Shown here: positions 1 through 64,000 of the stretch, one piece after another
Position numbering within the stretch: the first letter of the stretch is position 1
Layout of the letters: every line of letters starts with the position of its first letter
Assembly (NCBI RefSeq): GCF_002156705.1
Contig: NZ_CP019893.1
Coordinates: 310,001 to 374,000 of the forward strand
Direction: 5' to 3'
DNA length: 64,000 nt
DNA from: Natrarchaeobaculum aegyptiacum
GTDB lineage: Archaea; Halobacteriota; Halobacteria; Halobacteriales; Natrialbaceae
The notes under the pieces: generated by a model
Seen by the model: the letters and a program-made list of their open reading frames with translations, nothing else
Told to the model about the DNA's origin: nothing
Databases searched by the model: none
Program-made: the position numbers and the translations under genes

Positions 1-795
1 CGCGACGGTCGGCCTCGTACCGACGACGCCGCGTCGCATCCGTCTGTAGGTCGCCTCGGCCACAGCCCGGAGTCTCGCCGCGTCCTCGTCGGTCTCGGCA
101 CACACCGCGTTCACGGCGACCATTCCACGTGGCTCGTCGACGCCCCCGGTCAGCGACGACGGCTCGAACTCCTCTCGATACACCTCGAACGAACGCGTTG
201 CGAACTGTGGGCGGATGAACGCCGCGAAGCAGTACGGCAGTCCCAGTTCGGCGGCGACCGCCGCACTCGAGGGACTCGAGCCGAGCACCCACGGCTCGGC
301 CGGTCGGCCGTCGGAGCGCGGGAGCTCGAGCTCGCTGTAGGGGTGACTGGGCGGGAACTCGTCGTAGAGGTGGGCGACGACGGCCTCGAGTTTTTCGGCG
401 TGGTCTCCGTCGGGGTCTTCGACGTGCCGGTCGGTTCCGAGCGCACGGTCGGCGGCCGGTGAGCCGTTGGCCCGGCCGAGGCCGGCGTCGATCCGTCCGG
501 GTGCGAGCGCGGACAGGACGGCGAACTCCTCTGCGACCTTGAACGGGCTGTAGTGGTTGACCAGTACGGCCCCCGACCCCAGCCGAATCGAGTTCGTCTC
601 GGCGGCGAGATAGCCGAGCAATACCTCGGGCGTCGTGCCGGCGATGGAGTCGGCCATTCCGTGGTGTTCGGCCACCCAGAAGCGTTCGTAGCCGAGTTCC
701 TCGGCCTGCCGGGCTGCCTCGAGCGTGTTCGCGTAGGCGTCGGTCGCGGTGCCGTCGTAGGGCACAGGAGAGAGGTCGACGACGGAGAGGTCCAT
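1..795 (-). CDS. LLM-class flavin-dependent oxidoreductase (3' end cut by window)
   Basis: Reading the complement from the ATG at 793-795 gives a continuous frame to the window edge, starting MDLSVVDLSPVP. It carries the luciferase-like monooxygenase hallmarks 'RFWVAEHHG' near residue 40 and 'GRIDAGLGRANGS' near residue 100, then 'PWVLGSSPSSAAVAAELGLP'. The family binds reduced FMN (or F420) in a TIM barrel and oxidises small organic substrates; the layout (short type, AEHH early) matches the MsnO8-like group often found in archaea. Substrate cannot be deduced. The C-terminus lies outside the window, so completeness is unknown. It is transcribed divergently from the VOC gene. Confidence 0.85.
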   Translation of the reverse strand, partial: MDLSVVDLSPVPYDGTATDAYANTLEAARQAEELGYERFWVAEHHGMADSIAGTTPEVLLGYLAAETNSIRLGSGAVLVNHYSPFKVAEEFAVLSALAPGRIDAGLGRANGSPAADRALGTDRHVEDPDGDHAEKLEAVVAHLYDEFPPSHPYSELELPRSDGRPAEPWVLGSSPSSAAVAAELGLPYCFAAFIRPQFATRSFEVYREEFEPSSLTGGVDEPRGMVAVNAVCAETDEDAARLRAVAEATYRRMRRGVVGTRPTVA

Positions 796-975
796 GACGG
801 AAGACGACGACTGCGAGAGATAACGGTTTGGTAGCCGGGTGACGTTGCCCACCGTGGCTGCTCCGTCGTCTGTGGCCGACGGACTGTCGACCGCAAACGC
901 GTCGAACCGTTCGGCTACGGGCCCATTTCCGACGATCCCGCCACGCTTTTTGTCCGACCGGTCGTATCCATCTCC

Positions 976-1770
976 ATGGACGGAACGCTCGACCACACGA
1001 TGATCCGCGTCGCAGACCTCGAGGAATCGCTCGACTGGTACGAGACCCACCTCGAGTACGAGGAGAAAGATCGCTTCGAGGGCGACGGCTTTACCATCGT
1101 CTACCTCGGGCCCGAAGACGTGCACGAGGAGGGGGCGATGCTCGAGCTCACCCACAACGAGGGCGAGACGCCGGAAGTGGGCGATGCGTGGGGACACATC
1201 GCCGTCCGCGTGCCCGAGGGCGAACTCGAGGATTATTATCAGCAATTGATGGATCAGGGCGTCGAGGACTACCGCGATCCCGAATCCTGTGGTGGACGCT
1301 ATGCGTTCGTCATAGATCCTGACGGTCACGAAATCGAGATCGTTCAGCGCGACCCCGAGGAGGGCGCGCTGTGGTCGATCGACCACACGATGATCCGTGT
1401 CGAAGACGCAGACGAAGCCCTCGGCTTCTGGACTCGCAAGTTCGAGTACGACGAGGTCGGCCGCTGGGAGGCAGACACGTTCGCGAACTACTTCGTCGAA
1501 CCTCGGGACGCCGCTCCGGAGGCGATGGCCGTCGAACTCACATACAACTACGACGGTCGCACCTACGAGCAGGGCGATGCCTGGGGGCACCTCTGCGTGC
1601 GCGTCGACGACCTCGAGACCGACTGGGAAACTCTCCTCGAGCGCGAGGCCGACGACTACCGTGACCCCGAGAGCAACGACAACATGTACGCGTTCACGAA
1701 GGACCCGGACGGACACGAGATCGAACTCATCGAACGCGACCTCGAGGCCGACTCGCTGTTCCCGTTCTGA
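976..1770 (+). CDS. VOC family protein with two tandem glyoxalase-type domains
   Basis: The 264-residue protein is an internal duplication: residues 1-127 and 134-264 both open with 'DHTMIRV' and both hold 'WGH(I/L)(A/C)VRV' and 'DPDGHEIE(I/L)'. The four candidate metal ligands of a vicinal-oxygen-chelate fold (His, Glu, His, Glu) are present in each half, so both sites could bind metal. Lactoylglutathione lyase (glyoxalase I) is the closest named function, but haloarchaea lack glutathione, so a methylglyoxal adduct of another thiol (gamma-glutamylcysteine) or an unrelated ring-cleavage substrate is equally possible. The ATG at 976 is followed directly by the first domain strand, which supports the start. 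Confidence 0.85.
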   Translation: MDGTLDHTMIRVADLEESLDWYETHLEYEEKDRFEGDGFTIVYLGPEDVHEEGAMLELTHNEGETPEVGDAWGHIAVRVPEGELEDYYQQLMDQGVEDYRDPESCGGRYAFVIDPDGHEIEIVQRDPEEGALWSIDHTMIRVEDADEALGFWTRKFEYDEVGRWEADTFANYFVEPRDAAPEAMAVELTYNYDGRTYEQGDAWGHLCVRVDDLETDWETLLEREADDYRDPESNDNMYAFTKDPDGHEIELIERDLEADSLFPF

Positions 1771-1880
1771 GCCGCTCGCCACCGACTGCTGATGATTTAC
1801 GTTTCGAACGGACAGCCAGCTGGGAATTGACGGCACGTTTATCGTCGTTGACCCGAGACCATTCTCACGAGTGATACCCC

Positions 1881-2687
1881 GTGGGGACTGAGACGTTTAC
1901 CGCCCTCCTCGAGTTCATGGAGCGGCGACTGAACTTCGCGACCAGCCACTACAACGAGAGCTACCTCGACCGTCGGATCACGGCCCGAATGCGCCGCACC
2001 GGCTGCGAGGAGTACGACGAATACTTCGACCTCGTCCAGGAGGATCCGGACGAACAGGAAGCCCTGCTCGAGTCGATGAGTATCAACGTTACCGGCTTCT
2101 TCCGCAATCCGGACGTCTGGGAGGGGATCCGCGACGTCCTGCGGACCCTCTCAGCCGAACAGCGACGGGTCGACGTCTGGTCGGCAGCCTGTGCGGACGG
2201 CCGCGAACCGTACTCGCTGTCGATGGTCGCTCACGACGAACCGGCAATCGACGCCTCGAACGTCCGGATCACGGCGACGGACATCAGTGAACCCGCCCTC
2301 GAGACCGCACGCGAAGGCGTCTACGAGGACTCCCGGACGACCGACCTCAGAGACCAGCTCTCTCATCTGCGCGACTACGAGGAGTACGTCGAGTACGACG
2401 AGAACGACGAGACCGTCCGCGTTCGCGACCCGATCAAGCAAAACGTCACGTTCGAACGCCACGACCTGATCAACGATCGCCCGAAATCAGGCGTCGACCT
2501 CGTCACCTGCCGGAACCTCTTCATCTACATCGAATCCGAACACAAGCGGACGATCCTCGAGACCATCGCCGACTCGTTGCGCGAGGGTGGCTACCTCGTC
2601 ATCGGGAAAAGCGAGACGATTCCACCCGACCTGAAGTCACGCTTCGAGGCCGTCGACAGCCGACTGCGGATCTATCGGACGATCTGA
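1881..2687 (+). CDS. cheR: CheR chemotaxis receptor protein-glutamate methyltransferase
   Basis: 268-residue protein that transfers methyl groups from SAM to glutamates of chemoreceptors. Residues 1-75 form the small helical CheR N domain; the methyltransferase domain follows, with 'SINVTGFFRNPDVW' before residue 80, the SAM loop 'WSAACADGREPYSLSM' (CheR usually has ..STGEEPYS, so this loop is a variant), 'ITATDIS', 'DLVTCRNLFIYI' and 'GGYLVIGKSETIP'. The start is a GTG at 1881; an upstream GTG at 1871 is in another frame and stops at once. The small gene that follows is a haloarchaeal flagella-cluster protein, so this looks like the edge of a motility/chemotaxis locus, though no other che or fla gene is in the window. 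Confidence 0.9.
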   Translation: MGTETFTALLEFMERRLNFATSHYNESYLDRRITARMRRTGCEEYDEYFDLVQEDPDEQEALLESMSINVTGFFRNPDVWEGIRDVLRTLSAEQRRVDVWSAACADGREPYSLSMVAHDEPAIDASNVRITATDISEPALETAREGVYEDSRTTDLRDQLSHLRDYEEYVEYDENDETVRVRDPIKQNVTFERHDLINDRPKSGVDLVTCRNLFIYIESEHKRTILETIADSLREGGYLVIGKSETIPPDLKSRFEAVDSRLRIYRTI

Positions 2688-2783
2688 TCGTCGGTCGGGT
2701 GGTCCGGGCAGAGGGAACCGATCACCAGCGACCGACCACCAAACGGCCGAAACGTTCAGTCCCGCCCGTTCGAACGAACGCAC

Positions 2784-3020
2784 ATGGCACTCACCCCGGA
2801 CTTCGATCTCCACGATCACCGCCACCAGCTGAAACAGGTCAGCGATACTGGCGACGTCGCCGTCTTCGAGAACCGCGACGACCTCGCCTGTCCGGCCTGC
2901 TCGAGGCCGTTCTCGAGGCTCATGATCCTCACAGGACAGCGGGTCAGCTTCCCGGAGAACGATGGCGATCCGTTCTGTCTCCTCAGACGCGACGACGACG
3001 TCGTTCTCTGTCGACACTAA
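2784..3020 (+). CDS. Small Cys-rich protein of the haloarchaeal flagella-cluster type
   Basis: 78-residue protein starting MALTPDFDLHDHRHQL. It contains one CPAC motif near residue 38 and ends 'DDDVVLCRH', so Cys-x2-Cys plus Cys/His could make a small zinc site. Proteins of this length and sequence style sit just behind cheR in haloarchaeal motility clusters and are annotated 'flagella cluster protein'; that assignment is from memory of the family. No enzyme motif is visible. It starts about 100 bases after the cheR stop, on the same strand, and could be co-transcribed. Confidence 0.7.
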   Translation: MALTPDFDLHDHRHQLKQVSDTGDVAVFENRDDLACPACSRPFSRLMILTGQRVSFPENDGDPFCLLRRDDDVVLCRH

Positions 3021-3294
3021 TGACGGTCCAGGCCCGAACCGAGGGGTAAAATCGGTGACGGACGCCCGATTTCACTCGTCAGTCGACGCCCGGAACGGGA
3101 CGAGCTGGCCGCCGGACGCTATCCGGTCGAGCTGCCCGTCGAATCCCACGACTGGGGGCCGCCGAACGCTCCCACGACTGGCTGTCTCGTTAACCACGCA
3201 TCGATAGAGGACTTACGATGTAAAACTATTCTGCGTTCTCGTTATCAGTGGGAAGAATCACAGCAGTTAACACACCGCTTCGTCGAGTACTCCT

Positions 3295-4536
3295 ATGGAC
3301 TACGCAGACTCCGATCGCGCACAGGAGGTCGCCGCTCGAGCCCGCGACCTGATGGAGGAGGTCGTCTTGCCCATCGAACGCGAACGAGCCGGTGGGATGG
3401 CAGTCTCGGGCGGGACCGTCGCCGAACTGCGCGAGGCCGCTCGCGAGTACGACATTTACGCACCCCAGATCTCCGAGGAGTACGGGGGAATGGGGCTTTC
3501 CTTCCGGGACGCCCTGCCGGCGTTCGAAGAAGCCGGCCGAAGCCAGCTCGGCCCCGTCGCGATGCGCGTCGACGCGCCAGACGAGGGCAACATGCACCTG
3601 CTCGAACTCGCCGGAAACGAACTCCAGAAGGAGACCTACCTCCAGCCGCTGGTCGACGGCGAAATCGCCTCCGGGTTCTCGATGACCGAACCGCTCGAGG
3701 GCGGCGGCTCTGACCCGAAGATGATCCAGACGACCGCGGAGAAAGACGGCGACGAGTGGGTCATCGATGGCCACAAGTGGTGGACCTCCAACGGGCTCGA
3801 GGCAGACGTCCTGATCGTCCTCGCGCGTACCGACCAGGACGCCCACCCATACGAAGGGTGTTCGCTCTTCCTCGTTCCTGCCGACGCCGACGGCGTCGAT
3901 ATCGTCCGCGACGTGCCCCACATGGGCGGTGGCGTTCGCGAGGCTTCACACGCCGAGATCCTCTACCAAAACGTTCGGGTCCCCGAGGAACACCTGCTCG
4001 GCGAACTCGACAACGGCTTTACGCACGCCCAGGAACGGCTCGGTCCCGCCCGACTCACCCACTGTATGCGCTTTTCGGGGATGGCCCAGCGCGCACTCGA
4101 GGTCGCGAAAGCCTACCTCACCGAGCGCGAGGCGTTCGGCTCGTCGCTCGCCGACAAGCAGGCCCTTCGCTACCAGATCGCCGAGGCCGAGGCCAACCTC
4201 CACGTCGCTCGAACGGCGATCCGCGACGCCGCAGACCGCATCGCCGCTGGCGAGGACGCCCGCGTCGCCGTCTCCATGTGCAAGGTCTACGCCGCCCGCG
4301 TCACCCAGGACGCCATCGACCTCGCAGTCCAGTGTCTCGGCGCTAACGGCATCGGCAAGGATCTCCCCGTCTCTGACTTCTACGAGGCCATCCGCAAGTT
4401 CCGCATCGTCGACGGCGCAGACGAGGTCCACAAGCGCGTTATCGCACGCCACGCCTTCGACGACGTCGACGAGGCCGAACTCGAGGCTCTGACCCGGTTC
4501 AACGATCCAGTGAGCCGTCGTCCCGGCGGTAACTGA
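3295..4536 (+). CDS. Acyl-CoA dehydrogenase family protein (ACAD10/11-like)
   Basis: 413 residues, standard length for the family. N-terminal helical domain (about 1-125), beta-barrel segment with 'GFSMTEPLEGGGSDPKMIQT' (FAD/substrate contact region) and 'DGHKWWTSNG', then the C-terminal helical FAD domain with 'ERLGPARLTHCMRFSGMAQR' and 'REAFGSSLADKQALRYQIAE'. Near the C-terminus, where classical enzymes have the catalytic Glu in 'YEGT', this one has 'RIVDGADEVHKRVIAR', the Asp-containing signature seen in ACAD10/11-type enzymes, which act on long or 4-hydroxyacyl-CoAs. It is a FAD flavoprotein of fatty-acid or amino-acid oxidation; the substrate is not predictable here. It stands alone, not in a beta-oxidation operon. 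Confidence 0.88.
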   Translation: MDYADSDRAQEVAARARDLMEEVVLPIERERAGGMAVSGGTVAELREAAREYDIYAPQISEEYGGMGLSFRDALPAFEEAGRSQLGPVAMRVDAPDEGNMHLLELAGNELQKETYLQPLVDGEIASGFSMTEPLEGGGSDPKMIQTTAEKDGDEWVIDGHKWWTSNGLEADVLIVLARTDQDAHPYEGCSLFLVPADADGVDIVRDVPHMGGGVREASHAEILYQNVRVPEEHLLGELDNGFTHAQERLGPARLTHCMRFSGMAQRALEVAKAYLTEREAFGSSLADKQALRYQIAEAEANLHVARTAIRDAADRIAAGEDARVAVSMCKVYAARVTQDAIDLAVQCLGANGIGKDLPVSDFYEAIRKFRIVDGADEVHKRVIARHAFDDVDEAELEALTRFNDPVSRRPGGN

Positions 4537-4841
4537 TCGCCGCTGGGAGACCGCCCTCTCGAGGCCGGACCGGCGGTCGACCGTCCGAGTCGGCACGAAA
4601 CGATTCGTTCGAACGAATCCTGACAGTCGGTAAATAGAAATTACCGCGGCCACGGACAGCAAACCGGCCGTGGGTGGGGCCCCGTCGCTCACGAACCGGT
4701 TTCGTCGGCTTCAATAGGAGATATTTCGTCGAACAATAGCGGCTGGTCCGACTCAATCCAGAGTGTCACCGGTAACGGTACCTGCGTCTCATGTGAGCGA
4801 TCGACATAGCTCCTCGAGCGGGGTGACCACCCCGAATTTGG
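4537..4841. other. Intergenic stretch with two inverted repeats
   Basis: No gene is seen. It contains a perfect 18-bp palindrome at 4602-4619 (half-site GATTCGTTC) and a second inverted repeat at 4628-4646 (CGGTAA, 7-nt loop, TTACCG). They lie about 65-110 bases past the acyl-CoA dehydrogenase stop and may serve as terminator or as operator for the downstream gene. Confidence 0.4.
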
Positions 4842-5309
4842 ATGAGAGACGAGCGTCAACTGTGTGACCGACGTACCGTGCTTCGAACAGCGACGATGGT
4901 CGCCGTCGGCGGGAGCACCCTGACAGGTGCCGCTGTGGCCGGTTCCGAGGAGCGAACGGCGGCGTCCGACGATCCGAAACGAGAGCGGAAAAACCACGAG
5001 CAGCCACAACCGGAAGCCAGACCGGAACGCAAACCGCGAAAGCGGAAGAAAGACCGGAAAGCCGAACCCGAGCGGAAACCCCGGCGAAAGCGGAAGAAAG
5101 ACCGGAAAGCCGAACCCGAGCGGAAACCCCGGCGAAAGCGGAAGAAACGGACGAAGAAAACGGAGGACGAAGACGAACCGGAACCCGAACGGGTCATCGA
5201 AACGAGCAATATCAGGCTCGAGCAGTACGATGACGGTACTTACGTCGAAACGAGTTCGGTGACGATGGACACGCGGGAATCTCACCCAGAGTCCGGCGAC
5301 CCCGAGTGA
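4842..5309 (+). CDS. Tat-exported, lysine/arginine-rich repeat protein of unknown function
   Basis: 155 residues. The N-terminus has a twin-arginine signal: 'CDRRTVLRTATMVAVGG' followed by a hydrophobic stretch to 'GAAVAGSEE', so export by Tat is likely; no lipobox Cys is present. Residues about 45-110 are almost only K, R, P and E, with a perfect 16-residue tandem repeat (unit KRKKDRKAEPERKPRR, two copies plus a partial). The C-terminal 40 residues return to ordinary acidic haloarchaeal composition ('NIRLEQYDDGTYVETSS'). A strongly basic exported region is odd in a salt-in acidic proteome. No homologue is recognised. The opposite strand also has a long open frame, but the Tat signal favours this one. 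Confidence 0.6.
   Translation: MRDERQLCDRRTVLRTATMVAVGGSTLTGAAVAGSEERTAASDDPKRERKNHEQPQPEARPERKPRKRKKDRKAEPERKPRRKRKKDRKAEPERKPRRKRKKRTKKTEDEDEPEPERVIETSNIRLEQYDDGTYVETSSVTMDTRESHPESGDPE
5040..5147. repeat. 48-bp perfect tandem repeat inside the lysine-rich gene
   Basis: Copy one is 5040-5087, copy two 5088-5135, with a partial third from 5136 (about 12 bases). The copies are identical at the base level, which implies recent duplication or slippage. The period is a multiple of three, so reading frame is kept. Confidence 0.9.
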
Positions 5310-5498
5310 GCGAGGCAACGAGCGAGCAACACACGACTCCCTCGCTCGTTCGACCAGCCGGCCGTGTCACCAAACTGAACGCTACCGACCGTCAGTCGCG
5401 TTACAACGTGACCTCTGTGTGACTCGACCTGCCGGTTCGATCGCGCTCTGCGGATCGGATACCGGACGTGGCGAACCAGACTCGAGCAGCACGATAAC

Positions 5499-5562
5499 GG
5501 GCGTGACGGGATTCGAACCACGGTCGTTCCGCTTCGCTTCACTCCCTGATTCGAATCCCGTC
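5499..5562. repeat. Duplicate of the tRNA-Arg 3' end plus inverted T-arm copy
   Basis: Bases 5499-5519 are identical to the 3' end of the neighbouring tRNA gene (5601-5621: acceptor strand and T-arm), and identity extends two bases further left (5497/5599). A second, inverted T-arm copy at 5547-5562 pairs with 5505-5520 (15 of 16 positions), so the pair could form a cruciform. A tRNA 3'-end duplicate about 100 bp downstream of the intact gene is the usual trace of site-specific integration. No integrase gene is seen nearby. Confidence 0.65.
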
Positions 5563-5600
5563 GTGGCGTCCGCACGGCTCACTGTCGTTTGCCGGCGGAC

Positions 5601-5672
5601 GGGCGTGACGGGATTCGAACCCGCGATCAGAAGGTTAGGAACCTCCTGCCCTCTCCGCTAGGCCACACGCCC
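5601..5672 (-). tRNA. tRNA-Arg (anticodon CCT)
   Basis: The complement folds as a complete 72-nt cloverleaf: acceptor GGGCGTG with CACGCCC, D-arm GCCT..GGGC, anticodon stem GGAGG/CCTTC with loop TTCCTAA (anticodon CCT, reading AGG), 5-nt variable loop, T-arm GCGGG TTCGAAT CCCGT. CCA is not encoded. No intron is visible. The 3' part is duplicated at 5499-5519. Confidence 0.95.
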
Positions 5673-5683
5673 TCGAGAAGAAC

Positions 5684-6001
5684 TCAGTTCGATTCCGTCT
5701 CGGCTTCGGTCTCGGCGTCCGTCTCGATTGCGTCGTCGTCGTCGGAAGTGACGGGTTCGGTGTCGACGAAGTCGGTGTCGTCTTCATCTCCGTCGAAGTC
5801 ACCGGTCTGGCGCATCTCCTCGAGTTCCGTTTCGACCTTCTCACGACCCTTCTCGAACTCACCCATGGCTTCACCGGTCGATCGTGCGAGTTTCGGGATC
5901 TTGTTGGCCCCGAAGAGCAGGATTGCGATGAAGAGGATGATCAAGAGTTCCGGACCCCCGAAGCCGCCGGGGATGAACAGCGGTGCGATTTCGGCTACCA
6001 T
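5684..6001 (-). CDS. tatA: Sec-independent twin-arginine translocase subunit TatA/E
   Basis: 105 residues from the ATG at 5999-6001. A short N-terminal segment 'FGGPELLIILFIAILLFG' is the single TatA membrane helix, followed by the hinge 'ANKIPKLARSTGEAMGEF' with the family-typical amphipathic helix, then a long Asp/Glu/Thr acidic tail of about 50 residues common in haloarchaeal TatA. The upstream in-frame TTG (6028) is less likely: a TATA-like box at 6027-6036 on the minus strand puts transcription start near 6004, giving an almost leaderless mRNA at this ATG. TatA forms the protein-conducting pore for folded proteins, the main export route in haloarchaea; several Tat-type signals occur in this window. 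tatC is not here. Confidence 0.92.
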   Translation of the reverse strand: MVAEIAPLFIPGGFGGPELLIILFIAILLFGANKIPKLARSTGEAMGEFEKGREKVETELEEMRQTGDFDGDEDDTDFVDTEPVTSDDDDAIETDAETEAETESN

Positions 6002-6376
6002 CTCTATGCGTGGCTTACCCGCTGGCAATTATAACCTTTTTGGACCGCACAGTTAAGCGAGCGTTTTCGACGCGTCCGTTCTCGGCAGATTCAGGCGTTT
6101 CGTGAAATCGGCCGTCAGGTGGTGACGACGGGGTAGTCCGACTGGAATCTGATGGGTTCGTGCGTTCGAATGCCTGCGATAGATCGTGCCGTATCGACGG
6201 CCGAAACGATAGAAAAACGCCCCTGAAGACCGGCAGTGGTCCGATCTGGCCTACTCAGGCACGCTCGATGGGTCGCTCGTCGGTGGTACGATGAGTTAAT
6301 CGTGGCGCTCCGATGCCCGGCGTCTGTACCTTCGATTCCGCGAACGAAACTGTCTTTCCCCCCTGCATACAACGGG
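6002..6376. other. Intergenic region between tatA and peroxiredoxin
   Basis: Divergent promoter region of 375 bases. The minus-strand TATA-like box for tatA is at 6027-6036. I see no convincing gene or RNA in the rest; no clear TATA box for the peroxiredoxin was found at the expected distance. Confidence 0.4.
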
Positions 6377-6859
6377 ATGACGATGACAGCAACTGGAGAC
6401 GCCGCACCCGACTTTACCGCACCGCTCGCAAACGGCGACGTCGACTCGTTCACGCTCGAAGAGCGCCTCGACGAGGCCCCGATCGTCCTCGCGTTCTTCC
6501 CCGGAGCGTTTACGGGCGTCTGCACCAACGAGATGTGCACGTTCCAGGACCGACTCTCGGCGTTCGAGGACGTCGACGCCGCAGTGTACGGCGTCAGCCG
6601 CGACTCGCCGTTCGCACTCAACGAGTTCCGCGACCAGAACGACCTCGAGTTCGGTCTCGTCAGCGACTTCAACGGCGAGATCATCGACGAATACGACGTC
6701 GAGATGCACTTCGACGACCTCGGCGTTTACGGCGTCGCCAAGCGCTCGGTCTTCGTCGTCGACGGCGACGGCGAGATCACCTACTCGTGGGTCAGCGACG
6801 ACCCCGGCGTCGAACCCGACTACGACGAGGTCGAAGCAGCCGCCGAAGAGGCCGCCTGA
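6377..6859 (+). CDS. Peroxiredoxin (AhpC/BCP type, redoxin fold)
   Basis: 160 residues from the ATG at 6377 (a second ATG lies two codons on). 'GDAAPDFTAPLANGD' is the redoxin entry, 'VLAFFPGAFTGVCTNEMC' holds the peroxidatic Cys (residue 49) with a second Cys five positions later (54), the spacing of atypical 2-Cys BCP-type enzymes, then 'YGVSRDSPFALNEF' and 'KRSVFVVDGDGEITYSW'. It reduces hydrogen and organic peroxides in the cytoplasm using thioredoxin-like donors. The longer open frame to 6236 has no family similarity and is not used. Confidence 0.92.
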   Translation: MTMTATGDAAPDFTAPLANGDVDSFTLEERLDEAPIVLAFFPGAFTGVCTNEMCTFQDRLSAFEDVDAAVYGVSRDSPFALNEFRDQNDLEFGLVSDFNGEIIDEYDVEMHFDDLGVYGVAKRSVFVVDGDGEITYSWVSDDPGVEPDYDEVEAAAEEAA

Positions 6860-6905
6860 CGCGCGGCAACTCGCTTCCCGTCCATCGGCTGACCACCGCA
6901 CCTGC

Positions 6906-6995
6906 ATCCGTATTTACTGTCAGTCATTTCCGGCGCAACCGCGACCCGGCCTGCGGCTGCGCCGGTAAATCGTTACAGTAATCCGTATGAGTCGC
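6906..6995. repeat. Extragenic palindromic element, copy 1
   Basis: A stem-loop element lying between convergent genes. Inner arms 6930-6942 and 6953-6965 pair with one mismatch; outer arms are around 6911-6920 and 6973-6987. A second copy is at 59661-59749: 24 bases are identical at the right end (6971-6994 versus 59725-59748) and 15 in the core. One stem position differs in both arms (G-C here, A-T in the other copy), a compensatory change that supports a folded DNA or RNA. It may also act as a terminator here. Confidence 0.7.
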
Positions 6996-7028
6996 CGACC
7001 GAGAGCGGTTCTCGGAACCCGTGGCAGA

Positions 7029-7994
7029 TCAGGGCTCGATTACCAGCTTTCCGAACACGCTCTCGTTCATCACGTCTCGCTGGGCGTCACCGGCGTCCGC
7101 CAAGTCGTAGCTGCGGGCGACGTCGATCGAGAGCGCACCGGTCTCCATCAGGTAGGCGATTCCGCGCAGGGGCTCCCGGAGGTCGGGCGCGTTGAACAGG
7201 ATCATGAACGTGTAGGTGACGTCCTTCGAGCGGGCCGCGCCGTCGTTCGTGAACGCAGGGTCCGGACTGTTCTCGCCGATGCCGACGACCCGGGCGTTCT
7301 GGGCCGCCACGTCGGCGTCGAACTGCAGGTAGTCGTCCAGCCGGTGGTCGAGAACGACGTCGACGCCACCGTCGGAGGCCTCGAGGACGGCCTCTGCCAG
7401 ATCGTCCCGGTTGTAGTCGAGGACGGTATCGGCACCGAGTGCCTCGAGCCGGTCGTGATACTCGGGTGCGGCGGTGGTGATCACGCGCGCGCTGACGGCC
7501 GTGGCGATCTGGACTGCTGCGTGGCCGACGCCGCCCGAACCGCCGTGGACGAGGCAGTACTCGGCGGGACCGAGGTCGGCGTGGTCGATCAGTGCCCGCC
7601 AGGCGGTAGCGGCGACGACGCCTGCCGCGCCGGCCTCGACGAGGTCGGCGTCGTCGGGGAGGTGGACGACCCGGTCGGTCGGGATCGTCGCGTACTCGGC
7701 GTAGGCTCCCTGTGCGCCGCCGTTGCCGATCCCGGTGCCGTAGACGCGGTCGCCCTCCTCGAAGTCCTCGACCTCGTCGCCCGTCTCGACGACGGTTCCC
7801 GAGACGTCGACTCCGGGCGTGAACGGCAGACTGACCGGCTCGTAGGAGCCGTCCCGGAAGTAGGTGTCGACGGGGTTGACCCCCGCCGCAGCCACCTCGA
7901 GGAGGAGTTCCTCCGGGCCGGGACTCGGACGATCGATCTCGTCGACCTGCAGTACGTCGGCATCTCCGTGCTCGTGAAGGCGTACGGCTCGCAT
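7029..7994 (-). CDS. NADPH:quinone reductase / zeta-crystallin family oxidoreductase
   Basis: 321 residues from ATG 7992-7994 (MRAVRLHEHGDADVLQ). GroES-like N-terminal part with 'AAGVNPVDTYFRDGSY' and 'PGVDVSGTVVETGD', then a Rossmann domain with 'CLVHGGSGGVGHAAVQIA', typical of zinc-free MDR quinone oxidoreductases (QOR). The structural and catalytic zinc Cys ligands of true alcohol dehydrogenases are absent. Expected reaction: one- or two-electron reduction of quinones or reactive enones with NADPH. The frame is open further upstream to 8150 but that extension is Arg/Ser-rich and non-homologous in style. It converges with the peroxiredoxin gene. Confidence 0.88.
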   Translation of the reverse strand: MRAVRLHEHGDADVLQVDEIDRPSPGPEELLLEVAAAGVNPVDTYFRDGSYEPVSLPFTPGVDVSGTVVETGDEVEDFEEGDRVYGTGIGNGGAQGAYAEYATIPTDRVVHLPDDADLVEAGAAGVVAATAWRALIDHADLGPAEYCLVHGGSGGVGHAAVQIATAVSARVITTAAPEYHDRLEALGADTVLDYNRDDLAEAVLEASDGGVDVVLDHRLDDYLQFDADVAAQNARVVGIGENSPDPAFTNDGAARSKDVTYTFMILFNAPDLREPLRGIAYLMETGALSIDVARSYDLADAGDAQRDVMNESVFGKLVIEP

Positions 7995-8171
7995 ATCGGT
8001 CCGAACAATGCGTCGAACCGGGATAAGGATACGTCTCTCGGAAGCGACCGTCGACGAACCGCGCTCGAGGCGTTCTGCGACACGATTCTCGAGGCGCGTG
8101 CCACAGCGTGACTCGGCCCGTGACGCGTCTGGCGGGCGCTTTTGTGCCACCCCATCGTACGGTCGTCGTGA

Positions 8172-8825
8172 ATGCGGTTCGTCGAGGTCATCGTCGAGGA
8201 AGACGACGCGGATCGGTCGTCGTTCGATCGACAGGTGGCGGAAACCGATGCGATCCTCCGTGAAGAGTTACTCAACTGGCGACTGAGTCGCAACGAGGTG
8301 CTCAACCAGTTGCTCTTCGTGCTCGGCGACCGGAGGGCCTACGAAACCGCCCTCGAGGCGGCCCCGGAGATCCGTGAGTACGAACTCCGACCGGTCGACG
8401 ACGGTCGGTTCTACGCCTACGTACAGGAATCGATGCCGAACGCCGAGACGTCGTGGTGGGCGGCCTTTCTCGCCCACGACTTCATCCACGTCCCGCCGGT
8501 CGTCTTCGAGGATGGCGTCGTTCGGCTGACCCTCCTCGGCGAGTTCGACGCTCTCCGCGAGGTCGTGGCCGACCTCTCCGCAGAGGTGCGTATCGAAATC
8601 GAGGAGATCGGCGACTACCGGGGCCCGGGCCCGCGGATCACCGATCGGCTGACCGCCAGACAGTACCGGGCGCTACGAGTCGCACTCGAGCGCGGCTACT
8701 ACGAGATTCCCCGGGAAGCCCAGCTCGCCGAGGTCGCCGCGGAACTCGAGTGTACCGAGAGTACGGCCTCGGACCTCCTCAGGCGCGCCGAGCGTGAACT
8801 CGTTCGGGCAGTGCTCTCGCCGTGA
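8172..8825 (+). CDS. Bacterio-opsin-activator (Bat)-type HTH regulator
   Basis: 217 residues. The C-terminal 55 residues 'LTARQYRALRVALERGYYEI' through 'TESTASDLLRRAERELV' are the HTH_10 domain of haloarchaeal Bat-like transcription factors. The first 150 residues form an acidic effector-type domain (start MRFVEVIVEEDDADRS) without a recognisable PAS or GAF signature. It would be a DNA-binding regulator of unknown target. It is separated from its neighbours on both sides by opposite-strand genes, so it is probably monocistronic. Confidence 0.85.
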   Translation: MRFVEVIVEEDDADRSSFDRQVAETDAILREELLNWRLSRNEVLNQLLFVLGDRRAYETALEAAPEIREYELRPVDDGRFYAYVQESMPNAETSWWAAFLAHDFIHVPPVVFEDGVVRLTLLGEFDALREVVADLSAEVRIEIEEIGDYRGPGPRITDRLTARQYRALRVALERGYYEIPREAQLAEVAAELECTESTASDLLRRAERELVRAVLSP

Positions 8826-8847
8826 ACCGCCTCGGGGTCGAGTGGTT

Positions 8848-8894
8848 CGAAAGGCCTTCGGCCTTTCGTCATCACGGAAATATTTGATTTCCGT
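8848..8894. terminator. Two tandem hairpins between convergent genes
   Basis: Hairpin one: CGAAAGGCC (8848-8856), loop TTC, GGCCTTTCG (8860-8868). Hairpin two: ACGGAAAT (8874-8881), 5-nt loop, ATTTCCGT (8887-8894). Both stems are perfect. They sit just after the Bat-type gene and before the end of the opposing CPBP gene, a position that fits bidirectional termination. Archaeal termination usually needs only T-runs, so the role is inferred. Confidence 0.45.
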
Positions 8895-8936
8895 ACGTCC
8901 CCGAGGCACTCGGCCTGCTCCGCCTGTAGACCGCGG

Positions 8937-9680
8937 TCAGGCCGCGAGCGCGACGAGTATCACGTACGCGTAGACGTTGTTCAGCAGGTGCAACAGCCAG
9001 GCACCGGCGAGGTTATCGAACCGGAACCGAAGGAGTGTGGGGAAGATGGCCCAGCCCGCGATGGCGAAGACACCTGCGATTCCGAGGGCGAAGACGTGGT
9101 ATCCGGCGAAGAGGGCGATCGATCCGGTGGCCGCGAGCAGCGGCGACCAGCCTCGCTCGAGCAATGCGCCGATGAGTGCGCCCCGAAAGAGCAGTTCCTC
9201 GAGCAGCGGTGCGACGAGCACCGCGCCGAAGACGACGCCAGCGGCGGTCGCTGGGTTCGTCAGGTCGTAGGTGTAAAACGGTGCGAGCTCGAAGCCGAGC
9301 AGTCCGGCGACCCACTCGCCAGCCAGGAATCCGGCGATCCCGAGTGGCACGCAGCCGACGGCCCAGACGAGTTCGGCGCGATCTGGCCGCGAGAGTGGGA
9401 ACGCCGTTCGACGCTCGGCCGATTCGAGCCGCCACCAGCAGAGTCCGAACCCGGCGAGCAGGCCAACCCCTGCCGCCCCGTACGTTATTCCGGCTGGCGG
9501 TTCGGCAGTCGGATCGCCGAGCAGGCCGAAATACGCGCTGATCGTGATCGCGGTCAGCGCGACGACGAGCGCGGTCGAAACGAGGATCAGCCACAGTCTG
9601 TCACCGAGGCCGACCTCGGGAATCAGAACCGTCCACCCGTCAGTCGATCCATCCGAAGACGTGACGACGTCGATTGCCAT
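8937..9680 (-). CDS. CPBP family intramembrane metalloprotease
   Basis: 247 residues from the ATG at 9678-9680. Several membrane helices, and in the C-terminal half the three CPBP (CAAX-type) motifs: 'LLEELLFRGAL' (EExxxR), 'AGYHVFALG' and 'LAGAWLLHLLNN' (HxxxN). The family (Abi/Rce1-like) cleaves proteins inside the membrane; in prokaryotes roles include bacteriocin self-immunity and maturation of secreted peptides. No peptide precursor is visible next to it. The frame continues upstream to 9893 but the extra part overlaps the cupin's 5' region and looks non-coding. Confidence 0.87.
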   Translation of the reverse strand: MAIDVVTSSDGSTDGWTVLIPEVGLGDRLWLILVSTALVVALTAITISAYFGLLGDPTAEPPAGITYGAAGVGLLAGFGLCWWRLESAERRTAFPLSRPDRAELVWAVGCVPLGIAGFLAGEWVAGLLGFELAPFYTYDLTNPATAAGVVFGAVLVAPLLEELLFRGALIGALLERGWSPLLAATGSIALFAGYHVFALGIAGVFAIAGWAIFPTLLRFRFDNLAGAWLLHLLNNVYAYVILVALAA

Positions 9681-9884
9681 CGCGAGAGAGACTGTCGAGC
9701 GCTGGCCGAATCGACCTTCCTGCTGCAACGCTAGCCCAGTTATATGCGGGGCCGAATCGGACTGGCGAATCGACGGCTCCTGCTCGTGCGTTCGACCGGA
9801 CGGTGTCGAGCGTTCCGGAAACGGGGTGTCCCAAACAGAATCGGTCCAAGCGTTAAGCCCGCGACGGTCGTCAGTGACTGCTCG

Positions 9885-10259
9885 ATGACCCACGTTTCAA
9901 TTCCTGACCTGCTCGAGGAACTCGAGGCTGCCGGCGGGAACCACCGAACGGTCCTCGAGACGGAGTCGATGACCGTCGAGGTCGGGCACTATCCCTCGGA
10001 ATCGGCCGCACCGAAGAACCCCCACAACGAGGACGAACTCTACTACGTGCTTTCGGGGACGGGAAAGCTCCGCGTCGGCGACGAAACCTACGACATCGAA
10101 AGCGGCGACCTCGTTCACGTCGAACCGGAACTCGAACACGACTTCTTCGCGATCGAGGACGCGATCACCGTCCTCATCGTCTTCGGATCGGCCGTCGATC
10201 CGACGTCGTACGGGATTCGTGAGTCGCCCGAGGAACCGTCCGAACGAGAAGAGCTCTGA
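9885..10259 (+). CDS. Cupin domain protein
   Basis: 124 residues from the ATG at 9885 (MTHVSIPDLLEELEAAGG). One conserved cupin barrel: motif 1 'PHNEDELYYVLSGTGKLRVG' with His and Glu metal ligands, motif 2 'GDLVHVEPELEHDF' with the later His. Single-domain cupins of this size bind a divalent metal and act as isomerases, dioxygenases or sensors; the substrate cannot be told. It is divergent from the CPBP protease gene (about 200 bases apart). Confidence 0.85.
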   Translation: MTHVSIPDLLEELEAAGGNHRTVLETESMTVEVGHYPSESAAPKNPHNEDELYYVLSGTGKLRVGDETYDIESGDLVHVEPELEHDFFAIEDAITVLIVFGSAVDPTSYGIRESPEEPSEREEL

Positions 10260-10402
10260 AAGCGGAGAGCGAGGAGCGAGGACAGCAATCCGTTCCGGTT
10301 CGAGCGTCGGGCCAGTCGTCCACGGGCCAGTTCGCGTCCCACCGGCGATGGTCCACGACTTCCGGTCTGACGTCGGACCGCTTCCGGACTCGAGTCGAGG
10401 CG

Positions 10403-11524
10403 CTATCGGACCGCAGCCGTCGCGTCGTCGATGATCTCGAGTGCTTCTTTCAGTTGCTCCGTGCTGGTCGCGTAGGAGAGACGGGCGTAGCCCTCGCCGT
10501 TCGCGCCGAAGGCATCGCCGGGGACGACGATGACGTCTCGCTCGAGGACGGCGTCACACCATCCCTCGGGGACTTTCGGCATGGCGTAGAACGCGCCCTG
10601 CGGGGTGGGGACCTCGAGACCGGCGTCCTCGAGGCCGTCGAGGACGACGTCGCGCCGGCGTTCGAACGCTTCGACCATCTCGTCGACGGGGTCCTGAGGG
10701 CCGGTGAGCGCAGCCTCGGCGGCGTACTGGGCAGGCGCGGAGGCACAGGCCTGGGCGTACTGGTGGACCCGGAGCATGCGTTCGATACGACGATTTGCGC
10801 TGACGACCCAGCCGAGTCGCCAGCCGGTCATCGAGTAGGTCTTCGAACACGCGCTGACGACGGCGACGTTGTCGCTCTCGGCGAACTCGAGCGGTGAGCG
10901 GTGCTCCCCTTCGAAGACGATCTTCTCGTAAACCTCGTCGGAGAGACAGAGGACGTCGTGTTCGTCGGCGATGCGGGCGAACTCGCGCATGTCTTCCTCG
11001 GACTGGACCGCGCCGGTGGGGTTGGCAGGGCTGTTGACGACGAACGCGGCCGTCTCGTCGGTGATCGCTTCTTCGACCGTTTCCGGATCGAGCGTGAGGT
11101 CCTCGCGGAGGGAGACTGGGTTCGGCGTTCCACCCGCGATGGTTGTCAGCGCATCGTAAGAGACGAATCCCGGATCCGGGAAGATGACTTCCTCGCCGGG
11201 GTCGACGTGGGCCTGCAAGACGAGGTGCAACGCCTCGCTGCCCCCAGAGGTGGCGATGACGTCCTCGGGGTCGACCGCGAGGCCGTAGTCGCGGTCGTAC
11301 TTCGTGGCGATAGCTTCCCGGAGCGAGCGAGTGCCCTTGTTGGACGTGTAGGCGTCGGTCACTTCGTTCTCGATCGCCTCGATCGCGCCGCGTCGGGCGT
11401 GTGCCGGCGTCGGGAAGTCCGGTTGTCCGATGCCGAGGTTGATCGCGTCCTCGCCTGCGGCCTCGAACACCTTGCGGATGCCGCTGATCGACACGTTTTC
11501 GACACGCCGTGCGAACTCGGTCAT
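10403..11524 (-). CDS. PLP-dependent class I/II aminotransferase
   Basis: 373 residues from ATG 11522-11524 (MTEFARRVENVSISGIRK). Fold-type I aminotransferase: 'INLGIGQPDFPTP', 'YTSNKGTRSLREAIA', 'TSGGSEALHLVLQ', 'NSPANPTGAV', 'CLSDEVYEKIVF', and 'SACSKTYSMTGWRLGW' with the Schiff-base lysine, then an Arg near 'EGYARLSYATS' that would hold the substrate carboxylate. This is the aspartate/aromatic aminotransferase group (AspC-like in haloarchaeal annotations). The open frame extends to 11794 but the extension has no family similarity. It stands alone. Confidence 0.9.
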   Translation of the reverse strand: MTEFARRVENVSISGIRKVFEAAGEDAINLGIGQPDFPTPAHARRGAIEAIENEVTDAYTSNKGTRSLREAIATKYDRDYGLAVDPEDVIATSGGSEALHLVLQAHVDPGEEVIFPDPGFVSYDALTTIAGGTPNPVSLREDLTLDPETVEEAITDETAAFVVNSPANPTGAVQSEEDMREFARIADEHDVLCLSDEVYEKIVFEGEHRSPLEFAESDNVAVVSACSKTYSMTGWRLGWVVSANRRIERMLRVHQYAQACASAPAQYAAEAALTGPQDPVDEMVEAFERRRDVVLDGLEDAGLEVPTPQGAFYAMPKVPEGWCDAVLERDVIVVPGDAFGANGEGYARLSYATSTEQLKEALEIIDDATAAVR

Positions 11525-11736
11525 GGCTGTACGGGGGGCGGCAACCCCGATAACTCTTGATATCGATTCTCTGTGAGGACGCCGGAACCAGTTCTCGATG
11601 CCGATTTTCTGGCCGGCCACCACTGGCCGACCTCGATCGAGTCCCGTCAGCGAACCACGACCGGACATCGGAGCCATCGTATCAGCCACGCAACTGGTGG
11701 CCAAAACGACTTTGCCGCTCGTTTGACTGGCTTCGG

Positions 11737-12615
11737 ATGATGCCATCCTCTCGACGTGGTGTACTCGCTGGGGGAGCGACTGGGGTGCTCGCACTGACGG
11801 CCGGCTGTCTCGACTTTATCAGGGGGGATGGCCCCCTCGAGTTCGAGGCCGCACTGGCCACACCGAGTGACGACGCACTCGCCGAAACGGGGTACGAAGA
11901 GGCCGCCATCGATGGCGAGGAGTTCGACGAAACCGTCGAGTTTGGCGTCGAGCGGGAGATCCATGCCTCGTTCTGGCTCGCCAGTTATACGAAGCAAGCG
12001 AGCCTCGAGGATCTGTCTCCGGACGCTGATGCGATCGAACCCGACGATTCCGACGATGCCGACGAGGTCGAGGAGGAAGACGGTGGTGGACTCGTCCCCG
12101 ACGACATCGACGAGGAACTGCTCGAGGAGGTCGACGATCCGGAGGACCTCATCGATGGCGAACTCGCCGACGACGAGTCACCGTCGAGCGAATCCGGCGT
12201 GGACGACGGACTCGGTGGCTCTCCGGCAGGTCTGTCAGACGCGGAGTATACCTTCCTCGCCGTCTCGAGCCCGGGAATCGAGGTGGCTGGTCAATCGCTC
12301 AACCCACTCGAGGGGATGGGGTCGGCGCAACTCATCGAAGAGTTCCTCGACCAGGCCGACGCCGACGTCGAGGACCTCGAGCAGGTCGAAACGCTCACGC
12401 TCGAGGTTCTCGGCGACCAGCGCGAGGTCGACCGGCTCCACGGGACCGTCACGCAGGACGGAATGGAAGTAACGCTCGAGATCACCATCGGCTCGTTCAC
12501 CCACGAGGAGGACTTCCTCGTGCTGGCCGGGATCCACCCGGCAGCCGCCGACGGCGAGGCGGCAAACGTCGAACGACTGATGGAGTCGGTCGAGCACCCG
12601 CTCGAGACACCGTAG
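11737..12615 (+). CDS. Tat/lipobox surface lipoprotein, DUF6517-like
   Basis: 292 residues from the first of two ATGs at 11737. The N-terminus 'MMPSSRRGVLAGGATG' followed by 'ALTAGCLD' combines a twin-arginine motif with a lipobox Cys, so it is predicted to be exported folded and lipid-anchored. The middle (about residues 95-165) is a low-complexity Asp/Glu linker; the C-terminal 130 residues are ordered ('YTFLAVSSPGIEVAGQSLNP', 'FTHEEDFLVLAGIHP'). It resembles a haloarchaeal family annotated DUF6517, from memory. Function unknown. An earlier in-frame start at 11557 would place non-signal sequence before the Tat motif and is rejected. Confidence 0.75.
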   Translation: MMPSSRRGVLAGGATGVLALTAGCLDFIRGDGPLEFEAALATPSDDALAETGYEEAAIDGEEFDETVEFGVEREIHASFWLASYTKQASLEDLSPDADAIEPDDSDDADEVEEEDGGGLVPDDIDEELLEEVDDPEDLIDGELADDESPSSESGVDDGLGGSPAGLSDAEYTFLAVSSPGIEVAGQSLNPLEGMGSAQLIEEFLDQADADVEDLEQVETLTLEVLGDQREVDRLHGTVTQDGMEVTLEITIGSFTHEEDFLVLAGIHPAAADGEAANVERLMESVEHPLETP

Positions 12616-12975
12616 ACGGCCCGTTCGCGGCGTTTTCTCGATCAGTGGGCGTTCGAAAACGAGGAAAACAGGAGCGGCGAGCATATTCGCCACCGGCGAG
12701 CTAGGATTGCCCGTGAACACGGACCGCGCCACGGTGAGCGCGTAACCATCCCTATGGAATTGGCTCGCCGCGTCGCACGTGGTCGCGTTCGATCGGCGAA
12801 ACGACGTCGACGATGAACTGGCGAGCTCGCCCATTCTCGCGGGCGCGTTCAGCGTCGTCGCACTCGATGCGCTCGAGTCAGTTCGGTCGACGACGCAGGG
12901 TGCGAATTACGGGGAAACGCATCGCTCGAGGACTCGAGTCGGGGACAGAAAGCGAAATCGAATCGAACCGGGCCG
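12616..12975. other. Intergenic, nothing recognised
   Basis: 360 bases between the end of the lipoprotein gene and the end of korB (convergent). Short open frames here are Arg-rich and shadow-like. No tRNA, repeat or clear terminator was seen. Confidence 0.4.
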
Positions 12976-13839
12976 TCAGTAGAACTCGCGAACGAGGTCC
13001 ATCGCGTCCTCGGGCGCGCCGTCCGGAATGTCGGACATGTCCTCGGTGACGCCGTGTTGTTCGTGGTACGGGACGGACTGGTCGTCCTGGTACATCACGC
13101 CCTGGTACTCCTTGTCGCTGTCGAGGATGACCTTCTTTGCGGCCTCGTAGTCACTCGGGTCGTGGCCCTCCTCGTCCAGGTCGACGAGGTTGTCGCGGAA
13201 GTAGTCGTAGGTGTCGACGTCGTTGAACGTGACACACGGGCTGAAGACGTTGACGAAGCCGAAGCCGTCGTGTTCGATGGCCTGCTGGACGATTTCCTGG
13301 TGGCGCAGGGCGTCGGAAGCGAACGACTGGGCGATGAAGGAGGCGCCGGAGGCGAGTGCGAGCGCGAGCGGGTTGACCGGGGGCTGTTTCGGCCCCTCTG
13401 GCGTCGTCGAGGTCTCGAAGTCCGATCGCGAGGTCGGGGAGGCCTGACCCTTGGTGAGGCCGTAGATGCGGTTGTCCATGACGACGTAGGTCATGTCAAC
13501 GTTGCGACGAACGGCGTGGACGAAGTGGCCGGCGCCGATCGAGTAGCCGTCACCGTCGCCGCCGGCGACCATCACTTCGATGTCGGGGCGGGCCATCTTG
13601 ACGCCGGTCCCGACCGGGAGCGCACGGCCGTGAACCCCGTGGAGGGCGTAGCTGTGCATGTAGGTCCCGATCTTACCGGAACAGCCGATGCCGGCCACCA
13701 CGAACGTGTTGTCGGGGTCGTTGCCGGTTTCGGCGAGGGCTTTCATCATGCCGTTCATCGTCCCGAAGTCGCCGCATCCGGGACACCAGGTCGGCTGCTT
13801 GTCGGATTTGAAGTCGGTGAATCGAACGTCGGAGCTCAT
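12976..13839 (-). CDS. korB: 2-oxoacid:ferredoxin oxidoreductase beta subunit
   Basis: 287 residues. TPP-binding beta subunit: 'PTWCPGCGDFGTMNGM' (Fe-S/TPP region), 'AGIGCSGKIG', 'HGVHGRALPVGTGVKMA' and the TPP-Mg motif 'AGGDGDGYSIGAGHF'..'VVMDNRIYGLTKGQ'. With the alpha subunit upstream it oxidatively decarboxylates a 2-oxoacid (2-oxoglutarate in haloarchaeal KorAB) to acyl-CoA and reduces ferredoxin, replacing the NAD-linked dehydrogenase complex in the citric acid cycle. Its ATG overlaps the korA stop by one base (TAATG on the minus strand), so translation is coupled. Pyruvate as substrate is less likely but not excluded. Confidence 0.93.
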   Translation of the reverse strand: MSSDVRFTDFKSDKQPTWCPGCGDFGTMNGMMKALAETGNDPDNTFVVAGIGCSGKIGTYMHSYALHGVHGRALPVGTGVKMARPDIEVMVAGGDGDGYSIGAGHFVHAVRRNVDMTYVVMDNRIYGLTKGQASPTSRSDFETSTTPEGPKQPPVNPLALALASGASFIAQSFASDALRHQEIVQQAIEHDGFGFVNVFSPCVTFNDVDTYDYFRDNLVDLDEEGHDPSDYEAAKKVILDSDKEYQGVMYQDDQSVPYHEQHGVTEDMSDIPDGAPEDAMDLVREFY

Positions 13840-15593
13840 TATGCTGGCACCTCCGCGGAGAGTTGTTCGGTGATCTCTTCTGCGAGTTCGTCCGCCTTGA
13901 AGCGAACGCCCGTGTACTTGTTGATACGCTTGACGCGCGTGAGCGTGTCGTGCTCGAGCAGGTCGGCAAACTGGCCGGTCGCGTTACACTCGACGACGAT
14001 CACGTCTTCGGCTGCCTCGATCTCTTCGGAGAGGTCAGGCCGCGGGAAGATATACGGCACCGAGATGACGCGCACGTCGATCCCGTCGTCCTCTAAGTAC
14101 TCGAGGGCCTCGACGAGGGCGCCCTCGTTCGACCCCCACGAGATGACGAGGTCGTCGGCGTCGGGGTTGCCGAACTCACGGTAGGCCCAGTCCTCTTCGT
14201 TCCGGGCAGTCTCGACCTTGCGGTAGCGCTTGTCGACCTGCTGGACGCGCTCGTCCTGGTCTTCGGTTCGGCGGCCGAGTTCGTCGTGCTCGAGACCGGT
14301 GGACATGTGCGCGCCGTCGATCGTACCGGGGATGGCACGTGGGCTGACGCCGTCGTCGGTGTCGGCGTGGGCGCGGAAGCGGCCCTGCTCGTCGAGCCAC
14401 TCGTCGACCTCGTCCTGGTCGACGAGTTTGCCGCGGTCGATCTCGACGGCGTCCATGTCGAAGGTTTCCGGCGGGAACGTCTGCTCGGTGACCGACATCG
14501 CGAGGTCGGAGATGAGGAACACCGGCGTCTGGTACTTCTCTGCGAGATTGAACGCCTCGATCGCCTTCCAGAAGCACTCGTCGATCGTCGTCGGCGCGAC
14601 GACGAACCGTGGAACCTCGCCGTGGCCGCCGTACAGCGCCATGTTGAGGTCGCCCTGTTCTTGCTTGGTCGGCATCCCGGTCGAGGGACCGGAGCGCTGG
14701 ACGTCGACGATGACGAGCGGCGTCTCGCTGGTCGCGACGAGTCCGAACGTCTCGGTCATCAGGTCGATCCCGGCACCCGAGGTCGCCGTCATCGATCGCG
14801 CACCCGCGCGAGCGCCACCGAGTGCCATATTGATCGCCGACAGTTCGTCTTCGGCCTGCACGACGTGGCCGCCGTACTGCTCGATGCGGCCGGTCAGGTA
14901 CTCCATGATGGAGGTCGCGGGCGTAATCGGATACCCCGCGTAGAATCGACAGCCGGCGGCGAGTGCGCCCATCCCGAGCGCCTCGTTGCCGTTCAGCAGG
15001 ACGTAATCTTCGTCGGTCGTCTCGAGGTCGTAGCCGAGGTGATCTAAGTCGTAGTTCTCCTCGACGTACTCCTCACCGAGTCGGGCTGCTTCCTTGTTGT
15101 TCTCGACGATCTTCGAGCCCTTGCCGCCGAAACGCTTCTCGAGGGCTTCGTCTAAGTACTCGACGTCGAAGTTCGCGATGGCACACGCAGCGCCGAGTGC
15201 GACGACGTTGCGCATGATCGAGCCACCGGCTTCCTCCGCGAGGGAGTTGAGCGGGACGTCGACGGCCGTCATCTCCTCGGGGATCTCGGCTTCCCACGAG
15301 CGCTCGCCGTCGTAGATGATGGCGCTTCCCTCGTGGAGCTCGTCGAGATTCTCGTCGATCGTCCGCTGGGTGAGCGCGACGAGCACGTCCAGTCGGTCGA
15401 CGACGCTGTCGACGGAGTCGACCGCGGTCCGGATCTTGTAGGCTGTGTAGCCGCCGCGGATTCGCGACGCGAAGTCTTTCGACGTGAATACGTGTCGTCC
15501 GGCTCTGGATAGTGCCTGCGCGAAGATCTTCCCGGTGGAGTCGATACCGTCCCCGGCCTCGCCTCCGATCGCCCAGTTGAAGTCCTCAGCCAT
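13839..15593 (-). CDS. korA: 2-oxoacid:ferredoxin oxidoreductase alpha subunit (gamma-alpha fusion)
   Basis: 584 residues from ATG 15591-15593 (MAEDFNWAIGGEAGDGID). The N-terminal 190 residues are the gamma domain ('GGEAGDGIDSTGKIFAQAL'); the rest is the pyrimidine-binding alpha domain ('GNEALGMGALAAGCRFYAGY', 'PITPATSIMEYL', 'EDELSAINMALGGARAGARS', 'GPSTGMPTKQEQGDL'). This domain order is the rule for haloarchaeal and many archaeal KorA proteins. First gene of a korAB pair; a TTG-type longer start is not needed. The 298-base region upstream is AT-richer than average and holds its promoter. Confidence 0.93.
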   Translation of the reverse strand: MAEDFNWAIGGEAGDGIDSTGKIFAQALSRAGRHVFTSKDFASRIRGGYTAYKIRTAVDSVDSVVDRLDVLVALTQRTIDENLDELHEGSAIIYDGERSWEAEIPEEMTAVDVPLNSLAEEAGGSIMRNVVALGAACAIANFDVEYLDEALEKRFGGKGSKIVENNKEAARLGEEYVEENYDLDHLGYDLETTDEDYVLLNGNEALGMGALAAGCRFYAGYPITPATSIMEYLTGRIEQYGGHVVQAEDELSAINMALGGARAGARSMTATSGAGIDLMTETFGLVATSETPLVIVDVQRSGPSTGMPTKQEQGDLNMALYGGHGEVPRFVVAPTTIDECFWKAIEAFNLAEKYQTPVFLISDLAMSVTEQTFPPETFDMDAVEIDRGKLVDQDEVDEWLDEQGRFRAHADTDDGVSPRAIPGTIDGAHMSTGLEHDELGRRTEDQDERVQQVDKRYRKVETARNEEDWAYREFGNPDADDLVISWGSNEGALVEALEYLEDDGIDVRVISVPYIFPRPDLSEEIEAAEDVIVVECNATGQFADLLEHDTLTRVKRINKYTGVRFKADELAEEITEQLSAEVPA

Positions 15594-15891
15594 ATTAGGG
15601 CGAAACTTGCCCCCCCACAAATGAAAAGGCTTCTGAAAGCCTCACCGAACGGACGCCGTCTCGGTCGATTGACCAGTATTTGTAAGCATTTTTCATACTA
15701 AATCCTGAGATTGTCGACGAGCTTGGAGGACGAGTTCGTGATCGTCGACCCACGGTGGAAAAAACAATCCCCCGGGACGACCACAGTTAGCATACAACAT
15801 GTATTCTCGAGGAGACGATCGACGAATCTCGAGCGAGCCCACACGTCGGGACAACGAAACCACTTTTCGCGCGGCCGCCATATGCCGGGGC

Positions 15892-16536
15892 ATGGAAGGC
15901 ACACCCGTCACCGTCGACGCCGTCACCGACGTCGGCCCGGACACCGTCGCACTCGCACTCGAGACTCCCGAGGACTTCGACGCCCTCCCCGGGCAGTTCG
16001 TCCTCCTGCGGGCCGAACCCGGGGGCGTCGACGAGGCGGTGGCTCGTCACTACACGCTCTCCTCACCGTCTGTCGACGAGACCTTCGAACTCACCGTCGG
16101 CGTCGACCCCGACGGCGACCTCTCCCCGTGGCTCGCCGACCTCGAGGGGGGCGAGACCGTCCACGTCGAGGGCCCGTACGGCACGATCACCTACGAGGGC
16201 GACTCCGACGTCGTCGCCGTCGCCGGCGGCCCCGGCATCGGCCCTGCAGTCGCCATCGCCGAAGCCGCCCACGACGCAGGCCACGACGCCGCTGTCGTCT
16301 ATCAGGACGACGCCCCGGCTCACCGCGAGCGACTCGACGCGCTCGAGGCAGCGGGGGCTGCGGTTACCGTGCTCGATGCCGACGCGGACGAAGCCCTCGC
16401 GGACGCGATCGAGACCCACGTCGACGACGGCGAGATCTACGCCTTCGGCTTTTCGGACTTCGTCACGTTCGTCGCCGACGCAATCGAGGAGGCAGGTGGC
16501 GACGCCGACGCGGCACACATCGAAAACTTCGGCTAG
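15892..16536 (+). CDS. FAD/NAD-binding oxidoreductase (ferredoxin-NADP reductase fold)
   Basis: 214 residues from ATG 15892 (MEGTPVTVDAVTDVGPDT). FAD-binding barrel with 'ARHYTLSSPS' (the RxY(T/S)xxS flavin motif) and an NAD(P)-binding domain with 'VAVAGGPGIGPAVAIAEAA'. There is no iron-sulfur or cytochrome domain. It lies divergent from korAB, the same neighbourhood I recall for Haloferax, so a role in moving electrons between ferredoxin from KorAB and NAD(P) is attractive but only inferred. The frame opens upstream to 15799, but the extra residues do not fit the fold. Confidence 0.85.
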   Translation: MEGTPVTVDAVTDVGPDTVALALETPEDFDALPGQFVLLRAEPGGVDEAVARHYTLSSPSVDETFELTVGVDPDGDLSPWLADLEGGETVHVEGPYGTITYEGDSDVVAVAGGPGIGPAVAIAEAAHDAGHDAAVVYQDDAPAHRERLDALEAAGAAVTVLDADADEALADAIETHVDDGEIYAFGFSDFVTFVADAIEEAGGDADAAHIENFG

Positions 16537-16697
16537 TCGGTTCCCTCGACTGGTGAATCTATTTTGGCAGTGACGCTGTTCTCGGCCACTCCTCGCACGG
16601 AGACTCGAGTACGACTCCCTCGAAAAGCCCCGGTCCGTTCGAGTGTACTCGGTGGGACCGCTACTCGAGACGGTTTCCAGAACGACAGAAAGAACGA

Positions 16698-19010
16698 CTA
16701 GCCGCCGTGGCCGGGATAGTCGCGCTCGAACCGGGTTTCGATCTCTTCGCGGTCGACCTCGAGCACGACCGGCCGGCCGTGGGGGCAGGCGTAGGGGTTT
16801 TCACAGGCGTCGAGTTCGGAGAGCAGGTCGATCACGGAGCCCTCGGTGAGCGAGGTATTACCGGTGATCGAGGGGTAACAGGCGAGGTCGCCGAGGAACT
16901 CGTCGGCGAGGGCGTCGACGGTTTCGGCACCGGCTTCGCGGTCGCCGTCGACGATGGCGGTGAGGACGTCGCGGATACGCTCGGGCGCGAGCGTCTCGTC
17001 GAAGACCGCGGGGACGGTCGTCACGGTGACTGTCCGGTCGTCGCTCCGGTCGGCGTAGAATCCCAGTCGGGCGAGAGCCTCGCGGTAGACCTCGAAGGTC
17101 TCGGCTTCGGCGGCGGTGAGCTCGAGGTCGACGGGCGAGGCCAGCGCCTGTGCCGGTGGGTCGTCGGCGAACGCGTCCCTGAGTCGCTCGTAGTTGACCC
17201 GTTCGTCGGCGGCGTGCTGGTCGATCAACACGAGACCGTCCGGCCCTTCGCAGACGACGTAGGTGTCGTGAAGCTGGCCGAGCACCCGCAGCGGTGGCAG
17301 GGAGTCGAATTCGGCCTCCTCGCCGGTCGCCGACTCGCCCTCGAGGGTCTGCTGGTCGACCTCTCCGGAGAATTTGCGCCCGTCCCCGGCCGCGGAGCCG
17401 CTTGCCACACCGCTGTCGGCTGGTTCAGAGCCCGTTCCAGCGGCTGCACTCGAGCCAGATGTGGCGCTCGAGTCCGAATCACTGTCAACGTCGACAGCAG
17501 ACCCAGCGGCGGATGGCGAGTCGACGCTATCCGCAGCCAGCGCGCTCGAGGCGTCCCCATCGTCGTGGACAGGTGGACTCGAGGATGCGCTGTCGGCCTC
17601 GATTCGATCGGCGTCGTCGACGCGTCGGTCTCCGTCGTCGTCTGAGGAGGGTCCGGATGGGGTGGTCGATCCGTCTGTTCCGTCCGGTCGGTGAACGGAG
17701 TCGGTTGTGGGTTCGGTGGTGGATTGGGGAGCGGGGTCACCAGCGGAGTCGATAGCTGAGCTGGTGGCAGATTCGGTCGTGACCTCGGACCCAGCACCGT
17801 CCCCCGGGTGACTGGTGTCGCCAGCCTCGGAATCGCCGCTGGCGTCTCGAGCGGCCGTCGCTCGCGTCTCGTCCGCCGCGCGGTCCGTCACCTGTGACTG
17901 CTCACCGCGAAGGCGGGCCTCGTCGGGCGCGGATCGACCGCGCGGGGCGCGCGAGCGCAAGAGTCCGTGCTCGAGCAGCGCGGCCTCGACGGCAGCGTCG
18001 ACCTGCCGGCGGACCGCATCGTCGTCGTCGAACCGGACCTCGCGCTTTCGCGGGTGGACGTTCACGTCGACGGCGTCACCGGGCACCGCGAGGAAGAGCG
18101 TGACGAACGGATACCGGTCGCCGCCAAGCTGGGTCCCGTAGGCACCCATGATCCCCTCGCGGATCGCGTCCGAGGTGACCGCGCGACCGTTGACGTACGT
18201 CGAGAGGTACTCTCGACTCGAGCGGTTCGTCTCGGGGTGAGAGACCAGTCCGGAGACGGACTCGAGGGGGCCGGGTGGAAGTTCGTCGGCGTCGGCCTCG
18301 ACGGGGATCATCGAGGAGGCGACGTCGCGGCCGTAGACCGAGAGCACCGCTCCCTGGAGATCGCCCTGCCCGGTCGTCGCGAACACCTCGCGGCCGTCGT
18401 GGGTGAGCGAGACCGCGACCTCCGGGTTCGCCAGCGCGTAGCGGGTGACGACGCGATTGACGTGGGCGAACTCCGTCGCGGTCGTCTTGAGGAATTTCCT
18501 GCGCGCGGGCGTGTTGTAGAAGAGGTCTGCGACCTCGACGACGGTCCCCTCGGGACAGCCTGCAGGTTCGACCGAGACGACGTCACCCCCCTCGTAGACG
18601 AGTTCCGTGCCGACGTCACTCGCTTCTGACCCGGCCGTACTCGAGTCCGCGCGCGGCCGCGAGCGGATCGTCAGCCGGGAAACCGAGCCGATCGTGTGCA
18701 AGGCCTCCCCGCGGAATCCCAGCGTGGCTACGCCTGACTCGAGGTCCTCGAGGCCGTCGATCTTGCTCGTGGTGTGCTGGCGGACCGCGGCCCGGAGGTC
18801 GGCCTCGGTCATCCCGTAGCCGTCGTCGGCGACGCGGATCAGGTCGGTGCCGCCGGCCTCGATCGTCACCTCGATCCGGCTCGCGTCGGCGTCGAGACTG
18901 TTCTCGACGAGTTCCTTGACCGCACTCGCCGGTCGTTCGACCACCTCCCCCGCCGCGATGCGCGCGACGGTATCCTCGTCTAGCTCGTGAATCGTCGTCT
19001 CCGCTGTCAT
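16698..19010 (-). CDS. mutL: DNA mismatch repair endonuclease MutL
   Basis: 770 residues. N-terminal GHKL ATPase (1-330): 'AAGEVVERPASAVKELVENS', 'VADDGYGM', 'LGFRGEALHTIGSV'. Residues about 370-560 are a Ser/Asp/Thr/Ala low-complexity linker. The C-terminal dimerisation/nuclease domain carries 'DQHAADERVNYE' at 597-608, an exact match to the DQHA(x)2E(x)4E endonuclease motif, plus 'CPHGRP' near 742 and 'FERDYPGHGG' at the end. It should therefore nick DNA as well as couple MutS to repair. No mutS gene is adjacent, unlike many genomes; it must lie elsewhere. Confidence 0.95.
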   Translation of the reverse strand: MTAETTIHELDEDTVARIAAGEVVERPASAVKELVENSLDADASRIEVTIEAGGTDLIRVADDGYGMTEADLRAAVRQHTTSKIDGLEDLESGVATLGFRGEALHTIGSVSRLTIRSRPRADSSTAGSEASDVGTELVYEGGDVVSVEPAGCPEGTVVEVADLFYNTPARRKFLKTTATEFAHVNRVVTRYALANPEVAVSLTHDGREVFATTGQGDLQGAVLSVYGRDVASSMIPVEADADELPPGPLESVSGLVSHPETNRSSREYLSTYVNGRAVTSDAIREGIMGAYGTQLGGDRYPFVTLFLAVPGDAVDVNVHPRKREVRFDDDDAVRRQVDAAVEAALLEHGLLRSRAPRGRSAPDEARLRGEQSQVTDRAADETRATAARDASGDSEAGDTSHPGDGAGSEVTTESATSSAIDSAGDPAPQSTTEPTTDSVHRPDGTDGSTTPSGPSSDDDGDRRVDDADRIEADSASSSPPVHDDGDASSALAADSVDSPSAAGSAVDVDSDSDSSATSGSSAAAGTGSEPADSGVASGSAAGDGRKFSGEVDQQTLEGESATGEEAEFDSLPPLRVLGQLHDTYVVCEGPDGLVLIDQHAADERVNYERLRDAFADDPPAQALASPVDLELTAAEAETFEVYREALARLGFYADRSDDRTVTVTTVPAVFDETLAPERIRDVLTAIVDGDREAGAETVDALADEFLGDLACYPSITGNTSLTEGSVIDLLSELDACENPYACPHGRPVVLEVDREEIETRFERDYPGHGG

Positions 19011-19243
19011 GATTGTGGCCTCGTCGCTGTGTGCTTACACCGCCCTCGAGTGCCCGATTCCGTCAGTTCGAGCACGGCCTGAGTCCTCGAATGTCGTCGC
19101 CGCTCGGACGCACTCCGCCAGCGATTCTCCGTCACGTGCGTCGACGCTCGAATCGGACTCACTGATTGCTGTAGGTGTATGAACCGGCAAAGTCCTTGCG
19201 TGTGCTCTCCTGACCGGCGGGCATGACGGCAGCCAACCGGGTC

Positions 19244-20134
19244 TCAGCCCTCGAGCAGCGCGTCGACGCCCGCCTCGATGTCCTCGTGGGCGTCGTCGGG
19301 GACCGGAACGAGCGGGGAGCGGACGACGTCCGACGGGATCACGCCGCGATGGGCAAGCGCGGTCTTGGTCGCCGGCGCGAACCCGTACTCTGCGCAGGCG
19401 TCGAACAGCGGTGCGATGGCGTTCTGAATCGACGCACCGTGGTCCTCGTCCGCACGCTCGTACAGTTCACGGTACGTTGCAGGAGCGACGTTCGACCCCG
19501 CGTTCAACCCGCCGTCGACGCCCATCCGCAGCGCCGGGACGAGCAACGCGTCGTATCCCTGGAGCACGAGGAAGTCGTCGGGTGATTCGCGGACGATCGA
19601 AAGCATGTAGGTGAGGTCGCCACTCGAGTCTTTGATCCCGACGACGTTCTCGTGATCGGCCAGCGCTGAAACGGTCTCGAGGGCGAGCGAGCCGCCCGTA
19701 CACGGTGGGATGTTGTACAGCAGGACCGGCAGCGGCGACTGGTCGGCAACTTGCTCGAGGAATCGGCGATTCCCCTCTGAGTCGTTCGGTCCGTGGAAGT
19801 AGGGCTCGGTGACGACCGCCGCGTCTGCACCGATCCCGGCGGCGTGTTCGGCGTAGGCGACTGCCTCCGACACCGACGTCGCCGCCGCGCCCGCCAGCAC
19901 CGGGATTGCGCCATCGGCCCGGTCGACGACGACCTCGTGTACCAGCCGGCGTTCCTCGGGCGCGAGGCTCGCGAACTCGCCGGTCGTCCCGCAGGGGAAC
20001 AGGCCGTCGACGTCGTTTGCGAGCAGGTGGTCTACCAGTCGCTCGAGCGCCCGTTCGTCGACTGCGTCCGTTTCGGGATCGAACGGCGTGACCAGCGGCG
20101 TGGTGATCCCCTCGAGGGCGTCCGTGAGCGTCAT
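19244..20134 (-). CDS. DHDPS/NAL-superfamily lyase (dapA-like, substrate uncertain)
   Basis: 296 residues, class I aldolase TIM barrel. 'PCGTTGEFASL' (GxxGE, 49-53), Tyr140 in 'LLYNIPP' and Schiff-base Lys168 in 'VVGIKDSSGD' are in place. The segment after the Tyr reads 'NIPPCTGG' where true dihydrodipicolinate synthases have PSRTG with an Arg that binds the aspartate semialdehyde carboxylate; here it is Cys. That, and the lack of other lysine genes nearby, argues for a different member of the family (2-keto-3-deoxy acid or N-acetylneuraminate-type aldolase). It is divergent from the MBL gene. Confidence 0.8.
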   Translation of the reverse strand: MTLTDALEGITTPLVTPFDPETDAVDERALERLVDHLLANDVDGLFPCGTTGEFASLAPEERRLVHEVVVDRADGAIPVLAGAAATSVSEAVAYAEHAAGIGADAAVVTEPYFHGPNDSEGNRRFLEQVADQSPLPVLLYNIPPCTGGSLALETVSALADHENVVGIKDSSGDLTYMLSIVRESPDDFLVLQGYDALLVPALRMGVDGGLNAGSNVAPATYRELYERADEDHGASIQNAIAPLFDACAEYGFAPATKTALAHRGVIPSDVVRSPLVPVPDDAHEDIEAGVDALLEG

Positions 20135-20258
20135 ACCTGTTGGATCTGTTCGGGTTGGGCAAAACGTCTCTGGTCGGGTGGAGAGCGGTCAGCAACCAGG
20201 CGAAGCGTCGACATCCCGGGATCGGTTTTCTTTTTCCCTCGAGCACGAAAGAACCGCC

Positions 20259-21155
20259 ATGGCGACGTTCGAGGTCGCAGACGGCGTGTACGGCATCGAC
20301 ACCGGACTGCTGGACGAGGGATTCACCGCGGTCTACCTGTTCGACGACGAGGAACCCACGCTCGTCGACACCGGCGCTCCCGCGACCGCAGACGCCGTCC
20401 TCGAGGGAATTCGCGACTGTGGTGTCGCGCCGGACTCGCTCGAGCACGTGATCTGCTCGCACGTCCACACCGACCACGCCGGCGGGGCCAGCACTATCCT
20501 CGAGGCTGCCCCCGATGCAGACGTCTACATCCACGAGTTGACCGCCTCGCATCTCGAGGATCCAGCAGCGCTGGTCGAGAGCAGCCGTCGTGCGATGGGC
20601 GAGCACTTCGAGGCGATGGGCGAACAGGAACCGGTCCCCGAAGAACGGATCGTCACCGTCCCCGACTCGGGTATCACCCTCGAGATCGGCGCGAACAGCC
20701 TCGAGTTGATCCACGCGCCGGGACACTCTCCCGACCATCTCGCGGTGTGGAATCCCGAACGCGACCTGCTGTTCGCCGCAGAGTGTATCGGACTCTACCT
20801 CGAGCCTGCAGACCGATTGCTCGCCCCCGGATCACCTCCGAACTTCGACGTCGACGACGTCCACGAGGCCATCTCTACCCTGCGGGCGCTCGAGCCCGAA
20901 ACGATTGTCTTCCCCCACTTCGGGGTCTGGCCCCGCAACCCAGACGACGCGTTCGAGACGGCCGAAGAGACGCTCGAGACGTTCGACCGACGGGTGCTCG
21001 AGATCTACGAGGAGACCGGTTCGGTCGCAGAGACGATTGAGGTCGCTGCAGACGAACTCGTCGACACTGCCCCGCCCTACGACGAGCGACTCGAGGCGTT
21101 TCAGGCCGAACTCGTCACGAAGGGGTTCCTGCTGTCCCACGGTATCGAGGTGTAG
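20259..21155 (+). CDS. MBL-fold metallo-hydrolase
   Basis: 298 residues from ATG 20259 (MATFEVADGVYGIDTG). Metallo-beta-lactamase fold: 'TLVDTGAP', the metal motif 'CSHVHTDHAGGAS' (HxHxDH) near residue 68, 'LELIHAPGHSPDHLAVW' (third His), 'LLFAAECIG' where the bridging Asp is replaced by Glu, and 'FPHFGV' with the last His. The C-terminal 60 residues are helical and acidic. Likely a thioesterase or lactonase-type hydrolase with two zinc or iron ions; substrate unknown. The following GNAT gene begins only 26 bases later and may be co-transcribed. Confidence 0.88.
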   Translation: MATFEVADGVYGIDTGLLDEGFTAVYLFDDEEPTLVDTGAPATADAVLEGIRDCGVAPDSLEHVICSHVHTDHAGGASTILEAAPDADVYIHELTASHLEDPAALVESSRRAMGEHFEAMGEQEPVPEERIVTVPDSGITLEIGANSLELIHAPGHSPDHLAVWNPERDLLFAAECIGLYLEPADRLLAPGSPPNFDVDDVHEAISTLRALEPETIVFPHFGVWPRNPDDAFETAEETLETFDRRVLEIYEETGSVAETIEVAADELVDTAPPYDERLEAFQAELVTKGFLLSHGIEV

Positions 21156-21181
21156 GTGGGTCGAGAGTGGAAGCCGAAGCC

Positions 21182-21781
21182 ATGAGCCCACGAATTCGTC
21201 TCGCCAGACCGGCGGACGCCGAGACAGTCCGGGCGATCTACGCGCCGTTCGTCGAGTCGACGCCAGTCTCGTTCGAACTCGAGGCGCCGTCTATGGCGGA
21301 GATGGCCGAACGGATCGAGACGACGCTCGAGCGGTTCCCGTGGCTGGTCTGCGAGACAGCGGACGGGACGATTCTGGGATACGCGGCGGCGAGTTCGCTT
21401 CGCTCCTACGGGGCGTTCGGGTGGACGGTCGAGCTGTCGGTCTACGTCGCCGAAGACGTCCGAAACGGGGGGATCGGGACGGCACTGTATACGTCGCTGC
21501 TCGAGGTTCTGCAACTGCAGGGGTACCGGAACGCCTACGCGGTGATGACGCTGCCGAACCCGGCGAGTGTCCGGTTACACGAGCGGGTGGGATTCGAACC
21601 GGTCGCCACCTTCCAGAACGTCGGCTACAAGGACGGCGAGTGGCACGACGTCCGGTGGTGGTTCCGACAGGTCGCACCCTGCGGCGACGATCCGGACCCA
21701 CCGACGCCGCTTCCCGACCTCGTCGGCTCGCCAGCACTGGCACGAGCGCTCGAGGCTGGAACGGCGAGACTCGACGGATAA
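21182..21781 (+). CDS. GNAT family N-acetyltransferase (phosphinothricin acetyltransferase-like)
   Basis: 199 residues from ATG 21182; a GTG five codons earlier (21167) is an alternative. The order of motifs is that of PAT/MnaT-like acetyltransferases: 'IRLARPADAETVRAIYAPFV', 'TPVSFELEAPS', 'GYAAASSLRSYGAFGWTVEL', the acetyl-CoA loop 'NGGIGTALYTSLLE', and 'SVRLHERVGFEPVATFQNVG' with 'DVRWW'. The family acetylates amino groups of phosphinothricin-like or methionine-sulfone-like amino acids. The last 30 residues are a proline-rich tail outside the domain. Confidence 0.87.
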   Translation: MSPRIRLARPADAETVRAIYAPFVESTPVSFELEAPSMAEMAERIETTLERFPWLVCETADGTILGYAAASSLRSYGAFGWTVELSVYVAEDVRNGGIGTALYTSLLEVLQLQGYRNAYAVMTLPNPASVRLHERVGFEPVATFQNVGYKDGEWHDVRWWFRQVAPCGDDPDPPTPLPDLVGSPALARALEAGTARLDG

Positions 21782-21882
21782 CGCTGTCAATCCGTCGGTC
21801 AGGAGTAAGAGCGTGGGAGCAACTGTCTATCCAGAGTGAGTTCTCTCGCGTAGCCGAGCCGTACTCACGATACGGAGGCCTG

Positions 21883-22758
21883 TTACTCGAGCCCCATCTC
21901 AAGCACCTTCGAACGACACACCGCGAGGTCGTCGATACCCGGCAGGGATTCGCGGGGGTCCTCGAGCGTGCACTCGGCCACGTCGAAGATCACCCGCTCG
22001 CCCCGCTGGCGACAGCGCAGGTAGACGGGGACGATCTCGACGTCCGGCGGCACGCTTGCTGCGAGTGCGAGTACCGGATAGACGAGTTTGTGTTTCGCGA
22101 GCGACGCGCGGTCGCCCGTCTTCGCCTCGAGGACGAACAGCGTCCGCTTGCTTTCCCGGCGATCGACGAACAGCGTGTCGATCTCGACCTGCCCGTTCCG
22201 GTGGGTGATCGGCTCCTCGAGCGCGCTGTGGGGCCGAAACGGGAACGTGAATGTCGACCGGCCGGTCGCTGGCGGTGGAAGCGCGCCGGTGGTATCGAGC
22301 TCGAGAGCGTCCGCGAGCAGGCCCGACGCCAGCGCGAGGTTGACGAGCGAGGTCTCCGAGAGCCGTGGCAGCGACCGGAAGCTGACCAGCTGGTCGTCGT
22401 CGACCGGGCTCGAGAATCGCTCGACAGGCAGGTCGGCGAAGGTCACCTCGTCGCGGAGGAAGAACTCGTCAGCACCGTCGTCGCCCTCGACGAGCACGAA
22501 CGCCGTCCCCGTCCCCTCGAGTGCCGACCCGGCGCGCAACACCATGACTCCGGCCTCGCGGAGTTCCGGTGCGAGGTCCGCGAGCGCGTCGACCGAGATG
22601 TACCGCGGCGTCCGTGGCGTGGCCTCGAGGTCGTGGCCCTCGACGTAGTCGCGAAAGGACACAGGGCCGAAAAGCGGGCGATCAGACCGCGACAGGTCGG
22701 CCAGTGCGGGTTCGAACACCATCGCTCGCGTTGGCATTCGCCGAGGACTACTTGACAT
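21883..22758 (-). CDS. Uncharacterised protein with a PD-(D/E)XK-like nuclease motif
   Basis: About 290 residues; starts at 22758, 22737 or 22722 are possible, and an AT-rich promoter near 22855 would even allow an ATG at 22824. The recognisable core starts at MVFEPALADLSRSDRPL. Near residue 215 'QVEIDTLFVD' is followed after a hairpin by 'TLFVLEAKTGDRAS', the Asp...Glu-x-Lys arrangement of a restriction-endonuclease-like active site. It resembles a family I recall as DUF6997, function unknown. No adjacent methylase or helicase is present. It is divergent from the HTH/His-motif pair, sharing their promoter region; a nuclease role in a small defence-type islet is a guess. Confidence 0.6.
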   Translation of the reverse strand: MSSSPRRMPTRAMVFEPALADLSRSDRPLFGPVSFRDYVEGHDLEATPRTPRYISVDALADLAPELREAGVMVLRAGSALEGTGTAFVLVEGDDGADEFFLRDEVTFADLPVERFSSPVDDDQLVSFRSLPRLSETSLVNLALASGLLADALELDTTGALPPPATGRSTFTFPFRPHSALEEPITHRNGQVEIDTLFVDRRESKRTLFVLEAKTGDRASLAKHKLVYPVLALAASVPPDVEIVPVYLRCRQRGERVIFDVAECTLEDPRESLPGIDDLAVCRSKVLEMGLE

Positions 22759-22853
22759 CTCTGGCTCGAGGCGAATCGCCCGGATCCGAATCTCGATGGG
22801 GCAGCGGCGTCGGCCACCCGCCATCAGTGGCACAATGGAGTGCAGCGATCGCA

Positions 22854-22883
22854 GAATAATATATGCATACACAAAATATATTC
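22854..22883. promoter_or_regulatory. AT-rich divergent promoter with dyad symmetry
   Basis: Left arm GAATAATAT (22854-22862) and right arm ATATATTC (22876-22883) form an imperfect dyad of almost pure A/T. The right arm doubles as a TATA box about 30 bases before the HTH gene's ATG at 22911; the left arm, read on the minus strand, could be the TATA box of the divergent nuclease-like gene. Binding by the HTH protein (autoregulation) is inferred. Confidence 0.5.
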
Positions 22884-22910
22884 AGTTGTAGCTCGATAGA
22901 GTCGGTAGTA

Positions 22911-23441
22911 ATGGACTCAGAACAGCCACCGGACCGGCCCGACCTGACCAAGGAGTGGGCGGCCCAGAGCGAGAACCTGTCGACGAGAGAGCGCGTGTAC
23001 GCGGTTGCGATTCAGTTGCACGTGCCGACGCGCGTGAGGACCGTCGCAGAACGAGCGGACGTCTCGCCCGAAACCGCTCGAGAGTACCTCCGGTGGTTCG
23101 CCGAAATCGGGCTCGTCACCCTCGAGGCGGAGTCACCCGACCTGTTCCGGCGAAACGAGGCGTACTTCGAGTGGCGACGTGTGCAGCGACTGCGGGCAAA
23201 ACCGGCCGAGGAGTTGCGCCGGGAACTCGCCAGCCTGACCGATCGCGAACGGGACTACCAGGAACAGTTCGATGCCGACGCTCCTGATGACGTCGACGCG
23301 CTCGAGCACGCCGATTATGCAGATCTCGAGACGGTGTGGGAGGACCTTCAGGAGTGGCGAACGGTACGCAGACGGATTCATGAACTCGAGCAGGCACGAC
23401 AGTCCCGAGAATCCGACGGAAACGCGCCCGCATCAGCCTGA
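22911..23441 (+). CDS. Winged-helix DNA-binding protein (haloarchaeal DUF7342-like), first gene of a pair
   Basis: 176 residues from ATG 22911 (MDSEQPPDRPDLTKEWAAQS). Residues 25-75 form a winged helix: 'LSTRERVYAVAIQLHVPTRV' and 'VAERADVSPETAREYLRWF'. The C-terminal half is an acidic/basic helical, probably coiled-coil, region ('RDYQEQFDADAPDDVDALEH'). Its stop is 6 bases before the next gene's ATG, so the two are co-translated. The arrangement (regulator first, small His-motif protein second, AT-rich dyad promoter) resembles toxin-antitoxin operons, with this protein as antitoxin and autorepressor. The DUF number is from memory. Confidence 0.65.
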   Translation: MDSEQPPDRPDLTKEWAAQSENLSTRERVYAVAIQLHVPTRVRTVAERADVSPETAREYLRWFAEIGLVTLEAESPDLFRRNEAYFEWRRVQRLRAKPAEELRRELASLTDRERDYQEQFDADAPDDVDALEHADYADLETVWEDLQEWRTVRRRIHELEQARQSRESDGNAPASA

Positions 23442-23447
23442 CGTGAC

Positions 23448-23876
23448 ATGGGTGGCGAAAAGACGCTGAACGAGACGCTCTTACGTATCGTCGCCGAGCG
23501 GCTCGGTTCACTCTCGATCGTCGACACAGTTCGGGTGTTTCCGTACGAGAAACCCGATGCCGTCGTCGCCGAATTCGTCGCCGACTACTATCCCGAGGAC
23601 GTTCGTCGCGTCGAACTCGAGTGTCGTGTCTACACCAACGGCGACTTCTCGATCACGTACCGGGAGGTCAGATCCAGCACAGACTGGATGGCTCGATGGG
23701 ACCGCCACGCCAACCCTCACAACAACCGGGACCACTACCACGAGCCACCGCGTGCCCGGACCGACGACGCCGTCGACGCGTCGTATCCGGACGACGTTCT
23801 CGAGGTCGTGTCCGTCGTGCTCTCAGATGTCGACGATCGACTTGGAGACGTCTGGGACGACACCCCAGCGGAGTGA
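23448..23876 (+). CDS. Small His-motif protein, candidate toxin partner (TumE-like motif layout)
   Basis: 142 residues. After a beta-rich first half ('VELECRVYTNGDFSITYREV') comes 'MARWDRHANPHNNRDHYHEP', a dense cluster of Arg, Asp, Asn and His that looks like a catalytic or metal site. An R-W-D...PH...H-x-H order recalls the TumE (DUF6516) toxin family, but overall similarity is too weak to be sure. The C-terminal helix is acidic. It follows the winged-helix gene by 6 bases. Other reading: a conserved haloarchaeal protein of unknown function that merely shares an operon. Confidence 0.55.
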   Translation: MGGEKTLNETLLRIVAERLGSLSIVDTVRVFPYEKPDAVVAEFVADYYPEDVRRVELECRVYTNGDFSITYREVRSSTDWMARWDRHANPHNNRDHYHEPPRARTDDAVDASYPDDVLEVVSVVLSDVDDRLGDVWDDTPAE

Positions 23877-23930
23877 CCTACAGGAACTTCCCGTGTGACG
23901 CCCTCAATTCTTCTCAGCACCTCGAGCGAG

Positions 23931-24728
23931 TTACTCGAGGCCGAGGTCCTGTGCCATCGAGTTGCCGGCTCGTGGGACGCCCTTGACGGTGACCGTTTCG
24001 CCGTTCATGAACGAGGCCGCAGGGCTGACGAGGAACTGGACGACGTCGGCGATCTCTTCGGGGTGGCCGATCCGTCGATCGGTCTTCTCGCGGGGCGGCA
24101 TGTCCTCGCTGTCGATCCCCAGCGTCTCGGCGACGCCGGGAGTTTGGATCAGCCCCGGCGCGACGCAGTTGACGCGGATACCGTCGCTGGCCCACTCGGT
24201 CGCGAGCGTCTCGGTCAGTCGGATGATGGCGGCTTTCGCGGCGCTATAGTGGCTCTCGCCGGGTGCGGCGTGCTGACCGTTGACCGACGAGAGCGTGATG
24301 ATCGACCCGCCGTCGCCCTCGCGCATCACCTCGCCGGCGAGCTGGGCGCAGTGGACCGTACTGTTGAGGTTGAGGTCGATGATCGTCTTCCAGCCGTTCT
24401 CGGAGATGTCCTCGAAGGGCGCAACGAACTCCCCGCCGGCGTTGGCCACGAGGGCGTCGACGTCGCCGTATTCCTCTACCGTCGCGTCGACGAGCTCTTG
24501 AACCTGATCGCGCTCGCGGACGTTACACTCGAGAGCGAGCGCTTCGCCGTCTACGTCTGCATCGTTGATCGCCTCGGCGACCGGACCGACGCGGTCCATC
24601 GAGCGCGAACAGATCACGACGTTCGCGCCGCTTGCGGCGAGGGTCTCTGCGATTGCTTTCCCGATTCCCTGGCTGGCACCGGTGACGATCGCGGTCTGGC
24701 CCGCGACGTCGAAGTCTGGAACGTGCAT
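23931..24728 (-). CDS. SDR family oxidoreductase
   Basis: 265 residues. Classical short-chain dehydrogenase: cofactor loop 'TAIVTGASQGIGKAIAETLA', 'ALVANAGGEF' (NAG), 'LNLNSTVHC', catalytic 'SSVNGQHAAPGESHYSAAKA' with Ser, Tyr and Lys, then 'VNCVAPGLIQTPG'. The 'CSRS' after the second strand suggests NADP(H) preference. FabG-like proteins of this kind reduce 3-oxoacyl, sugar or small carbonyl substrates; nothing in the surroundings narrows this. The C-terminus 'SFMNGETVTVKGVPRAGNS' is the usual dimer tail. Confidence 0.9.
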   Translation of the reverse strand: MHVPDFDVAGQTAIVTGASQGIGKAIAETLAASGANVVICSRSMDRVGPVAEAINDADVDGEALALECNVRERDQVQELVDATVEEYGDVDALVANAGGEFVAPFEDISENGWKTIIDLNLNSTVHCAQLAGEVMREGDGGSIITLSSVNGQHAAPGESHYSAAKAAIIRLTETLATEWASDGIRVNCVAPGLIQTPGVAETLGIDSEDMPPREKTDRRIGHPEEIADVVQFLVSPAASFMNGETVTVKGVPRAGNSMAQDLGLE

Positions 24729-24845
24729 CGATTCCTACTGGAGGCTGAACTATCATGAACGTTCCCGCTCGCTTCGTGCAGCGGGATTCGAAAACGGGCG
24801 GAGGTATCGACGGCCCGGCTCTCAGGGGCCGGCGTCGACCCGTAA

Positions 24846-25298
24846 TTACTCCGTGACGACGATCGTGCCGACCATGCCGCCGTGGACGTGGGGTTCGCAG
24901 ATGTAGACGTACTCACCGGGAACCTCGAAAGTGTGTTCGTAGGTCTCGCGGGGACCGATGCGGCCGCCGCGGGACTGGTGCCAGGCGTCGATCGCGGTTT
25001 CTTCGTCTTCGTAGCCACCGCTGGCGAAGTATTCGGCTCCCTCGGGAAGAGTCTCCTCGCGAGCAGTGACGGTATGATCCGCGGCGCTCGTGTTCTTCCA
25101 GACGACGGTTTCGCCGACCGTCACCTCGTAGGTCTCGGGGAGAAACTCCATCCTGCTCATCCCGATATCACACTCGTCGCCGTGACAGAATCGGTCGTCG
25201 CCGTTTCCGCTGCTGGAGCTATCGAGGACGGAGGTACAGCCAGCCAGACCGGCTGCCGTGGCGGACCCGACGGCGGCGAGGTACACACGCCGGTGCAT
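24846..25298 (-). CDS. Halocyanin-like blue copper lipoprotein
   Basis: 150 residues from ATG 25296-25298. 'RRVYLAAVGSATAAGLAGC' is a signal peptide with twin Arg and a lipobox Cys, so it is membrane-anchored outside. The cupredoxin domain has the four type 1 copper ligands: His in 'TSAADHTVTAR', then Cys, His and Met in 'YVYICEPHVHGGMVG' with plastocyanin spacing (C-x2-H-x4-M). An unusual pair of extra Cys ('RFCHGDECDIGM') precedes the domain. It would carry electrons at the cell surface to or from respiratory enzymes. It is divergent from the phosphatidyltransferase gene. Confidence 0.9.
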   Translation of the reverse strand: MHRRVYLAAVGSATAAGLAGCTSVLDSSSSGNGDDRFCHGDECDIGMSRMEFLPETYEVTVGETVVWKNTSAADHTVTAREETLPEGAEYFASGGYEDEETAIDAWHQSRGGRIGPRETYEHTFEVPGEYVYICEPHVHGGMVGTIVVTE

Positions 25299-25536
25299 AC
25301 GCGTCGCTTGGGAGAGTCGGGATATAACGGGTGTGGTTCGTTCCACGATAAAACCGCTCGAGATGGTTCTCACTGGGCTGGAAAGCTGGGCTGGACGGAC
25401 ACACGTCACACGCCGGCTCGAGTGGACGTCTCGGCACTCGAAACGGACGATGCGCACCGCGCCACTGGCGACGGCTCGAGTGGTGGCGTCCGCGAAACGA
25501 AAACACGTAAGAGAGCCGGCCGCCGAATCCGGGAGT

Positions 25537-26283
25537 ATGCTCCCGCGGTTCGTCGGTCGGCTCGGCGTCGCGGACGCGGTGACGATCGCGAACGCCGCTC
25601 TGGGGTTCGTCGCCGTCGTCGTCGCGTTCGTCGATATCGATCTTGCCGCCCGGCTCATCCTGCTGGCGGCCGTCGCGGACGGACTCGACGGCATCCTCGC
25701 GCGCCGCTACGGGGGGACCGACGCCGGCCCGTACCTCGACTCGCTGGCCGACGTGGCCTCTTTCGCCGTCGCGCCAGCGGTGCTCGCGTTCGTCGTCATC
25801 AGCGACGGCCTCGGAATCGGTTTCGACGTGGTGACGGGTGAACTCCTGCTCGTGACGGCCGTCTGCGCGCTGTTCGTCGCGATGGCGGTCGCCCGCCTCG
25901 GCCTCTACACCGCCTACGATACGGCGAGTGAGTACACCGAAGGCGTCCAGACGACACTCGCGGCGACGATCCTCGGAGCGGCCATCCTCGCCGGCGTGGC
26001 AGGTCCGTGGCTCGTCCTCGCGATCACCGCGGCGTTCTGTTACCTCATGGTCTCGACGATCCCCTATCCCGACCTGCTCGCCCGCGACGCCGGGATCATG
26101 GGCGTCGTCCACGTTCTCGCGATTCTCGTTCCCACCTTCGCCAACCGTTCCTTCCCGTTCGCGCTGCTCGTGCTCGGCCTTGCATACATGACGCTGTCTC
26201 CGTGGTTCTACTGGCGACCCGACGACGCGGCTGACGCGACCGAGGCCGAAACCGACGCAGAGACCACGGCGGAGAACACCTGA
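25537..26283 (+). CDS. pssA: CDP-alcohol phosphatidyltransferase (archaetidylserine synthase type)
   Basis: 248 residues from ATG 25537 (MLPRFVGRLGVADAVTIA). The catalytic signature spans 'ADGLDGILARRYGG' and 'AGPYLDSLADVASF', matching D-x2-DG-x2-AR...G-x3-D-x3-D, which binds CDP-lipid and metal. Six or so membrane helices follow, and a hydrophilic acidic tail ends the protein. The subfamily resembles CDP-diacylglycerol/CDP-archaeol--serine transferases, so polar headgroup synthesis of archaeol lipids is likely. Upstream in-frame sequence back to 25258 overlaps the divergent halocyanin gene and is not used. Confidence 0.85.
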   Translation: MLPRFVGRLGVADAVTIANAALGFVAVVVAFVDIDLAARLILLAAVADGLDGILARRYGGTDAGPYLDSLADVASFAVAPAVLAFVVISDGLGIGFDVVTGELLLVTAVCALFVAMAVARLGLYTAYDTASEYTEGVQTTLAATILGAAILAGVAGPWLVLAITAAFCYLMVSTIPYPDLLARDAGIMGVVHVLAILVPTFANRSFPFALLVLGLAYMTLSPWFYWRPDDAADATEAETDAETTAENT

Positions 26284-26430
26284 ACAGCGGCCTACCGGTC
26301 CCCATGGTGGGGCTGGTAACAGTGGACGATCCGGCATGGAAACGCTTAGGACGCTGCTAACACCACAGTCGGGTATGTACGGAGTCACGCGTCGGCGTCG
26401 TCCAACTGGCTTCACAGGGAGGGACCACCC

Positions 26431-27816
26431 ATGAGCGAGGACGACACAAACGGTGACGAAGACGAGTCGGGCACCCCGCCGGCCGACCTCGAGACCATCC
26501 GTGAGAACCTCACATCCGTCGAGAGCGACGTCGAGACGCTCGAAGGGGAACTCGAGGACGCCCAAACGGAAGACGACCTTGACGTCGTCGAAGCCGACCT
26601 CGAGGACGTTCGCGCTGACCTCGAGTCGATCGAGGTGCCAGAGCCGCCGGAACCCGACGAGGACGAAGACGAGGAGGAGGCCGAACCAGCTCCCGAGGAG
26701 GAACTCCAGGAGACCTACGACGACCTCGAGAGCGACCTCGACGATCTCGAGAGCGACCTCGAGGACCAGCGCGGCCCCTACGCCGAGGACGTCATCGGCG
26801 AGGTTTCGGGCGTCCGCTCGACCATCACGGGTGCTCGCTGGACCATCGAAGGCGACGAGGAACTGATCGCCGTCGTCGACGACTTCCTCGCCGAGGTCGG
26901 CGACCTCCTCGGGAGCGACCTGTCGGTCCCCGACGGTCTCGAGCCTGCCGAGGCTGCCGAACTTCGCGACGACGTCGACCTACCTGCCGACGGAGCGAGC
27001 GTCCCCGAGGGCCTCGATTCGGCCCTCGAGGACGCCGAGACTGCCGTCGAGGACGCCGACCTCGACGCCGACGACGACGCCGAGACGATCGCTGGCCTGC
27101 TCGAGGCCACCGACGACCTCGAGACCGGCGTCGACGAGTCGACCGAGTGGACGGACCTCGAGGTTCGCGAACAACTCCGCCGGGAGGGCTTCTACGACGT
27201 CCTCGACCACGTCAAGGACTTCCCGCCGGAGTGGCACGCCCTCAAGGTCCACGAGGCCGAGGGCAACGTCGACCAGATCCTGCTCGCCTACGACAGCCTC
27301 GATTCGGACTTCATGGAAGAACACTGCCTCGAGGCCCTCGAGCGACTGGCCCCCGAGGAAGCGATCGACCCCATGCTCCAGAAGGCCGGTCGCCGCGACA
27401 CGGCCGCGATGACGATCCTCGGGAAGATCGGCGTCGACGACGAGGAGGTCGTCGACACCCTGCTCGACTACGTCGACTCGAACCGCGACCTCCAGCGACC
27501 GGCGCTGCGCGCGCTCGGCGAAATCGGAGCCGAGGAGGCCGTCCAGCCGATCGCCGACCAGCTCGTCGCCGACGACCCCGACGTGCGCTCGTGGGCAGCC
27601 CGCGCGCTCGGGCTGATCGGTGACACCCGCGCGATCGCCCCGCTCGCGGACGTCCTCGCCGACGACGAGGAAGACCGCGTTCGGGCCAGTGCCGCGTGGG
27701 CGCTCACCCAGATCGGCACCGCAGACGCCCTCGAGATCGTCGCCGACTACGCCGACGACCGGGCCTACCTCGTCCAGATCGAAGCCCGGAACGTCGACCT
27801 CGAGTCGGCGGCCTGA
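26431..27816 (+). CDS. HEAT-repeat protein with acidic coiled-coil N-terminus
   Basis: 461 residues. The first 125 are extremely Asp/Glu-rich with heptad-like 'DLESDLDDLESDLEDQRGPY' (coiled coil). A middle segment (125-235) is helical and again acidic. Residues 240-455 contain about five HEAT/PBS-lyase-type repeats, e.g. 'LQRPALRALGEIGAEEAVQP', 'VRSWAARALGLIGDTRAIAP', 'VRASAAWALTQIGTADALEI'. Such solenoids are protein-binding scaffolds; no catalytic residues are seen. The haloarchaeal family is widespread but uncharacterised. The ATG at 26431 follows a GGAGGG ribosome-binding site closely, which supports the start. Confidence 0.85.
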   Translation: MSEDDTNGDEDESGTPPADLETIRENLTSVESDVETLEGELEDAQTEDDLDVVEADLEDVRADLESIEVPEPPEPDEDEDEEEAEPAPEEELQETYDDLESDLDDLESDLEDQRGPYAEDVIGEVSGVRSTITGARWTIEGDEELIAVVDDFLAEVGDLLGSDLSVPDGLEPAEAAELRDDVDLPADGASVPEGLDSALEDAETAVEDADLDADDDAETIAGLLEATDDLETGVDESTEWTDLEVREQLRREGFYDVLDHVKDFPPEWHALKVHEAEGNVDQILLAYDSLDSDFMEEHCLEALERLAPEEAIDPMLQKAGRRDTAAMTILGKIGVDDEEVVDTLLDYVDSNRDLQRPALRALGEIGAEEAVQPIADQLVADDPDVRSWAARALGLIGDTRAIAPLADVLADDEEDRVRASAAWALTQIGTADALEIVADYADDRAYLVQIEARNVDLESAA

Positions 27817-27897
27817 TCCCGATCGCGATCGTCGATTCCTGCGTCCTCGTTCTGCCCGTCCTGACGTTTAAGTACGAACGAGCGGCCAGATCGGCCG

Positions 27898-30117
27898 ATG
27901 GTGACCGGTCGAACCCGTCTTCGGCTCCGGCCCTGGCTCGCTCTCCTCGCGCTCACAGCGATCGCATCGGGTGGGCTCGTCTCGCCGGTCGCGGCAGAGA
28001 CGCCGGCGGCAACTGCGGACGTCGATCCGGTCGCACACGGCGACTCACTCGCACACGAGGGCACTCGAGCCGACGCGGCCAACGTGACCGACTCGCCCGT
28101 CTGCCTCGAGCGCGTCCAGTCCGCCGGCTCTGCAGCTGACGCTCTCGAGTCGTCCAGCCAGCGTGACCCCCACATCGTCGAACTCTACCCCAATCCGACG
28201 ACCCACGGCAACGTCGGCGAGTACGTCGCCCTCGAGGTCCCACCGGAGACCTCGCTCGCGAACTGGACGATCACCGACGGGCACACAACCGCCCGCTTCC
28301 CGAACGAGACCGTTTCCGGGACCGTCGCCGCGACCACCGACGCGGAGGAGACGAGCAGACTTACCGACCACTCGACCGTCGAACTTGAGGGAACGATCCG
28401 GCTGGCCGCCGACGGCGACGACATCGACGTTCGCGACGGCGACGGCGAGTCGATCGACGCGGTCGCCTACGACGACGCACCACTGGCCGAACGCTGGCAC
28501 CGACTCGAGGCTGTCGAGGACGTCGAAACTGGGGCCGCCGCGACTGTCGACCCGCACGAACAGGGCGTCTGGGTTCCACAGGATGGTACCTGCGTCCCGG
28601 TCTCGAGCGCCGACGCGGGAGAGGCCACCGCGTTCGTCCTCCCCGACTCGCCGTCGATCCCTCGCGAGACGATCCGGGATGCCGACGATCGACTCCTGCT
28701 CGGGGGCTACACGATCACCGCCGAGACCGTCGCCGACGACCTGATCGCGGCGGCCGACCGCGGCGTCGAGGTGGCCGTCCTGCTCGAGTCGGGTCCCGTC
28801 GGCGGGACGCCCGAGACCAGCGAGCCAGTCCTCGAGCGGCTGGTCGATGCCGGCGTCGAGGTGCGTGCCCTCGGCGGCGAAGGTGCCCGATATCGCTTTC
28901 ACCACCCGAAATACGCCGTCGCCGACGACACCGTCCTCGTGACGAGCGAGAACTGGAAACCGGGTGGCGTCGGCGGCCAGTCGAGTCGCGGCTGGGGTGT
29001 TCGAGTCACCGACGAGGCGCTGGCCGAAGACCTCGCGGCCGTCTTCCATGCCGACTTCGATGGGTGGGACACCCGGTCGGGGGACGAGTTCCTCGAGACG
29101 GCGACGTTCGTCGAGGAACAGGGCAACGCTCCGCCATGGGAAGACGACGCCGCTGACCGTCGGGAAGACCGACAGTTCCCCACCGAACACGACGCCGCGA
29201 CCGTCTCGGTCGAGCAGGTCGACCTGCTCGTCGCCCCCGACAACGCCGAGCAAGCTACGCTCGAGTACATCGCCGGAGCCGACGACGAAATTTTGGTCAA
29301 ACAGGCCTCGATCGCACCCGACGCGACCGTCCTCGCCGAAACCGTCGAGGCGGCCCGCCGCGGCGTCGACGTCCGCATCCTGCTCGATTCGACCTGGTAC
29401 CACGAAGACGAGAACGACGCCCTTCGTGCCGACCTCGAGCGGACTGCCGATCGGGAGGACCTCCCGCTCGAGGTGGCGCTGGTCGAGGAGACCGACCGCT
29501 TCGAGAAGATCCACGCCAAGGGCGTTATCGTCGACCGCGAGGTGGCTCTCGTCGGGAGTGCAAACTGGAATCAGAACGCCTTCGAGAACAACCGCGAGGT
29601 GCTACTGGCAGTCCACGGCGAGGAACCGGCGACGTTCTACGCCGACGTCTTCGAGGCCGACTGGGACGGCGAGGGTGAGCCGTCCCCGTGGTCGATCCCG
29701 GTCACGCTGGTGCTCGCAGTGATCCTGGCGCTCGCCATCGCGGCCCTGATCGGCCATCGCTACCTCCGGTTTGGCGACGAACGAATTGTCGATCCGACGC
29801 TGCACGCTGGGTCGGACGACGGCACAGCACTCGAGTCGGACGCCTCCGTGGGTGTCGGCCACGGCCCCAGACCCGAACCGATCCCCGACGACGCGCCACC
29901 TCGTGGCAGACGCTCGAGAACAGTCGCGTCAGGACATCGGCCTCGAGAGGCGAGCGCGAGGGAGGATCCTGTTACGACCACTGCAGAATTCCCGGGACGG
30001 TTCGTCCCAGCGACGAGACAGTCCGACGCGGGCGAGCGCGACTCAGAAACAGACGGCGCTGACGGACGAACGGAAACAGGAACGGAAGACGACACAGGCG
30101 GACGAACGGAGCCCTAG
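27898..30117 (+). CDS. Surface-anchored phospholipase D-like protein with lamin-tail domain
   Basis: 739 residues. Signal peptide to about residue 32 ('PWLALLALTAIASGGLVSPV'), a lamin-tail (LTD) domain around 85-205 ('HIVELYPNPTTHGNVGEYVA'), then two PLD half-sites: 'HHPKYAVADDTVLVTSENW' near 335 and 'IHAKGVIVDREVALVGSANW' near 538, each a complete HxKx4D motif. A membrane helix near 600 ('LVLAVILALAIAALIGHRYL') and a cytoplasmic disordered tail follow. The catalytic part faces outside. LTD plus PLD suggests a nuclease acting on extracellular DNA rather than a lipase, but this is inference. Confidence 0.85.
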   Translation: MVTGRTRLRLRPWLALLALTAIASGGLVSPVAAETPAATADVDPVAHGDSLAHEGTRADAANVTDSPVCLERVQSAGSAADALESSSQRDPHIVELYPNPTTHGNVGEYVALEVPPETSLANWTITDGHTTARFPNETVSGTVAATTDAEETSRLTDHSTVELEGTIRLAADGDDIDVRDGDGESIDAVAYDDAPLAERWHRLEAVEDVETGAAATVDPHEQGVWVPQDGTCVPVSSADAGEATAFVLPDSPSIPRETIRDADDRLLLGGYTITAETVADDLIAAADRGVEVAVLLESGPVGGTPETSEPVLERLVDAGVEVRALGGEGARYRFHHPKYAVADDTVLVTSENWKPGGVGGQSSRGWGVRVTDEALAEDLAAVFHADFDGWDTRSGDEFLETATFVEEQGNAPPWEDDAADRREDRQFPTEHDAATVSVEQVDLLVAPDNAEQATLEYIAGADDEILVKQASIAPDATVLAETVEAARRGVDVRILLDSTWYHEDENDALRADLERTADREDLPLEVALVEETDRFEKIHAKGVIVDREVALVGSANWNQNAFENNREVLLAVHGEEPATFYADVFEADWDGEGEPSPWSIPVTLVLAVILALAIAALIGHRYLRFGDERIVDPTLHAGSDDGTALESDASVGVGHGPRPEPIPDDAPPRGRRSRTVASGHRPREASAREDPVTTTAEFPGRFVPATRQSDAGERDSETDGADGRTETGTEDDTGGRTEP

Positions 30118-30130
30118 AAAAGTCGACCGA

Positions 30131-30559
30131 TCAGTCGGCCCGGCCACCGACCTCGAGGTGTTCACACTGGTCCTGTTCGGGGTCGAAACAGTCCGGGCAC
30201 TCCCCGGGCCGGTCGATGATCGTGTCGAGGCGCTCTGCGACGGTGTCGTCGATGACGCTCTCGAGCGCGCGGGCTTCCTCGCGGTACTCTTCGACCTCGA
30301 GGACGTTCGCGAGGAAGCGCTCGATGATGCAGTAGGTCTGCAGGGCGTCGTGGGCGCGTTCGAGGCCCTCGTCGGTCAGGCTCGCGCCCTTGTACTTCTC
30401 GTGCTCGACGAGCCCGCGGTCTTCGAGTTTGCCGATCATCTCGTTGACGCTCGCCGGGCTGACCTCGAGGAGGTCTGCGAGCGTGCCGGTCGAGGCTGGC
30501 CCCTGTTCGATCCGCTGTGCGAGATAGATCGCCTTGAGGTACTGGTCTCCGGTGTTCAT
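30131..30559 (-). CDS. DtxR/MntR-family metal-dependent transcriptional regulator
   Basis: 142 residues. N-terminal winged helix 'DQYLKAIYLAQRIEQGPAST' to 'VSPASVNEMIGKLEDRGLV', followed by the DtxR dimerisation/metal domain ('TYCIIERFLANVLEVEEYRE', 'ERLDTIIDRPGECPDCFDPE' and a final 'QCEHLEVGG'). The Cys/His-rich end includes CPDC...C-x-H, likely metal ligands. No SH3 domain is present. Proteins of this type (SirR/Idr) repress iron or manganese uptake genes. It is last in the suf-ferritin-like group on the minus strand, which fits iron sensing. Confidence 0.88.
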   Translation of the reverse strand: MNTGDQYLKAIYLAQRIEQGPASTGTLADLLEVSPASVNEMIGKLEDRGLVEHEKYKGASLTDEGLERAHDALQTYCIIERFLANVLEVEEYREEARALESVIDDTVAERLDTIIDRPGECPDCFDPEQDQCEHLEVGGRAD

Positions 30560-30653
30560 CGCTGCCCTCCGTCGGGTGTGGCCGCATCGGTCGTGTGTCG
30601 GTGCGCGTCAGCTCCCGTCTCGAGTGCTCTCGCGGCGGTCGTCCGAACGCCGA

Positions 30654-31148
30654 TCATGCTCTGCGCTCCATGATGTCGGTGACGTCTTCGACGCCGTCTC
30701 GTTCTTCCTCACGAATCTCGGTCAGCGTCTCGAGCAGCCGATCCCGGTCGATCGCGAACTCGGCATCGGAGGCCTCGATCGCTTCGATCAGGTCGTCGTA
30801 GAACTTGTAGGCCGTCTCCTCGCTCGCCAGCTGGTCGTAGAGGACGCCGTCGGTGTCCGCCGGCGGGCCGTACTGGGCGTCGACGAGCTGGTTGATCTCC
30901 TCGTAGGGTACCGTCTCGGCGTCGAGGTCGTCGACCAGCGCCTCGAGTCGCTCCCGGTGGTCGGCCGATTCCTCGGCTGCCTCCTCGAGCAACTCCCGCA
31001 CCTCCTCGTCGATCGCTGCCCGTTCGTCCGGCGACAGCGACTCGAGGTGGTGGGCGGCGCGTGACTCGACGAGCTCCTCCAGCACGACTCCGATCTGGAG
31101 GAGCCGTGCTAGCTGGTGGTCGCTCGAGACGCGCTGTCCCAGACTCAT
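30654..31148 (-). CDS. Ferritin-like/rubrerythrin-type domain protein
   Basis: 164 residues, almost wholly helical and acidic, starting MSLGQRVSSDHQLARLLQ. Glu-rich helices ('ELLEEAAEESADHRERLEAL', 'SEETAYKFYDDLIEAIEASD', 'LTEIREEERDGVEDV') follow the four-helix pattern of ferritin-like proteins that bind a di-iron centre, though the exact ligand set could not be assigned. It lies between sufD and the DtxR regulator in the same direction, so iron storage or supply for Fe-S assembly is plausible. Confidence 0.7.
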   Translation of the reverse strand: MSLGQRVSSDHQLARLLQIGVVLEELVESRAAHHLESLSPDERAAIDEEVRELLEEAAEESADHRERLEALVDDLDAETVPYEEINQLVDAQYGPPADTDGVLYDQLASEETAYKFYDDLIEAIEASDAEFAIDRDRLLETLTEIREEERDGVEDVTDIMERRA

Positions 31149-31252
31149 AGCTATCTGTGAGGGGCCTGATTACTTAACTTCAGGCATGTACGCGTCGCAC
31201 TCGGCGGCCGAATCGGGTGTCGAGACCGATGCGGGAAAACAGGTAGCCGGCG

Positions 31253-32470
31253 CTACTCGCGCTGGCGCAGTCGCAAGGCGATCTGTTCCTCGAGATCCTC
31301 GCGGAGTTCGTCGACGGCGACTTCCTCGAGGACGGGCACGAAGAAGCCCTCGACGAGCATGTTCCGGGCCGAGCGCGGGTCGACGCCACGGGAGGTCATA
31401 TAGAGCAGGTCCTCGGCGTCGATCTGGCCGACCGTCGCGGAGTGGCTGGCCTCGGTGTCGTGGTTGTTGATGATCAGCTTCGGGGAGGCGTCGGCCTCGC
31501 TCTCGTCGGAGAGCATGAGCGTGTTCTCACGCTGGTAGGAGCTGGTGTCCCAGGCCTCGCGGCCGACGTCCTGGACGCCCTCGTAGACCGAGCGGGCGAC
31601 GTCGTCGGTGACGCCGCGGGTGACGAGGTCGGCGGTGGTGTGCTCGGCCTTGTGCCAGACTTTCGCGTCGATGTCGAAGTGCTGGTCGTTGTGGCCGTAG
31701 AAGGCGCCGACGATCTGCGTCTCCGAGGAGTCGCCGTTGAGCTCCGTCGAGACGCCGGACTTCGTCAGTTGTGTACCGAGGTTGGCCTCGACCCAGTTGA
31801 TCGTCGCGTAGGTGTCGGCGTCGCCGCGTTTCATCGAGAAGTTGTAGGCCTCCTCCGAGAGGTTCTGGAGGCTGCCGTACTGGACGTGACTGTTCTCGCC
31901 GGCGACGACTTCGACGATGCCGCTGTAGTACTGCTCGTCCTGTTCGGCGCCGGTCGACTGGCGCTCTAAGATCGTCACCGAACTCGACTCCTCGGCGACG
32001 ACGAGCGTGTAGTTGAACAGCGAGCGGGAGTTCTGTTCGGTGCGGATCGTCACGTCCTCGGCTGCGACACCCTCGGGGACGTAGACGACGGTCCCGGTGC
32101 TAAAGAGCGCGGTCGAGAGCGCCGTCAGGTAGTTCTCCTGCGGGTCGATGACGCTTCCGAAGTGCTCGCGGAGCAGGTCCTCGTGAGCGTCGACGGCCTC
32201 GCCCCACGACAGGACCTCGACTTCGTCGGGGCCGACCTGGTCTTTGTCCTCGGCGGCGTTCAGCGGGTCGACCAGCGACTCGAAGTCGAGGTCGTGGAGG
32301 TTCGTCCAGTCCCGACCCGGCGTCCGGATGACCGCGGGCATGTCCAGTTCGTCGAGCGCCTCGAGCGCCTCGAGACGGGTCTCGAGCAGCCACTCGGGCT
32401 CGTCGAGACCGTCGGAGATCTCGCGTACCTGTTCGTCCGTCAGATTGGCGTGTACCTGCGTCGTACTCAT
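31253..32470 (-). CDS. sufD: Fe-S cluster assembly protein SufD
   Basis: 405 residues, ordinary SufD length. An N-terminal helical part (about 1-95) is followed by the SufBD beta-helix ('VYVPEGVAAEDVTIRTEQNS', 'HNDQHFDIDAKVWHKAEHTT', 'INNHDTEASHSATVGQIDAE') and the C-terminal helices ('MTSRGVDPRSARNMLVEGFF'). The His in 'SHSATVG' is the conserved SufD residue needed for cluster assembly. It pairs with SufB as scaffold and is driven by SufC ATPase. It starts 2 bases after the sufB stop region, so translation is coupled. Confidence 0.95.
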   Translation of the reverse strand: MSTTQVHANLTDEQVREISDGLDEPEWLLETRLEALEALDELDMPAVIRTPGRDWTNLHDLDFESLVDPLNAAEDKDQVGPDEVEVLSWGEAVDAHEDLLREHFGSVIDPQENYLTALSTALFSTGTVVYVPEGVAAEDVTIRTEQNSRSLFNYTLVVAEESSSVTILERQSTGAEQDEQYYSGIVEVVAGENSHVQYGSLQNLSEEAYNFSMKRGDADTYATINWVEANLGTQLTKSGVSTELNGDSSETQIVGAFYGHNDQHFDIDAKVWHKAEHTTADLVTRGVTDDVARSVYEGVQDVGREAWDTSSYQRENTLMLSDESEADASPKLIINNHDTEASHSATVGQIDAEDLLYMTSRGVDPRSARNMLVEGFFVPVLEEVAVDELREDLEEQIALRLRQRE

Positions 32471-32471
32471 A

Positions 32472-33902
32472 TTATCCGAGGCTCCCCTCCATCTCGAGTT
32501 CGATGAGGCGGTTGAGTTCGACCGCGTACTCGATCGGCAGTTCCTCCGTGATCGGCTCGATGAAGCCGGCGACGATCATCTTCTTGGCGTCGTCGTCGTC
32601 CAGTCCGCGAGACTGGAGGTAGAAGATGTCCTCGTCGCCGATCTTGCCGACGGTCGCCTCGTGGGCGACGTCGACTTTCGACTCCTCGATCTCCATGTAC
32701 GGCATCGTGTCGCTGGTCGACTCGTTGTCGAACATCAGGGCGTCACACTCGACGGCGGTGCTCGAGTTCTCGGCGCCGTCGGCGATGTGGACGAGCCCGC
32801 GGTAGTTCGTTCGGCCGCCGTCCTTCGAGATCGACTTCGACTCGATGGTCGATTTCGTCTCAGGGGCGTTGTGGTAGACCTTCGCGCCGGTGTCGATGTC
32901 CTGACCCTCGCCAGCGAAGGCGATGGTGATGTGGGTGTCGGTCGCGCCGCGACCTTTGAGGATCGAACACGGGTAGAGCATGGTGGCTTTCGAGCCCATT
33001 GAGCCCGAAATCCACTCCATCGTCCCGTTCTCCTCGACGATGGCGCGCTTGGTGTTCAGGTTGTAGGTGTTACGCGACCAGTTCTGGACCGTCGAGTACT
33101 GGACGTGGGCGTCTTCTTTGACGAAGACCTCGACGCCCCCGCTGTGGAGGTTAAAGGCCGAGTACTTCGGGGCCGAACAGCCCTCGATGTAGTGGACCTC
33201 GCTGCCGGGTTCGGCGACGATGAGCGTGTGCTCGAACTGGCCCATCCCCTCGGTGTTCATGCGGAAGTACGCCTGGACCGGCATCTCGACCGTGACGTCC
33301 TCGGGGACGTAGACGAACGAGCCACCGGACCAGATCGCACCGTGGAGTGCGGCGAACTTGTTGTCGCTCGGGGGAACACAGGAGGTCATGAAGTACTCCT
33401 TGACGATTTCGGGGTGTTCCTGGACCGCGCGGTCCATGTTCATGAAGATGACCCCCTTCTCCTCCCACTGGTCTTTCATGTTCTGGTAGACGACCTCGGA
33501 CTCGTACTGTGCGCCGACGCCCGAGAGCGCCTCTTTCTCGGCTTCCGGGATGCCGAGTTTGTCGAAGGTGTCTTTGATCTCCTCGGGGAGGTTCTCCCAG
33601 TCGTCGGTTCCCTCACGCAGTTCGACGTCAGGGCGAATGTAGGGGACGATCTTGTTGATGTCGACCTCCGAGAGGTCCGGCTGTCCGGGCCAGTCGGTGG
33701 GCATCGGCATCTCCTGGAACAGCTTCAGTGCACGCAGACGACGCTCGAGCATCCACTCGGGTTCGTCTTTGTCTTCGGACATGAGCCTGATCGTCTCCTC
33801 GTCCAGGCCCTTCTCCGCGGTGAGAGCGGCTTTGTGTTCGTTCTTGAACGAAAACCGGTCTTCGGTGTTTGTCGTTTTGAGGTGTTCTTGTTCGGAACTC
33901 AT
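32472..33902 (-). CDS. sufB: Fe-S cluster scaffold protein SufB
   Basis: 476 residues. Typical SufB sequence: 'YQNMKDQWEEKGVIFMNMDR', 'FMTSCVPPSDNKFAALHGAI', 'YIEGCSAPKYSAFNLHSGGV', 'SMGSKATMLYPCSILKGRGA', 'VHIADGAENSSTAVECDALM' (conserved Cys) and 'VAHEATVGKIGDEDIFYLQS'. SufB is the subunit on which the cluster is built from persulfide sulfur and iron. Middle gene of sufC-sufB-sufD. No sufS or sufU cysteine desulfurase gene is in the window. Confidence 0.96.
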   Translation of the reverse strand: MSSEQEHLKTTNTEDRFSFKNEHKAALTAEKGLDEETIRLMSEDKDEPEWMLERRLRALKLFQEMPMPTDWPGQPDLSEVDINKIVPYIRPDVELREGTDDWENLPEEIKDTFDKLGIPEAEKEALSGVGAQYESEVVYQNMKDQWEEKGVIFMNMDRAVQEHPEIVKEYFMTSCVPPSDNKFAALHGAIWSGGSFVYVPEDVTVEMPVQAYFRMNTEGMGQFEHTLIVAEPGSEVHYIEGCSAPKYSAFNLHSGGVEVFVKEDAHVQYSTVQNWSRNTYNLNTKRAIVEENGTMEWISGSMGSKATMLYPCSILKGRGATDTHITIAFAGEGQDIDTGAKVYHNAPETKSTIESKSISKDGGRTNYRGLVHIADGAENSSTAVECDALMFDNESTSDTMPYMEIEESKVDVAHEATVGKIGDEDIFYLQSRGLDDDDAKKMIVAGFIEPITEELPIEYAVELNRLIELEMEGSLG

Positions 33903-33963
33903 GATCTGTATACGGTGATGGTTACGGTCGTAGCTTCATATCCGTTTGGCTAGTCGAAACTGG

Positions 33964-34875
33964 TTACGCAGTGCCGTAGACCTCTTCGCGGACCCAGTCG
34001 TAGCCCTTGTCCTCGAGTTCGGCCGCCAGCGAGGCGTCGCCGCTCTTGACGATCTGACCGTCGAGCATGATGTGGACGTGGTCGGGCTCGACGTAGTCGA
34101 GGATGCGCTGGTAGTGGGTGATCTGGAGGATACCCGTACCGACGTTGTCGCGCAGGGCGTTGATGCCGTCCGAGACGTCCTGCAGCCGGTCGATGTCGAG
34201 TCCGGAGTCGATCTCGTCGAGTACGGCGACCGAGGGCTCCAAGATTGCGGCCTGAAGGACCTCGTTCTGTTTCTTCTCACCGCCGGAGAAGCCCGCGTTG
34301 AGGTAGCGCCGGGCGAACTTCTCGTCCATGTCGAGCTGTTCCATCTTCTCTTCGAGCAGCTCCTGGAACTCGGCGACGCCGACTTCGCCCTCGTCTGCGG
34401 GGCCTTCCATCGGCGACGTCTCGAAGCCTTCGTCTTCGTCTTCGTCCTCGTCGTCGCCCTCTTCGCCCTCGAAGAGCTCCTCGCGCTCTTCGATCTTGGC
34501 GTTGAGCGCCGTCCGAAGGAAGTTCATCATCGTGACGCCTTCGATCTCGGCGGGATACTGGAAGGCGAGGAAGACGCCGAGTGCGGCGCGCTCGTTGGGC
34601 TCGAGGTCGAGGAGGTTCCAGGTGCGCTGGTCCTCGTCGATCTCGAACTCGTCGCCGAACTCGTCTTCGTCGAGGTGGATCAGGACCTCGCCCTCGGTGA
34701 CCTCGTAGGCCGGGTGGCCGGCGATGACCTTCGCGGTCGTCGACTTGCCGGATCCGTTGGGCCCCATCAGGGCGTGGATCTCACCCGTCTCGACCTCGAG
34801 ATCGACACCCTCGAGGATCTTCTCACCGCCCTCCGCTACTTCCGCGTGCAGGTTGTTCAGTTCGAGACGTGCCAT
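33964..34875 (-). CDS. sufC: Fe-S assembly ATPase SufC
   Basis: 303 residues from ATG 34873-34875 ([19 protein letters not shown]). ABC ATPase with Walker A '[11 protein letters not shown]', Q-loop '[15 protein letters not shown]', signature '[16 protein letters not shown]', Walker B '[15 protein letters not shown]' and the H-loop '[11 protein letters not shown]'. It exceeds the usual 250 residues because of an acidic insertion near residues 125-165 ('[17 protein letters not shown]'), seen in haloarchaeal SufC proteins. First gene of the operon. Upstream open frame to 34953 is ignored. Confidence 0.95.
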
Positions 34876-35038
34876 AGTACTCTGTCGCCTGAATGGTGGG
34901 TCGTCTGCCTGATAACGGTTTCGTATCCTGTTGGATACGGTCTCGATTAGCAAAGATTAGTTCGCGTTCTGGAAATGCAGACTTCCGTTGTTGGTACGAT
35001 CTCGGCAGTCGACAAAAACTACCGCCGTATGGCGGGTT

Positions 35039-37756
35039 TCACATGAAACTGTCCAGACCCTTCTGTTCCTGACCGCTTTTGACCTCGTTCCAGGAGACGT
35101 CGAGCGCCTCGAGGATGCGCTCGATCGGTCCCTTGAGCGTCTTCTCGAGCATGGTATCGTAGTCGACTTCGAACGCGTCGGGAATCTGGTCTTCGTACTC
35201 GAAGCAGATGACGTCCGGGTCGCGTTTGAACGCGCCGTAGAGGGGGTCCGTCTGGGGATCGAATCCCTCCTCGTCTTCCATCCGTCGGAAAAACGAGGGG
35301 TCGACCCGGTCGAGGTAGAGCCGTTTTGGCTTGCTCCCGCGCTGGAAGTTCGTTCCGAGCAGGCGGTTGGCGTACTTCGCGCCACGGACCTGGGCAGTGT
35401 CCGTGTCGTAGTTGTTCAGCCGTTTGCCGATGCCGCCAGGGATGGCGATGTCCTCGAGACTGACCTCGCCGGCGAGGACTTCCTGAATGACCTCGTTGAC
35501 GTAGTCTTTGGCGCCCTCGACGTCGCCGTCCTTGACGATCATCTCGATGACCTCGTGCTGGACGCGCTTGGTGATCGGCGCGATGTCCGAACGCTGGTAC
35601 TCGAAACCGACGATGTCGATCGTATCGACGTCTTTGCCCTCTTTCCAGACGATGTGGCCAGCGTAGCGTTTCTTCGTGCCAGCCTGGAAGAATCGTCGGT
35701 AGAGCTTCTCGAACTCGATCTGGAAGCGGTGGTCCTCGGCGTTCAGGTCCTCCCGCGCGAAGTCGCCGTAGCGGTCGTTGATGTGATCTTCGATCTCGAA
35801 GGACTGCTCGATCGCCGCCTCGTTCGAGACGTCGGCGCCCAGCTCGAGCATGACCGAATCGGTATCACCGTACGTAACCTGATAGTTCAATTCGTTTGCA
35901 GCAGTTTCGGTAAATTCGATCACTTCGCGACCAGTGGCAGTGATTGCCGCTGCCGCTTCTTTGTCATAAAGACGAAATTGTTCCCATCCCGATACTCCGT
36001 ACAACGAGTTCATGATGACCTTCACCGCACCCTGCTGGCGGTCGTACTGCTCGTACTCGGGCGTGCCGGGTTCGTGCTCGTTGCGCAGGGCCTTCTTCTC
36101 CTCGCGTTCGGCGAGCAGTTCCTCGATCATCTCGCGATTGACGCCGTCGGGCTTCTTCTGGAAGTGAGTTCCCGTGGGTGCGAGGTAGGTCTCGCCGTCG
36201 TACTCCTCGGGATCGACCTTCGTCTCCGGCGAGGCGTTGATCGTCACCATACACATCGGATACAGCGACTTCAGGTCGAGGACGGTGACGTTCTCCTTGA
36301 CCCCCGTGATCGGGTCGAAGACGGCTCCACCCTCGTATTCCTCCCCACCTTCCTGCTGTCCTTTCGAGGGGAGCGCGAACCGCCCGTGGGCGACGTGCAA
36401 AACGTACATGTCCACCGCGTCGCCGGGTGTCGGGGCGTCCTCGAGTTTACAGCCGACGAACGAACGCACCTCGTCCCAGAAGGCGATGATTTCCTGCTGT
36501 CTGTCGAGTTCGACACAGAGTTCGACGTCCCGGAGGTTGTACTCGAGCAGTTTCGTGGGGTCGTCCTCCCAGAGGTCGCCGATCTTGCCAGCGTACCGTT
36601 CCTTGCCGACACCGAGTTCGGCCTCGCCGACGGCGTCGAGTCGGTAGGAGTCCAGTTCCGAGAAGACCATCCGCTGGTAGCCATACAGCAGGTCGAAGAC
36701 GACCCGTCCCTTGATGTCGGGGCCGCCCCAGTTGCTCCGCCAGACCTCGTCGACCCGGGAGAGCCGGTCGATCGAGAGATCGTAATCGTGGTGAGGGCCG
36801 TCGAGTTCCTCGAGGCGGTCGAGGAAGTACGGCGCGTCGAAATCCTCAAAATTCCAACCTGTCAAAATATCTGGATCGGTCTCCTCGACGTACTCGAGGA
36901 AGGCCTGGAGCATCGCCTCCTCCTCTGTGAACGTGCGGACCTCGTGATCGATCGCTCCCTCGATGGGGTCGTACTCCTCGACCGCCCCGGGGATCTCGCC
37001 GTCACCTTCGGGGGCCTCGTAGAGCCACATCACGTACTCGTCGTCGTAAGAATCGTGACTGGTGAGACAGACGATCGGCTCCTCGCCGTCCTCCGGGAAG
37101 CCGTTCCGGTCGTCGACCTCGATGTCGAAGGTACAGATCCGGGGATCGGCGTCGACCTCGACGGGTTCGACTTCCTCGTGTGGTACCACGAGCGAGTCGT
37201 CCTCTGCGCGACGCTCGGGGACGCGGATGCCGCTGCGAACGTCCTTGTCGATCAGGAAGCGGTTCGGGAACAGGATGTCCGCTTCGTAATGCTGGAAGTC
37301 GTCACGAATCTGGCCGACGTCCCGCGGCGTCTGGCCGAAGATCTTCGTCAGCTTCTCCCCGCGGATGCTCTCGTAGGGCTCGCCGTCGCGACCGACCTCT
37401 CGGATACCCGTAATCCGGTCGTACTGCTCTTCGGGCGGTCGCTCGAGACTCTCGGTCGGCGCGTAAAAGTACGGGCGAAAGCCGACGACCTGCACGTGCT
37501 CGAGTTCGCCGTCGCCCGTCCGCCCGAAGACGTGTACGATCGGTTGTTCCTGATCTCCGTAGCCCGCGACCGTGTAGTCGACCTGCATCACGGCGAGTTC
37601 GAGTTCGCCGTCGGGATCTGGAAGGGTTTCCGCGACGACGTCTACCACCTCCGCAGCGTCGGTCCCGCCGTTGCCAGCGACGGCGATCGCCTCTTCGTCC
37701 GGCCTGTCGTCGCCCCCGGTAAACTCCGAGAGTCCGGTCTGGCCCGCCTCGGTCAT
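35039..37756 (-). CDS. polB: Family B DNA polymerase (replicative PolB1), intein-free
   Basis: 905 residues. Exonuclease motifs: Exo I 'CTFDIEVDDRNGF', Exo II 'ILTGWNFEDFDAPYF', Exo III 'YNLRDVELC'. Polymerase motifs: A 'DLKSLYPMCMVTINA', B 'KVIMNSLYGVSGW', C 'YGDTDSVML'. All are intact, so it should both polymerise and proofread; with PolD it is a main replicative polymerase. Haloarchaeal PolB genes often carry inteins at motifs A, B and C; none is here. Two patches differ sharply in base and codon use: 35871-36000 (47% GC, exactly between motifs B and C) and 36841-36880 (about 38%, Exo II). Confidence 0.96.
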   Translation of the reverse strand: MTEAGQTGLSEFTGGDDRPDEEAIAVAGNGGTDAAEVVDVVAETLPDPDGELELAVMQVDYTVAGYGDQEQPIVHVFGRTGDGELEHVQVVGFRPYFYAPTESLERPPEEQYDRITGIREVGRDGEPYESIRGEKLTKIFGQTPRDVGQIRDDFQHYEADILFPNRFLIDKDVRSGIRVPERRAEDDSLVVPHEEVEPVEVDADPRICTFDIEVDDRNGFPEDGEEPIVCLTSHDSYDDEYVMWLYEAPEGDGEIPGAVEEYDPIEGAIDHEVRTFTEEEAMLQAFLEYVEETDPDILTGWNFEDFDAPYFLDRLEELDGPHHDYDLSIDRLSRVDEVWRSNWGGPDIKGRVVFDLLYGYQRMVFSELDSYRLDAVGEAELGVGKERYAGKIGDLWEDDPTKLLEYNLRDVELCVELDRQQEIIAFWDEVRSFVGCKLEDAPTPGDAVDMYVLHVAHGRFALPSKGQQEGGEEYEGGAVFDPITGVKENVTVLDLKSLYPMCMVTINASPETKVDPEEYDGETYLAPTGTHFQKKPDGVNREMIEELLAEREEKKALRNEHEPGTPEYEQYDRQQGAVKVIMNSLYGVSGWEQFRLYDKEAAAAITATGREVIEFTETAANELNYQVTYGDTDSVMLELGADVSNEAAIEQSFEIEDHINDRYGDFAREDLNAEDHRFQIEFEKLYRRFFQAGTKKRYAGHIVWKEGKDVDTIDIVGFEYQRSDIAPITKRVQHEVIEMIVKDGDVEGAKDYVNEVIQEVLAGEVSLEDIAIPGGIGKRLNNYDTDTAQVRGAKYANRLLGTNFQRGSKPKRLYLDRVDPSFFRRMEDEEGFDPQTDPLYGAFKRDPDVICFEYEDQIPDAFEVDYDTMLEKTLKGPIERILEALDVSWNEVKSGQEQKGLDSFM

Positions 37757-37882
37757 GATACCGGGTGTTGGTGGGCGCCACTAAAAACCCCCACTGTCTC
37801 GCGTCGACCGGCAGGACCTGTCGCAGGTCGAGATCACCCGTCTTCTTTCACTTGCGGCCCGGACTTGCGTGAGCAACAAGAC

Positions 37883-37889
37883 ATATAAT
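37883..37889 (+). promoter_or_regulatory. TATA box of the small acidic-protein gene
   Basis: The sequence ATATAAT is centred 27-28 bases before the GTG at 37915, the spacing expected for a leaderless haloarchaeal transcript. This supports GTG 37915 as the start. Confidence 0.6.
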
Positions 37890-37914
37890 GTGGTAACACA
37901 TAACACGACCATAG

Positions 37915-38100
37915 GTGATCGACGTGTCCACCCGAAACGACGAGGCAGACGGCAGCGAGCGTAGTTCGAGTACCGAGCCCGCCGGGACCGCGACGATCGA
38001 GTCCTACGAGACCGACGACGGGGTGGTCTTCTACGACGCCGAAAACCCGCTCGCCTGGGTCGAGACCTCGCGCGCGTTCGCCCTTTCAGATCTGGCCTGA
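37915..38100 (+). CDS. Small conserved haloarchaeal protein (DUF7331-like)
   Basis: 61 residues from a GTG start. The first 28 residues are polar and disordered; the rest, 'TIESYETDDGVVFYDAENPL' then 'AWVETSRAFAL', is the conserved core that I recall from haloarchaeal DUF7331 proteins. No known function. A GTG three codons later (37924) is an alternative start. It opens a row of three plus-strand genes that abut rad50. Confidence 0.7.
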   Translation: MIDVSTRNDEADGSERSSSTEPAGTATIESYETDDGVVFYDAENPLAWVETSRAFALSDLA

Positions 38101-38157
38101 GGGCGGACGAGGCCGCCTCGAGCGACGACTGGCCACCGTAACGCCAACCCTTTTGCC

Positions 38158-38712
38158 GTGGCTCACCGAGGCTCGAACGACGTGTTCGACCGGAACGAGG
38201 AGTCCCACGAAACCGACGCGGAGAAGGACCTGCGGGACCCGGAGAGCGACTCGCTTACGATACCGCGCGTCGACACCGAGGACGCGGGCGGGGGACTACA
38301 CGAAGACTTCAGGTCCGAGTTCGACACCGAGTCACTCGAGGCACCGGACGTGGCACCCGATATCGACCCCGACACGAGCGACGTCCCGCCGGAACTCCTC
38401 AAGACGTTCTGGTCGATCGTTCTCGTCGTGAACGGAGCCGTCCTCGCGTACGCGCTGGGCCTCATGATCCTCGTCTTCTGGGGCGACGTCGAGCGCGGTC
38501 TCGCCCTCGTCGCTGGCGGCGTGATCCTCTCGGGATTTGCCTACAAACGGTACCGGAACTACCGGCGCTGGCGGGAGGAGGAGGGCGAAGACGAACGCGA
38601 CGAGGACGGCGACGCAGACGCCACGGACGGCGAGTCCACCCCGACCACCGGCGACGAGGTCGACTCCGAATCGAACGACCGAGACGACGCGACGAACGAC
38701 GACAGTCCCTGA
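38158..38712 (+). CDS. Two-helix membrane protein (DUF7322-like)
   Basis: 184 residues from GTG 38158 (GTG 38180 region is an alternative). An acidic N-terminal half, two membrane helices around residues 82-125 ('FWSIVLVVNGAVLAYALGLM' and 'GLALVAGGVILSGFAYKRY'), a short Arg cluster ('RNYRRWREEE', positive-inside) and an acidic tail. A haloarchaeal family with no known role, conserved beside rad50-mre11 as I recall. Its stop is 3 bases before the next ATG. Confidence 0.75.
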   Translation: MAHRGSNDVFDRNEESHETDAEKDLRDPESDSLTIPRVDTEDAGGGLHEDFRSEFDTESLEAPDVAPDIDPDTSDVPPELLKTFWSIVLVVNGAVLAYALGLMILVFWGDVERGLALVAGGVILSGFAYKRYRNYRRWREEEGEDERDEDGDADATDGESTPTTGDEVDSESNDRDDATNDDSP

Positions 38713-38715
38713 CCC

Positions 38716-39183
38716 ATGCAACCCGTCGAAGACGACACCGGCAACCGCTACCTGCTGTGTAAACGCTCCACCGACTCGAGTCTCGTTCGCGACCCCGTCA
38801 CCGGCACCGAACGGTACATCCCGAACGACCGCCTCGAGACGGTCGACGTCGAACCGCTCGAGGCGGCCGCCGGAGCCGTTCCCGCGCCGCTTCGGACACT
38901 CCTGACGAGCGTCCACGACGAGCCGACCCTCGGCCTGCTGTTCGAACTCGAGGCCCGCGGTCCACTGGCGGTGCGGACGATCCTCGGGGAAACGACGTTC
39001 TGCGAGAGCGACCTCAACGGCCGCCTGTCGGTGCTCGTCGCGGTCGGCCTGCTCGAGGAAGCTACCGTCGCGGGCGAACGTGGCTACGGCCTCACCGAAA
39101 CCGGCGAGGCGGCACTCGAGACGCTTCGCGAGGGAATCGCCGACAACGAACACACCGGGGATCCAGCGTCTCGCGACTCCTGA
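38716..39183 (+). CDS. Winged-helix-like haloarchaeal protein (DUF7346-like)
   Basis: 155 residues. The first 50 ('NRYLLCKRSTDSSLVRDPVT', 'GTERYIPNDRLETV') form a small beta domain; residues 60-140 look like a winged helix ('TLGLLFELEARGPLAVRTIL', 'SDLNGRLSVLVAVGLLEEAT', 'ERGYGLTETGEAALETLRE'). It could be a DNA-binding regulator. It is translationally close to the membrane-protein gene before it and converges with rad50 (34 bases between stops). Confidence 0.72.
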   Translation: MQPVEDDTGNRYLLCKRSTDSSLVRDPVTGTERYIPNDRLETVDVEPLEAAAGAVPAPLRTLLTSVHDEPTLGLLFELEARGPLAVRTILGETTFCESDLNGRLSVLVAVGLLEEATVAGERGYGLTETGEAALETLREGIADNEHTGDPASRDS

Positions 39184-39217
39184 GAACGGGTTCCGGCCGA
39201 AGACCCGATCGAACGGC

Positions 39218-41899
39218 CTATTCTGCGCCCAGTATCGCCGCTTCCGGGGGCTCGCCTCGCTCGAGCCGCGACCGGTTGGAGGTGGCGTCTTTCTCCACCC
39301 GAACCAGTGAGTCCGCGGCGCCGACGAGTTCCTCGTCGTGGCTGACGACGACGATCTGTTCGACCCCGAGGTCCCGCATCGACTCGACGAGTGCGACCAG
39401 CTGGGTGACGTGCCCGGAGTCCAGAAACACCGTGGGCTCGTCGAGGATCAGCGGCGGCATCGGCGCGGTTCCCTCGACTCCTTCCGCCAGCAGCCGGTAG
39501 ATCGCACACCGCAGGCTGAGGTTGAACAGCGCCCGCTCGCCGCCCGAGAGCTGCTCGGGCTCGAGCGGTTCGCCGTCTTTCTGGTAAACCGTCAGCCGAT
39601 AGTCACCGTCGAGTTCGATCCCGGCGTAGGAGTCGTTCTGGTAAACGAGGTCGAACGTCTCGTTGAGCAGTCGTTCGAGCGTCTCGACGTTGCGCTGGCG
39701 GAGTTCTGCGCGCAACTCGCCGTAGGTCGTCTGCAGAGTCTCTGCTTCCTCGTACAGCGATTCCAGTCGGTCCCGGCGTTCCTCGAGAACCTCGAGACGC
39801 TCACGCAGGCGTTCGAGTTCCTCGAGTTCGTTCTCGACTGCGCCGATGGCGTTCTGGAGGTTCGTCCGCTGGTCGTCGAGTTCCGCGAGTTTCTCGTCGA
39901 CCTGCTCGATGTACTGCTCGGCGTTTTGCCTGTCCTCGCGTGCGGCGGTGACCCGATCCTCGTCGAACTCGGACTCGAGGTCGCGCTTGCGCTCGCGTTT
40001 TGCCGACAGCGTCTCGCGCCGTTCCTCGTTCATCGTCGCCCAGTCCTCGCGGCGCTCGCGGCGATTCTCGATCTGGTTCTCGAGGTCGGCCCGCTCGTCG
40101 TCGATCTCGGTGACCCGCCGCAACGACTCGAGGGCCTCCCTGACCCCACTGCGCTCGGTGTTGATCTCGCCGAGCGAGTTCCGGTGGGCGGCGACCTCCG
40201 CTTCGAGTTCGGCCGCTCGCTCGCGCTTTTCCTCGGCGTCGGCCTCGGCCTCGTCGGCGTCCTCGAGCAGGCGCTCGCGCTGGTTACGCCGGTCGGTGAG
40301 CGCCTCGCGTTTCTCGGCGAGCAGCTGGGCGACGTTCTCGCGGTTCTCCTCGAGTCGGTCGACCCGCCGTTCGGCCTCACGGAGCGTTTCCGCGCGCTCG
40401 ATGCGCTCGTCCAGATCCTCGCGGCGATCTTCGAGTTCCGCGAGTCGATCCTCGAGGTCGGCCAGTTCCGCCCGGCGCTCGTCGAGCACGTCGACGTGCG
40501 GGGAGTCCTCGACCGGCTGGCCACACTCGGGACACTTGCCCTCCTCGAGCAGCCGTTCACCCTCCTCGATCGCGTTCTCGACGGTCTGGCGGTCTGCGAT
40601 CACCGAATTGATCTCCTCGGCGAGTTCCTCGCGGTCGGCCTCGAGGCTCTCGAGGTGGGCAGCCGCCGCTCCAAACTCGATCGGTGCCTCCTCGAAACGA
40701 GCGCGTTCCGCCTCGATCTCGTCCTCGAGATCCTCGAGACTCGACTCCCGCGCTTCGATGTCCTCCTCGTCGCTCTCGAGGCGGTCTGCCAGTTGCTCGG
40801 CCTCTTCGCGAGCCGTGTCGGCCTGTGACTCGAGATCGGCTGCCGCCTCCTCGAGACGGTCGATCTCACCGCTCGTCTCGGTGATCGCGACCTTGACGTC
40901 CTCGAGGTCGTCTCGCAACGCCTCGTCACGAGCCTCGAGGTCGTCGATTCGCGCTTCGACGGCCTCGCGGTCGGCACCGTCGGCGAGGTCGACGTCGGCC
41001 AGCACCGCCTCGCGCTCGTCGGTGAGTTCCTCGCGGCGCCGGGTCAGTTCGCGGACCTCCTCGCTGGCGGCCTCGCGCTCGCGTTCGGTCTCTGCGATCT
41101 TCGAACGCAACTCCTCGATCTCTTCGTCGAGTCCCGCGATCTCCTCGCGAGTTTCCTCGTGGCGTTCGAGGACGTCTGCGGCCGTCTCGAGTGTCTGTCT
41201 GGCCTGCTCGCGCTGGGCCTCGTAGTGGTCGATCTCTTCACTGACCGAAGCGAGGCGAGACTCGAGGCCGTTGAGCCGTTCGTGGAGCTCTTTGTCCTCT
41301 TTCTGTTCGACCTGACTCGCGACGTCCTCCAGGACCTCGCGCTGGCCGTCGAGGACGGTCTTGACTCCGAGGCGGGCGTCGCTGGCCCGCTCGCGATAGT
41401 CCTCGAGTGCACCCAGTTGCAGGAGGTCGTCGATCATGTCCTGACGCTCACTCGGTGAGGCGTGGATCAGCTTGTTGACCTCGCCCTGACGGACGTACGC
41501 GCAGTTGACGAACGCATCGGCGTCCATCCGCAAGAGTTCGGCGACCTCGCGGCGGACGTCCCGGGCCCCCTCGATCGTCTCGGTAGGCGTCTCGAGGACG
41601 CATTTGGTCGTCGTCGCGCGGTCGCCCCGGAGTTTGAGTTCGCGTTCGATCCGGTAGTCGCGGCCGTCGTGGCTGAACCAGAGTTCGACGCCGCTCTCTT
41701 CCTCGCCGGTCGTGATCACGTCGTCTAACGTGCGGTCGTCCAGCGCCTTCGAGCCGTACAGCGCGAAGAAGACGGCCTCGAGCAGCGTCGACTTGCCGCT
41801 GCCGTTGACGCCGTGGACGACCGAGACGCCGCGCTCGAGTGAGAGGTCGGTCTCGCCGTAGCACTTGAAGTTCCGGAGGCGGACGCGATCGACTCTCAC
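39218..41899 (-). CDS. rad50: DNA double-strand break repair ATPase Rad50
   Basis: 893 residues. N-terminal Walker A 'VHGVNGSGKSTLLEAVFFAL', a coiled coil of roughly 600 residues interrupted by the zinc hook 'GKCPECGQPVEDS' near residue 457, then the C-terminal ABC signature 'LSGGERALFNLSLRCAIYRL', Walker B 'LILDEPTVFLD' and 'VVSHDEELVGAAD'. It works with Mre11 to tether and process broken ends; in haloarchaea the complex is known to restrain homologous recombination. Its ATG overlaps the mre11 stop by 4 bases, so the order is mre11 then rad50 in one operon. Confidence 0.97.
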   Translation of the reverse strand: MRVDRVRLRNFKCYGETDLSLERGVSVVHGVNGSGKSTLLEAVFFALYGSKALDDRTLDDVITTGEEESGVELWFSHDGRDYRIERELKLRGDRATTTKCVLETPTETIEGARDVRREVAELLRMDADAFVNCAYVRQGEVNKLIHASPSERQDMIDDLLQLGALEDYRERASDARLGVKTVLDGQREVLEDVASQVEQKEDKELHERLNGLESRLASVSEEIDHYEAQREQARQTLETAADVLERHEETREEIAGLDEEIEELRSKIAETEREREAASEEVRELTRRREELTDEREAVLADVDLADGADREAVEARIDDLEARDEALRDDLEDVKVAITETSGEIDRLEEAAADLESQADTAREEAEQLADRLESDEEDIEARESSLEDLEDEIEAERARFEEAPIEFGAAAAHLESLEADREELAEEINSVIADRQTVENAIEEGERLLEEGKCPECGQPVEDSPHVDVLDERRAELADLEDRLAELEDRREDLDERIERAETLREAERRVDRLEENRENVAQLLAEKREALTDRRNQRERLLEDADEAEADAEEKRERAAELEAEVAAHRNSLGEINTERSGVREALESLRRVTEIDDERADLENQIENRRERREDWATMNEERRETLSAKRERKRDLESEFDEDRVTAAREDRQNAEQYIEQVDEKLAELDDQRTNLQNAIGAVENELEELERLRERLEVLEERRDRLESLYEEAETLQTTYGELRAELRQRNVETLERLLNETFDLVYQNDSYAGIELDGDYRLTVYQKDGEPLEPEQLSGGERALFNLSLRCAIYRLLAEGVEGTAPMPPLILDEPTVFLDSGHVTQLVALVESMRDLGVEQIVVVSHDEELVGAADSLVRVEKDATSNRSRLERGEPPEAAILGAE

Positions 41900-43332
41900 G
41901 CGAAATCACCCAGCGAGGCGTCGGCGGCGTCGTCTGTGGCCGGGTCGGACGCTGTGTCGTCGCCGTCCGTGGTCGGTTCGTGTGCCGTCTCGTCGCCCTC
42001 TGCGTCGGCTTCGGGCTCCCGGGCCGGATTCGCGTCGGTAGCAGGTTCCTGGGGTTCCGTCCCGTCGGCAGCGACTTCCGTGGGTCTCTCCTCCTCGACA
42101 GCAGGCTCCTCAGCGATACCGCCGCCGCTCGAGTCCTCGCGGCTCGAGTCGTCACCCGAAAGCTGGTCGGCCACCGTCGTCACGTCCTCGTCGTCGGGCG
42201 CACGCTCGGGTGCCGGTTCGAACGCCGAGACGTCGTCCTCGAGCAGGTCGCGGACGCGGCGCTCGACGGTCTCGCGGACGTTCGAGTCGGGGAGGTCGCC
42301 GTTCCGGACCGTGGTGTCGATCTCGCGGGCGGCGTCGCTCAGCCCGAGGTCGCGGACGCGTTCGCGAACCGCGTCGTCGGGGTCTGCGAAGCTGACGGCG
42401 ACCTCCTCGTCCTCGTCGGGGAGGTCCCGGCGGTCGTTGACCCGGGCGACGAGCGCGCCGCGGTCGACGGCCAGCGCTTCGATCGCCGCGGGCGTGATCG
42501 GCCGGCCCTCACCCTCGATGGTGACGATCACGACGGCGTCTTCGAGGTCGTACTCCCGGACCCGTTCCTGGACGCGGTCGACGCCCTCGTCGGACGCTAA
42601 CTCGACGTCGACGAAGACGAACTCGCGGGTATCGGGGAGGCCACGGCGGGTGATGGCGACCTCGTCGTCGAAGGTGACGAGGTTGTACCCGCGGGGATCG
42701 CGTTCGCTCGCGCTCGCACGTTCGGTCGAGCCGCAGTAGGTGACCCAGGCGTCACACACCTCGGCGGTGTCGGCGGCGTGGTTGTCCCCCAGCAAGACGG
42801 CGTCGAAGTCGACGGTCGATTCGGTGAGCAGGCGTTCGGTGTCCCACTCGCCGTGGGGGAACGGTTCGAACAGCCCGTGGCTCACGAGGGCGGCGTGTTC
42901 GGCCTCCTCGGGGACGGGATCGAACTCGTACTCGAGGTCCCCGCGCCGCGATCGGGGGACGAAGTCGAGGCCGTAGAGGGCGACGTCGCCGACGAGGTGA
43001 GGTGAGCCGTCGAGGCGGGTGGCCAGTCCGAGGTCGGCAAAGAGGTCCAGCCACTGGGCGTCGCGTTTGCCCTCGTGGTTGCCGACGACGGCGAGAAAGG
43101 GGATCTCGGCGTCGGCGAGCGTCCGGAGGACGGCGACGGTACCCTGCAGGTCGACCAGACTCGGTCGACGGTCGTGAAACAGGTCGCCGGCGTGGACCAC
43201 CGCGTCGACGTCGTCGGCGACGGCGTCTGCAGCGACGTTCTGGAACGCCTCGAGAAAATCCCGTCGGCGCGTGGGCGAGTTGTACTGTTGATAACCGATG
43301 TGGGTATCGCCCGTGTGAAGTACCCGGGTCAT
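41896..43332 (-). CDS. mre11: DNA double-strand break repair nuclease Mre11
   Basis: 478 residues. Calcineurin-like phosphoesterase motifs with the di-manganese ligands: 'LHTGDTHIGYQQYNSP', 'VVHAGDLFHDRRPS', 'FLAVVGNHEGKRDAQ', 'HAALVSHGLFEPFP', 'AVLLGDNHAAD'. The capping region follows to about residue 370. The last 110 residues are a disordered acidic tail rich in Glu, Ala, Thr and Asp. First gene of mre11-rad50, with a 4-base overlap. Confidence 0.96.
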   Translation of the reverse strand: MTRVLHTGDTHIGYQQYNSPTRRRDFLEAFQNVAADAVADDVDAVVHAGDLFHDRRPSLVDLQGTVAVLRTLADAEIPFLAVVGNHEGKRDAQWLDLFADLGLATRLDGSPHLVGDVALYGLDFVPRSRRGDLEYEFDPVPEEAEHAALVSHGLFEPFPHGEWDTERLLTESTVDFDAVLLGDNHAADTAEVCDAWVTYCGSTERASASERDPRGYNLVTFDDEVAITRRGLPDTREFVFVDVELASDEGVDRVQERVREYDLEDAVVIVTIEGEGRPITPAAIEALAVDRGALVARVNDRRDLPDEDEEVAVSFADPDDAVRERVRDLGLSDAAREIDTTVRNGDLPDSNVRETVERRVRDLLEDDVSAFEPAPERAPDDEDVTTVADQLSGDDSSREDSSGGGIAEEPAVEEERPTEVAADGTEPQEPATDANPAREPEADAEGDETAHEPTTDGDDTASDPATDDAADASLGDFA

Positions 43333-43435
43333 TGACGAGTCCTTCGCAAGCGGGACCTAAATGGATTCCGCGACCGCGGTGAAAGTGATAGCGAGAACGA
43401 TCGACGCCAGTATCGCCCGGACTGGCTCGAGGTCG

Positions 43436-43705
43436 TTAGCCGTCGATCTCGAGAGTGTAGAGGCGCTTTCGCGCGTCGGAGAAGGAAAACCGCGAGTCGA
43501 TGACGTTCTGCTCGTCGAGGCGGTTCAGGGCGTAACGAACCGTTCGCGAGGGCAGCAACGTCTCTTCTGCGATCTCCTGCTGGGTCATCGTGTCGTTATA
43601 CTCGAGGACTTTCGCGACGAGTTTCGCACTCGGCGGGAGGTCTCGGACGTCCTCCCAGCTCCCTCGTTGCTCTGTGTCGCCGTGGACGGGCTCTGTTGCA
43701 CTCAT
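43436..43705 (-). CDS. Small winged-helix (MarR-like) transcription regulator
   Basis: 89 residues from ATG 43703-43705. Core 'LPPSAKLVAKVLEYNDTMTQ', 'QEIAEETLLPSRTVRYALNR', 'LDEQNVIDSRFSFSDARKRL' is a winged helix-turn-helix. Small proteins of this kind sit next to pan/mre11 in haloarchaea. A minus-strand TATA-like run centred near 43734 would give a leaderless transcript. It is divergent from pan and could control it. Confidence 0.82.
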   Translation of the reverse strand: MSATEPVHGDTEQRGSWEDVRDLPPSAKLVAKVLEYNDTMTQQEIAEETLLPSRTVRYALNRLDEQNVIDSRFSFSDARKRLYTLEIDG

Positions 43706-43833
43706 CGTACCTCGACTAACCGAATACAGAGTAATAATATTTTCTGTTTCAGATTATGCTTCTTGGTTATCCTCGACAGGCGAAACTGAATCGACCCGAA
43801 GCCTCTTATGAACCAGCCCCCAAGTGGCTGCTG

Positions 43834-45051
43834 ATGAGCGACACTGTGGACGACGTCGACCTCCCATACGACGAGGACGAGGCGTCCCAACAGGAGAAGA
43901 TCCAGGCGCTCGAGGAACGGCTGGAGATCCTCGAGACGCAAAACGAGGAGATGCGTGACAAGCTCCTCGACGCGAACGCCGAGAACAACAAGTACCAGCA
44001 GAAACTCGAGCGACTGACCCACGAGAACAAGAAGCTAAAGCAGTCGCCGCTGTTCGTCGCCACGGTCCAGGAGATCACCGACGACGGCGTGATCATCAAA
44101 CAGCACGGCAACAACCAGGAGGCCCTGACCGAGGTCACCGAGGAGATGCGCGAGGAACTCGAGCCGGACGACCGGGTCGCGGTGAACAACTCCCTCTCTA
44201 TCGTCAAGACCCTCTCCGGCGAGACCGACGTCCGTGCACGCGTGATGGAAGTCACCGAGAGTCCCGAGGTCAGCTACGAGGACATCGGCGGCCTCGAAGA
44301 ACAGCTTCAGGAGGTCCGTGAAACTGTCGAGATGCCCCTCGAGAAGCCCGACGCCTTCGAGGACGTGGGAATCGACCCGCCGAGTGGCGTCCTGCTGTAC
44401 GGCCCGCCGGGGACGGGCAAGACGATGCTCGCGAAGGCCGTCGCCAACCAGACCGACGCCACCTTCATCAAGATGGCCGGCTCCGAACTGGTTCACAAGT
44501 TCATCGGCGAGGGTGCGAAACTCGTCCGTGACCTGTTCGACGTCGCCCGCGAGCACGAACCCGCCGTCATCTTCATCGACGAGATCGACGCCATCGCTGC
44601 CAAGCGAACGGAGTCGAAGACCTCCGGCGACGCCGAGGTCCAGCGGACGATGATGCAACTGCTCGCCGAGATGGACGGCTTCGAAGAGCGTGGCGAGATC
44701 CGGATCATCGCCGCGACCAACCGCTTCGACATGCTCGACCGCGCAATCTTGCGCCCCGGCCGGTTCGACCGCCTCATCGAGGTCCCCAAACCCGACGCCG
44801 AGGGCCGGGAACTCATCTTCCAGATCCACACTCGCAACATGAACGTCGACGACGACGTCGAGTTCGAGCAACTGGCCGAGGAGACCGGAGAGGCCTCCGG
44901 GGCCGACATCAAGGCGATCTGTACGGAAGCCGGGATGTTCGCCATCCGCGACGACCGCACGGAGATCCAGACCGAGGACTTCTACAACGCCTGGGACAAG
45001 GTTCAGGCCGAGTCTGATTCCACGGACGAGGTCTCGAAGACCTTCGCCTGA
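43834..45051 (+). CDS. pan: Proteasome-activating nucleotidase (PAN)
   Basis: 405 residues from ATG 43834 (MSDTVDDVDLPYDED). N-terminal coiled coil (20-75), an OB domain ('FVATVQEITDDGVIIKQHGN'), then the AAA+ module with Walker A 'YGPPGTGKTMLAKAV', Walker B 'AVIFIDEIDAIAAKR', and 'ILRPGRFDRLIEVPKPD' (SRH). PAN hexamers unfold proteins and open the 20S proteasome. The tail ends 'DEVSKTFA': Phe at the penultimate position instead of the Tyr of the HbYX gate-opening motif, preceded by Thr, so docking may be altered. A TATA-like CTTATGA near 43805-43811 suggests a leaderless mRNA at this ATG. Confidence 0.95.
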   Translation: MSDTVDDVDLPYDEDEASQQEKIQALEERLEILETQNEEMRDKLLDANAENNKYQQKLERLTHENKKLKQSPLFVATVQEITDDGVIIKQHGNNQEALTEVTEEMREELEPDDRVAVNNSLSIVKTLSGETDVRARVMEVTESPEVSYEDIGGLEEQLQEVRETVEMPLEKPDAFEDVGIDPPSGVLLYGPPGTGKTMLAKAVANQTDATFIKMAGSELVHKFIGEGAKLVRDLFDVAREHEPAVIFIDEIDAIAAKRTESKTSGDAEVQRTMMQLLAEMDGFEERGEIRIIAATNRFDMLDRAILRPGRFDRLIEVPKPDAEGRELIFQIHTRNMNVDDDVEFEQLAEETGEASGADIKAICTEAGMFAIRDDRTEIQTEDFYNAWDKVQAESDSTDEVSKTFA

Positions 45052-45245
45052 TCGGACGACGCGTCCTCGTCGTTCGTTCCATTCGACGTTTCAGACTCGA
45101 GCGCCAGCAGCGCCTCTAGTCGTCGGTCGACGCCGTCAGCCGATGAGAGAGCCGTCGGTCGACGCTCGTGACGTGTGAGACGGACGGAGGCAGGTGCTCG
45201 AGTCGTCGACTGGAAACCCGTGTGGTCGCGGCGGATCGATGCGAC

Positions 45246-45383
45246 CTACAGCGAGGCGAAGATGAGCCACGGCACGATGAACAGTGCGAGCGTCAGCACG
45301 ACGAGGATGAGGCCATAGCCGACGAGTGTGCCGACCGCGGCCTTCCACGCTGGGTGGGAGAACTGGTTGATATCGACTGCCAT
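45246..45383 (-). CDS. 45-residue membrane protein
   Basis: The complement from ATG 45381-45383 reads MAVDINQFSHPAWKAAVGT and then 'LVGYGLILVVLTLALFIVPW', ending LIFASL. After a short polar start with a possible amphipathic part, one hydrophobic helix fills the rest. The clean start, sharp stop and composition make it a credible microprotein; similar small membrane proteins recur in haloarchaea from memory. It converges with pan. Function unknown. Confidence 0.75.
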   Translation of the reverse strand: MAVDINQFSHPAWKAAVGTLVGYGLILVVLTLALFIVPWLIFASL

Positions 45384-45530
45384 GTTCGTACACTCCGGTG
45401 AGGATGGCATAAACGTACCGGACGACCGTCATCGGTTCGGGTGCGTGTACAGAGGCGAACGGGGACCGGGCGATACGCAAAAATCAGAGCGATCGGGTCG
45501 CTTTTGAGGAGTGGCTGGCTAGAGCCGCCA

Positions 45531-46088
45531 ATGACGACTATCGTCGTGGTGGACAACCACGGGCAGTTCACCCATCTGGAACAGCGATCCCTGCGCGACC
45601 TCGGCGTCGACGCTCACCTGGTAGACAACGAAACACCACCCGAAGACCTCGAGGTCGACCCCGACGGGATCGTCCTCTCGGGCGGCCCCGACATGGACCG
45701 CATCGGCGAGTCACCGGCCTACCTCGAGGTGGACGTCCCCGTCCTCGGCATCTGTCTGGGGATGCAACTGATCGCCGACCAGCTCGGCGGCACCGTCGGC
45801 AGCGGGGACTACGGCGGGTACGCAGACGTCACCGTCGAAATCGTCGACAGCGACGATCCGCTCACCGGCTCGCTCGCCCCCGAGACCCGCGTCTGGGCGA
45901 GTCACGCCGACGAGGTCAAGACGCTGCCCGAAGGCTTCGAGTTGACCGCCCGGAGCGACGTCTGCGGCGTCGAGGCGATGAGCGACACCGACCGGGACCT
46001 CTACGGCGTCCAGTGGCACCCCGAGGTCGCCCACACGGAAGAGGGTGAGGCTATCTTCGAGAACTTCCTCGAGATCTGCGAGGCCTGA
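45531..46088 (+). CDS. guaAA: GMP synthase glutamine amidotransferase subunit (subunit A)
   Basis: 185 residues from ATG 45531 (MTTIVVVDNHGQFTHLEQ). Class I glutaminase: nucleophile Cys in 'PVLGICLGMQLIADQL', and the His-Glu pair in 'YGVQWHPEVAHTEEG'. Archaea split GMP synthase into this ammonia-producing subunit and a separate ATP pyrophosphatase (GuaAb), which is not in the window. It feeds XMP to GMP conversion. The frame extends to 45441 but the sequence before residue 1 is not conserved in style. Confidence 0.93.
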   Translation: MTTIVVVDNHGQFTHLEQRSLRDLGVDAHLVDNETPPEDLEVDPDGIVLSGGPDMDRIGESPAYLEVDVPVLGICLGMQLIADQLGGTVGSGDYGGYADVTVEIVDSDDPLTGSLAPETRVWASHADEVKTLPEGFELTARSDVCGVEAMSDTDRDLYGVQWHPEVAHTEEGEAIFENFLEICEA

Positions 46089-46140
46089 TCGGCCCTCGTC
46101 GATCCCCGCGCTCGAAGGCCAGGTGATCACGCGAAACGGG

Positions 46141-46305
46141 TCACGAGGGATGCTGGTGTTTGATCTTCTCTGCGACCATTCCCGGGACCGGCGTTCCACA
46201 GTCACTGCAGGTCCACTCCGCGGTGATGCCGCCCGGTCGCTTCTCGAGGTCGTGTCTGTACTGGAGGACGGCACCGCAGGTGCAGGTGTGGGTTGCAGGG
46301 GCCAT
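46141..46305 (-). CDS. Small zinc-ribbon protein
   Basis: 54 residues from ATG 46303-46305. Two Cys pairs, 'HTCTCGAVLQYRHD' (C-x-C) and 'EWTCSDCGTPVPG' (C-x2-C), make a likely zinc ribbon; the tail 'GMVAEKIKHQHPS' has two more His. A typical haloarchaeal zinc-finger microprotein with unknown role. It lies between the convergent guaAA and XPB-like genes, with 42 bases to the helicase stop on the same strand. Confidence 0.7.
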   Translation of the reverse strand: MAPATHTCTCGAVLQYRHDLEKRPGGITAEWTCSDCGTPVPGMVAEKIKHQHPS

Positions 46306-46346
46306 ACCGGCTATTGGAGCCCACCCGTCATGGATCCGACGCCCGG

Positions 46347-48323
46347 TCACTCCGACACGGACGACTCCTCACCCGGGTCCGCGTCGTCGGCTGCGGTGTC
46401 GTCGCCCTCGTCGGCCCCTCGAGCGCGCTCGTCGGGATCGACCGACCGCTCGCGCACGGTGACGCCCTTCCGGCCGAGGTGCTGAAGCTGGCGACGGGCG
46501 AAGTCTTCCTCACGGGTGCCTCGCGTCGCGAGCACGTAGACGAGCGCGCCGCCCACCGGACGCATCGTTCGCCCGACGCGCTGGGTTCCCTGCCGGCGCG
46601 ACCCGCCGAGTCCGGAAGCCACGATGGCGAGGTCCGCCGCCGGCAGGTCGATTCCCTCGTCGCCCACGCGCGAGATCACGAGCACGTCGCGATCGCCCCG
46701 GCGGAACGACTCGAGGAGCCGTCGCCGCTCGTGGTGGGGCGTCTCTCCCGAGAGGAAGGGCACGTCGAGGGCGGCCGCGAGGTCCCGGCCCTGATCCAGA
46801 TAGTCGACGAAGACGAGCGCCGTCGACTCGGGATGGGCGGCGAGCAGGTAGCGAATCTCCGGGACCTTCCCTCGATTCTCGGCCGCGATCCGATACCGCT
46901 CGCGCCCCTCGGCGGAGCCGTAGGCGTTTTGCTGTTCGTCGTCGCCCCACGGAACGTACCGGATCTCGAGTTCCGGTTCCGCCACGAATCCGGCGTCGAA
47001 CAGTGCCTGCCAGTCGGTGCCGATCGGCGGGCCGACGAGGGTGAATATCTCGGTCTGGCGATCGTCCTCGCGGATCGGGCTGGCCGAGAGGCCGAGGCGA
47101 TGGCGAGATTGCAGGTGGGTACTCCGGCGATAGACGTCGCTGGGGACGTGCTGACACTCGTCGAAGACGACGAGGCCCCACTGGCGGTCGTCGAACAGCG
47201 AGCGGTGGCGGTCCATCCCAGCGATCTGGTAGGTAGTGATCGTCACCGGCCGGACGTTCTTCTGGCCGCCGTGGTACTGGCCGACCTGTGCGGGTCCGAG
47301 CGACGTGTGCTCGACGATCGCATCGGCCCACTGGCGTGCGAGGTCTCGACTTGGAACGAGCACGAGCGTTTCACCCTCGACGCGAGCCATCGCGCCCATC
47401 GCGGCGATCGTCTTCCCGCTACCGGGCGGGCCGACGAAGACGCCCTCGCCGGCCTCCTCGAATCGATCGACCCAGGTCCGCTGGTACGGCCGCAGCGAGA
47501 CCTGCAGGTCGATCTCGAGGTCCTCGCCGGACTCGAGGTCGCGCTGGTCCTGAACCGGGTAGCCGGCCTCGTAGAGGATACGCTTGATCGCAGCCTCCGA
47601 GCCCTCTCGCACCCAGTCTTCGGTCTCGGAGATGGGCGCGTGGACGTGCTCCTCGTCGAGTTTCTGTCGGGCGACGTTCCCCATCACCTCCGGGCTCGTT
47701 GCCTCGAGCACGGTGTAGCCGTCCTCGTGGGTCACGAGCCGGAACTGACGCGCCCGGTCCCACTGGCTCTCGATCCACTCCTCGAGGCGCTCTTCGCGCT
47801 GGCCGAGGGCCTGCCGGATCGTCCGCCGGAGCGCTTCGAACGTGTCGTGCGGGGCTGCCCAGACGTCCTCGGGGCGAACGACGTACCGGTACCCAGAGTC
47901 GCCGTTGCCGTCGGCGAGGTGGGCGAACTGCGAGAGCTGTGCGCGCGTGAACTGGTCCGGTCGGTCGACGACGATCTCGCGGCGCTTCGGAAAGACCACC
48001 ACGCGCTCGCGGTCGGTCAGGTCCTCGAGTTCGCTCGGGTACCAGACCACGGGGTCGGTCGCCACCGAGAGTCGCTCGAGGTCGCCGCGCTCGGCGAGGG
48101 CTTCGAGACCTCCGTTGACGTCCTCGTGGGAGCGCTCGAGGGCGCGCGCGACCGCGGCGGCCGTGAGCACCGGTCGGCCTGCCCGCTGGCTCGCCTCGTG
48201 GAAGTCCGCGAGGGTGAAGGCGTCGCAGTCGTCGGCCTCGTCCGTCGATCCGGACGCGGCGTCGACGTCGCGGTCCCGAGTTCTATCGCGGTCGTCCGTC
48301 TGATCCGCTGTCACGGCCCGCAC
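46347..48323 (-). CDS. XPB/Rad25-like superfamily 2 DNA helicase
   Basis: 658 residues. N-terminal winged-helix-like and damage-recognition type region (to about 270), then helicase motifs: 'VFVGPPGSGKTIAAMGAMAR' (I), 'VPSRDLARQWADAI' (Ia), 'WGLVVFDECQHVPS' (II, DECQ), 'RLGLSASPIREDD' (III), and in the second lobe 'FLSGETPHHERRRLLESFRR', 'VLVISRVGDEGIDLPAADLA' (V) and 'GTQRVGRTMRP' (VI). This is the archaeal XPB family implicated in nucleotide excision repair. The first 35 residues and the last 30 are disordered and acidic. Confidence 0.88.
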   Translation of the reverse strand: MRAVTADQTDDRDRTRDRDVDAASGSTDEADDCDAFTLADFHEASQRAGRPVLTAAAVARALERSHEDVNGGLEALAERGDLERLSVATDPVVWYPSELEDLTDRERVVVFPKRREIVVDRPDQFTRAQLSQFAHLADGNGDSGYRYVVRPEDVWAAPHDTFEALRRTIRQALGQREERLEEWIESQWDRARQFRLVTHEDGYTVLEATSPEVMGNVARQKLDEEHVHAPISETEDWVREGSEAAIKRILYEAGYPVQDQRDLESGEDLEIDLQVSLRPYQRTWVDRFEEAGEGVFVGPPGSGKTIAAMGAMARVEGETLVLVPSRDLARQWADAIVEHTSLGPAQVGQYHGGQKNVRPVTITTYQIAGMDRHRSLFDDRQWGLVVFDECQHVPSDVYRRSTHLQSRHRLGLSASPIREDDRQTEIFTLVGPPIGTDWQALFDAGFVAEPELEIRYVPWGDDEQQNAYGSAEGRERYRIAAENRGKVPEIRYLLAAHPESTALVFVDYLDQGRDLAAALDVPFLSGETPHHERRRLLESFRRGDRDVLVISRVGDEGIDLPAADLAIVASGLGGSRRQGTQRVGRTMRPVGGALVYVLATRGTREEDFARRQLQHLGRKGVTVRERSVDPDERARGADEGDDTAADDADPGEESSVSE

Positions 48324-48399
48324 TTACGGGCTGGACGCTAAACCGATTTCGTTCAGTGGTGTCCGAAACGGTGAGCGAATCGACCGTGGAAGCGAGTTA

Positions 48400-48726
48400 C
48401 ACGGTCGAAAAGTGTCGCGACCATCGCTGCACGATCGGGTGGGGCGTGCACCTGCGCCTGTCGGTGCAGCTGCACTCACCAGACTGCCATCCCGATTCTG
48501 TCAAACACCTTCATTAGCGTCGAGTGATCGGGGAGACCGGCCTTCTGAAGCTGACCTTCGCCAGGATTTGTGGCATCTCGCTCAAGAGATTGAGCGCTTC
48601 GCGGCAGGACTCCTCCAAGTAGATTCGGAGCCAAGGAGCGAACGGTGGCGCAGTTGGCGAGTCCGCTGTTTCCCGCCTGAAGTCACTATTTCTGACGGGG
48701 CAAATCGACGCTTTCTGGCGATTCAC
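48400..48726 (-). pseudogene. Decayed IS5-family transposase fragment
   Basis: On the minus strand 'WLRIYLEESCREALNLLSEM' then 'PQILAKVS' matches the N-terminal region of haloarchaeal IS5-group (ISH1/ISH8-like) transposases. Near 48555 the frame breaks; another frame continues 'KAGLPDHSTLMKVFDRIGMA' then VW and stop, and a third reads 'AQVHAPPDRAAMVATLFDR', where the family has DATFFDR. The first catalytic Asp is lost and at least two frameshifts are needed, and the rest of the transposase is missing. No terminal inverted repeats were identified. A dead remnant. Confidence 0.8.
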
Positions 48727-48753
48727 CAGAGCACTGTGGAATTACCGGGTTTG

Positions 48754-49143
48754 TCAATGCTCACCGTACACCATTACCTCCTGGTCATCATGAGGGGTAT
48801 AATATATGTTTGCAACATTGGACTTTTTTTCAGAGTCGGAATGGCCGGCTGGCCAAGGGAACTCGTATTCACTGTTTGTGTCCACTTGGATCGAGATCCG
48901 AGATGGTATACCATCAATAGAAACGTCTGTCTCAGCACCTCTCTCCTCTAAAGTAATATCTTCATGAATGTAATAATCATCTATATCTGATGCAATTCGT
49001 ATTGTGAATGTATGTTCATCTTCTGAGTGGTTATAGACCGCGAAACTATACTGGGTTTCACTACTTCCAGTTAACTCGAAACAACCTGGTGTAATCAACG
49101 CCAGCGCTAAGATCGGGGTGCCGAGGACTGATCGGCGTTTCAT
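48754..49143 (-). CDS. Low-GC surface lipoprotein of unknown function
   Basis: 129 residues from ATG 49141-49143. 'MKRRSVLGTPILALALITPG' then Cys is a signal peptide with twin Arg and a lipobox. The mature part is beta-rich and acidic ('YSFAVYNHSEDEHTFTIRIA', 'IDDYYIHEDITLEERGAETD'). Base composition is clearly lower in GC than all neighbours and many codons end in A or T, indicating recent acquisition. It sits directly beside a dead transposase. The longer frame to 49167 adds only eight residues. Nothing more can be said on function. Confidence 0.7.
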   Translation of the reverse strand: MKRRSVLGTPILALALITPGCFELTGSSETQYSFAVYNHSEDEHTFTIRIASDIDDYYIHEDITLEERGAETDVSIDGIPSRISIQVDTNSEYEFPWPAGHSDSEKKSNVANIYYTPHDDQEVMVYGEH

Positions 49144-49295
49144 AGGTGATATATAGATTGTAATCAAATACTTCTTTTGTTTAACTTATTATCCAATCCA
49201 TAGAAGGTTGTGATTTGCATGATTGGCCACATATACTTCCGGACGGCCGGTGAACCCATCCTGCATCTCGTAAATTCCGGAGACAGAACTCGAGA

Positions 49296-50366
49296 TTACT
49301 TGCTGTTCGGCGTCCACTCCTCGCAGGCGTCCATGTCGTCCATCGCGGTGTCGTGTCGCGCACAGTAGGGGAGGATCCCGCCGTTCGAACGAACGTACTC
49401 GAAGTAGGTGCAGTTGCCACAGTATCGGTCCGCTGAGCCGGACGTGGTGGGCGGCGACGGCGACTCGACGATCTCCGCCCCGGCGTCTGCACCGGGACCG
49501 GACTCGAGCGGCGAGGAGATGTCCGCGGTGGTCGAGCCGCCGTCGCTCGAAGGAGTGGGCGCACCCGGAGTGGGCGAAGACGTGGCGCTCGAGGACGACC
49601 GCGACCGCCGGGAGGGCTCGTTCTGCAGGATCGTTCCCTCGTCAGGTTCGGCCTCCGGCGTCGGCTGGGATCGGGACGCGCGCTGGGTATCGTCAGCAGA
49701 CCCAGCCGGTGCGTTCGTCTGCGTCTCGACCTCGCCGTCGGGGGTCGCCCCGAAGAATCCCACGCCGCCGAAGCCCGAGGTGTCCGGCTCGGGTTCCGGT
49801 TCCTCCGGCGCTTCGACGATCGTCTGGTTGTGCTGGGTGACGTACATCTCGAGCATGCCGCCGGGGTCGTTCCGGGTCTTGAAGTTGACGACGGCGGTGA
49901 ACAGACACCAGAGGGCGACGAACAGTCCGAGGAGGTACACTGCAGAGACCTGCAGGGTGAGGTCGTCGCCGACGCCGCGCCAGTGCAGCGGATAGGCGTA
50001 CCAGAACAGCGTGACGCCGAACAGACAGAGACTCGCGCTGATGGCTCCTGCCGCTCGCACCCAGCGTCCGGCCGGCAGGACGATGAAGACGCCGACGAGC
50101 GCAGCCGGGACGCCCAGCCCGGCGAGGACGCCGGCAACGCGAACCGCAGCGTACTGGTCTGCGTTCGCCCGCGCGGTCGCTTCGACCGTTCCGAACGGGT
50201 CGCCGATCGTCGCGGCGACGCCTGCGAGCAGGTCGGTCGTCGCGAGCAAGAGCGCGACGATCGACAGCAGCGCGCCGAGTACCACGAGCGCCGTCCCCGC
50301 TTTCAGCCGCCGGAGGCTCGACACCTCCCGGGCGTTCCCGTCGTAGACCTCCGTCAGGCTTGTCAT
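49296..50366 (-). CDS. Four-helix membrane protein with Cys-rich C-terminus (DUF7139-like)
   Basis: 356 residues from ATG 50364-50366 (MTSLTEVYDGNAREVSSL). Membrane helices at about 25-50, 80-100, 110-130 and 145-165 ('ALVVLGALLSIVALLLAT', 'LGVPAALVGVFIVLP'), a long Ser/Pro/Glu-rich linker, and a C-terminal zinc-type module 'RYCGNCTYFEYVRSNGGILP' with 'YCARHDTAMDDMDACEEW'. This architecture matches a haloarchaeal family I recall as DUF7139. The cytosolic metal module may act in sensing or assembly; unknown. The flanking upstream ATG at 50393 is not needed. Confidence 0.78.
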   Translation of the reverse strand: MTSLTEVYDGNAREVSSLRRLKAGTALVVLGALLSIVALLLATTDLLAGVAATIGDPFGTVEATARANADQYAAVRVAGVLAGLGVPAALVGVFIVLPAGRWVRAAGAISASLCLFGVTLFWYAYPLHWRGVGDDLTLQVSAVYLLGLFVALWCLFTAVVNFKTRNDPGGMLEMYVTQHNQTIVEAPEEPEPEPDTSGFGGVGFFGATPDGEVETQTNAPAGSADDTQRASRSQPTPEAEPDEGTILQNEPSRRSRSSSSATSSPTPGAPTPSSDGGSTTADISSPLESGPGADAGAEIVESPSPPTTSGSADRYCGNCTYFEYVRSNGGILPYCARHDTAMDDMDACEEWTPNSK

Positions 50367-50536
50367 GCGGTGGCGTTCGTACTCCCTCCACAAAACGCTA
50401 CGTCAGACGCCTGTCTGACCGGTGGTGCGTTCGTCGACGCTCCGAGCGGACGCCACCGTCCGGTTTGCCGGCCCGGGACGAATCGGGGGCTGCTGGAAGC
50501 GAAACGTTGAATCGACGGGCTTGCGAACGTCGGTTC

Positions 50537-50818
50537 ATGAGCGACGACGAGGACGAAGAACACGTGACGCTCGGTGAGCACACGCCGGTCGAGGGCGCTC
50601 CGCTCGCCCGGGTCAGTTCGCGACTGACCTGGCCCAAGGCGAAGAGCGATATCGTCGGCCGCGAAGGTGACACCGTCATCCGGACGCCCGGGGGCCCACA
50701 GGAACTGGCCGCAGTGCTCGAGTCCGTCGACGAGACCCACTTCGAGCGTCGACAGGAGTTCGAGTCGCACGTCCGCGCAGTGATCGGCACGGGCCCGATT
50801 CCGACGGCCGACGAGTAG
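50537..50818 (+). CDS. Small haloarchaeal protein (DUF5789-like)
   Basis: 93 residues from ATG 50537. Core: 'PLARVSSRLTWPKAKSDIVG', 'REGDTVIRTPGGPQELAAVL', 'ESVDETHFERRQEFESHVRA', then 'VIGTGPIPTADE'. This pattern is that of the haloarchaeal DUF5789 family, from memory. No catalytic motif is seen. The CPBP-like gene begins 3 bases after its stop, so the two are a translational pair. Confidence 0.75.
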   Translation: MSDDEDEEHVTLGEHTPVEGAPLARVSSRLTWPKAKSDIVGREGDTVIRTPGGPQELAAVLESVDETHFERRQEFESHVRAVIGTGPIPTADE

Positions 50819-50821
50819 ACC

Positions 50822-51532
50822 GTGGCGACGGACCGGGAACGTACCGACGCGGGCTGGGGCTGGGGATGGATCCGCGCGGGGTTCGATCGCCTCTCGTGGG
50901 TCCAGAAGTCCCTGCTCGCGGGAGCCGTCCTGACCGTTCTCTGGACCTCTACCGTTCCGACGAACCTCGAGTCCCGCGTCGTCGTCGACAGCCTGCTGTT
51001 GATCGGCGGTCCGCTGGCGTTAGGGTTGACCCACGGTCGCCGGATCGGCTGGACTATCAATCGCGTGGCCGTCCGCAACGCCGTCTTGCTCTCGCTGTTC
51101 GTCCTCCCATTTTACCTCGTGGGGTCGACACTGCCGACGATCCGGGAGTTCTACCCGATGTGGGACACCTCGGCGGCACCCGGTTCGTTCCTGCCACACG
51201 CCCTCCAGCTGTTCGTGCTCGCGCTCGCCGCGGAGACCTACTACCGGGGACTGCTCTGTGTCGGCGTCAGTGAGATCGGCTTCAAGGCAGTGTTCATCAG
51301 CCCAATCGTCTACATGATCCACCACGCCTCGAAGCCGCCGATCGAGTTCCTGCTGTCGGGACCGACCGACGTCCTCTTCGGTGCAGTCGACTACCACTCG
51401 AACTCGATCCTCCCCTCGGTGATCGCCCACGGGGCCGGCCTCGTGTTGCTCGACTGGCTCGTCCTCCACGACCCCCTGTTCGACCCGACGCCGTTTCTCG
51501 AGGTACTCACCTGGCTGCCAGTTCCGATCTGA
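50822..51532 (+). CDS. CPBP-like membrane protein with degenerate protease motif
   Basis: 236 residues from GTG 50822, 3 bases after the previous stop. Six or seven membrane helices. The CPBP core is recognisable: 'LFVLALAAETYYRGLLCVGV', 'VYMIHHASKPPIEFLLSGPT' and 'PSVIAHGAGLVLLDWL'. The first motif reads AETYYRG where active enzymes have EExxxR, so the second Glu is missing; activity is doubtful or altered, while both His motifs remain. A similar, intact CPBP protein is encoded at 8937-9680. Confidence 0.78.
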   Translation: MATDRERTDAGWGWGWIRAGFDRLSWVQKSLLAGAVLTVLWTSTVPTNLESRVVVDSLLLIGGPLALGLTHGRRIGWTINRVAVRNAVLLSLFVLPFYLVGSTLPTIREFYPMWDTSAAPGSFLPHALQLFVLALAAETYYRGLLCVGVSEIGFKAVFISPIVYMIHHASKPPIEFLLSGPTDVLFGAVDYHSNSILPSVIAHGAGLVLLDWLVLHDPLFDPTPFLEVLTWLPVPI

Positions 51533-51641
51533 CCGCACCTCCGACAGCAACGTTCCCGGTGCAACCAGACACGGCGACGGGCCACGTACGGGACACGACA
51601 AAACGAACGCGACTAAGTGGCAGGCGGCCGAACGTCGACCG

Positions 51642-52106
51642 ATGACGCTCCCGATCGACCCATCGACGATCGACCCTGCAGACTACGGCGAGAAACAGGT
51701 CGTTCTCGAAATGGATCACGAGGAGGCGATCGAGCAGGTTCGCGAGATCTGTGACGACGTCGGCTTCGGCATCCCCGTCGAGTTCTCGCCCTCGGAACTG
51801 CTGAACGAGAAAGTCGATGCCGACCGGGACCCCTACTACGTCCTCGGCGCGTGTAACCCGGCCATCGCCAACCGCGCGCTCGAGGAGACACTGCAGATTG
51901 GTGGACTCTTCCCCTGTAACATGATCGTCTGGGAGGAGCAACCGGGTCGCCAGTGTGTCTACCACGTCTCGATCATGCGCATCGCCCACCTGCTCGGCAT
52001 CGCCCCCGACTCCGATGAGTGGGACGAGATTCTCGAGGAAACCGGCCGACTCACCGAGGAGGCGTTCGGAAAACTCGCGGCACTCGAGGCAGCCGTCGAC
52101 GAGTAA
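51642..52106 (+). CDS. DUF302 domain protein
   Basis: 154 residues. 'EAIEQVREICDDVGFGIPVE' then 'YYVLGACNPAIANRALEE' and 'IGGLFPCNMIVWEEQPGRQC' are the conserved elements of DUF302, a small alpha-beta fold found alone or fused to membrane parts and linked in several organisms to redox or cytochrome-related functions. Two Cys (in GACNP and FPCNM) are conserved in the family. Single cytoplasmic domain here. Start at ATG 51642 is supported by the domain beginning at about residue 15. Confidence 0.85.
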   Translation: MTLPIDPSTIDPADYGEKQVVLEMDHEEAIEQVREICDDVGFGIPVEFSPSELLNEKVDADRDPYYVLGACNPAIANRALEETLQIGGLFPCNMIVWEEQPGRQCVYHVSIMRIAHLLGIAPDSDEWDEILEETGRLTEEAFGKLAALEAAVDE

Positions 52107-52244
52107 CCGGTCACCGGTTTTCGCGGGGCGATTCCGTCCCACGGTAGTCATTCCGACTTCCGACCTGCCACGGTCGTCCCGGTGAGGAGGCTCCACCCCG
52201 AACCGTATCACACGACTTACGTGTTCGGGGGCGTTCCACGAGGT

Positions 52245-53342
52245 ATGGACGTTCGAACCGGGTTCCTCGCGCTGGTGCTGGCGATCACGGGCGCGATCGT
52301 CTTTCTCCTCGTCGCGCCGCTCTTGCAGTACGTCCTGGCTGCAGGCCTGCTCGCGTTCGTCTGCTACCCGATTCACCGCCGCCTCCGGGCGCGCGTCGAC
52401 GAACGGCTCTCTGCACTCGCGGTGACCGGACTCGCCATCGTCACCGCAGTCTTCCCTATCCTCATCCTGTCGGTGTTCCTCGTTGGATCGGTGATCGAGT
52501 TCCTCGATAGCCTCGAGGAGCTGACGATCCTCGAGACGATCCGGGAGACGGCACTCGAGTTCGGGGTCGAGGAGGCGATCCTGGACGAACTCGAAGCCGA
52601 ACTGCTCGCGGAGTTCGAACCGTCGCTGGGCGGGATCGTCGAGGTCGCACTGGCCGAGGCAATCGGGCTGTTGAACGCGAGCGTGCGGCTCGGCTTCGGA
52701 CTACTCGTGCTCGTGTTCGTCCTCTACTACCTGCTGGTCGACGGGCGGGCGTTCGTCGACTGGGTGGGGTCGGTCGCACCGTTGTCGCCCGGGGTTCGCG
52801 AGGAACTGTTCGACGAGATCGAGACCGTCACCTGGGCGGTGATCTACAGCCACGTTCTCGTCGCAGTCGTCGAGGGGGTGCTCGGCGGGCTCGGCTTCTA
52901 CCTGCTCGGCGTTCCGAACGTGGCCTTCTGGACGGTCGTCATGATGCTCGTCTCGTTCTTGCCGGCGATCGGCATCTGGCTCGTCTGGGGCCCCGGCGTC
53001 GTCTACCTCGCACTCACGGCCGGCCCGCTCCCTGCGCTGGTACTCCTGCTGTACGGGGTCGCCGTCCTCTCGGTCGTCGACAACTACCTGCGGGCGATCT
53101 TCGTCGACCGCGGCTCCGGCGTCCACCCCGCGATCGTCCTCGTGGGCGTCATCGGCGGCATCTACCTGTTCGGCGTCGTCGGCCTCTTCCTCGGACCCGT
53201 CTTGCTCGCGGCGTTCAAAGCCGGGCTGACGGTCTTTGCCGGTGTAAACGGTCTGGACGCGTTCGACGACCTCGAGTCAGACAGTACCGACGCCGACGAG
53301 TCCGTCGATTCGGCCGGTCAGACACCCGACGTCGACGGCTAA
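52245..53342 (+). CDS. AI-2E family transporter (PerM/TqsA-like)
   Basis: 365 residues from ATG 52245 (MDVRTGFLALVLAITGAI). Seven to eight membrane helices: two near the N-terminus, a long amphipathic middle region ('ELTILETIRETALEFGVEEA'), and a C-terminal block with 'GLGFYLLGVPNVAFWTVVMM', 'FLPAIGIWLVWGPGVVYLAL', 'VVDNYLRAIFVDRGSGVHPA' and 'GGIYLFGVVGLFLGPVLLAA', the signatures of the family. Members export autoinducer-2, ions or other small molecules; substrate unknown. Acidic C-terminal tail. Confidence 0.88.
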   Translation: MDVRTGFLALVLAITGAIVFLLVAPLLQYVLAAGLLAFVCYPIHRRLRARVDERLSALAVTGLAIVTAVFPILILSVFLVGSVIEFLDSLEELTILETIRETALEFGVEEAILDELEAELLAEFEPSLGGIVEVALAEAIGLLNASVRLGFGLLVLVFVLYYLLVDGRAFVDWVGSVAPLSPGVREELFDEIETVTWAVIYSHVLVAVVEGVLGGLGFYLLGVPNVAFWTVVMMLVSFLPAIGIWLVWGPGVVYLALTAGPLPALVLLLYGVAVLSVVDNYLRAIFVDRGSGVHPAIVLVGVIGGIYLFGVVGLFLGPVLLAAFKAGLTVFAGVNGLDAFDDLESDSTDADESVDSAGQTPDVDG

Positions 53343-53346
53343 CGAC

Positions 53347-53607
53347 TTACTGGCGATCGAACTCGTCGTTCTCCGCGGACGGATCAGCGTCGTCAGTCGC
53401 TCGAGTCGCGTCCTGACCCACCGGTGGGACATCGTCGTCTGCCGACTCCTCGAGTTCCTCGAGCGCCTCGAGGTACTGTTCGGCGTCGTAGCGGACGTAG
53501 CCCGTATAGAGCATGATCATCCCGAGCAGTATCGCAGGGACGCCCAGCAAGAGAAACAGGGCCGCAGCGAGCGTCGCGACGTCGGTCGGGATGGCGGCGA
53601 CGATCAT
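53347..53607 (-). CDS. Small membrane protein
   Basis: 86 residues from ATG 53605-53607. One long or two short hydrophobic helices at about 8-36 ('DVATLAAALFLLLGVPAILL'), then 'GYVRYDAEQYLEALEELEES' and a disordered acidic tail. A common type of haloarchaeal single-pass microprotein, function unknown. It is on the strand opposite to the transporter and ends 4 bases from it (convergent stops), and follows nreA on the same strand. Confidence 0.65.
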   Translation of the reverse strand: MIVAAIPTDVATLAAALFLLLGVPAILLGMIMLYTGYVRYDAEQYLEALEELEESADDDVPPVGQDATRATDDADPSAENDEFDRQ

Positions 53608-53710
53608 CGGCCGTTCGGAGGGGCGGGAGGAGTGAAAGGGTTTCGGCGCGCTCGCAAGCCGGCCGCCCGGGTCGCCGCGTCCACCGGACTCCGTCGATTC
53701 TGCAAACCGA

Positions 53711-55012
53711 TCAGGACCGATCGGCGAACGCGTCGAGGTTCGACTGGATACCCGCGGCGAGTTCGGACTTGCGCCGAAGCCGTTCGAGCGAGACGGGCAA
53801 CTGGCTCGTGACCTCGGCGACGGCCCCGTGGAAGGTCTCTGCTTCGCCGTACTCGCCCTCGAAGGCGTTACGGACGCTCTCGCGGACCTGCCAGACGCCC
53901 ACGGGTGCCCAGTAGTCGTCCGAAACCTCCCGGAGGACCAGACACTTGGCCTGTCGACCGATCGACTCGAGATGTTCGAGGACGCCCAGTCTGGCGGCGT
54001 AGTAAGCGCCCGCGGTCTCCTCGACGTACCCCGTTCGGCCCTCGTAGCCCTCCGCGGCACTGGCCATCCAGACGTCGCCGTGGGGGTCCGGGTTCCAGAT
54101 GCTTCCGGGGGCTTTCATCTCGACGAGTTCGAACTCCCAGCGCCCGGGCGCGAGGACGATCCAGTACCGATTGCCCACGTACTCGGTCGCCCAGACCTGC
54201 ACCACGTCGATGCTCGGGGCGTTCCGGATGCGCCCGCGGAGGTACTGGCCGACCGTGTCGTCGACCGCGGTGATCGACCAGCGTGTGGGGACGAGGCGAC
54301 GCTGTCTGGCCTCACCCAGTGCGCCCGCAGAGAGGATTGTGTTGATCTCGTAAACGTCGAACCCGCGCCGGTAGAGGTAGGTCATCGCCCCCTGGGCCTG
54401 CCAGTCGTCGTCCTCCAGAGTCTTCTTGACCGATTTCGGGACGTAGGGATTCTCGCGCAACTCCGCGTTACGCGCGTTGGCGCGCGGTCCACGCGGGGTA
54501 GCGACGTCGGCTCCCGCGTCGAGCCCCAGATCGGGTCGTCCGTCGAGGCCGATCTCGAGGTCGACGGGCCGGCCGGCGATGGCCACCTCGCGCTGGACGC
54601 CGACGAAGCCGTCCCAGGTGTCGTGAACCGACGGGGCGAGCCGGCTGGCGATACTCGGCGCGTCGACGTTCGCCTGCTTGCTCGAGTTCAGTAACCCTGT
54701 CCTGCGCTGGAGGACGTCGTCGATGCCGTAGCCCTGCTGGTACCAGGAGCCGTCGGTGACGTACTCCTCGGCGGCGTCTTCGTCCCCGACAGGCGAGAGT
54801 ACCCCCACCGGTATGTCCGGGTAGTTCGAGCGCCCGACGAAGATCGACGGCGCGGTCGACCCGACCAGCGTGTCCCCCGAGAGCACGTCGTCGAACCGCC
54901 GCTCGACGTCCTCGAGGTGGTCGGTGATCGCGTAGGACTTCTCCCTGGCGAGGCGCCGACGCTCGGCTTCCTCGTCGGGTTCGAGATCCTCGATGTACTC
55001 GTCGAGGCGCAT
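53711..55012 (-). CDS. nreA: DNA repair protein NreA
   Basis: 433 residues. Diagnostic stretches of the archaeal Nre family: 'PSIFVGRSNYPDIPVGVLSP', 'VKKTLEDDDWQAQGAMTYLY', 'RRGFDVYEINTILSAGALGE', 'RLVPTRWSITAVDDTVGQYL', and 'YWIVLAPGRWEFELVEMKAP'. In Haloferax NreA acts in repair of alkylation damage and binds the PCNA clamp through a C-terminal PIP motif. Here the last residues are 'IQSNLDAFADRS': QxxLxxF is kept but the second aromatic is Ala, so clamp binding may be weaker. It is divergent from the zinc-finger/aEF1-beta pair. Confidence 0.9.
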   Translation of the reverse strand: MRLDEYIEDLEPDEEAERRRLAREKSYAITDHLEDVERRFDDVLSGDTLVGSTAPSIFVGRSNYPDIPVGVLSPVGDEDAAEEYVTDGSWYQQGYGIDDVLQRRTGLLNSSKQANVDAPSIASRLAPSVHDTWDGFVGVQREVAIAGRPVDLEIGLDGRPDLGLDAGADVATPRGPRANARNAELRENPYVPKSVKKTLEDDDWQAQGAMTYLYRRGFDVYEINTILSAGALGEARQRRLVPTRWSITAVDDTVGQYLRGRIRNAPSIDVVQVWATEYVGNRYWIVLAPGRWEFELVEMKAPGSIWNPDPHGDVWMASAAEGYEGRTGYVEETAGAYYAARLGVLEHLESIGRQAKCLVLREVSDDYWAPVGVWQVRESVRNAFEGEYGEAETFHGAVAEVTSQLPVSLERLRRKSELAAGIQSNLDAFADRS

Positions 55013-55390
55013 TCACCCGACGTTGGTGGCGACCGGGTTTGAATGTTGAGTTCAGCGGTCGGGGACGACGGCACTCGGCGACACAGGTCGACGTGAGCCG
55101 TGGCTCACCGTGGTACAGATGTGGGGTGGGCAGTTGGCGGAACCCCCTCCCCAGCGAGTGTCAGAGGCACGGCCCGGCGGGCGGTCGGGCACAGACCGAC
55201 TGGCAGGCCGCACGTGAACGATACGCGTGGGGGATAAAAGCACTATACGCGCGTTTTCTGACCGAGAAAACGCGCCGTTCACTGGGGCCCAAGAGCCGAC
55301 GTACCGGCGCGACCGCGACCGATCAGCGGATCTGGCCGACCTCGAGCGACAAAGACAACGGTTAAAAACGACGGGCGGGAAGGGAGGGGT
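55013..55390. other. Divergent promoter region of nreA and the zinc-finger gene, with a strong hairpin
   Basis: 378 bases without a gene. It holds a perfect 10-bp stem, GCGCGTTTTC (55249-55258) and GAAAACGCGC (55266-55275), with a 7-base loop. A TATA-like TTAAAAA near 55364-55370 lies about 25 bases before the zinc-finger ATG at 55391. The remaining sequence shows nothing further. Confidence 0.5.
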
Positions 55391-55570
55391 ATGAGTACGA
55401 CGGACGACCACCAGTCGCGTTCGTGCGTCTCCTGTGGAATCAACATCGCAGGGACGAACGCCGCCGCATTCACGTGTCCCGACTGCGGGGCCCAGATCTA
55501 CCGCTGTTCGAAGTGCCGCAAACAGAGCAACCTCTACGAGTGCCCCGACTGCGGGTTCACCGGACCCTGA
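55391..55570 (+). CDS. HVO_2753-type zinc finger microprotein
   Basis: 59 residues with four zinc-binding knuckles: '[11 protein letters not shown]', '[11 protein letters not shown]', '[10 protein letters not shown]', '[10 protein letters not shown]', enough for two zinc sites. The length and pattern match Haloferax volcanii HVO_2753, a zinc-finger microprotein shown to affect biofilm formation and swarming. It begins [12 protein letters not shown]. Its stop is 5 bases before the aEF1-beta ATG, so the two form a translational pair; a link to the ribosome or translation is suggested by this but not shown. It is too short for a 60-residue ORF cut-off. Confidence 0.88.
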
Positions 55571-55575
55571 TACCC

Positions 55576-55842
55576 ATGGGAAAAGTCGCAGCCAAAATCA
55601 AGGTCATGCCGGAGAGTCCAGAGGTCGACCTCGACGACCTGCAGGACCGTCTCGAGAGCTCCCTCCCTGACGGAGCGGAGATCAACCGCGTCGACCGTGA
55701 AGACGTCGCGTTCGGGCTCGTCGCCCTCTACCCCACCGTGCTCGTCCCCGACGACGCCGGCGGGACCGAAGCCGTCGAAGAGACGTTCGCGGAGGTCGAC
55801 GAAGTCGAGAGCGTCGAAATCGACGAAGTCGGGCGTATCTGA
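55576..55842 (+). CDS. aef1B: Translation elongation factor aEF1-beta
   Basis: 88 residues, the normal length of archaeal EF-1 beta. '[20 protein letters not shown]', '[20 protein letters not shown]', and '[18 protein letters not shown]' are the conserved parts of the guanine-exchange domain. It catalyses GDP to GTP exchange on aEF1A. It starts 5 bases after the zinc-finger stop. An open frame reaching back to 55423 is a frame overlap with that gene. Confidence 0.95.
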
Positions 55843-55968
55843 GTTTCGGCCGATCGACCCAGTTTTCGGTGAGCCACCGCCGGTAGCCACCGCTCTGTCA
55901 CGGCTTGCGTTTCTCGCTGTGACCTGGTGGCAAAAATGCTTAGGACGGCCCAGAAATAGGTTACGGGC

Positions 55969-57246
55969 GTGAACGTCCTGTCGGATCCAACCAAGCGCCG
56001 GTGGCTCGCCTGGGGTGCACTCGCGACCGTCTTTCTGCTGGTTAATCTGCATCGACTTTCGACGGCCGTCCTCTCGGAACAGCTGACGGCAGATTTCGAA
56101 ACGACGGCGGCACAGCTGGGAACGCTTCACGCTTCGTTCTTTCTCATCTACGCAGCCATCCAGATCCCGACAGGTGTCCTCGCCGACCGCGTAGGCCCGC
56201 GGTACGTCGGGTCGGTCGGTGCCATCGTGCTCAGCCTCGGTGCGGTCGGCTTCGCACTCAGCGAGAGCTACCTCCTCGCGTTCGTCTCGCGGGGACTCAT
56301 CGGTCTGGGGAGCGGCGTCATCTTCGTCTCGATTCTCCGGTTCTGTGCGAACTGGTACCGTACCGACGAGTTCGCGACGATGACCGGCCTCACCGGAAGC
56401 GTCGCCGGGCTCGGGGCCATCCTCGCGACGACACCGCTCGCGATCACCGTCGGCGTCTTTGGCTGGCGGCCAACCGTCCTCGGACTCGCTGTCGTCGGGT
56501 TCGTCGCCGGTGGCGCGGTTTTCCTCCTCGCGCGACGCTCGCCGGCACATGCGGGCCTCGACCCCATCGAGGGCGTGCCCGAACAGCCCTCGGTCTCGCT
56601 CGAGGAGATCGGCGGCTACCTCAGGACGCTCGTCACCGACCTCGACCAGTGGCTGCTATCGCTGGTCTTCTTCGCCGGCAACGGTTCGATTCTGACGCTG
56701 ATCGGGCTGTGGGGCGTGCCGTATCTCGTCGTCGTGTACGAGTTAGACGTGACGACGGCGTCGTACTTCACGCTGCTCGGCTCCGTCGGCCTCCTGTTCG
56801 GGCCGACAGCTATCGGCTGGGTGTCGGATCGGGTCGGGCGACGGTTTCTCCCGATGACGATCGGCATGGGGCTACTCACGCTCGCGTTTACCGTCGTTCC
56901 GCTTCTCGGCAAGCCACCTCTCGCCGTCGTCGCCGCTTCCTACCTCGGTGCCGGTTTGCTCTTCGGCGCAGCCATGCTGTCGCTGTCGGTCGTCAAAGAA
57001 CGGTATCCTGCCGGGGCGAGCGGTGTCGCCACCGCGACCGTCAACACGGCCGGTTTCATCGGCGCAACGATCCTCCCCGCGATCATGGGCGTCGCACTCG
57101 ACGCCCACCGGACCGGCGAAACCATCGGTGGCACCGTCGCTTACACCCAGTACGGCTATCGGCTGGCGTTCGCCATCCTGGCCGGCTGTCTCGGTCTTGC
57201 CTTCCTGAGTTCCGCCTGGCTGTCCCTCCGAAATCGCGTTGTCTGA
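55969..57246 (+). CDS. MFS transporter
   Basis: 425 residues from GTG 55969 (first codons NVLSDPTKRRWLAWG). Twelve membrane helices with the MFS loop motif 'GVLADRVGPRYVGSVGAIVL' between helices 2 and 3 and its C-half counterpart 'IGWVSDRVGRRFLPMTIGMG'. 'NLHRLSTAVLSEQLTADFET' in helix 1 is typical of the group that includes hexuronate/organic-anion and oxalate transporters. Substrate not deducible. Monocistronic, with the hypothetical gene at 57300 in the opposite direction. Confidence 0.88.
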   Translation: MNVLSDPTKRRWLAWGALATVFLLVNLHRLSTAVLSEQLTADFETTAAQLGTLHASFFLIYAAIQIPTGVLADRVGPRYVGSVGAIVLSLGAVGFALSESYLLAFVSRGLIGLGSGVIFVSILRFCANWYRTDEFATMTGLTGSVAGLGAILATTPLAITVGVFGWRPTVLGLAVVGFVAGGAVFLLARRSPAHAGLDPIEGVPEQPSVSLEEIGGYLRTLVTDLDQWLLSLVFFAGNGSILTLIGLWGVPYLVVVYELDVTTASYFTLLGSVGLLFGPTAIGWVSDRVGRRFLPMTIGMGLLTLAFTVVPLLGKPPLAVVAASYLGAGLLFGAAMLSLSVVKERYPAGASGVATATVNTAGFIGATILPAIMGVALDAHRTGETIGGTVAYTQYGYRLAFAILAGCLGLAFLSSAWLSLRNRVV

Positions 57247-57299
57247 GAGCTGTTCCGACGTCGGGTTCGATCCTGACTGCTGCAACGAGGTCGTCGTCT

Positions 57300-57737
57300 C
57301 TACTGCTGTTTGTTCACGTTTGCACCGAGATTCGCCTGCGAGATGATCTGGGCACCGACCTCGGAGAGTTCGACACTGACGTCGCCCGGCACAGCCTTGC
57401 TGATCTCGTCGACGTTGCCCGCCAGTACCGTCAGGATGTCGTCGGGATTGGCGTAGAGGAGCATGTTGCCGTCCTGGCCCTCCGCGACCAGCTGGGTATC
57501 GTTGAGGACGATCTGGTCGTTCTGGATCGTCGCCGCGACGACCGGCAGCGCCGCTGGCTTTCCCGGTTCGTCATCGCGCACCCGTCGGATGTGAACCTCC
57601 TCGAGGTCCAGCACCTGCCGGTGTTCCTCGATTACTTCAGCGCAGGCGACCATGTCCTGCAACAGGTCCGTCTTCTCCTGACCGGCACCGTGATCGCCCT
57701 CGAGACAGTGCTGGCAGACGCGGAGTTCGAGTCGCAT
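57300..57737 (-). CDS. Hypothetical protein with N-terminal CxxC
   Basis: 145 residues from ATG 57735-57737. It begins MRLELRVCQHCLEGDHGA, so a Cys-x2-Cys-x5-His cluster at residues 8-16 may bind a metal or act in redox. The rest is an alpha/beta sequence ('LLQDMVACAEVIEEHRQVLD', 'QIVLNDTQLVAEGQDGNMLL', 'YANPDDILTVLAGNVDEISK') ending NLGANVNKQQ. I do not recognise the family. It converges with the MFS gene and is divergent from the hydrolase. Confidence 0.65.
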   Translation of the reverse strand: MRLELRVCQHCLEGDHGAGQEKTDLLQDMVACAEVIEEHRQVLDLEEVHIRRVRDDEPGKPAALPVVAATIQNDQIVLNDTQLVAEGQDGNMLLYANPDDILTVLAGNVDEISKAVPGDVSVELSEVGAQIISQANLGANVNKQQ

Positions 57738-57871
57738 ACCTCGATTCTCGGGCTCGAGGCCGAAGTGGGTTCCGTTTCCGTCGATCCGGTGGGGCTGCGG
57801 ATCCGATCTGGCGGTCGTCAGCCGGCGAGTCCACCCCGACGAGTTATCCGGCTGGCCCACTACCACCGGCT

Positions 57872-58699
57872 ATGGCAACGCTTTCGCTCGAGGACGGACG
57901 GCTCTGGTACGAAGAGACCGGCGAGGGTCGGCCCCTCGTGTTCGTCCACGGCGGCTGGATGAACGGCCGGTCGTGGGAACCGCAGGTCGAGCGGTTCGCC
58001 GACGAGTACCGGGTGGTGACCCTCGACGTCCGCGGGCACGGCCGGACGGGAGCGACCGATACCGATCGCTACTCCATCGATCTCTTCACCGACGACCTCG
58101 AGGCACTGCTCGAGCACCTCGAGCTCGAAGATCCCATCCTCGGAGGACTCTCGCTGGGGTCGATGGTCGTCCAGGAGTACCTCCACCGCCACCCCTCGCG
58201 GGCGAGCGCGGCGGTACTCGCTGGCGCGATTCGATCGATGCCGCCGGTGGACCTGCCGCAAGGAATTAAACCGTTACTGTCGCCGACGCCCGCACTGACG
58301 AGTTCACTCGCGATGACCGGCCCGACGGCGACGTTCCAGTCGTTGCTGTGGTCGATTCGGAGCGTGACCGGCGAGCCGTGGCTCTCCGTGGACCCGTCGG
58401 TCCGGGCGACAGCACTCGAGGCCGTCGGCGACGTTTCGCGTACGGAATTCCGCAAGGTCTTCGAGGCGCTCTACCGGTACGAACCGTCGTCCCTGTCGGC
58501 CGTCGAGACCCCGACACTCGTCGTTCACGGCGACCAGGAGGCGCTGCCGGTCAGGCGGCAAGGTGACGACCTCGCCGACGAGGTCGCCGGTGGTCGCCAG
58601 CGGACGCTCGCGAACGCGGGGCACCTCGTCAACCAGGATCGGCCAGCGGCGTTCAACGAGACGACGGCGTCGTTCCTCGAGCGAGTCGGCGCGACCTGA
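57872..58699 (+). CDS. Alpha/beta-fold hydrolase
   Basis: 275 residues. 'PLVFVHGGWMNGRSW' (oxyanion region), nucleophile elbow 'LGGLSLGSMVVQEYL' with Ser94, acid residue in 'TPTLVVHGDQEALPV' and His in 'LANAGHLVNQDRP'. The full catalytic triad and 'VTLDVRGHGRTG' are those of the epoxide-hydrolase/carboxylesterase-like group. Substrate unknown. ATG at 57872 immediately precedes the first strand. Confidence 0.88.
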   Translation: MATLSLEDGRLWYEETGEGRPLVFVHGGWMNGRSWEPQVERFADEYRVVTLDVRGHGRTGATDTDRYSIDLFTDDLEALLEHLELEDPILGGLSLGSMVVQEYLHRHPSRASAAVLAGAIRSMPPVDLPQGIKPLLSPTPALTSSLAMTGPTATFQSLLWSIRSVTGEPWLSVDPSVRATALEAVGDVSRTEFRKVFEALYRYEPSSLSAVETPTLVVHGDQEALPVRRQGDDLADEVAGGRQRTLANAGHLVNQDRPAAFNETTASFLERVGAT

Positions 58700-58909
58700 A
58701 CAGTTCGATTCGCTCACCTGTCGTGTCCGCGCCTCGAGTCACGGTTTTTCTGTCCGGAGGTTCGGCCGTGATCGCCCGTTCTCCCGACAGTTTCGACGTC
58801 GTGACTGTCACGCTGTAGCCACCAATACACGTTGGCAACGCCCCCAAGGTGACGGCCGACCAATCGGTTGCCATCGCCCACACAGACAGATCCACACTGC
58901 ACCCCGCCT

Positions 58910-59617
58910 ATGAGTAGTAACTCTCCGGAGACTGACGGCACCGACGAACAGACGGCGAACTGGTCGACCGTCTCGAGACACGTGATGAACAGCTACGTCG
59001 AAGCGAACAACGCCCTGCTGGCCGCAATGGGGCTGTCACCGGCCACGGAGCCGATGGCGTCGCAGTCGGCGTCCGAGGATCGATCCGCTGCTGCGCCGCC
59101 GGTCACTGACCTGCCCCACTGCGAGGAGTCCTGGAAGACGGACCGCTCGGTGGAGTCGGTCACAGACCTCGAGGTCGGCGACCACGTTCGATTCACCAAG
59201 CCGATCAGCGACGCGGACGTCTCCGCGTTCGCACAGGTGTCGGGCGACACGAACCGCCTCCACCTCGAAGAGGAGTTCGCCGAGTCAACCCGGTTCTACG
59301 GGCGAATCGCCCACGGCACGCTCGTGGCGGGGACGATCAGCGCCGCGCTCGCCCGCCTCCCAGGACTCACGATCTACCTCTCGCAGGACCTCGAGTTTCA
59401 CGCGCCCGTCGAAATCGACGACGTCGTCACCGCCGAAGTCGAGATCGTCGAGACCCTCGGCGACGGACGGTATCGCCTCCGCACGACCGTCTCGAAGCGA
59501 CCGGAGTGGACAGCCGAAGTCGCCGAGGACGGGGCGACGGACGACCAGACGTCGGAGGGCGGTGCGACGGTGATCGACGGCGAGGCCGTCGTCCTCGTCG
59601 AACCGGCCGAGCAGTGA
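58910..59617 (+). CDS. MaoC-like (R)-specific enoyl-CoA hydratase
   Basis: 235 residues from ATG 58910 (MSSNSPETDGTDEQTANW). The hot-dog fold occupies residues 95-200: 'VGDHVRFTKPISDADVSAFA', 'VSGDTNRLHLEEEFAESTRF' and 'YGRIAHGTLVAGTISA', with the hydratase Asp and His. The first 90 residues are extra: 'WSTVSRHVMNSYVEANNALL' followed by a flexible acidic linker. In haloarchaea MaoC-type enzymes of this form supply (R)-3-hydroxyacyl-CoA for polyhydroxyalkanoate synthesis; no phaC or phasin is in view. Fatty-acid turnover is an alternative. Confidence 0.85.
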   Translation: MSSNSPETDGTDEQTANWSTVSRHVMNSYVEANNALLAAMGLSPATEPMASQSASEDRSAAAPPVTDLPHCEESWKTDRSVESVTDLEVGDHVRFTKPISDADVSAFAQVSGDTNRLHLEEEFAESTRFYGRIAHGTLVAGTISAALARLPGLTIYLSQDLEFHAPVEIDDVVTAEVEIVETLGDGRYRLRTTVSKRPEWTAEVAEDGATDDQTSEGGATVIDGEAVVLVEPAEQ

Positions 59618-59660
59618 TCTCAGTGCGCTGGTTCGAGCAGTGAGCCGTGGTCGGGCACTG

Positions 59661-59749
59661 ATACGGTTTACTGTAAGTCGTTGCCGACGCAACCGCGACC
59701 CGTGCGGCGGTTGCGTCGGTAAACCGTTACAGTAATCCGTATGAGTCGG
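59661..59749. repeat. Extragenic palindromic element, copy 2
   Basis: The best-formed copy: outer arms ATACGG..TTACTGTAA (59661-59676) and TTACAGTAATCCGTAT (59727-59742), inner arms 59684-59696 and 59707-59719 a perfect 13-bp stem. It lies between maoC and leuA, both on the plus strand. See copy 1 at 6906-6995. Confidence 0.75.
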
Positions 59750-59948
59750 CGCGCGCGAGCACAGGTAGCCGCGACCGGGAACACGTTCGTGCGAGTGGCG
59801 GGGTGAAACTGGCGATCGTCTCGCACGCCAAACAGAACTGTTAGAATGAGGTTATATTGTATTAGGGCGTCGATTGCATGCGGTTTTCGGTCGTTCACGG
59901 TTCGTCACCGGCTCGAGAACGTCCGCTCGAGTCGGCTCGCAGCGTCAG

Positions 59949-59959
59949 CTATATATATG
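59949..59959 (+). promoter_or_regulatory. TATA box of leuA
   Basis: The run CTATATATATG is centred about 31 bases before the ATG at 59985, so transcription should start near 59980 and the mRNA would be almost leaderless. This supports ATG 59985 as the real start even though that ATG is out of frame with the body of the gene as given. Confidence 0.65.
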
Positions 59960-59984
59960 ACGACGACCGTCGGATTCTGATACA

Positions 59985-61215
59985 ATGTCTGCACAAGACA
60001 ACCCGTCCTCTGACACCAGTCAGGGGGGTCGAGTTCTTCCAGGGCACGTTAGATTCCACTGACGAAATAGAGTCAGCACGTGTCTTCGATACCACCCTCC
60101 GGGATGGTGAACAGTCACCCGGAACCTCGTTCTCGTACGACGACAAGCGTCAGATCGCCGCGATCTTAGACGAGATGGGTACCCACGTCATCGAAGCCGG
60201 GTTCCCAGTCAACTCAGACGCCGAGTTCGAAGCCGTCCGTGACATCGCGTCGTCGACGTCGACGACCACCTGCGGACTGGCGAGAGTCGTCGAGGCCGAC
60301 ATCGAAGCGGCACTCGAGTCGGACGTCGAGATGGTGCACACGTTCGTGTCCACCAGTGACGTCCAGATCGAGGATTCGATGCACGCCACGCGAGACGAGG
60401 TCGTACAGCGCGCAGTCGAGTCGGTCGAGCGAATCAAAGAGGCGGGAGCGATCTGCATGTTCTCGCCGATGGACGCGACCAGAACCGACGAGCAGTTCCT
60501 GATGGACGTGATCGAAGCGGTCACCGACGCGGGAACCGACTGGATCAACATTCCCGACACCTGCGGCGTCGCGACGCCGACCCGGTTCAGGGCCATGATC
60601 GAGAAGGTCTGTGCCCACACCGACGCGCACATCGACGTCCACACCCACGACGACTTCGGGCTGGCCACCGCCAATGCACTGGCCGGCATCGAAGCGGGAG
60701 CGGATCAGGCCCAGGTGTCGGTCAACTCCATCGGCGAACGCGCGGGCAACGCCGCCTACGAGGAGTTCGTCATGGCCGTCGAGTCCCTCTACCAGACGGA
60801 CACGGGGATCGACACGACCCGCATCACCGAGCTGTCGGAGATCGTCGAGGACAAGAGCGGTATGCCGACCCCGGGCAACAAGCCCGTCGTCGGCGACAAC
60901 GCCTTCTCCCACGAGAGCGGCATCCACGCCGCCGGCGTCATCGAGAACTCCGATACGTTCGAACCGGGCGTGATGACCCCCGAGATGGTCGGTGCCGAAC
61001 GAAAGCTGATCCTCGGGAAGCACACCGGAACCCACTCGGTCCGGGAGCGCCTGCGCGAGCAGGGCTTCGACCCGACCGCCGACGAGGTCAAGGCAGTCAC
61101 CCGGCGGGTCAAAGACTACGGTGCCGAGAAGCGACGGGTCACCGTCGACGATCTGGAACGCTTCGCCGAAGAAGCCGGCGTCGACCGCCAGCGCGAAGAG
61201 GGGGTGCGCGTCTAA
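59985..61215 (+). CDS. leuA: 2-isopropylmalate synthase / LeuA-family acyltransferase, apparent +1 frameshift near the start
   Basis: The body from 'VEFFQGTLDSTDEIESARVF' on encodes about 395 residues of a LeuA/citramalate synthase-type enzyme: 'DTTLRDGEQSPGTSFSYDDK', 'HVIEAGFPVNSD', 'HIDVHTHDDFGLATANALAG', 'VNSIGERAGNAAYEEFV' and 'GDNAFSHESGIHAAG'. It condenses acetyl-CoA with a 2-oxoacid. The C-terminal LeuA regulatory domain is absent (short form). The best start, ATG 59985 (MSAQDNPSSDTSQG), is one base out of frame; removing one G from the G6 run at 60023-60028 joins it to the body. An in-frame ATG at 59878 exists but adds 50 unrelated residues. leuA plus ilvBN downstream favours leucine synthesis. 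Confidence 0.85.
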
Positions 61216-61363
61216 CCGATGTCCGCCCCGTTCGCTGCCGCTCGAGAGCACCGGCTACGCCGGTCGCCGACGCCCGAGTGGACTGCATCGGCGACGCCGA
61301 CCGGGGTAACCGGGTCGACCGAACCGACTGGACCGACCGCGCCGATCGGGCTGACTCACAACA

Positions 61364-61371
61364 GTTATAAC
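61364..61371 (+). promoter_or_regulatory. TATA box of the ilvB leader
   Basis: The octamer GTTATAAC lies about 29 bases before the ATG at 61397. Transcription from here would begin near 61394, giving ilvB a 5' leader of about 220 nt, unusually long for haloarchaea. Confidence 0.5.
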
Positions 61372-61396
61372 CCCGGCCGACAGTACGTCACTATCA

Positions 61397-61489
61397 ATGA
61401 CGTACCGCGCTCGACTGTCGGGCCACGCCGACGCGAACGGGACCGGCAGCGACGCGTTCGCTCCGATTCGTATTGTAGGGGCTTTCTAG
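61397..61489 (+). CDS. 30-residue leader ORF upstream of ilvB (candidate leader peptide)
   Basis: ATG 61397 to TAG 61487-61489 encodes MTYRARLSGHADANGTGSDA then FAPIRIVGAF. The last codons include ATT, ATT and GTA (Ile, Ile, Val), which are rare codons in GC-rich haloarchaea and specify end products of the ilv pathway. The stop codon lies inside a hairpin. The layout resembles bacterial attenuator leaders, but such control has not been established here; it may be chance. Confidence 0.35.
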   Translation: MTYRARLSGHADANGTGSDAFAPIRIVGAF

Positions 61490-61493
61490 CCCC
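61478..61493 (+). promoter_or_regulatory. Hairpin at the end of the leader ORF
   Basis: Perfect 6-bp stem GGGGCT (61478-61483), loop TTCT, AGCCCC (61488-61493), overlapping the leader ORF's stop. No T-run follows, so it is not a classical terminator. Confidence 0.45.
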
Positions 61494-61613
61494 ACATCCA
61501 GTACGTCTTCGTCTTCGGTCCGGAATTGCCGCATCGTTTTCAGAGCGACCAGCCAGCCAGCAGATGATCCCAGACCGACACCACAACGACCGCCACCGCG
61601 CGGGAGAGTATCG

Positions 61614-63422
61614 ATGAGCGAACGCGCAGCATCGGTCACACCAGACGAGACGGACGAACAGGACGACGACCAGCACGCGACCACCGAGACGGAACTCGAG
61701 TCCGAGCGCGAGGCCGCCGATTCGAAACCGGCGCCCGTCACCACGGGTGCCGAGGCCGTCGTGCGCGCCCTCGAGAACGCGGGCGTCGAGTACGCCTTCG
61801 GCGTGCAGGGCGGGGCGATCATGCCCGTCTACGACGCCCTCTTCGACTCGGACATCTACCACGTGACGATGGCCCACGAACAGGGCGCATCGCACGCCGC
61901 AGACGCTTACGGTATCGTCTCCGGCGAGCCGGGCGTCTGCCTGGCGACCTCGGGGCCGGGCGCGACGAACCTCGTCACGGGCATCGCGGACGCCGACATG
62001 GACTCGGACCCGATGGTCGCCCTGACGGGACAGGTCCCGACGGCGTTCGTCGGGAACGACGCGTTCCAGGAGACAGACACCACGGGTGTCACTGCCCCGG
62101 TCACGAAGGACAACACCTTCTCGACCGACCCCGACCGGGTGGGAACGGACGTCAGCGAGGCCTTCGCGCTCGCTCGCGAGGGCCGACCCGGTCCGACGCT
62201 GGTCGACCTGCCCAAAGACGTCACCAAGTCCGAGACCGAGCGCGAACCCGACGGCCCCGCGGTCCCGGAGACCTACCACGTCCAGGAGCGGGCCGATCCC
62301 GAGATCGTCGCGGCCGCAGCCGAACGGATCGAGAACGCCTCGAGACCCGTGATGTTGCTCGGCGGCGGCGTCATCAAGGGTGAGGCCAGCGACGTCTGTC
62401 GGGAGTTCGCGATCGATCACGAGATCCCGGTCATCACGACGATGCCCGGCCTCGGCGCGTTCCCCGAGGACCACGAACTCTCACTCGAGATGGCGGGCAT
62501 GCACGGTACCGGCTACGCCAACATGGCGATCAGCCTCACCGATACGTTGATCGCCGTCGGCACGCGGTTCGACGACCGCCTGACCGGCGGCATCGAGACC
62601 TTCGCGCCCGACGCGGAGGTCATCCACGTCGACATCGATCCCGCCGAGATCAGCAAGAACATCCACGCGGACTACCCGCTGGTCGGCGACGCCGGCACCG
62701 TCGTCTCCCAGCTGGCCGAGGCCGTCACCGAGTCGCCCCGGGCAACCAAGTGGCGCGCCCAGTGCCAGCAGTGGAAGTCCGACTACTCGATGGCCTACCA
62801 GACGCCCGACGACGCGCCGGTCCAGCCGGAGTTCGTCGTCGAGGCGCTCGACGAAGCCACGAGCGACCAGGCGATCGTGACCACCGGCGTCGGCCAGCAC
62901 CAGATGTGGGCCTGCCAGTACTGGACCTTCACCGAGCCACGCACGTGGGTCTCGAGTCACGGGCTCGGGACGATGGGCTACGGCCTGCCCGCCGCGATCG
63001 GTGCCCGACTCGCCGCCGACGACGACCAGGAGGTCGTCTGCATCGACGGCGACGGCTCGTTCCTGATGACCTTACAGGAACTCTCCGTGGCCGTCCGGGA
63101 GAACCTGGATATCACCGTCGCGGTGCTCAACAACGAGTACATCGGGATGGTTCGACAGTGGCAGGACGCCTTCTTCGAGGGCCGTCACGCCGCCTCCGAC
63201 TACCACTGGATGCCGGAGTTCGACAAGCTCGCCGAAGCCTTCGGCGCGCAGGGCTTCCGCATCGACGAGTACGACGAGGTCCCAGACACCATCGAAGAAG
63301 CACTCGCCTACGACGGCCCGTCGGTGATCGACGTCCACATCGATCCCGCGGCGAACGTCTACCCGATGGTGCCAAGCGGCGGCGACAACAACCTGTTCGC
63401 ACTGACGGAGGATCAGCTATGA
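61614..63422 (+). CDS. ilvB: Acetolactate synthase large (catalytic) subunit
   Basis: 602 residues. TPP enzyme with the three expected domains: PYR domain with the activating Glu in 'TMAHEQGASHAADAYG', central domain, and PP domain with 'GDGSFLMTLQELSVAV' through 'VLNNEYIGMVRQWQDAFFEG' (GDG..NN). It makes 2-acetolactate or 2-aceto-2-hydroxybutyrate from pyruvate in valine, leucine and isoleucine synthesis. The first 45 residues are an acidic haloarchaeal extension ('DETDEQDDDQHATTETELES'). Its TGA overlaps the ilvN ATG (ATGA). Confidence 0.95.
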   Translation: MSERAASVTPDETDEQDDDQHATTETELESEREAADSKPAPVTTGAEAVVRALENAGVEYAFGVQGGAIMPVYDALFDSDIYHVTMAHEQGASHAADAYGIVSGEPGVCLATSGPGATNLVTGIADADMDSDPMVALTGQVPTAFVGNDAFQETDTTGVTAPVTKDNTFSTDPDRVGTDVSEAFALAREGRPGPTLVDLPKDVTKSETEREPDGPAVPETYHVQERADPEIVAAAAERIENASRPVMLLGGGVIKGEASDVCREFAIDHEIPVITTMPGLGAFPEDHELSLEMAGMHGTGYANMAISLTDTLIAVGTRFDDRLTGGIETFAPDAEVIHVDIDPAEISKNIHADYPLVGDAGTVVSQLAEAVTESPRATKWRAQCQQWKSDYSMAYQTPDDAPVQPEFVVEALDEATSDQAIVTTGVGQHQMWACQYWTFTEPRTWVSSHGLGTMGYGLPAAIGARLAADDDQEVVCIDGDGSFLMTLQELSVAVRENLDITVAVLNNEYIGMVRQWQDAFFEGRHAASDYHWMPEFDKLAEAFGAQGFRIDEYDEVPDTIEEALAYDGPSVIDVHIDPAANVYPMVPSGGDNNLFALTEDQL

Positions 63423-64000
63423 CACGCGAACGCGGACTCGAGGGGCCACCACCGGAAGAACGCGAGACGCCAGCGGGACGGCGAAACACCCAGGGGATCC
63501 GCATCGATCCCGAAGTCGAGGCGACCCACGAGCCACGGCGGACGGTCATCTCGGCGCTGGTCGAACACGAACCCGGCGTCCTCTCGGACGTCTCGGGACT
63601 GTTCTCCCGGCGGCAGTTCAACATCGAGAGCCTCACCGTCGGTCCGACCGAAGACGAGTCCCGCGCCCGGATCACCCTCGTGGTCGAGGAACCGGACCCG
63701 GGAATCGAACAGATCAAGAAACAGCTCCGCAAGCTGATCCCGGTCGTCTCGGTGCGCGAACTCGAACCCGACGCGATGCGTCGGGAACTGGCACTCATCA
63801 AGGTCGAGTCAGACCGGCCCGACCAGGTCGCCGCCGTCGCGTCCATGTACGACGCGAAGACGGTCGACTCCTGTCCGGCAACGGCGACGTTCGAGATCAC
63901 GGGCGCCCGTCAGAAGATCGACGCCGCGATCGAGACCTTCGAGCAGTTCGGCATCCGGGAGATCTCCCGGACCGGCACGACGGCGCTCGCTCGCGGCACC
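63419..64000 (+). CDS. ilvN: Acetolactate synthase small (regulatory) subunit, cut by window end
   Basis: The ATG at 63419-63421 overlaps the ilvB stop. 194 codons are visible. After a 40-residue hydrophilic start comes the ACT domain 'TVISALVEHEPGVLSDVSGL' with 'FSRRQFNIESLTVGPTEDES', then 'QLRKLIPVVSVRELEPDAM' and the C-terminal small-subunit domain ('ELALIKVESDRPDQVAAVAS'). The ACT domain binds the feedback inhibitor (valine or similar). The next genes of the haloarchaeal operon (ilvC, leuCDB) are expected beyond the edge. Confidence 0.93.
   Translation, partial: MTRERGLEGPPPEERETPAGRRNTQGIRIDPEVEATHEPRRTVISALVEHEPGVLSDVSGLFSRRQFNIESLTVGPTEDESRARITLVVEEPDPGIEQIKKQLRKLIPVVSVRELEPDAMRRELALIKVESDRPDQVAAVASMYDAKTVDSCPATATFEITGARQKIDAAIETFEQFGIREISRTGTTALARGT

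Follow-up and report, generated by a model that had tools for sequence, protein, structure and literature searches.

The family B replicative DNA polymerase gene (polB) of Natrarchaeobaculum aegyptiacum contains a recoded, low-GC patch located between two empty intein insertion sites, pol-b and pol-c. In relatives of this gene, the corresponding b-c segment is swapped as one unit that begins at pol-b on the left, and the exchange is coupled to the status of the pol-b intein. Intein traffic has likely turned the b-c interval into a hot segment of gene conversion, and the polB studied here likely carries an old low-GC haplotype shared within the family. The b-c segment bears a real recombination footprint of intein homing, and a scar in this gene itself is plausible but unproven.

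The haloarchaeal genome of N. aegyptiacum is 3.93 Mb in a single contig, from which a stretch of 64,000 nucleotides (hereafter the window) was analysed. The polB gene is located at 35039..37756 on the minus strand, like all polB features below, and forms a 905-aa ORF. Its translation has the exonuclease and polymerase domains of haloarchaeal PolB (Pfam DNA_pol_B_exo1, 5e-24; DNA_pol_B, 6e-48) together with the motifs SLYP, NSLYG, and YGDTDS, and it is uninterrupted, with no in-frame intein at the sites a, b, c, or d. Searching the source genome itself gave no match to c or d inteins either. Previous studies described the a, b, c, and d inteins of polB in Halobacteria (PMC4071816) and the polB homing endonuclease of Haloferax volcanii (PMC3024317). 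The same insertion sites and intein families were found here in the relatives, whereas the polB of the window has none of those inteins. The sites were placed by aligning 122 polBs of the same family, including intein-bearing relatives. The empty pol-b site (IMN/SLYG, between 36008 and 36007) follows N583, i.e., N583/S584, and is occupied by an intein of 411-416 aa in 31 of the 122 genes; the empty pol-c site (YGD/TDS, between 35864 and 35863) follows D631, i.e., D631/T632, and an intein of about 439 aa is present there in four of the 122 genes as well as in many other haloarchaea. The empty pol-d site (GW301/N302) is occupied by an intein of about 451 aa in seven of the 122 relatives, and the empty pol-a site (K496/S497) is located at 36268..36269.

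The b-c interval (codons 584-631, 48 codons, 35864..36007) has 47.2% G+C. The first-pass annotation had reported 61 G/C among the 130 bases of 35871-36000, and this count is correct; its statement that the gene otherwise runs in the mid-60s is wrong, as polB averages 61.5% G+C and the whole window 65.0%. A maximum-likelihood fit of polB placed the low-GC3 segment at codons 587-633 (35858..35998), with a GC3 of 0.37 inside and 0.83 outside. The log-likelihood ratio of this segment (LLR 23.2) exceeds the maximum of 13.7 obtained over 2000 gene permutations. Both fitted edges fall at most four codons from the insertion points, so the pol-b and pol-c sites do bound the patch, and a recoded low-GC patch between two intein sites is confirmed. 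The segment therefore adjoins insertion sites as a co-conversion tract would, and replaced blocks occur in relatives (see below). A second low-GC3 segment (codons 294-303, 36848..36877, permutation p 0.0035), which the first-pass annotation had overlooked, covers the pol-d site. It was rejected as a scar of the d intein, because residues I298, C303, and D304, which are common to most d carriers, are absent. The fourth site, pol-a, shows no GC3 dip; it is not recoded and serves as an internal negative control.

In pairs of closely related polBs, the b-c segment is either unchanged or wholly different. An intein-free gene and a gene with the b intein (L097 and L173) share a silent identity of 94% outside the segment and 33% inside it; for two intein-free genes (L099 and L104) the values are 88% and 36%. 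The divergent tract was fitted in 36 discordant comparisons that overlap in their members and so are not independent. Its median start is residue 580 (quartiles 573, 586) and its median end residue 648 (quartiles 634, 675), with most ends lying within 631-684. A strong dip in silent identity was centred in residues 575-660 in 29 of the 30 close pairs that have a dip anywhere in the gene, against three expected by length. When a segment was counted as replaced at a silent identity <0.65, a cut-off picked post hoc with the data already seen, replacement was found in all ten independent close pairs differing in the b intein and in three of the 20 other pairs (Fisher test over the 30 independent pairs, about 1e-5). 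Replacement coupled to gain or loss of the intein is therefore present among the polB relatives, and the co-conversion by homing suggested in the first-pass annotation holds for them, as gene conversion tied to the b intein, but was not supported for this genome. In the 17 unreplaced pairs the segment diverges normally, with a silent identity of 0.86 inside and 0.87 outside, which argues against both hypermutation and relaxed codon selection.

Inteins and their flanks also travel together. Two carriers of the b intein (L180 and L181) have silent identities of 0.97 in the intein, 0.95 in the segment, and 1.00 in residues 632-675, compared with 0.65 in the left flank and about 0.78 in the far gene, showing that the right flank accompanies a b intein that has moved recently. 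This was visible in recent transfers only: when b-intein identity was compared with that of the right flank by partial correlation over all carrier pairs, no signal emerged, and the left flank (566-583) did correlate, at 0.31. Carriers of the d intein have rare silent codons and amino-acid variants in common beside the insertion. The GC3 of the inteins is 0.61-0.72, against 0.83-0.86 for the host genes, and an intein with its flank may be one travelling unit whose codon usage is unadapted to the host. A d-type polB intein in decay, with in-frame stops and broken frames, was also observed in another genome (L284, G154:C1:2938508-2940019).

The best-supported mechanism for these patterns is gene conversion at intein target sites. 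The homing endonuclease of the pol-b intein, and that of pol-c, would cut empty alleles; a homologous allele, in most cases one with the intein, would serve as the repair template, so that the intein is inserted and the DNA beside the cut is replaced. Replacement would mostly run rightwards from pol-b and stop at pol-c or slightly past it. Repeated gain, loss, and re-exchange would then give the segment a history separate from that of the rest of the gene. Endonuclease cutting presumably lay behind the arrival of the low-GC version in the lineage of N. aegyptiacum, and the ancestral donor was probably low in GC.

Among the 122 family polBs, the GC3 of the b-c interval spans 0.34 to 0.98; it is <=0.60 in 35 genes, and low values are found in both intein-bearing and intein-free genes. 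About one third of the family members lack the dip. Silent identity among the low patches is 0.53, falling to 0.41 after codons were shuffled within amino acids, and it is 0.36 between low and high patches; 28 silent positions tell the two haplotypes apart. The low haplotype comprises 37 genes and requires 21 changes on the tree of the rest of polB, against a mean of 31.8 for shuffled labels, i.e., it is weakly inherited and often exchanged. Intein-free genes make up 25 of these 37. In contrast, only six of the 31 current carriers of the b intein have the low haplotype, and the segment of the carriers is usually more GC-rich; in close pairs differing in the b intein, the intein-free member is usually the lower in GC3. 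These observations indicate that today's b intein does not leave such a patch. Low patches do occur together with inteins at c (L166), d (L164), and a (L196).

The best matches of the window's patch (84-87% at the nucleotide level) are a d-intein carrier of the same genus (L164), three intein-free genes (L099, L151, and L108), and further carriers of a d intein (L167) and a c intein (L166); genes with an a intein are also among its nearest relatives, and none of the matches points to a recent donor. The patch groups with the genus mate L164 and not with b carriers. A patch tree keeping the genus together was not rejected, and at 141 nt the patch is too short for tree tests, the AU p being 0.08-0.35 even for clearly replaced pairs. 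With a genus mate nearest, scattered genomes next, and the genus-grouping tree not rejected, the event appears either old or repeated. No donor of the patch DNA was found within the family or in 391 genomes of the class, plasmids, phages, and viral contigs, where identity outside the family was <=77%. Two polBs on viral contigs (L234, IMGVR_UViG_3300027007_000012; L235, IMGVR_UViG_3300027007_000025), 52% identical to that of the window, have no intein but a similar dip between motifs B and C, their GC3 being 0.78 and 0.74 for the gene and 0.51 and 0.49 for the segment; an identity of 65-67% ruled them out as recent donors. The low-GC polB of another genome (L285, G136) was set aside, because it is truncated over the segment and offers only ten comparable codons. 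The c-intein carriers across the class were likewise rejected as a low-GC source, since most of them have a GC-rich segment. The source genome also has a second, very divergent PolB-like gene (L002, G000:C1:935170-936156, ORF 792 aa), with 26% identity over residues 475-785.

A stricter form of the explanation is that inteins once arrived in the lineage at pol-b, pol-c, or both, bringing an extein flank of low GC, and were later lost precisely, so that an intein would once have been physically present in this polB. Such a loss is possible, and we entertain it only tentatively. The exact boundaries at pol-b and pol-c, the lower GC3 of inteins relative to their hosts, the low-GC imported flanks of d-intein carriers, and the low patches of relatives with inteins at c, d, and a are all consistent with it. 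However, the low haplotype is mostly intein-free and is rarer in b carriers, and the patch is common to genus mates, so the event predates the genus or was repeated. Moreover, the replacement between L099 and L104, both intein-free, indicates that an intein stage is not required. For the window's own patch, the co-conversion scar accordingly stays plausible but unproven, and it is more fitting to regard the patch as an old haplotype in an interval prone to conversion than as a proven b-intein scar.

Empty intein sites in other polB families, in MCM, and in DP2 (the polymerase D large subunit) bear the same signature, which in part supports the interpretation of the first-pass annotation. Intein-free polBs of the window's family (82 genes) and of other families (56 genes) were scanned in windows of 16 codons. 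In both sets the pol-b and pol-c windows are the gene's extreme of synonymous diversity; pol-c is also the lowest-GC3 extreme of the gene in both sets, and pol-b in the other families. The Walker A insertion point holds both the lowest GC3 and the highest diversity of the whole gene in 30 intein-free MCM genes, where GC3 dips again near residue 400; in 30 DP2 genes without an intein, these extremes lie on either side of the insertion point KRRN/C. The values at pol-b and pol-c, at MCM-a (which we take to be cdc21-a), and at the DP2 site lie outside the whole range of windows matched for amino-acid conservation. The footprint is, in this way, shared by other intein sites in heavy use. How deep the dip is tracks the published occupancy of the sites in Halobacteria (PMC4071816), with Spearman coefficients of -0.83 and -0.89 (n = 6 sites). 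The chances seem evenly balanced that a haloarchaeal intein moves together with a collar of roughly 30-90 host codons, which keeps its non-host codon usage and outlasts the intein.

A local codon or RNA constraint, or a relaxed codon bias, at the catalytic motifs could instead produce the dip independently of inteins, for example through slow translation of the palm domain. Intein carriers and empty alleles of MCM and DP2 have the same GC3 dip, and intein-discordant pairs are no more replaced at the site than concordant pairs; a long-standing, partly intein-independent cause is therefore possible in these two genes. Inteins also prefer conserved motifs, so causality may run the other way. As an explanation of the polB patch, constraint is nevertheless improbable, because the dip is absent from the conservation-matched windows and from pol-a, which is equally conserved and rarely used, because about a third of the family lacks it, and because close pairs are either unchanged or wholly replaced. 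It had been proposed that the same low GC and codons in close relatives with no history of inteins would mean constraint rather than transfer; many close relatives that are intein-free at present do share them, but the abrupt replacement between pairs speaks against constraint. The fold of the RNA (z only -1.9) adds little to the constraint reading, and no Rfam family reaches its gathering score. An RNA structure or RNA gene was rejected on the same grounds, the sole Rfam match (mir-598, 35426-35524) being far below the gathering score.

The first-pass annotation also offered recoding that was selected for resistance to the homing endonuclease, with synonymous changes destroying its recognition sites. 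Synonymous diversity is indeed raised exactly at the empty pol-b and pol-c sites, and target-site escape mutations have been reported for haloarchaeal mcm (PMC10643990). However, over 36 nt taken as the putative target, intein-free alleles have on average 4.0-4.8 mismatches to the consensus of b carriers, compared with 3.8 among the carriers themselves and four in the window, i.e., no clear excess. At 144 nt the patch is much longer than a single recognition site, and the low patches share position-specific codons (0.53 vs. 0.41 after shuffling), making resistance a very unlikely cause. A mutational hot spot, in which repeated double-strand breaks and error-prone repair push codons towards A/T, would fit the lower GC3 and higher diversity over tens of codons around the cut sites, but it is hardly credible given the normal silent divergence of the segment in unreplaced pairs (0.86 vs. 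0.87), the sharp-edged blocks, and the codons shared by low patches across genera.

Gene conversion driven by intein traffic, which we prefer, has known counterparts. In haloarchaeal mcm inteins, previous work described extein residues that are co-converted, inteins that are often gained and lost, and some alleles resisting invasion (PMC10643990). As in that system, flanking host DNA is imported with the intein; unlike the one or few flanking MCM residues reported there, at least 48 codons are replaced in polB, and the codon-level footprint is read here from intein-free alleles of three genes. A homing intron, the group I intron of plant mitochondrial cox1, also co-converts exons: host sequence beside the element is likewise replaced by that of the donor (PMC3192709). 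That element is an intron of a plant organelle and not an intein, whereas the tract in polB is delimited by two neighbouring insertion sites. Co-conversion itself is known, and what appears to be new is a codon footprint at an intein site that is empty: no report of one was found in a search of open-access papers, PMC4071816 and PMC3024317 included.

Intein distributions are patchy, and genes that were never invaded are hard to tell from genes after intein loss. A readable footprint at empty sites, if it persists, would let the cycle of intein gain and loss be measured from intein-free genomes, and if the collar exists, past occupancy would appear as local GC3 pits and synonymous-diversity peaks, deepest at the most used sites. 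Block replacement tied to the b intein makes natural co-conversion in polB directly countable. Should the conserved cores of PolB, MCM, and DP2 be recombined by selfish elements, gene trees and codon analyses based on them may mislead.

Although its polB is intein-free, the source genome has an intein in DP2, at KRRN/C (L306, G000:C1 about 1715700-1720970, ORF 1765 aa). Around the DP2 site, GC3 drops abruptly from -0.07 to -0.39 between 40 and 30 codons upstream and is back up by +30 codons, to the same extent whether or not the gene has an intein (L305-L306, L367-L386, L407-L426). The MCM of the source genome also carries an intein at Walker A, GDPGTGK/S (L305, G000:C1:1477314-1480832, ORF 1176 aa), the interior of which has a stretch resembling a helix-turn-helix DNA-binding segment. 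In several family members, short inteins of about 180 aa are apparent at the MCM Walker A site (frames of 879-885 aa; e.g., G061, G073, and G027), and these are probably without an endonuclease domain.
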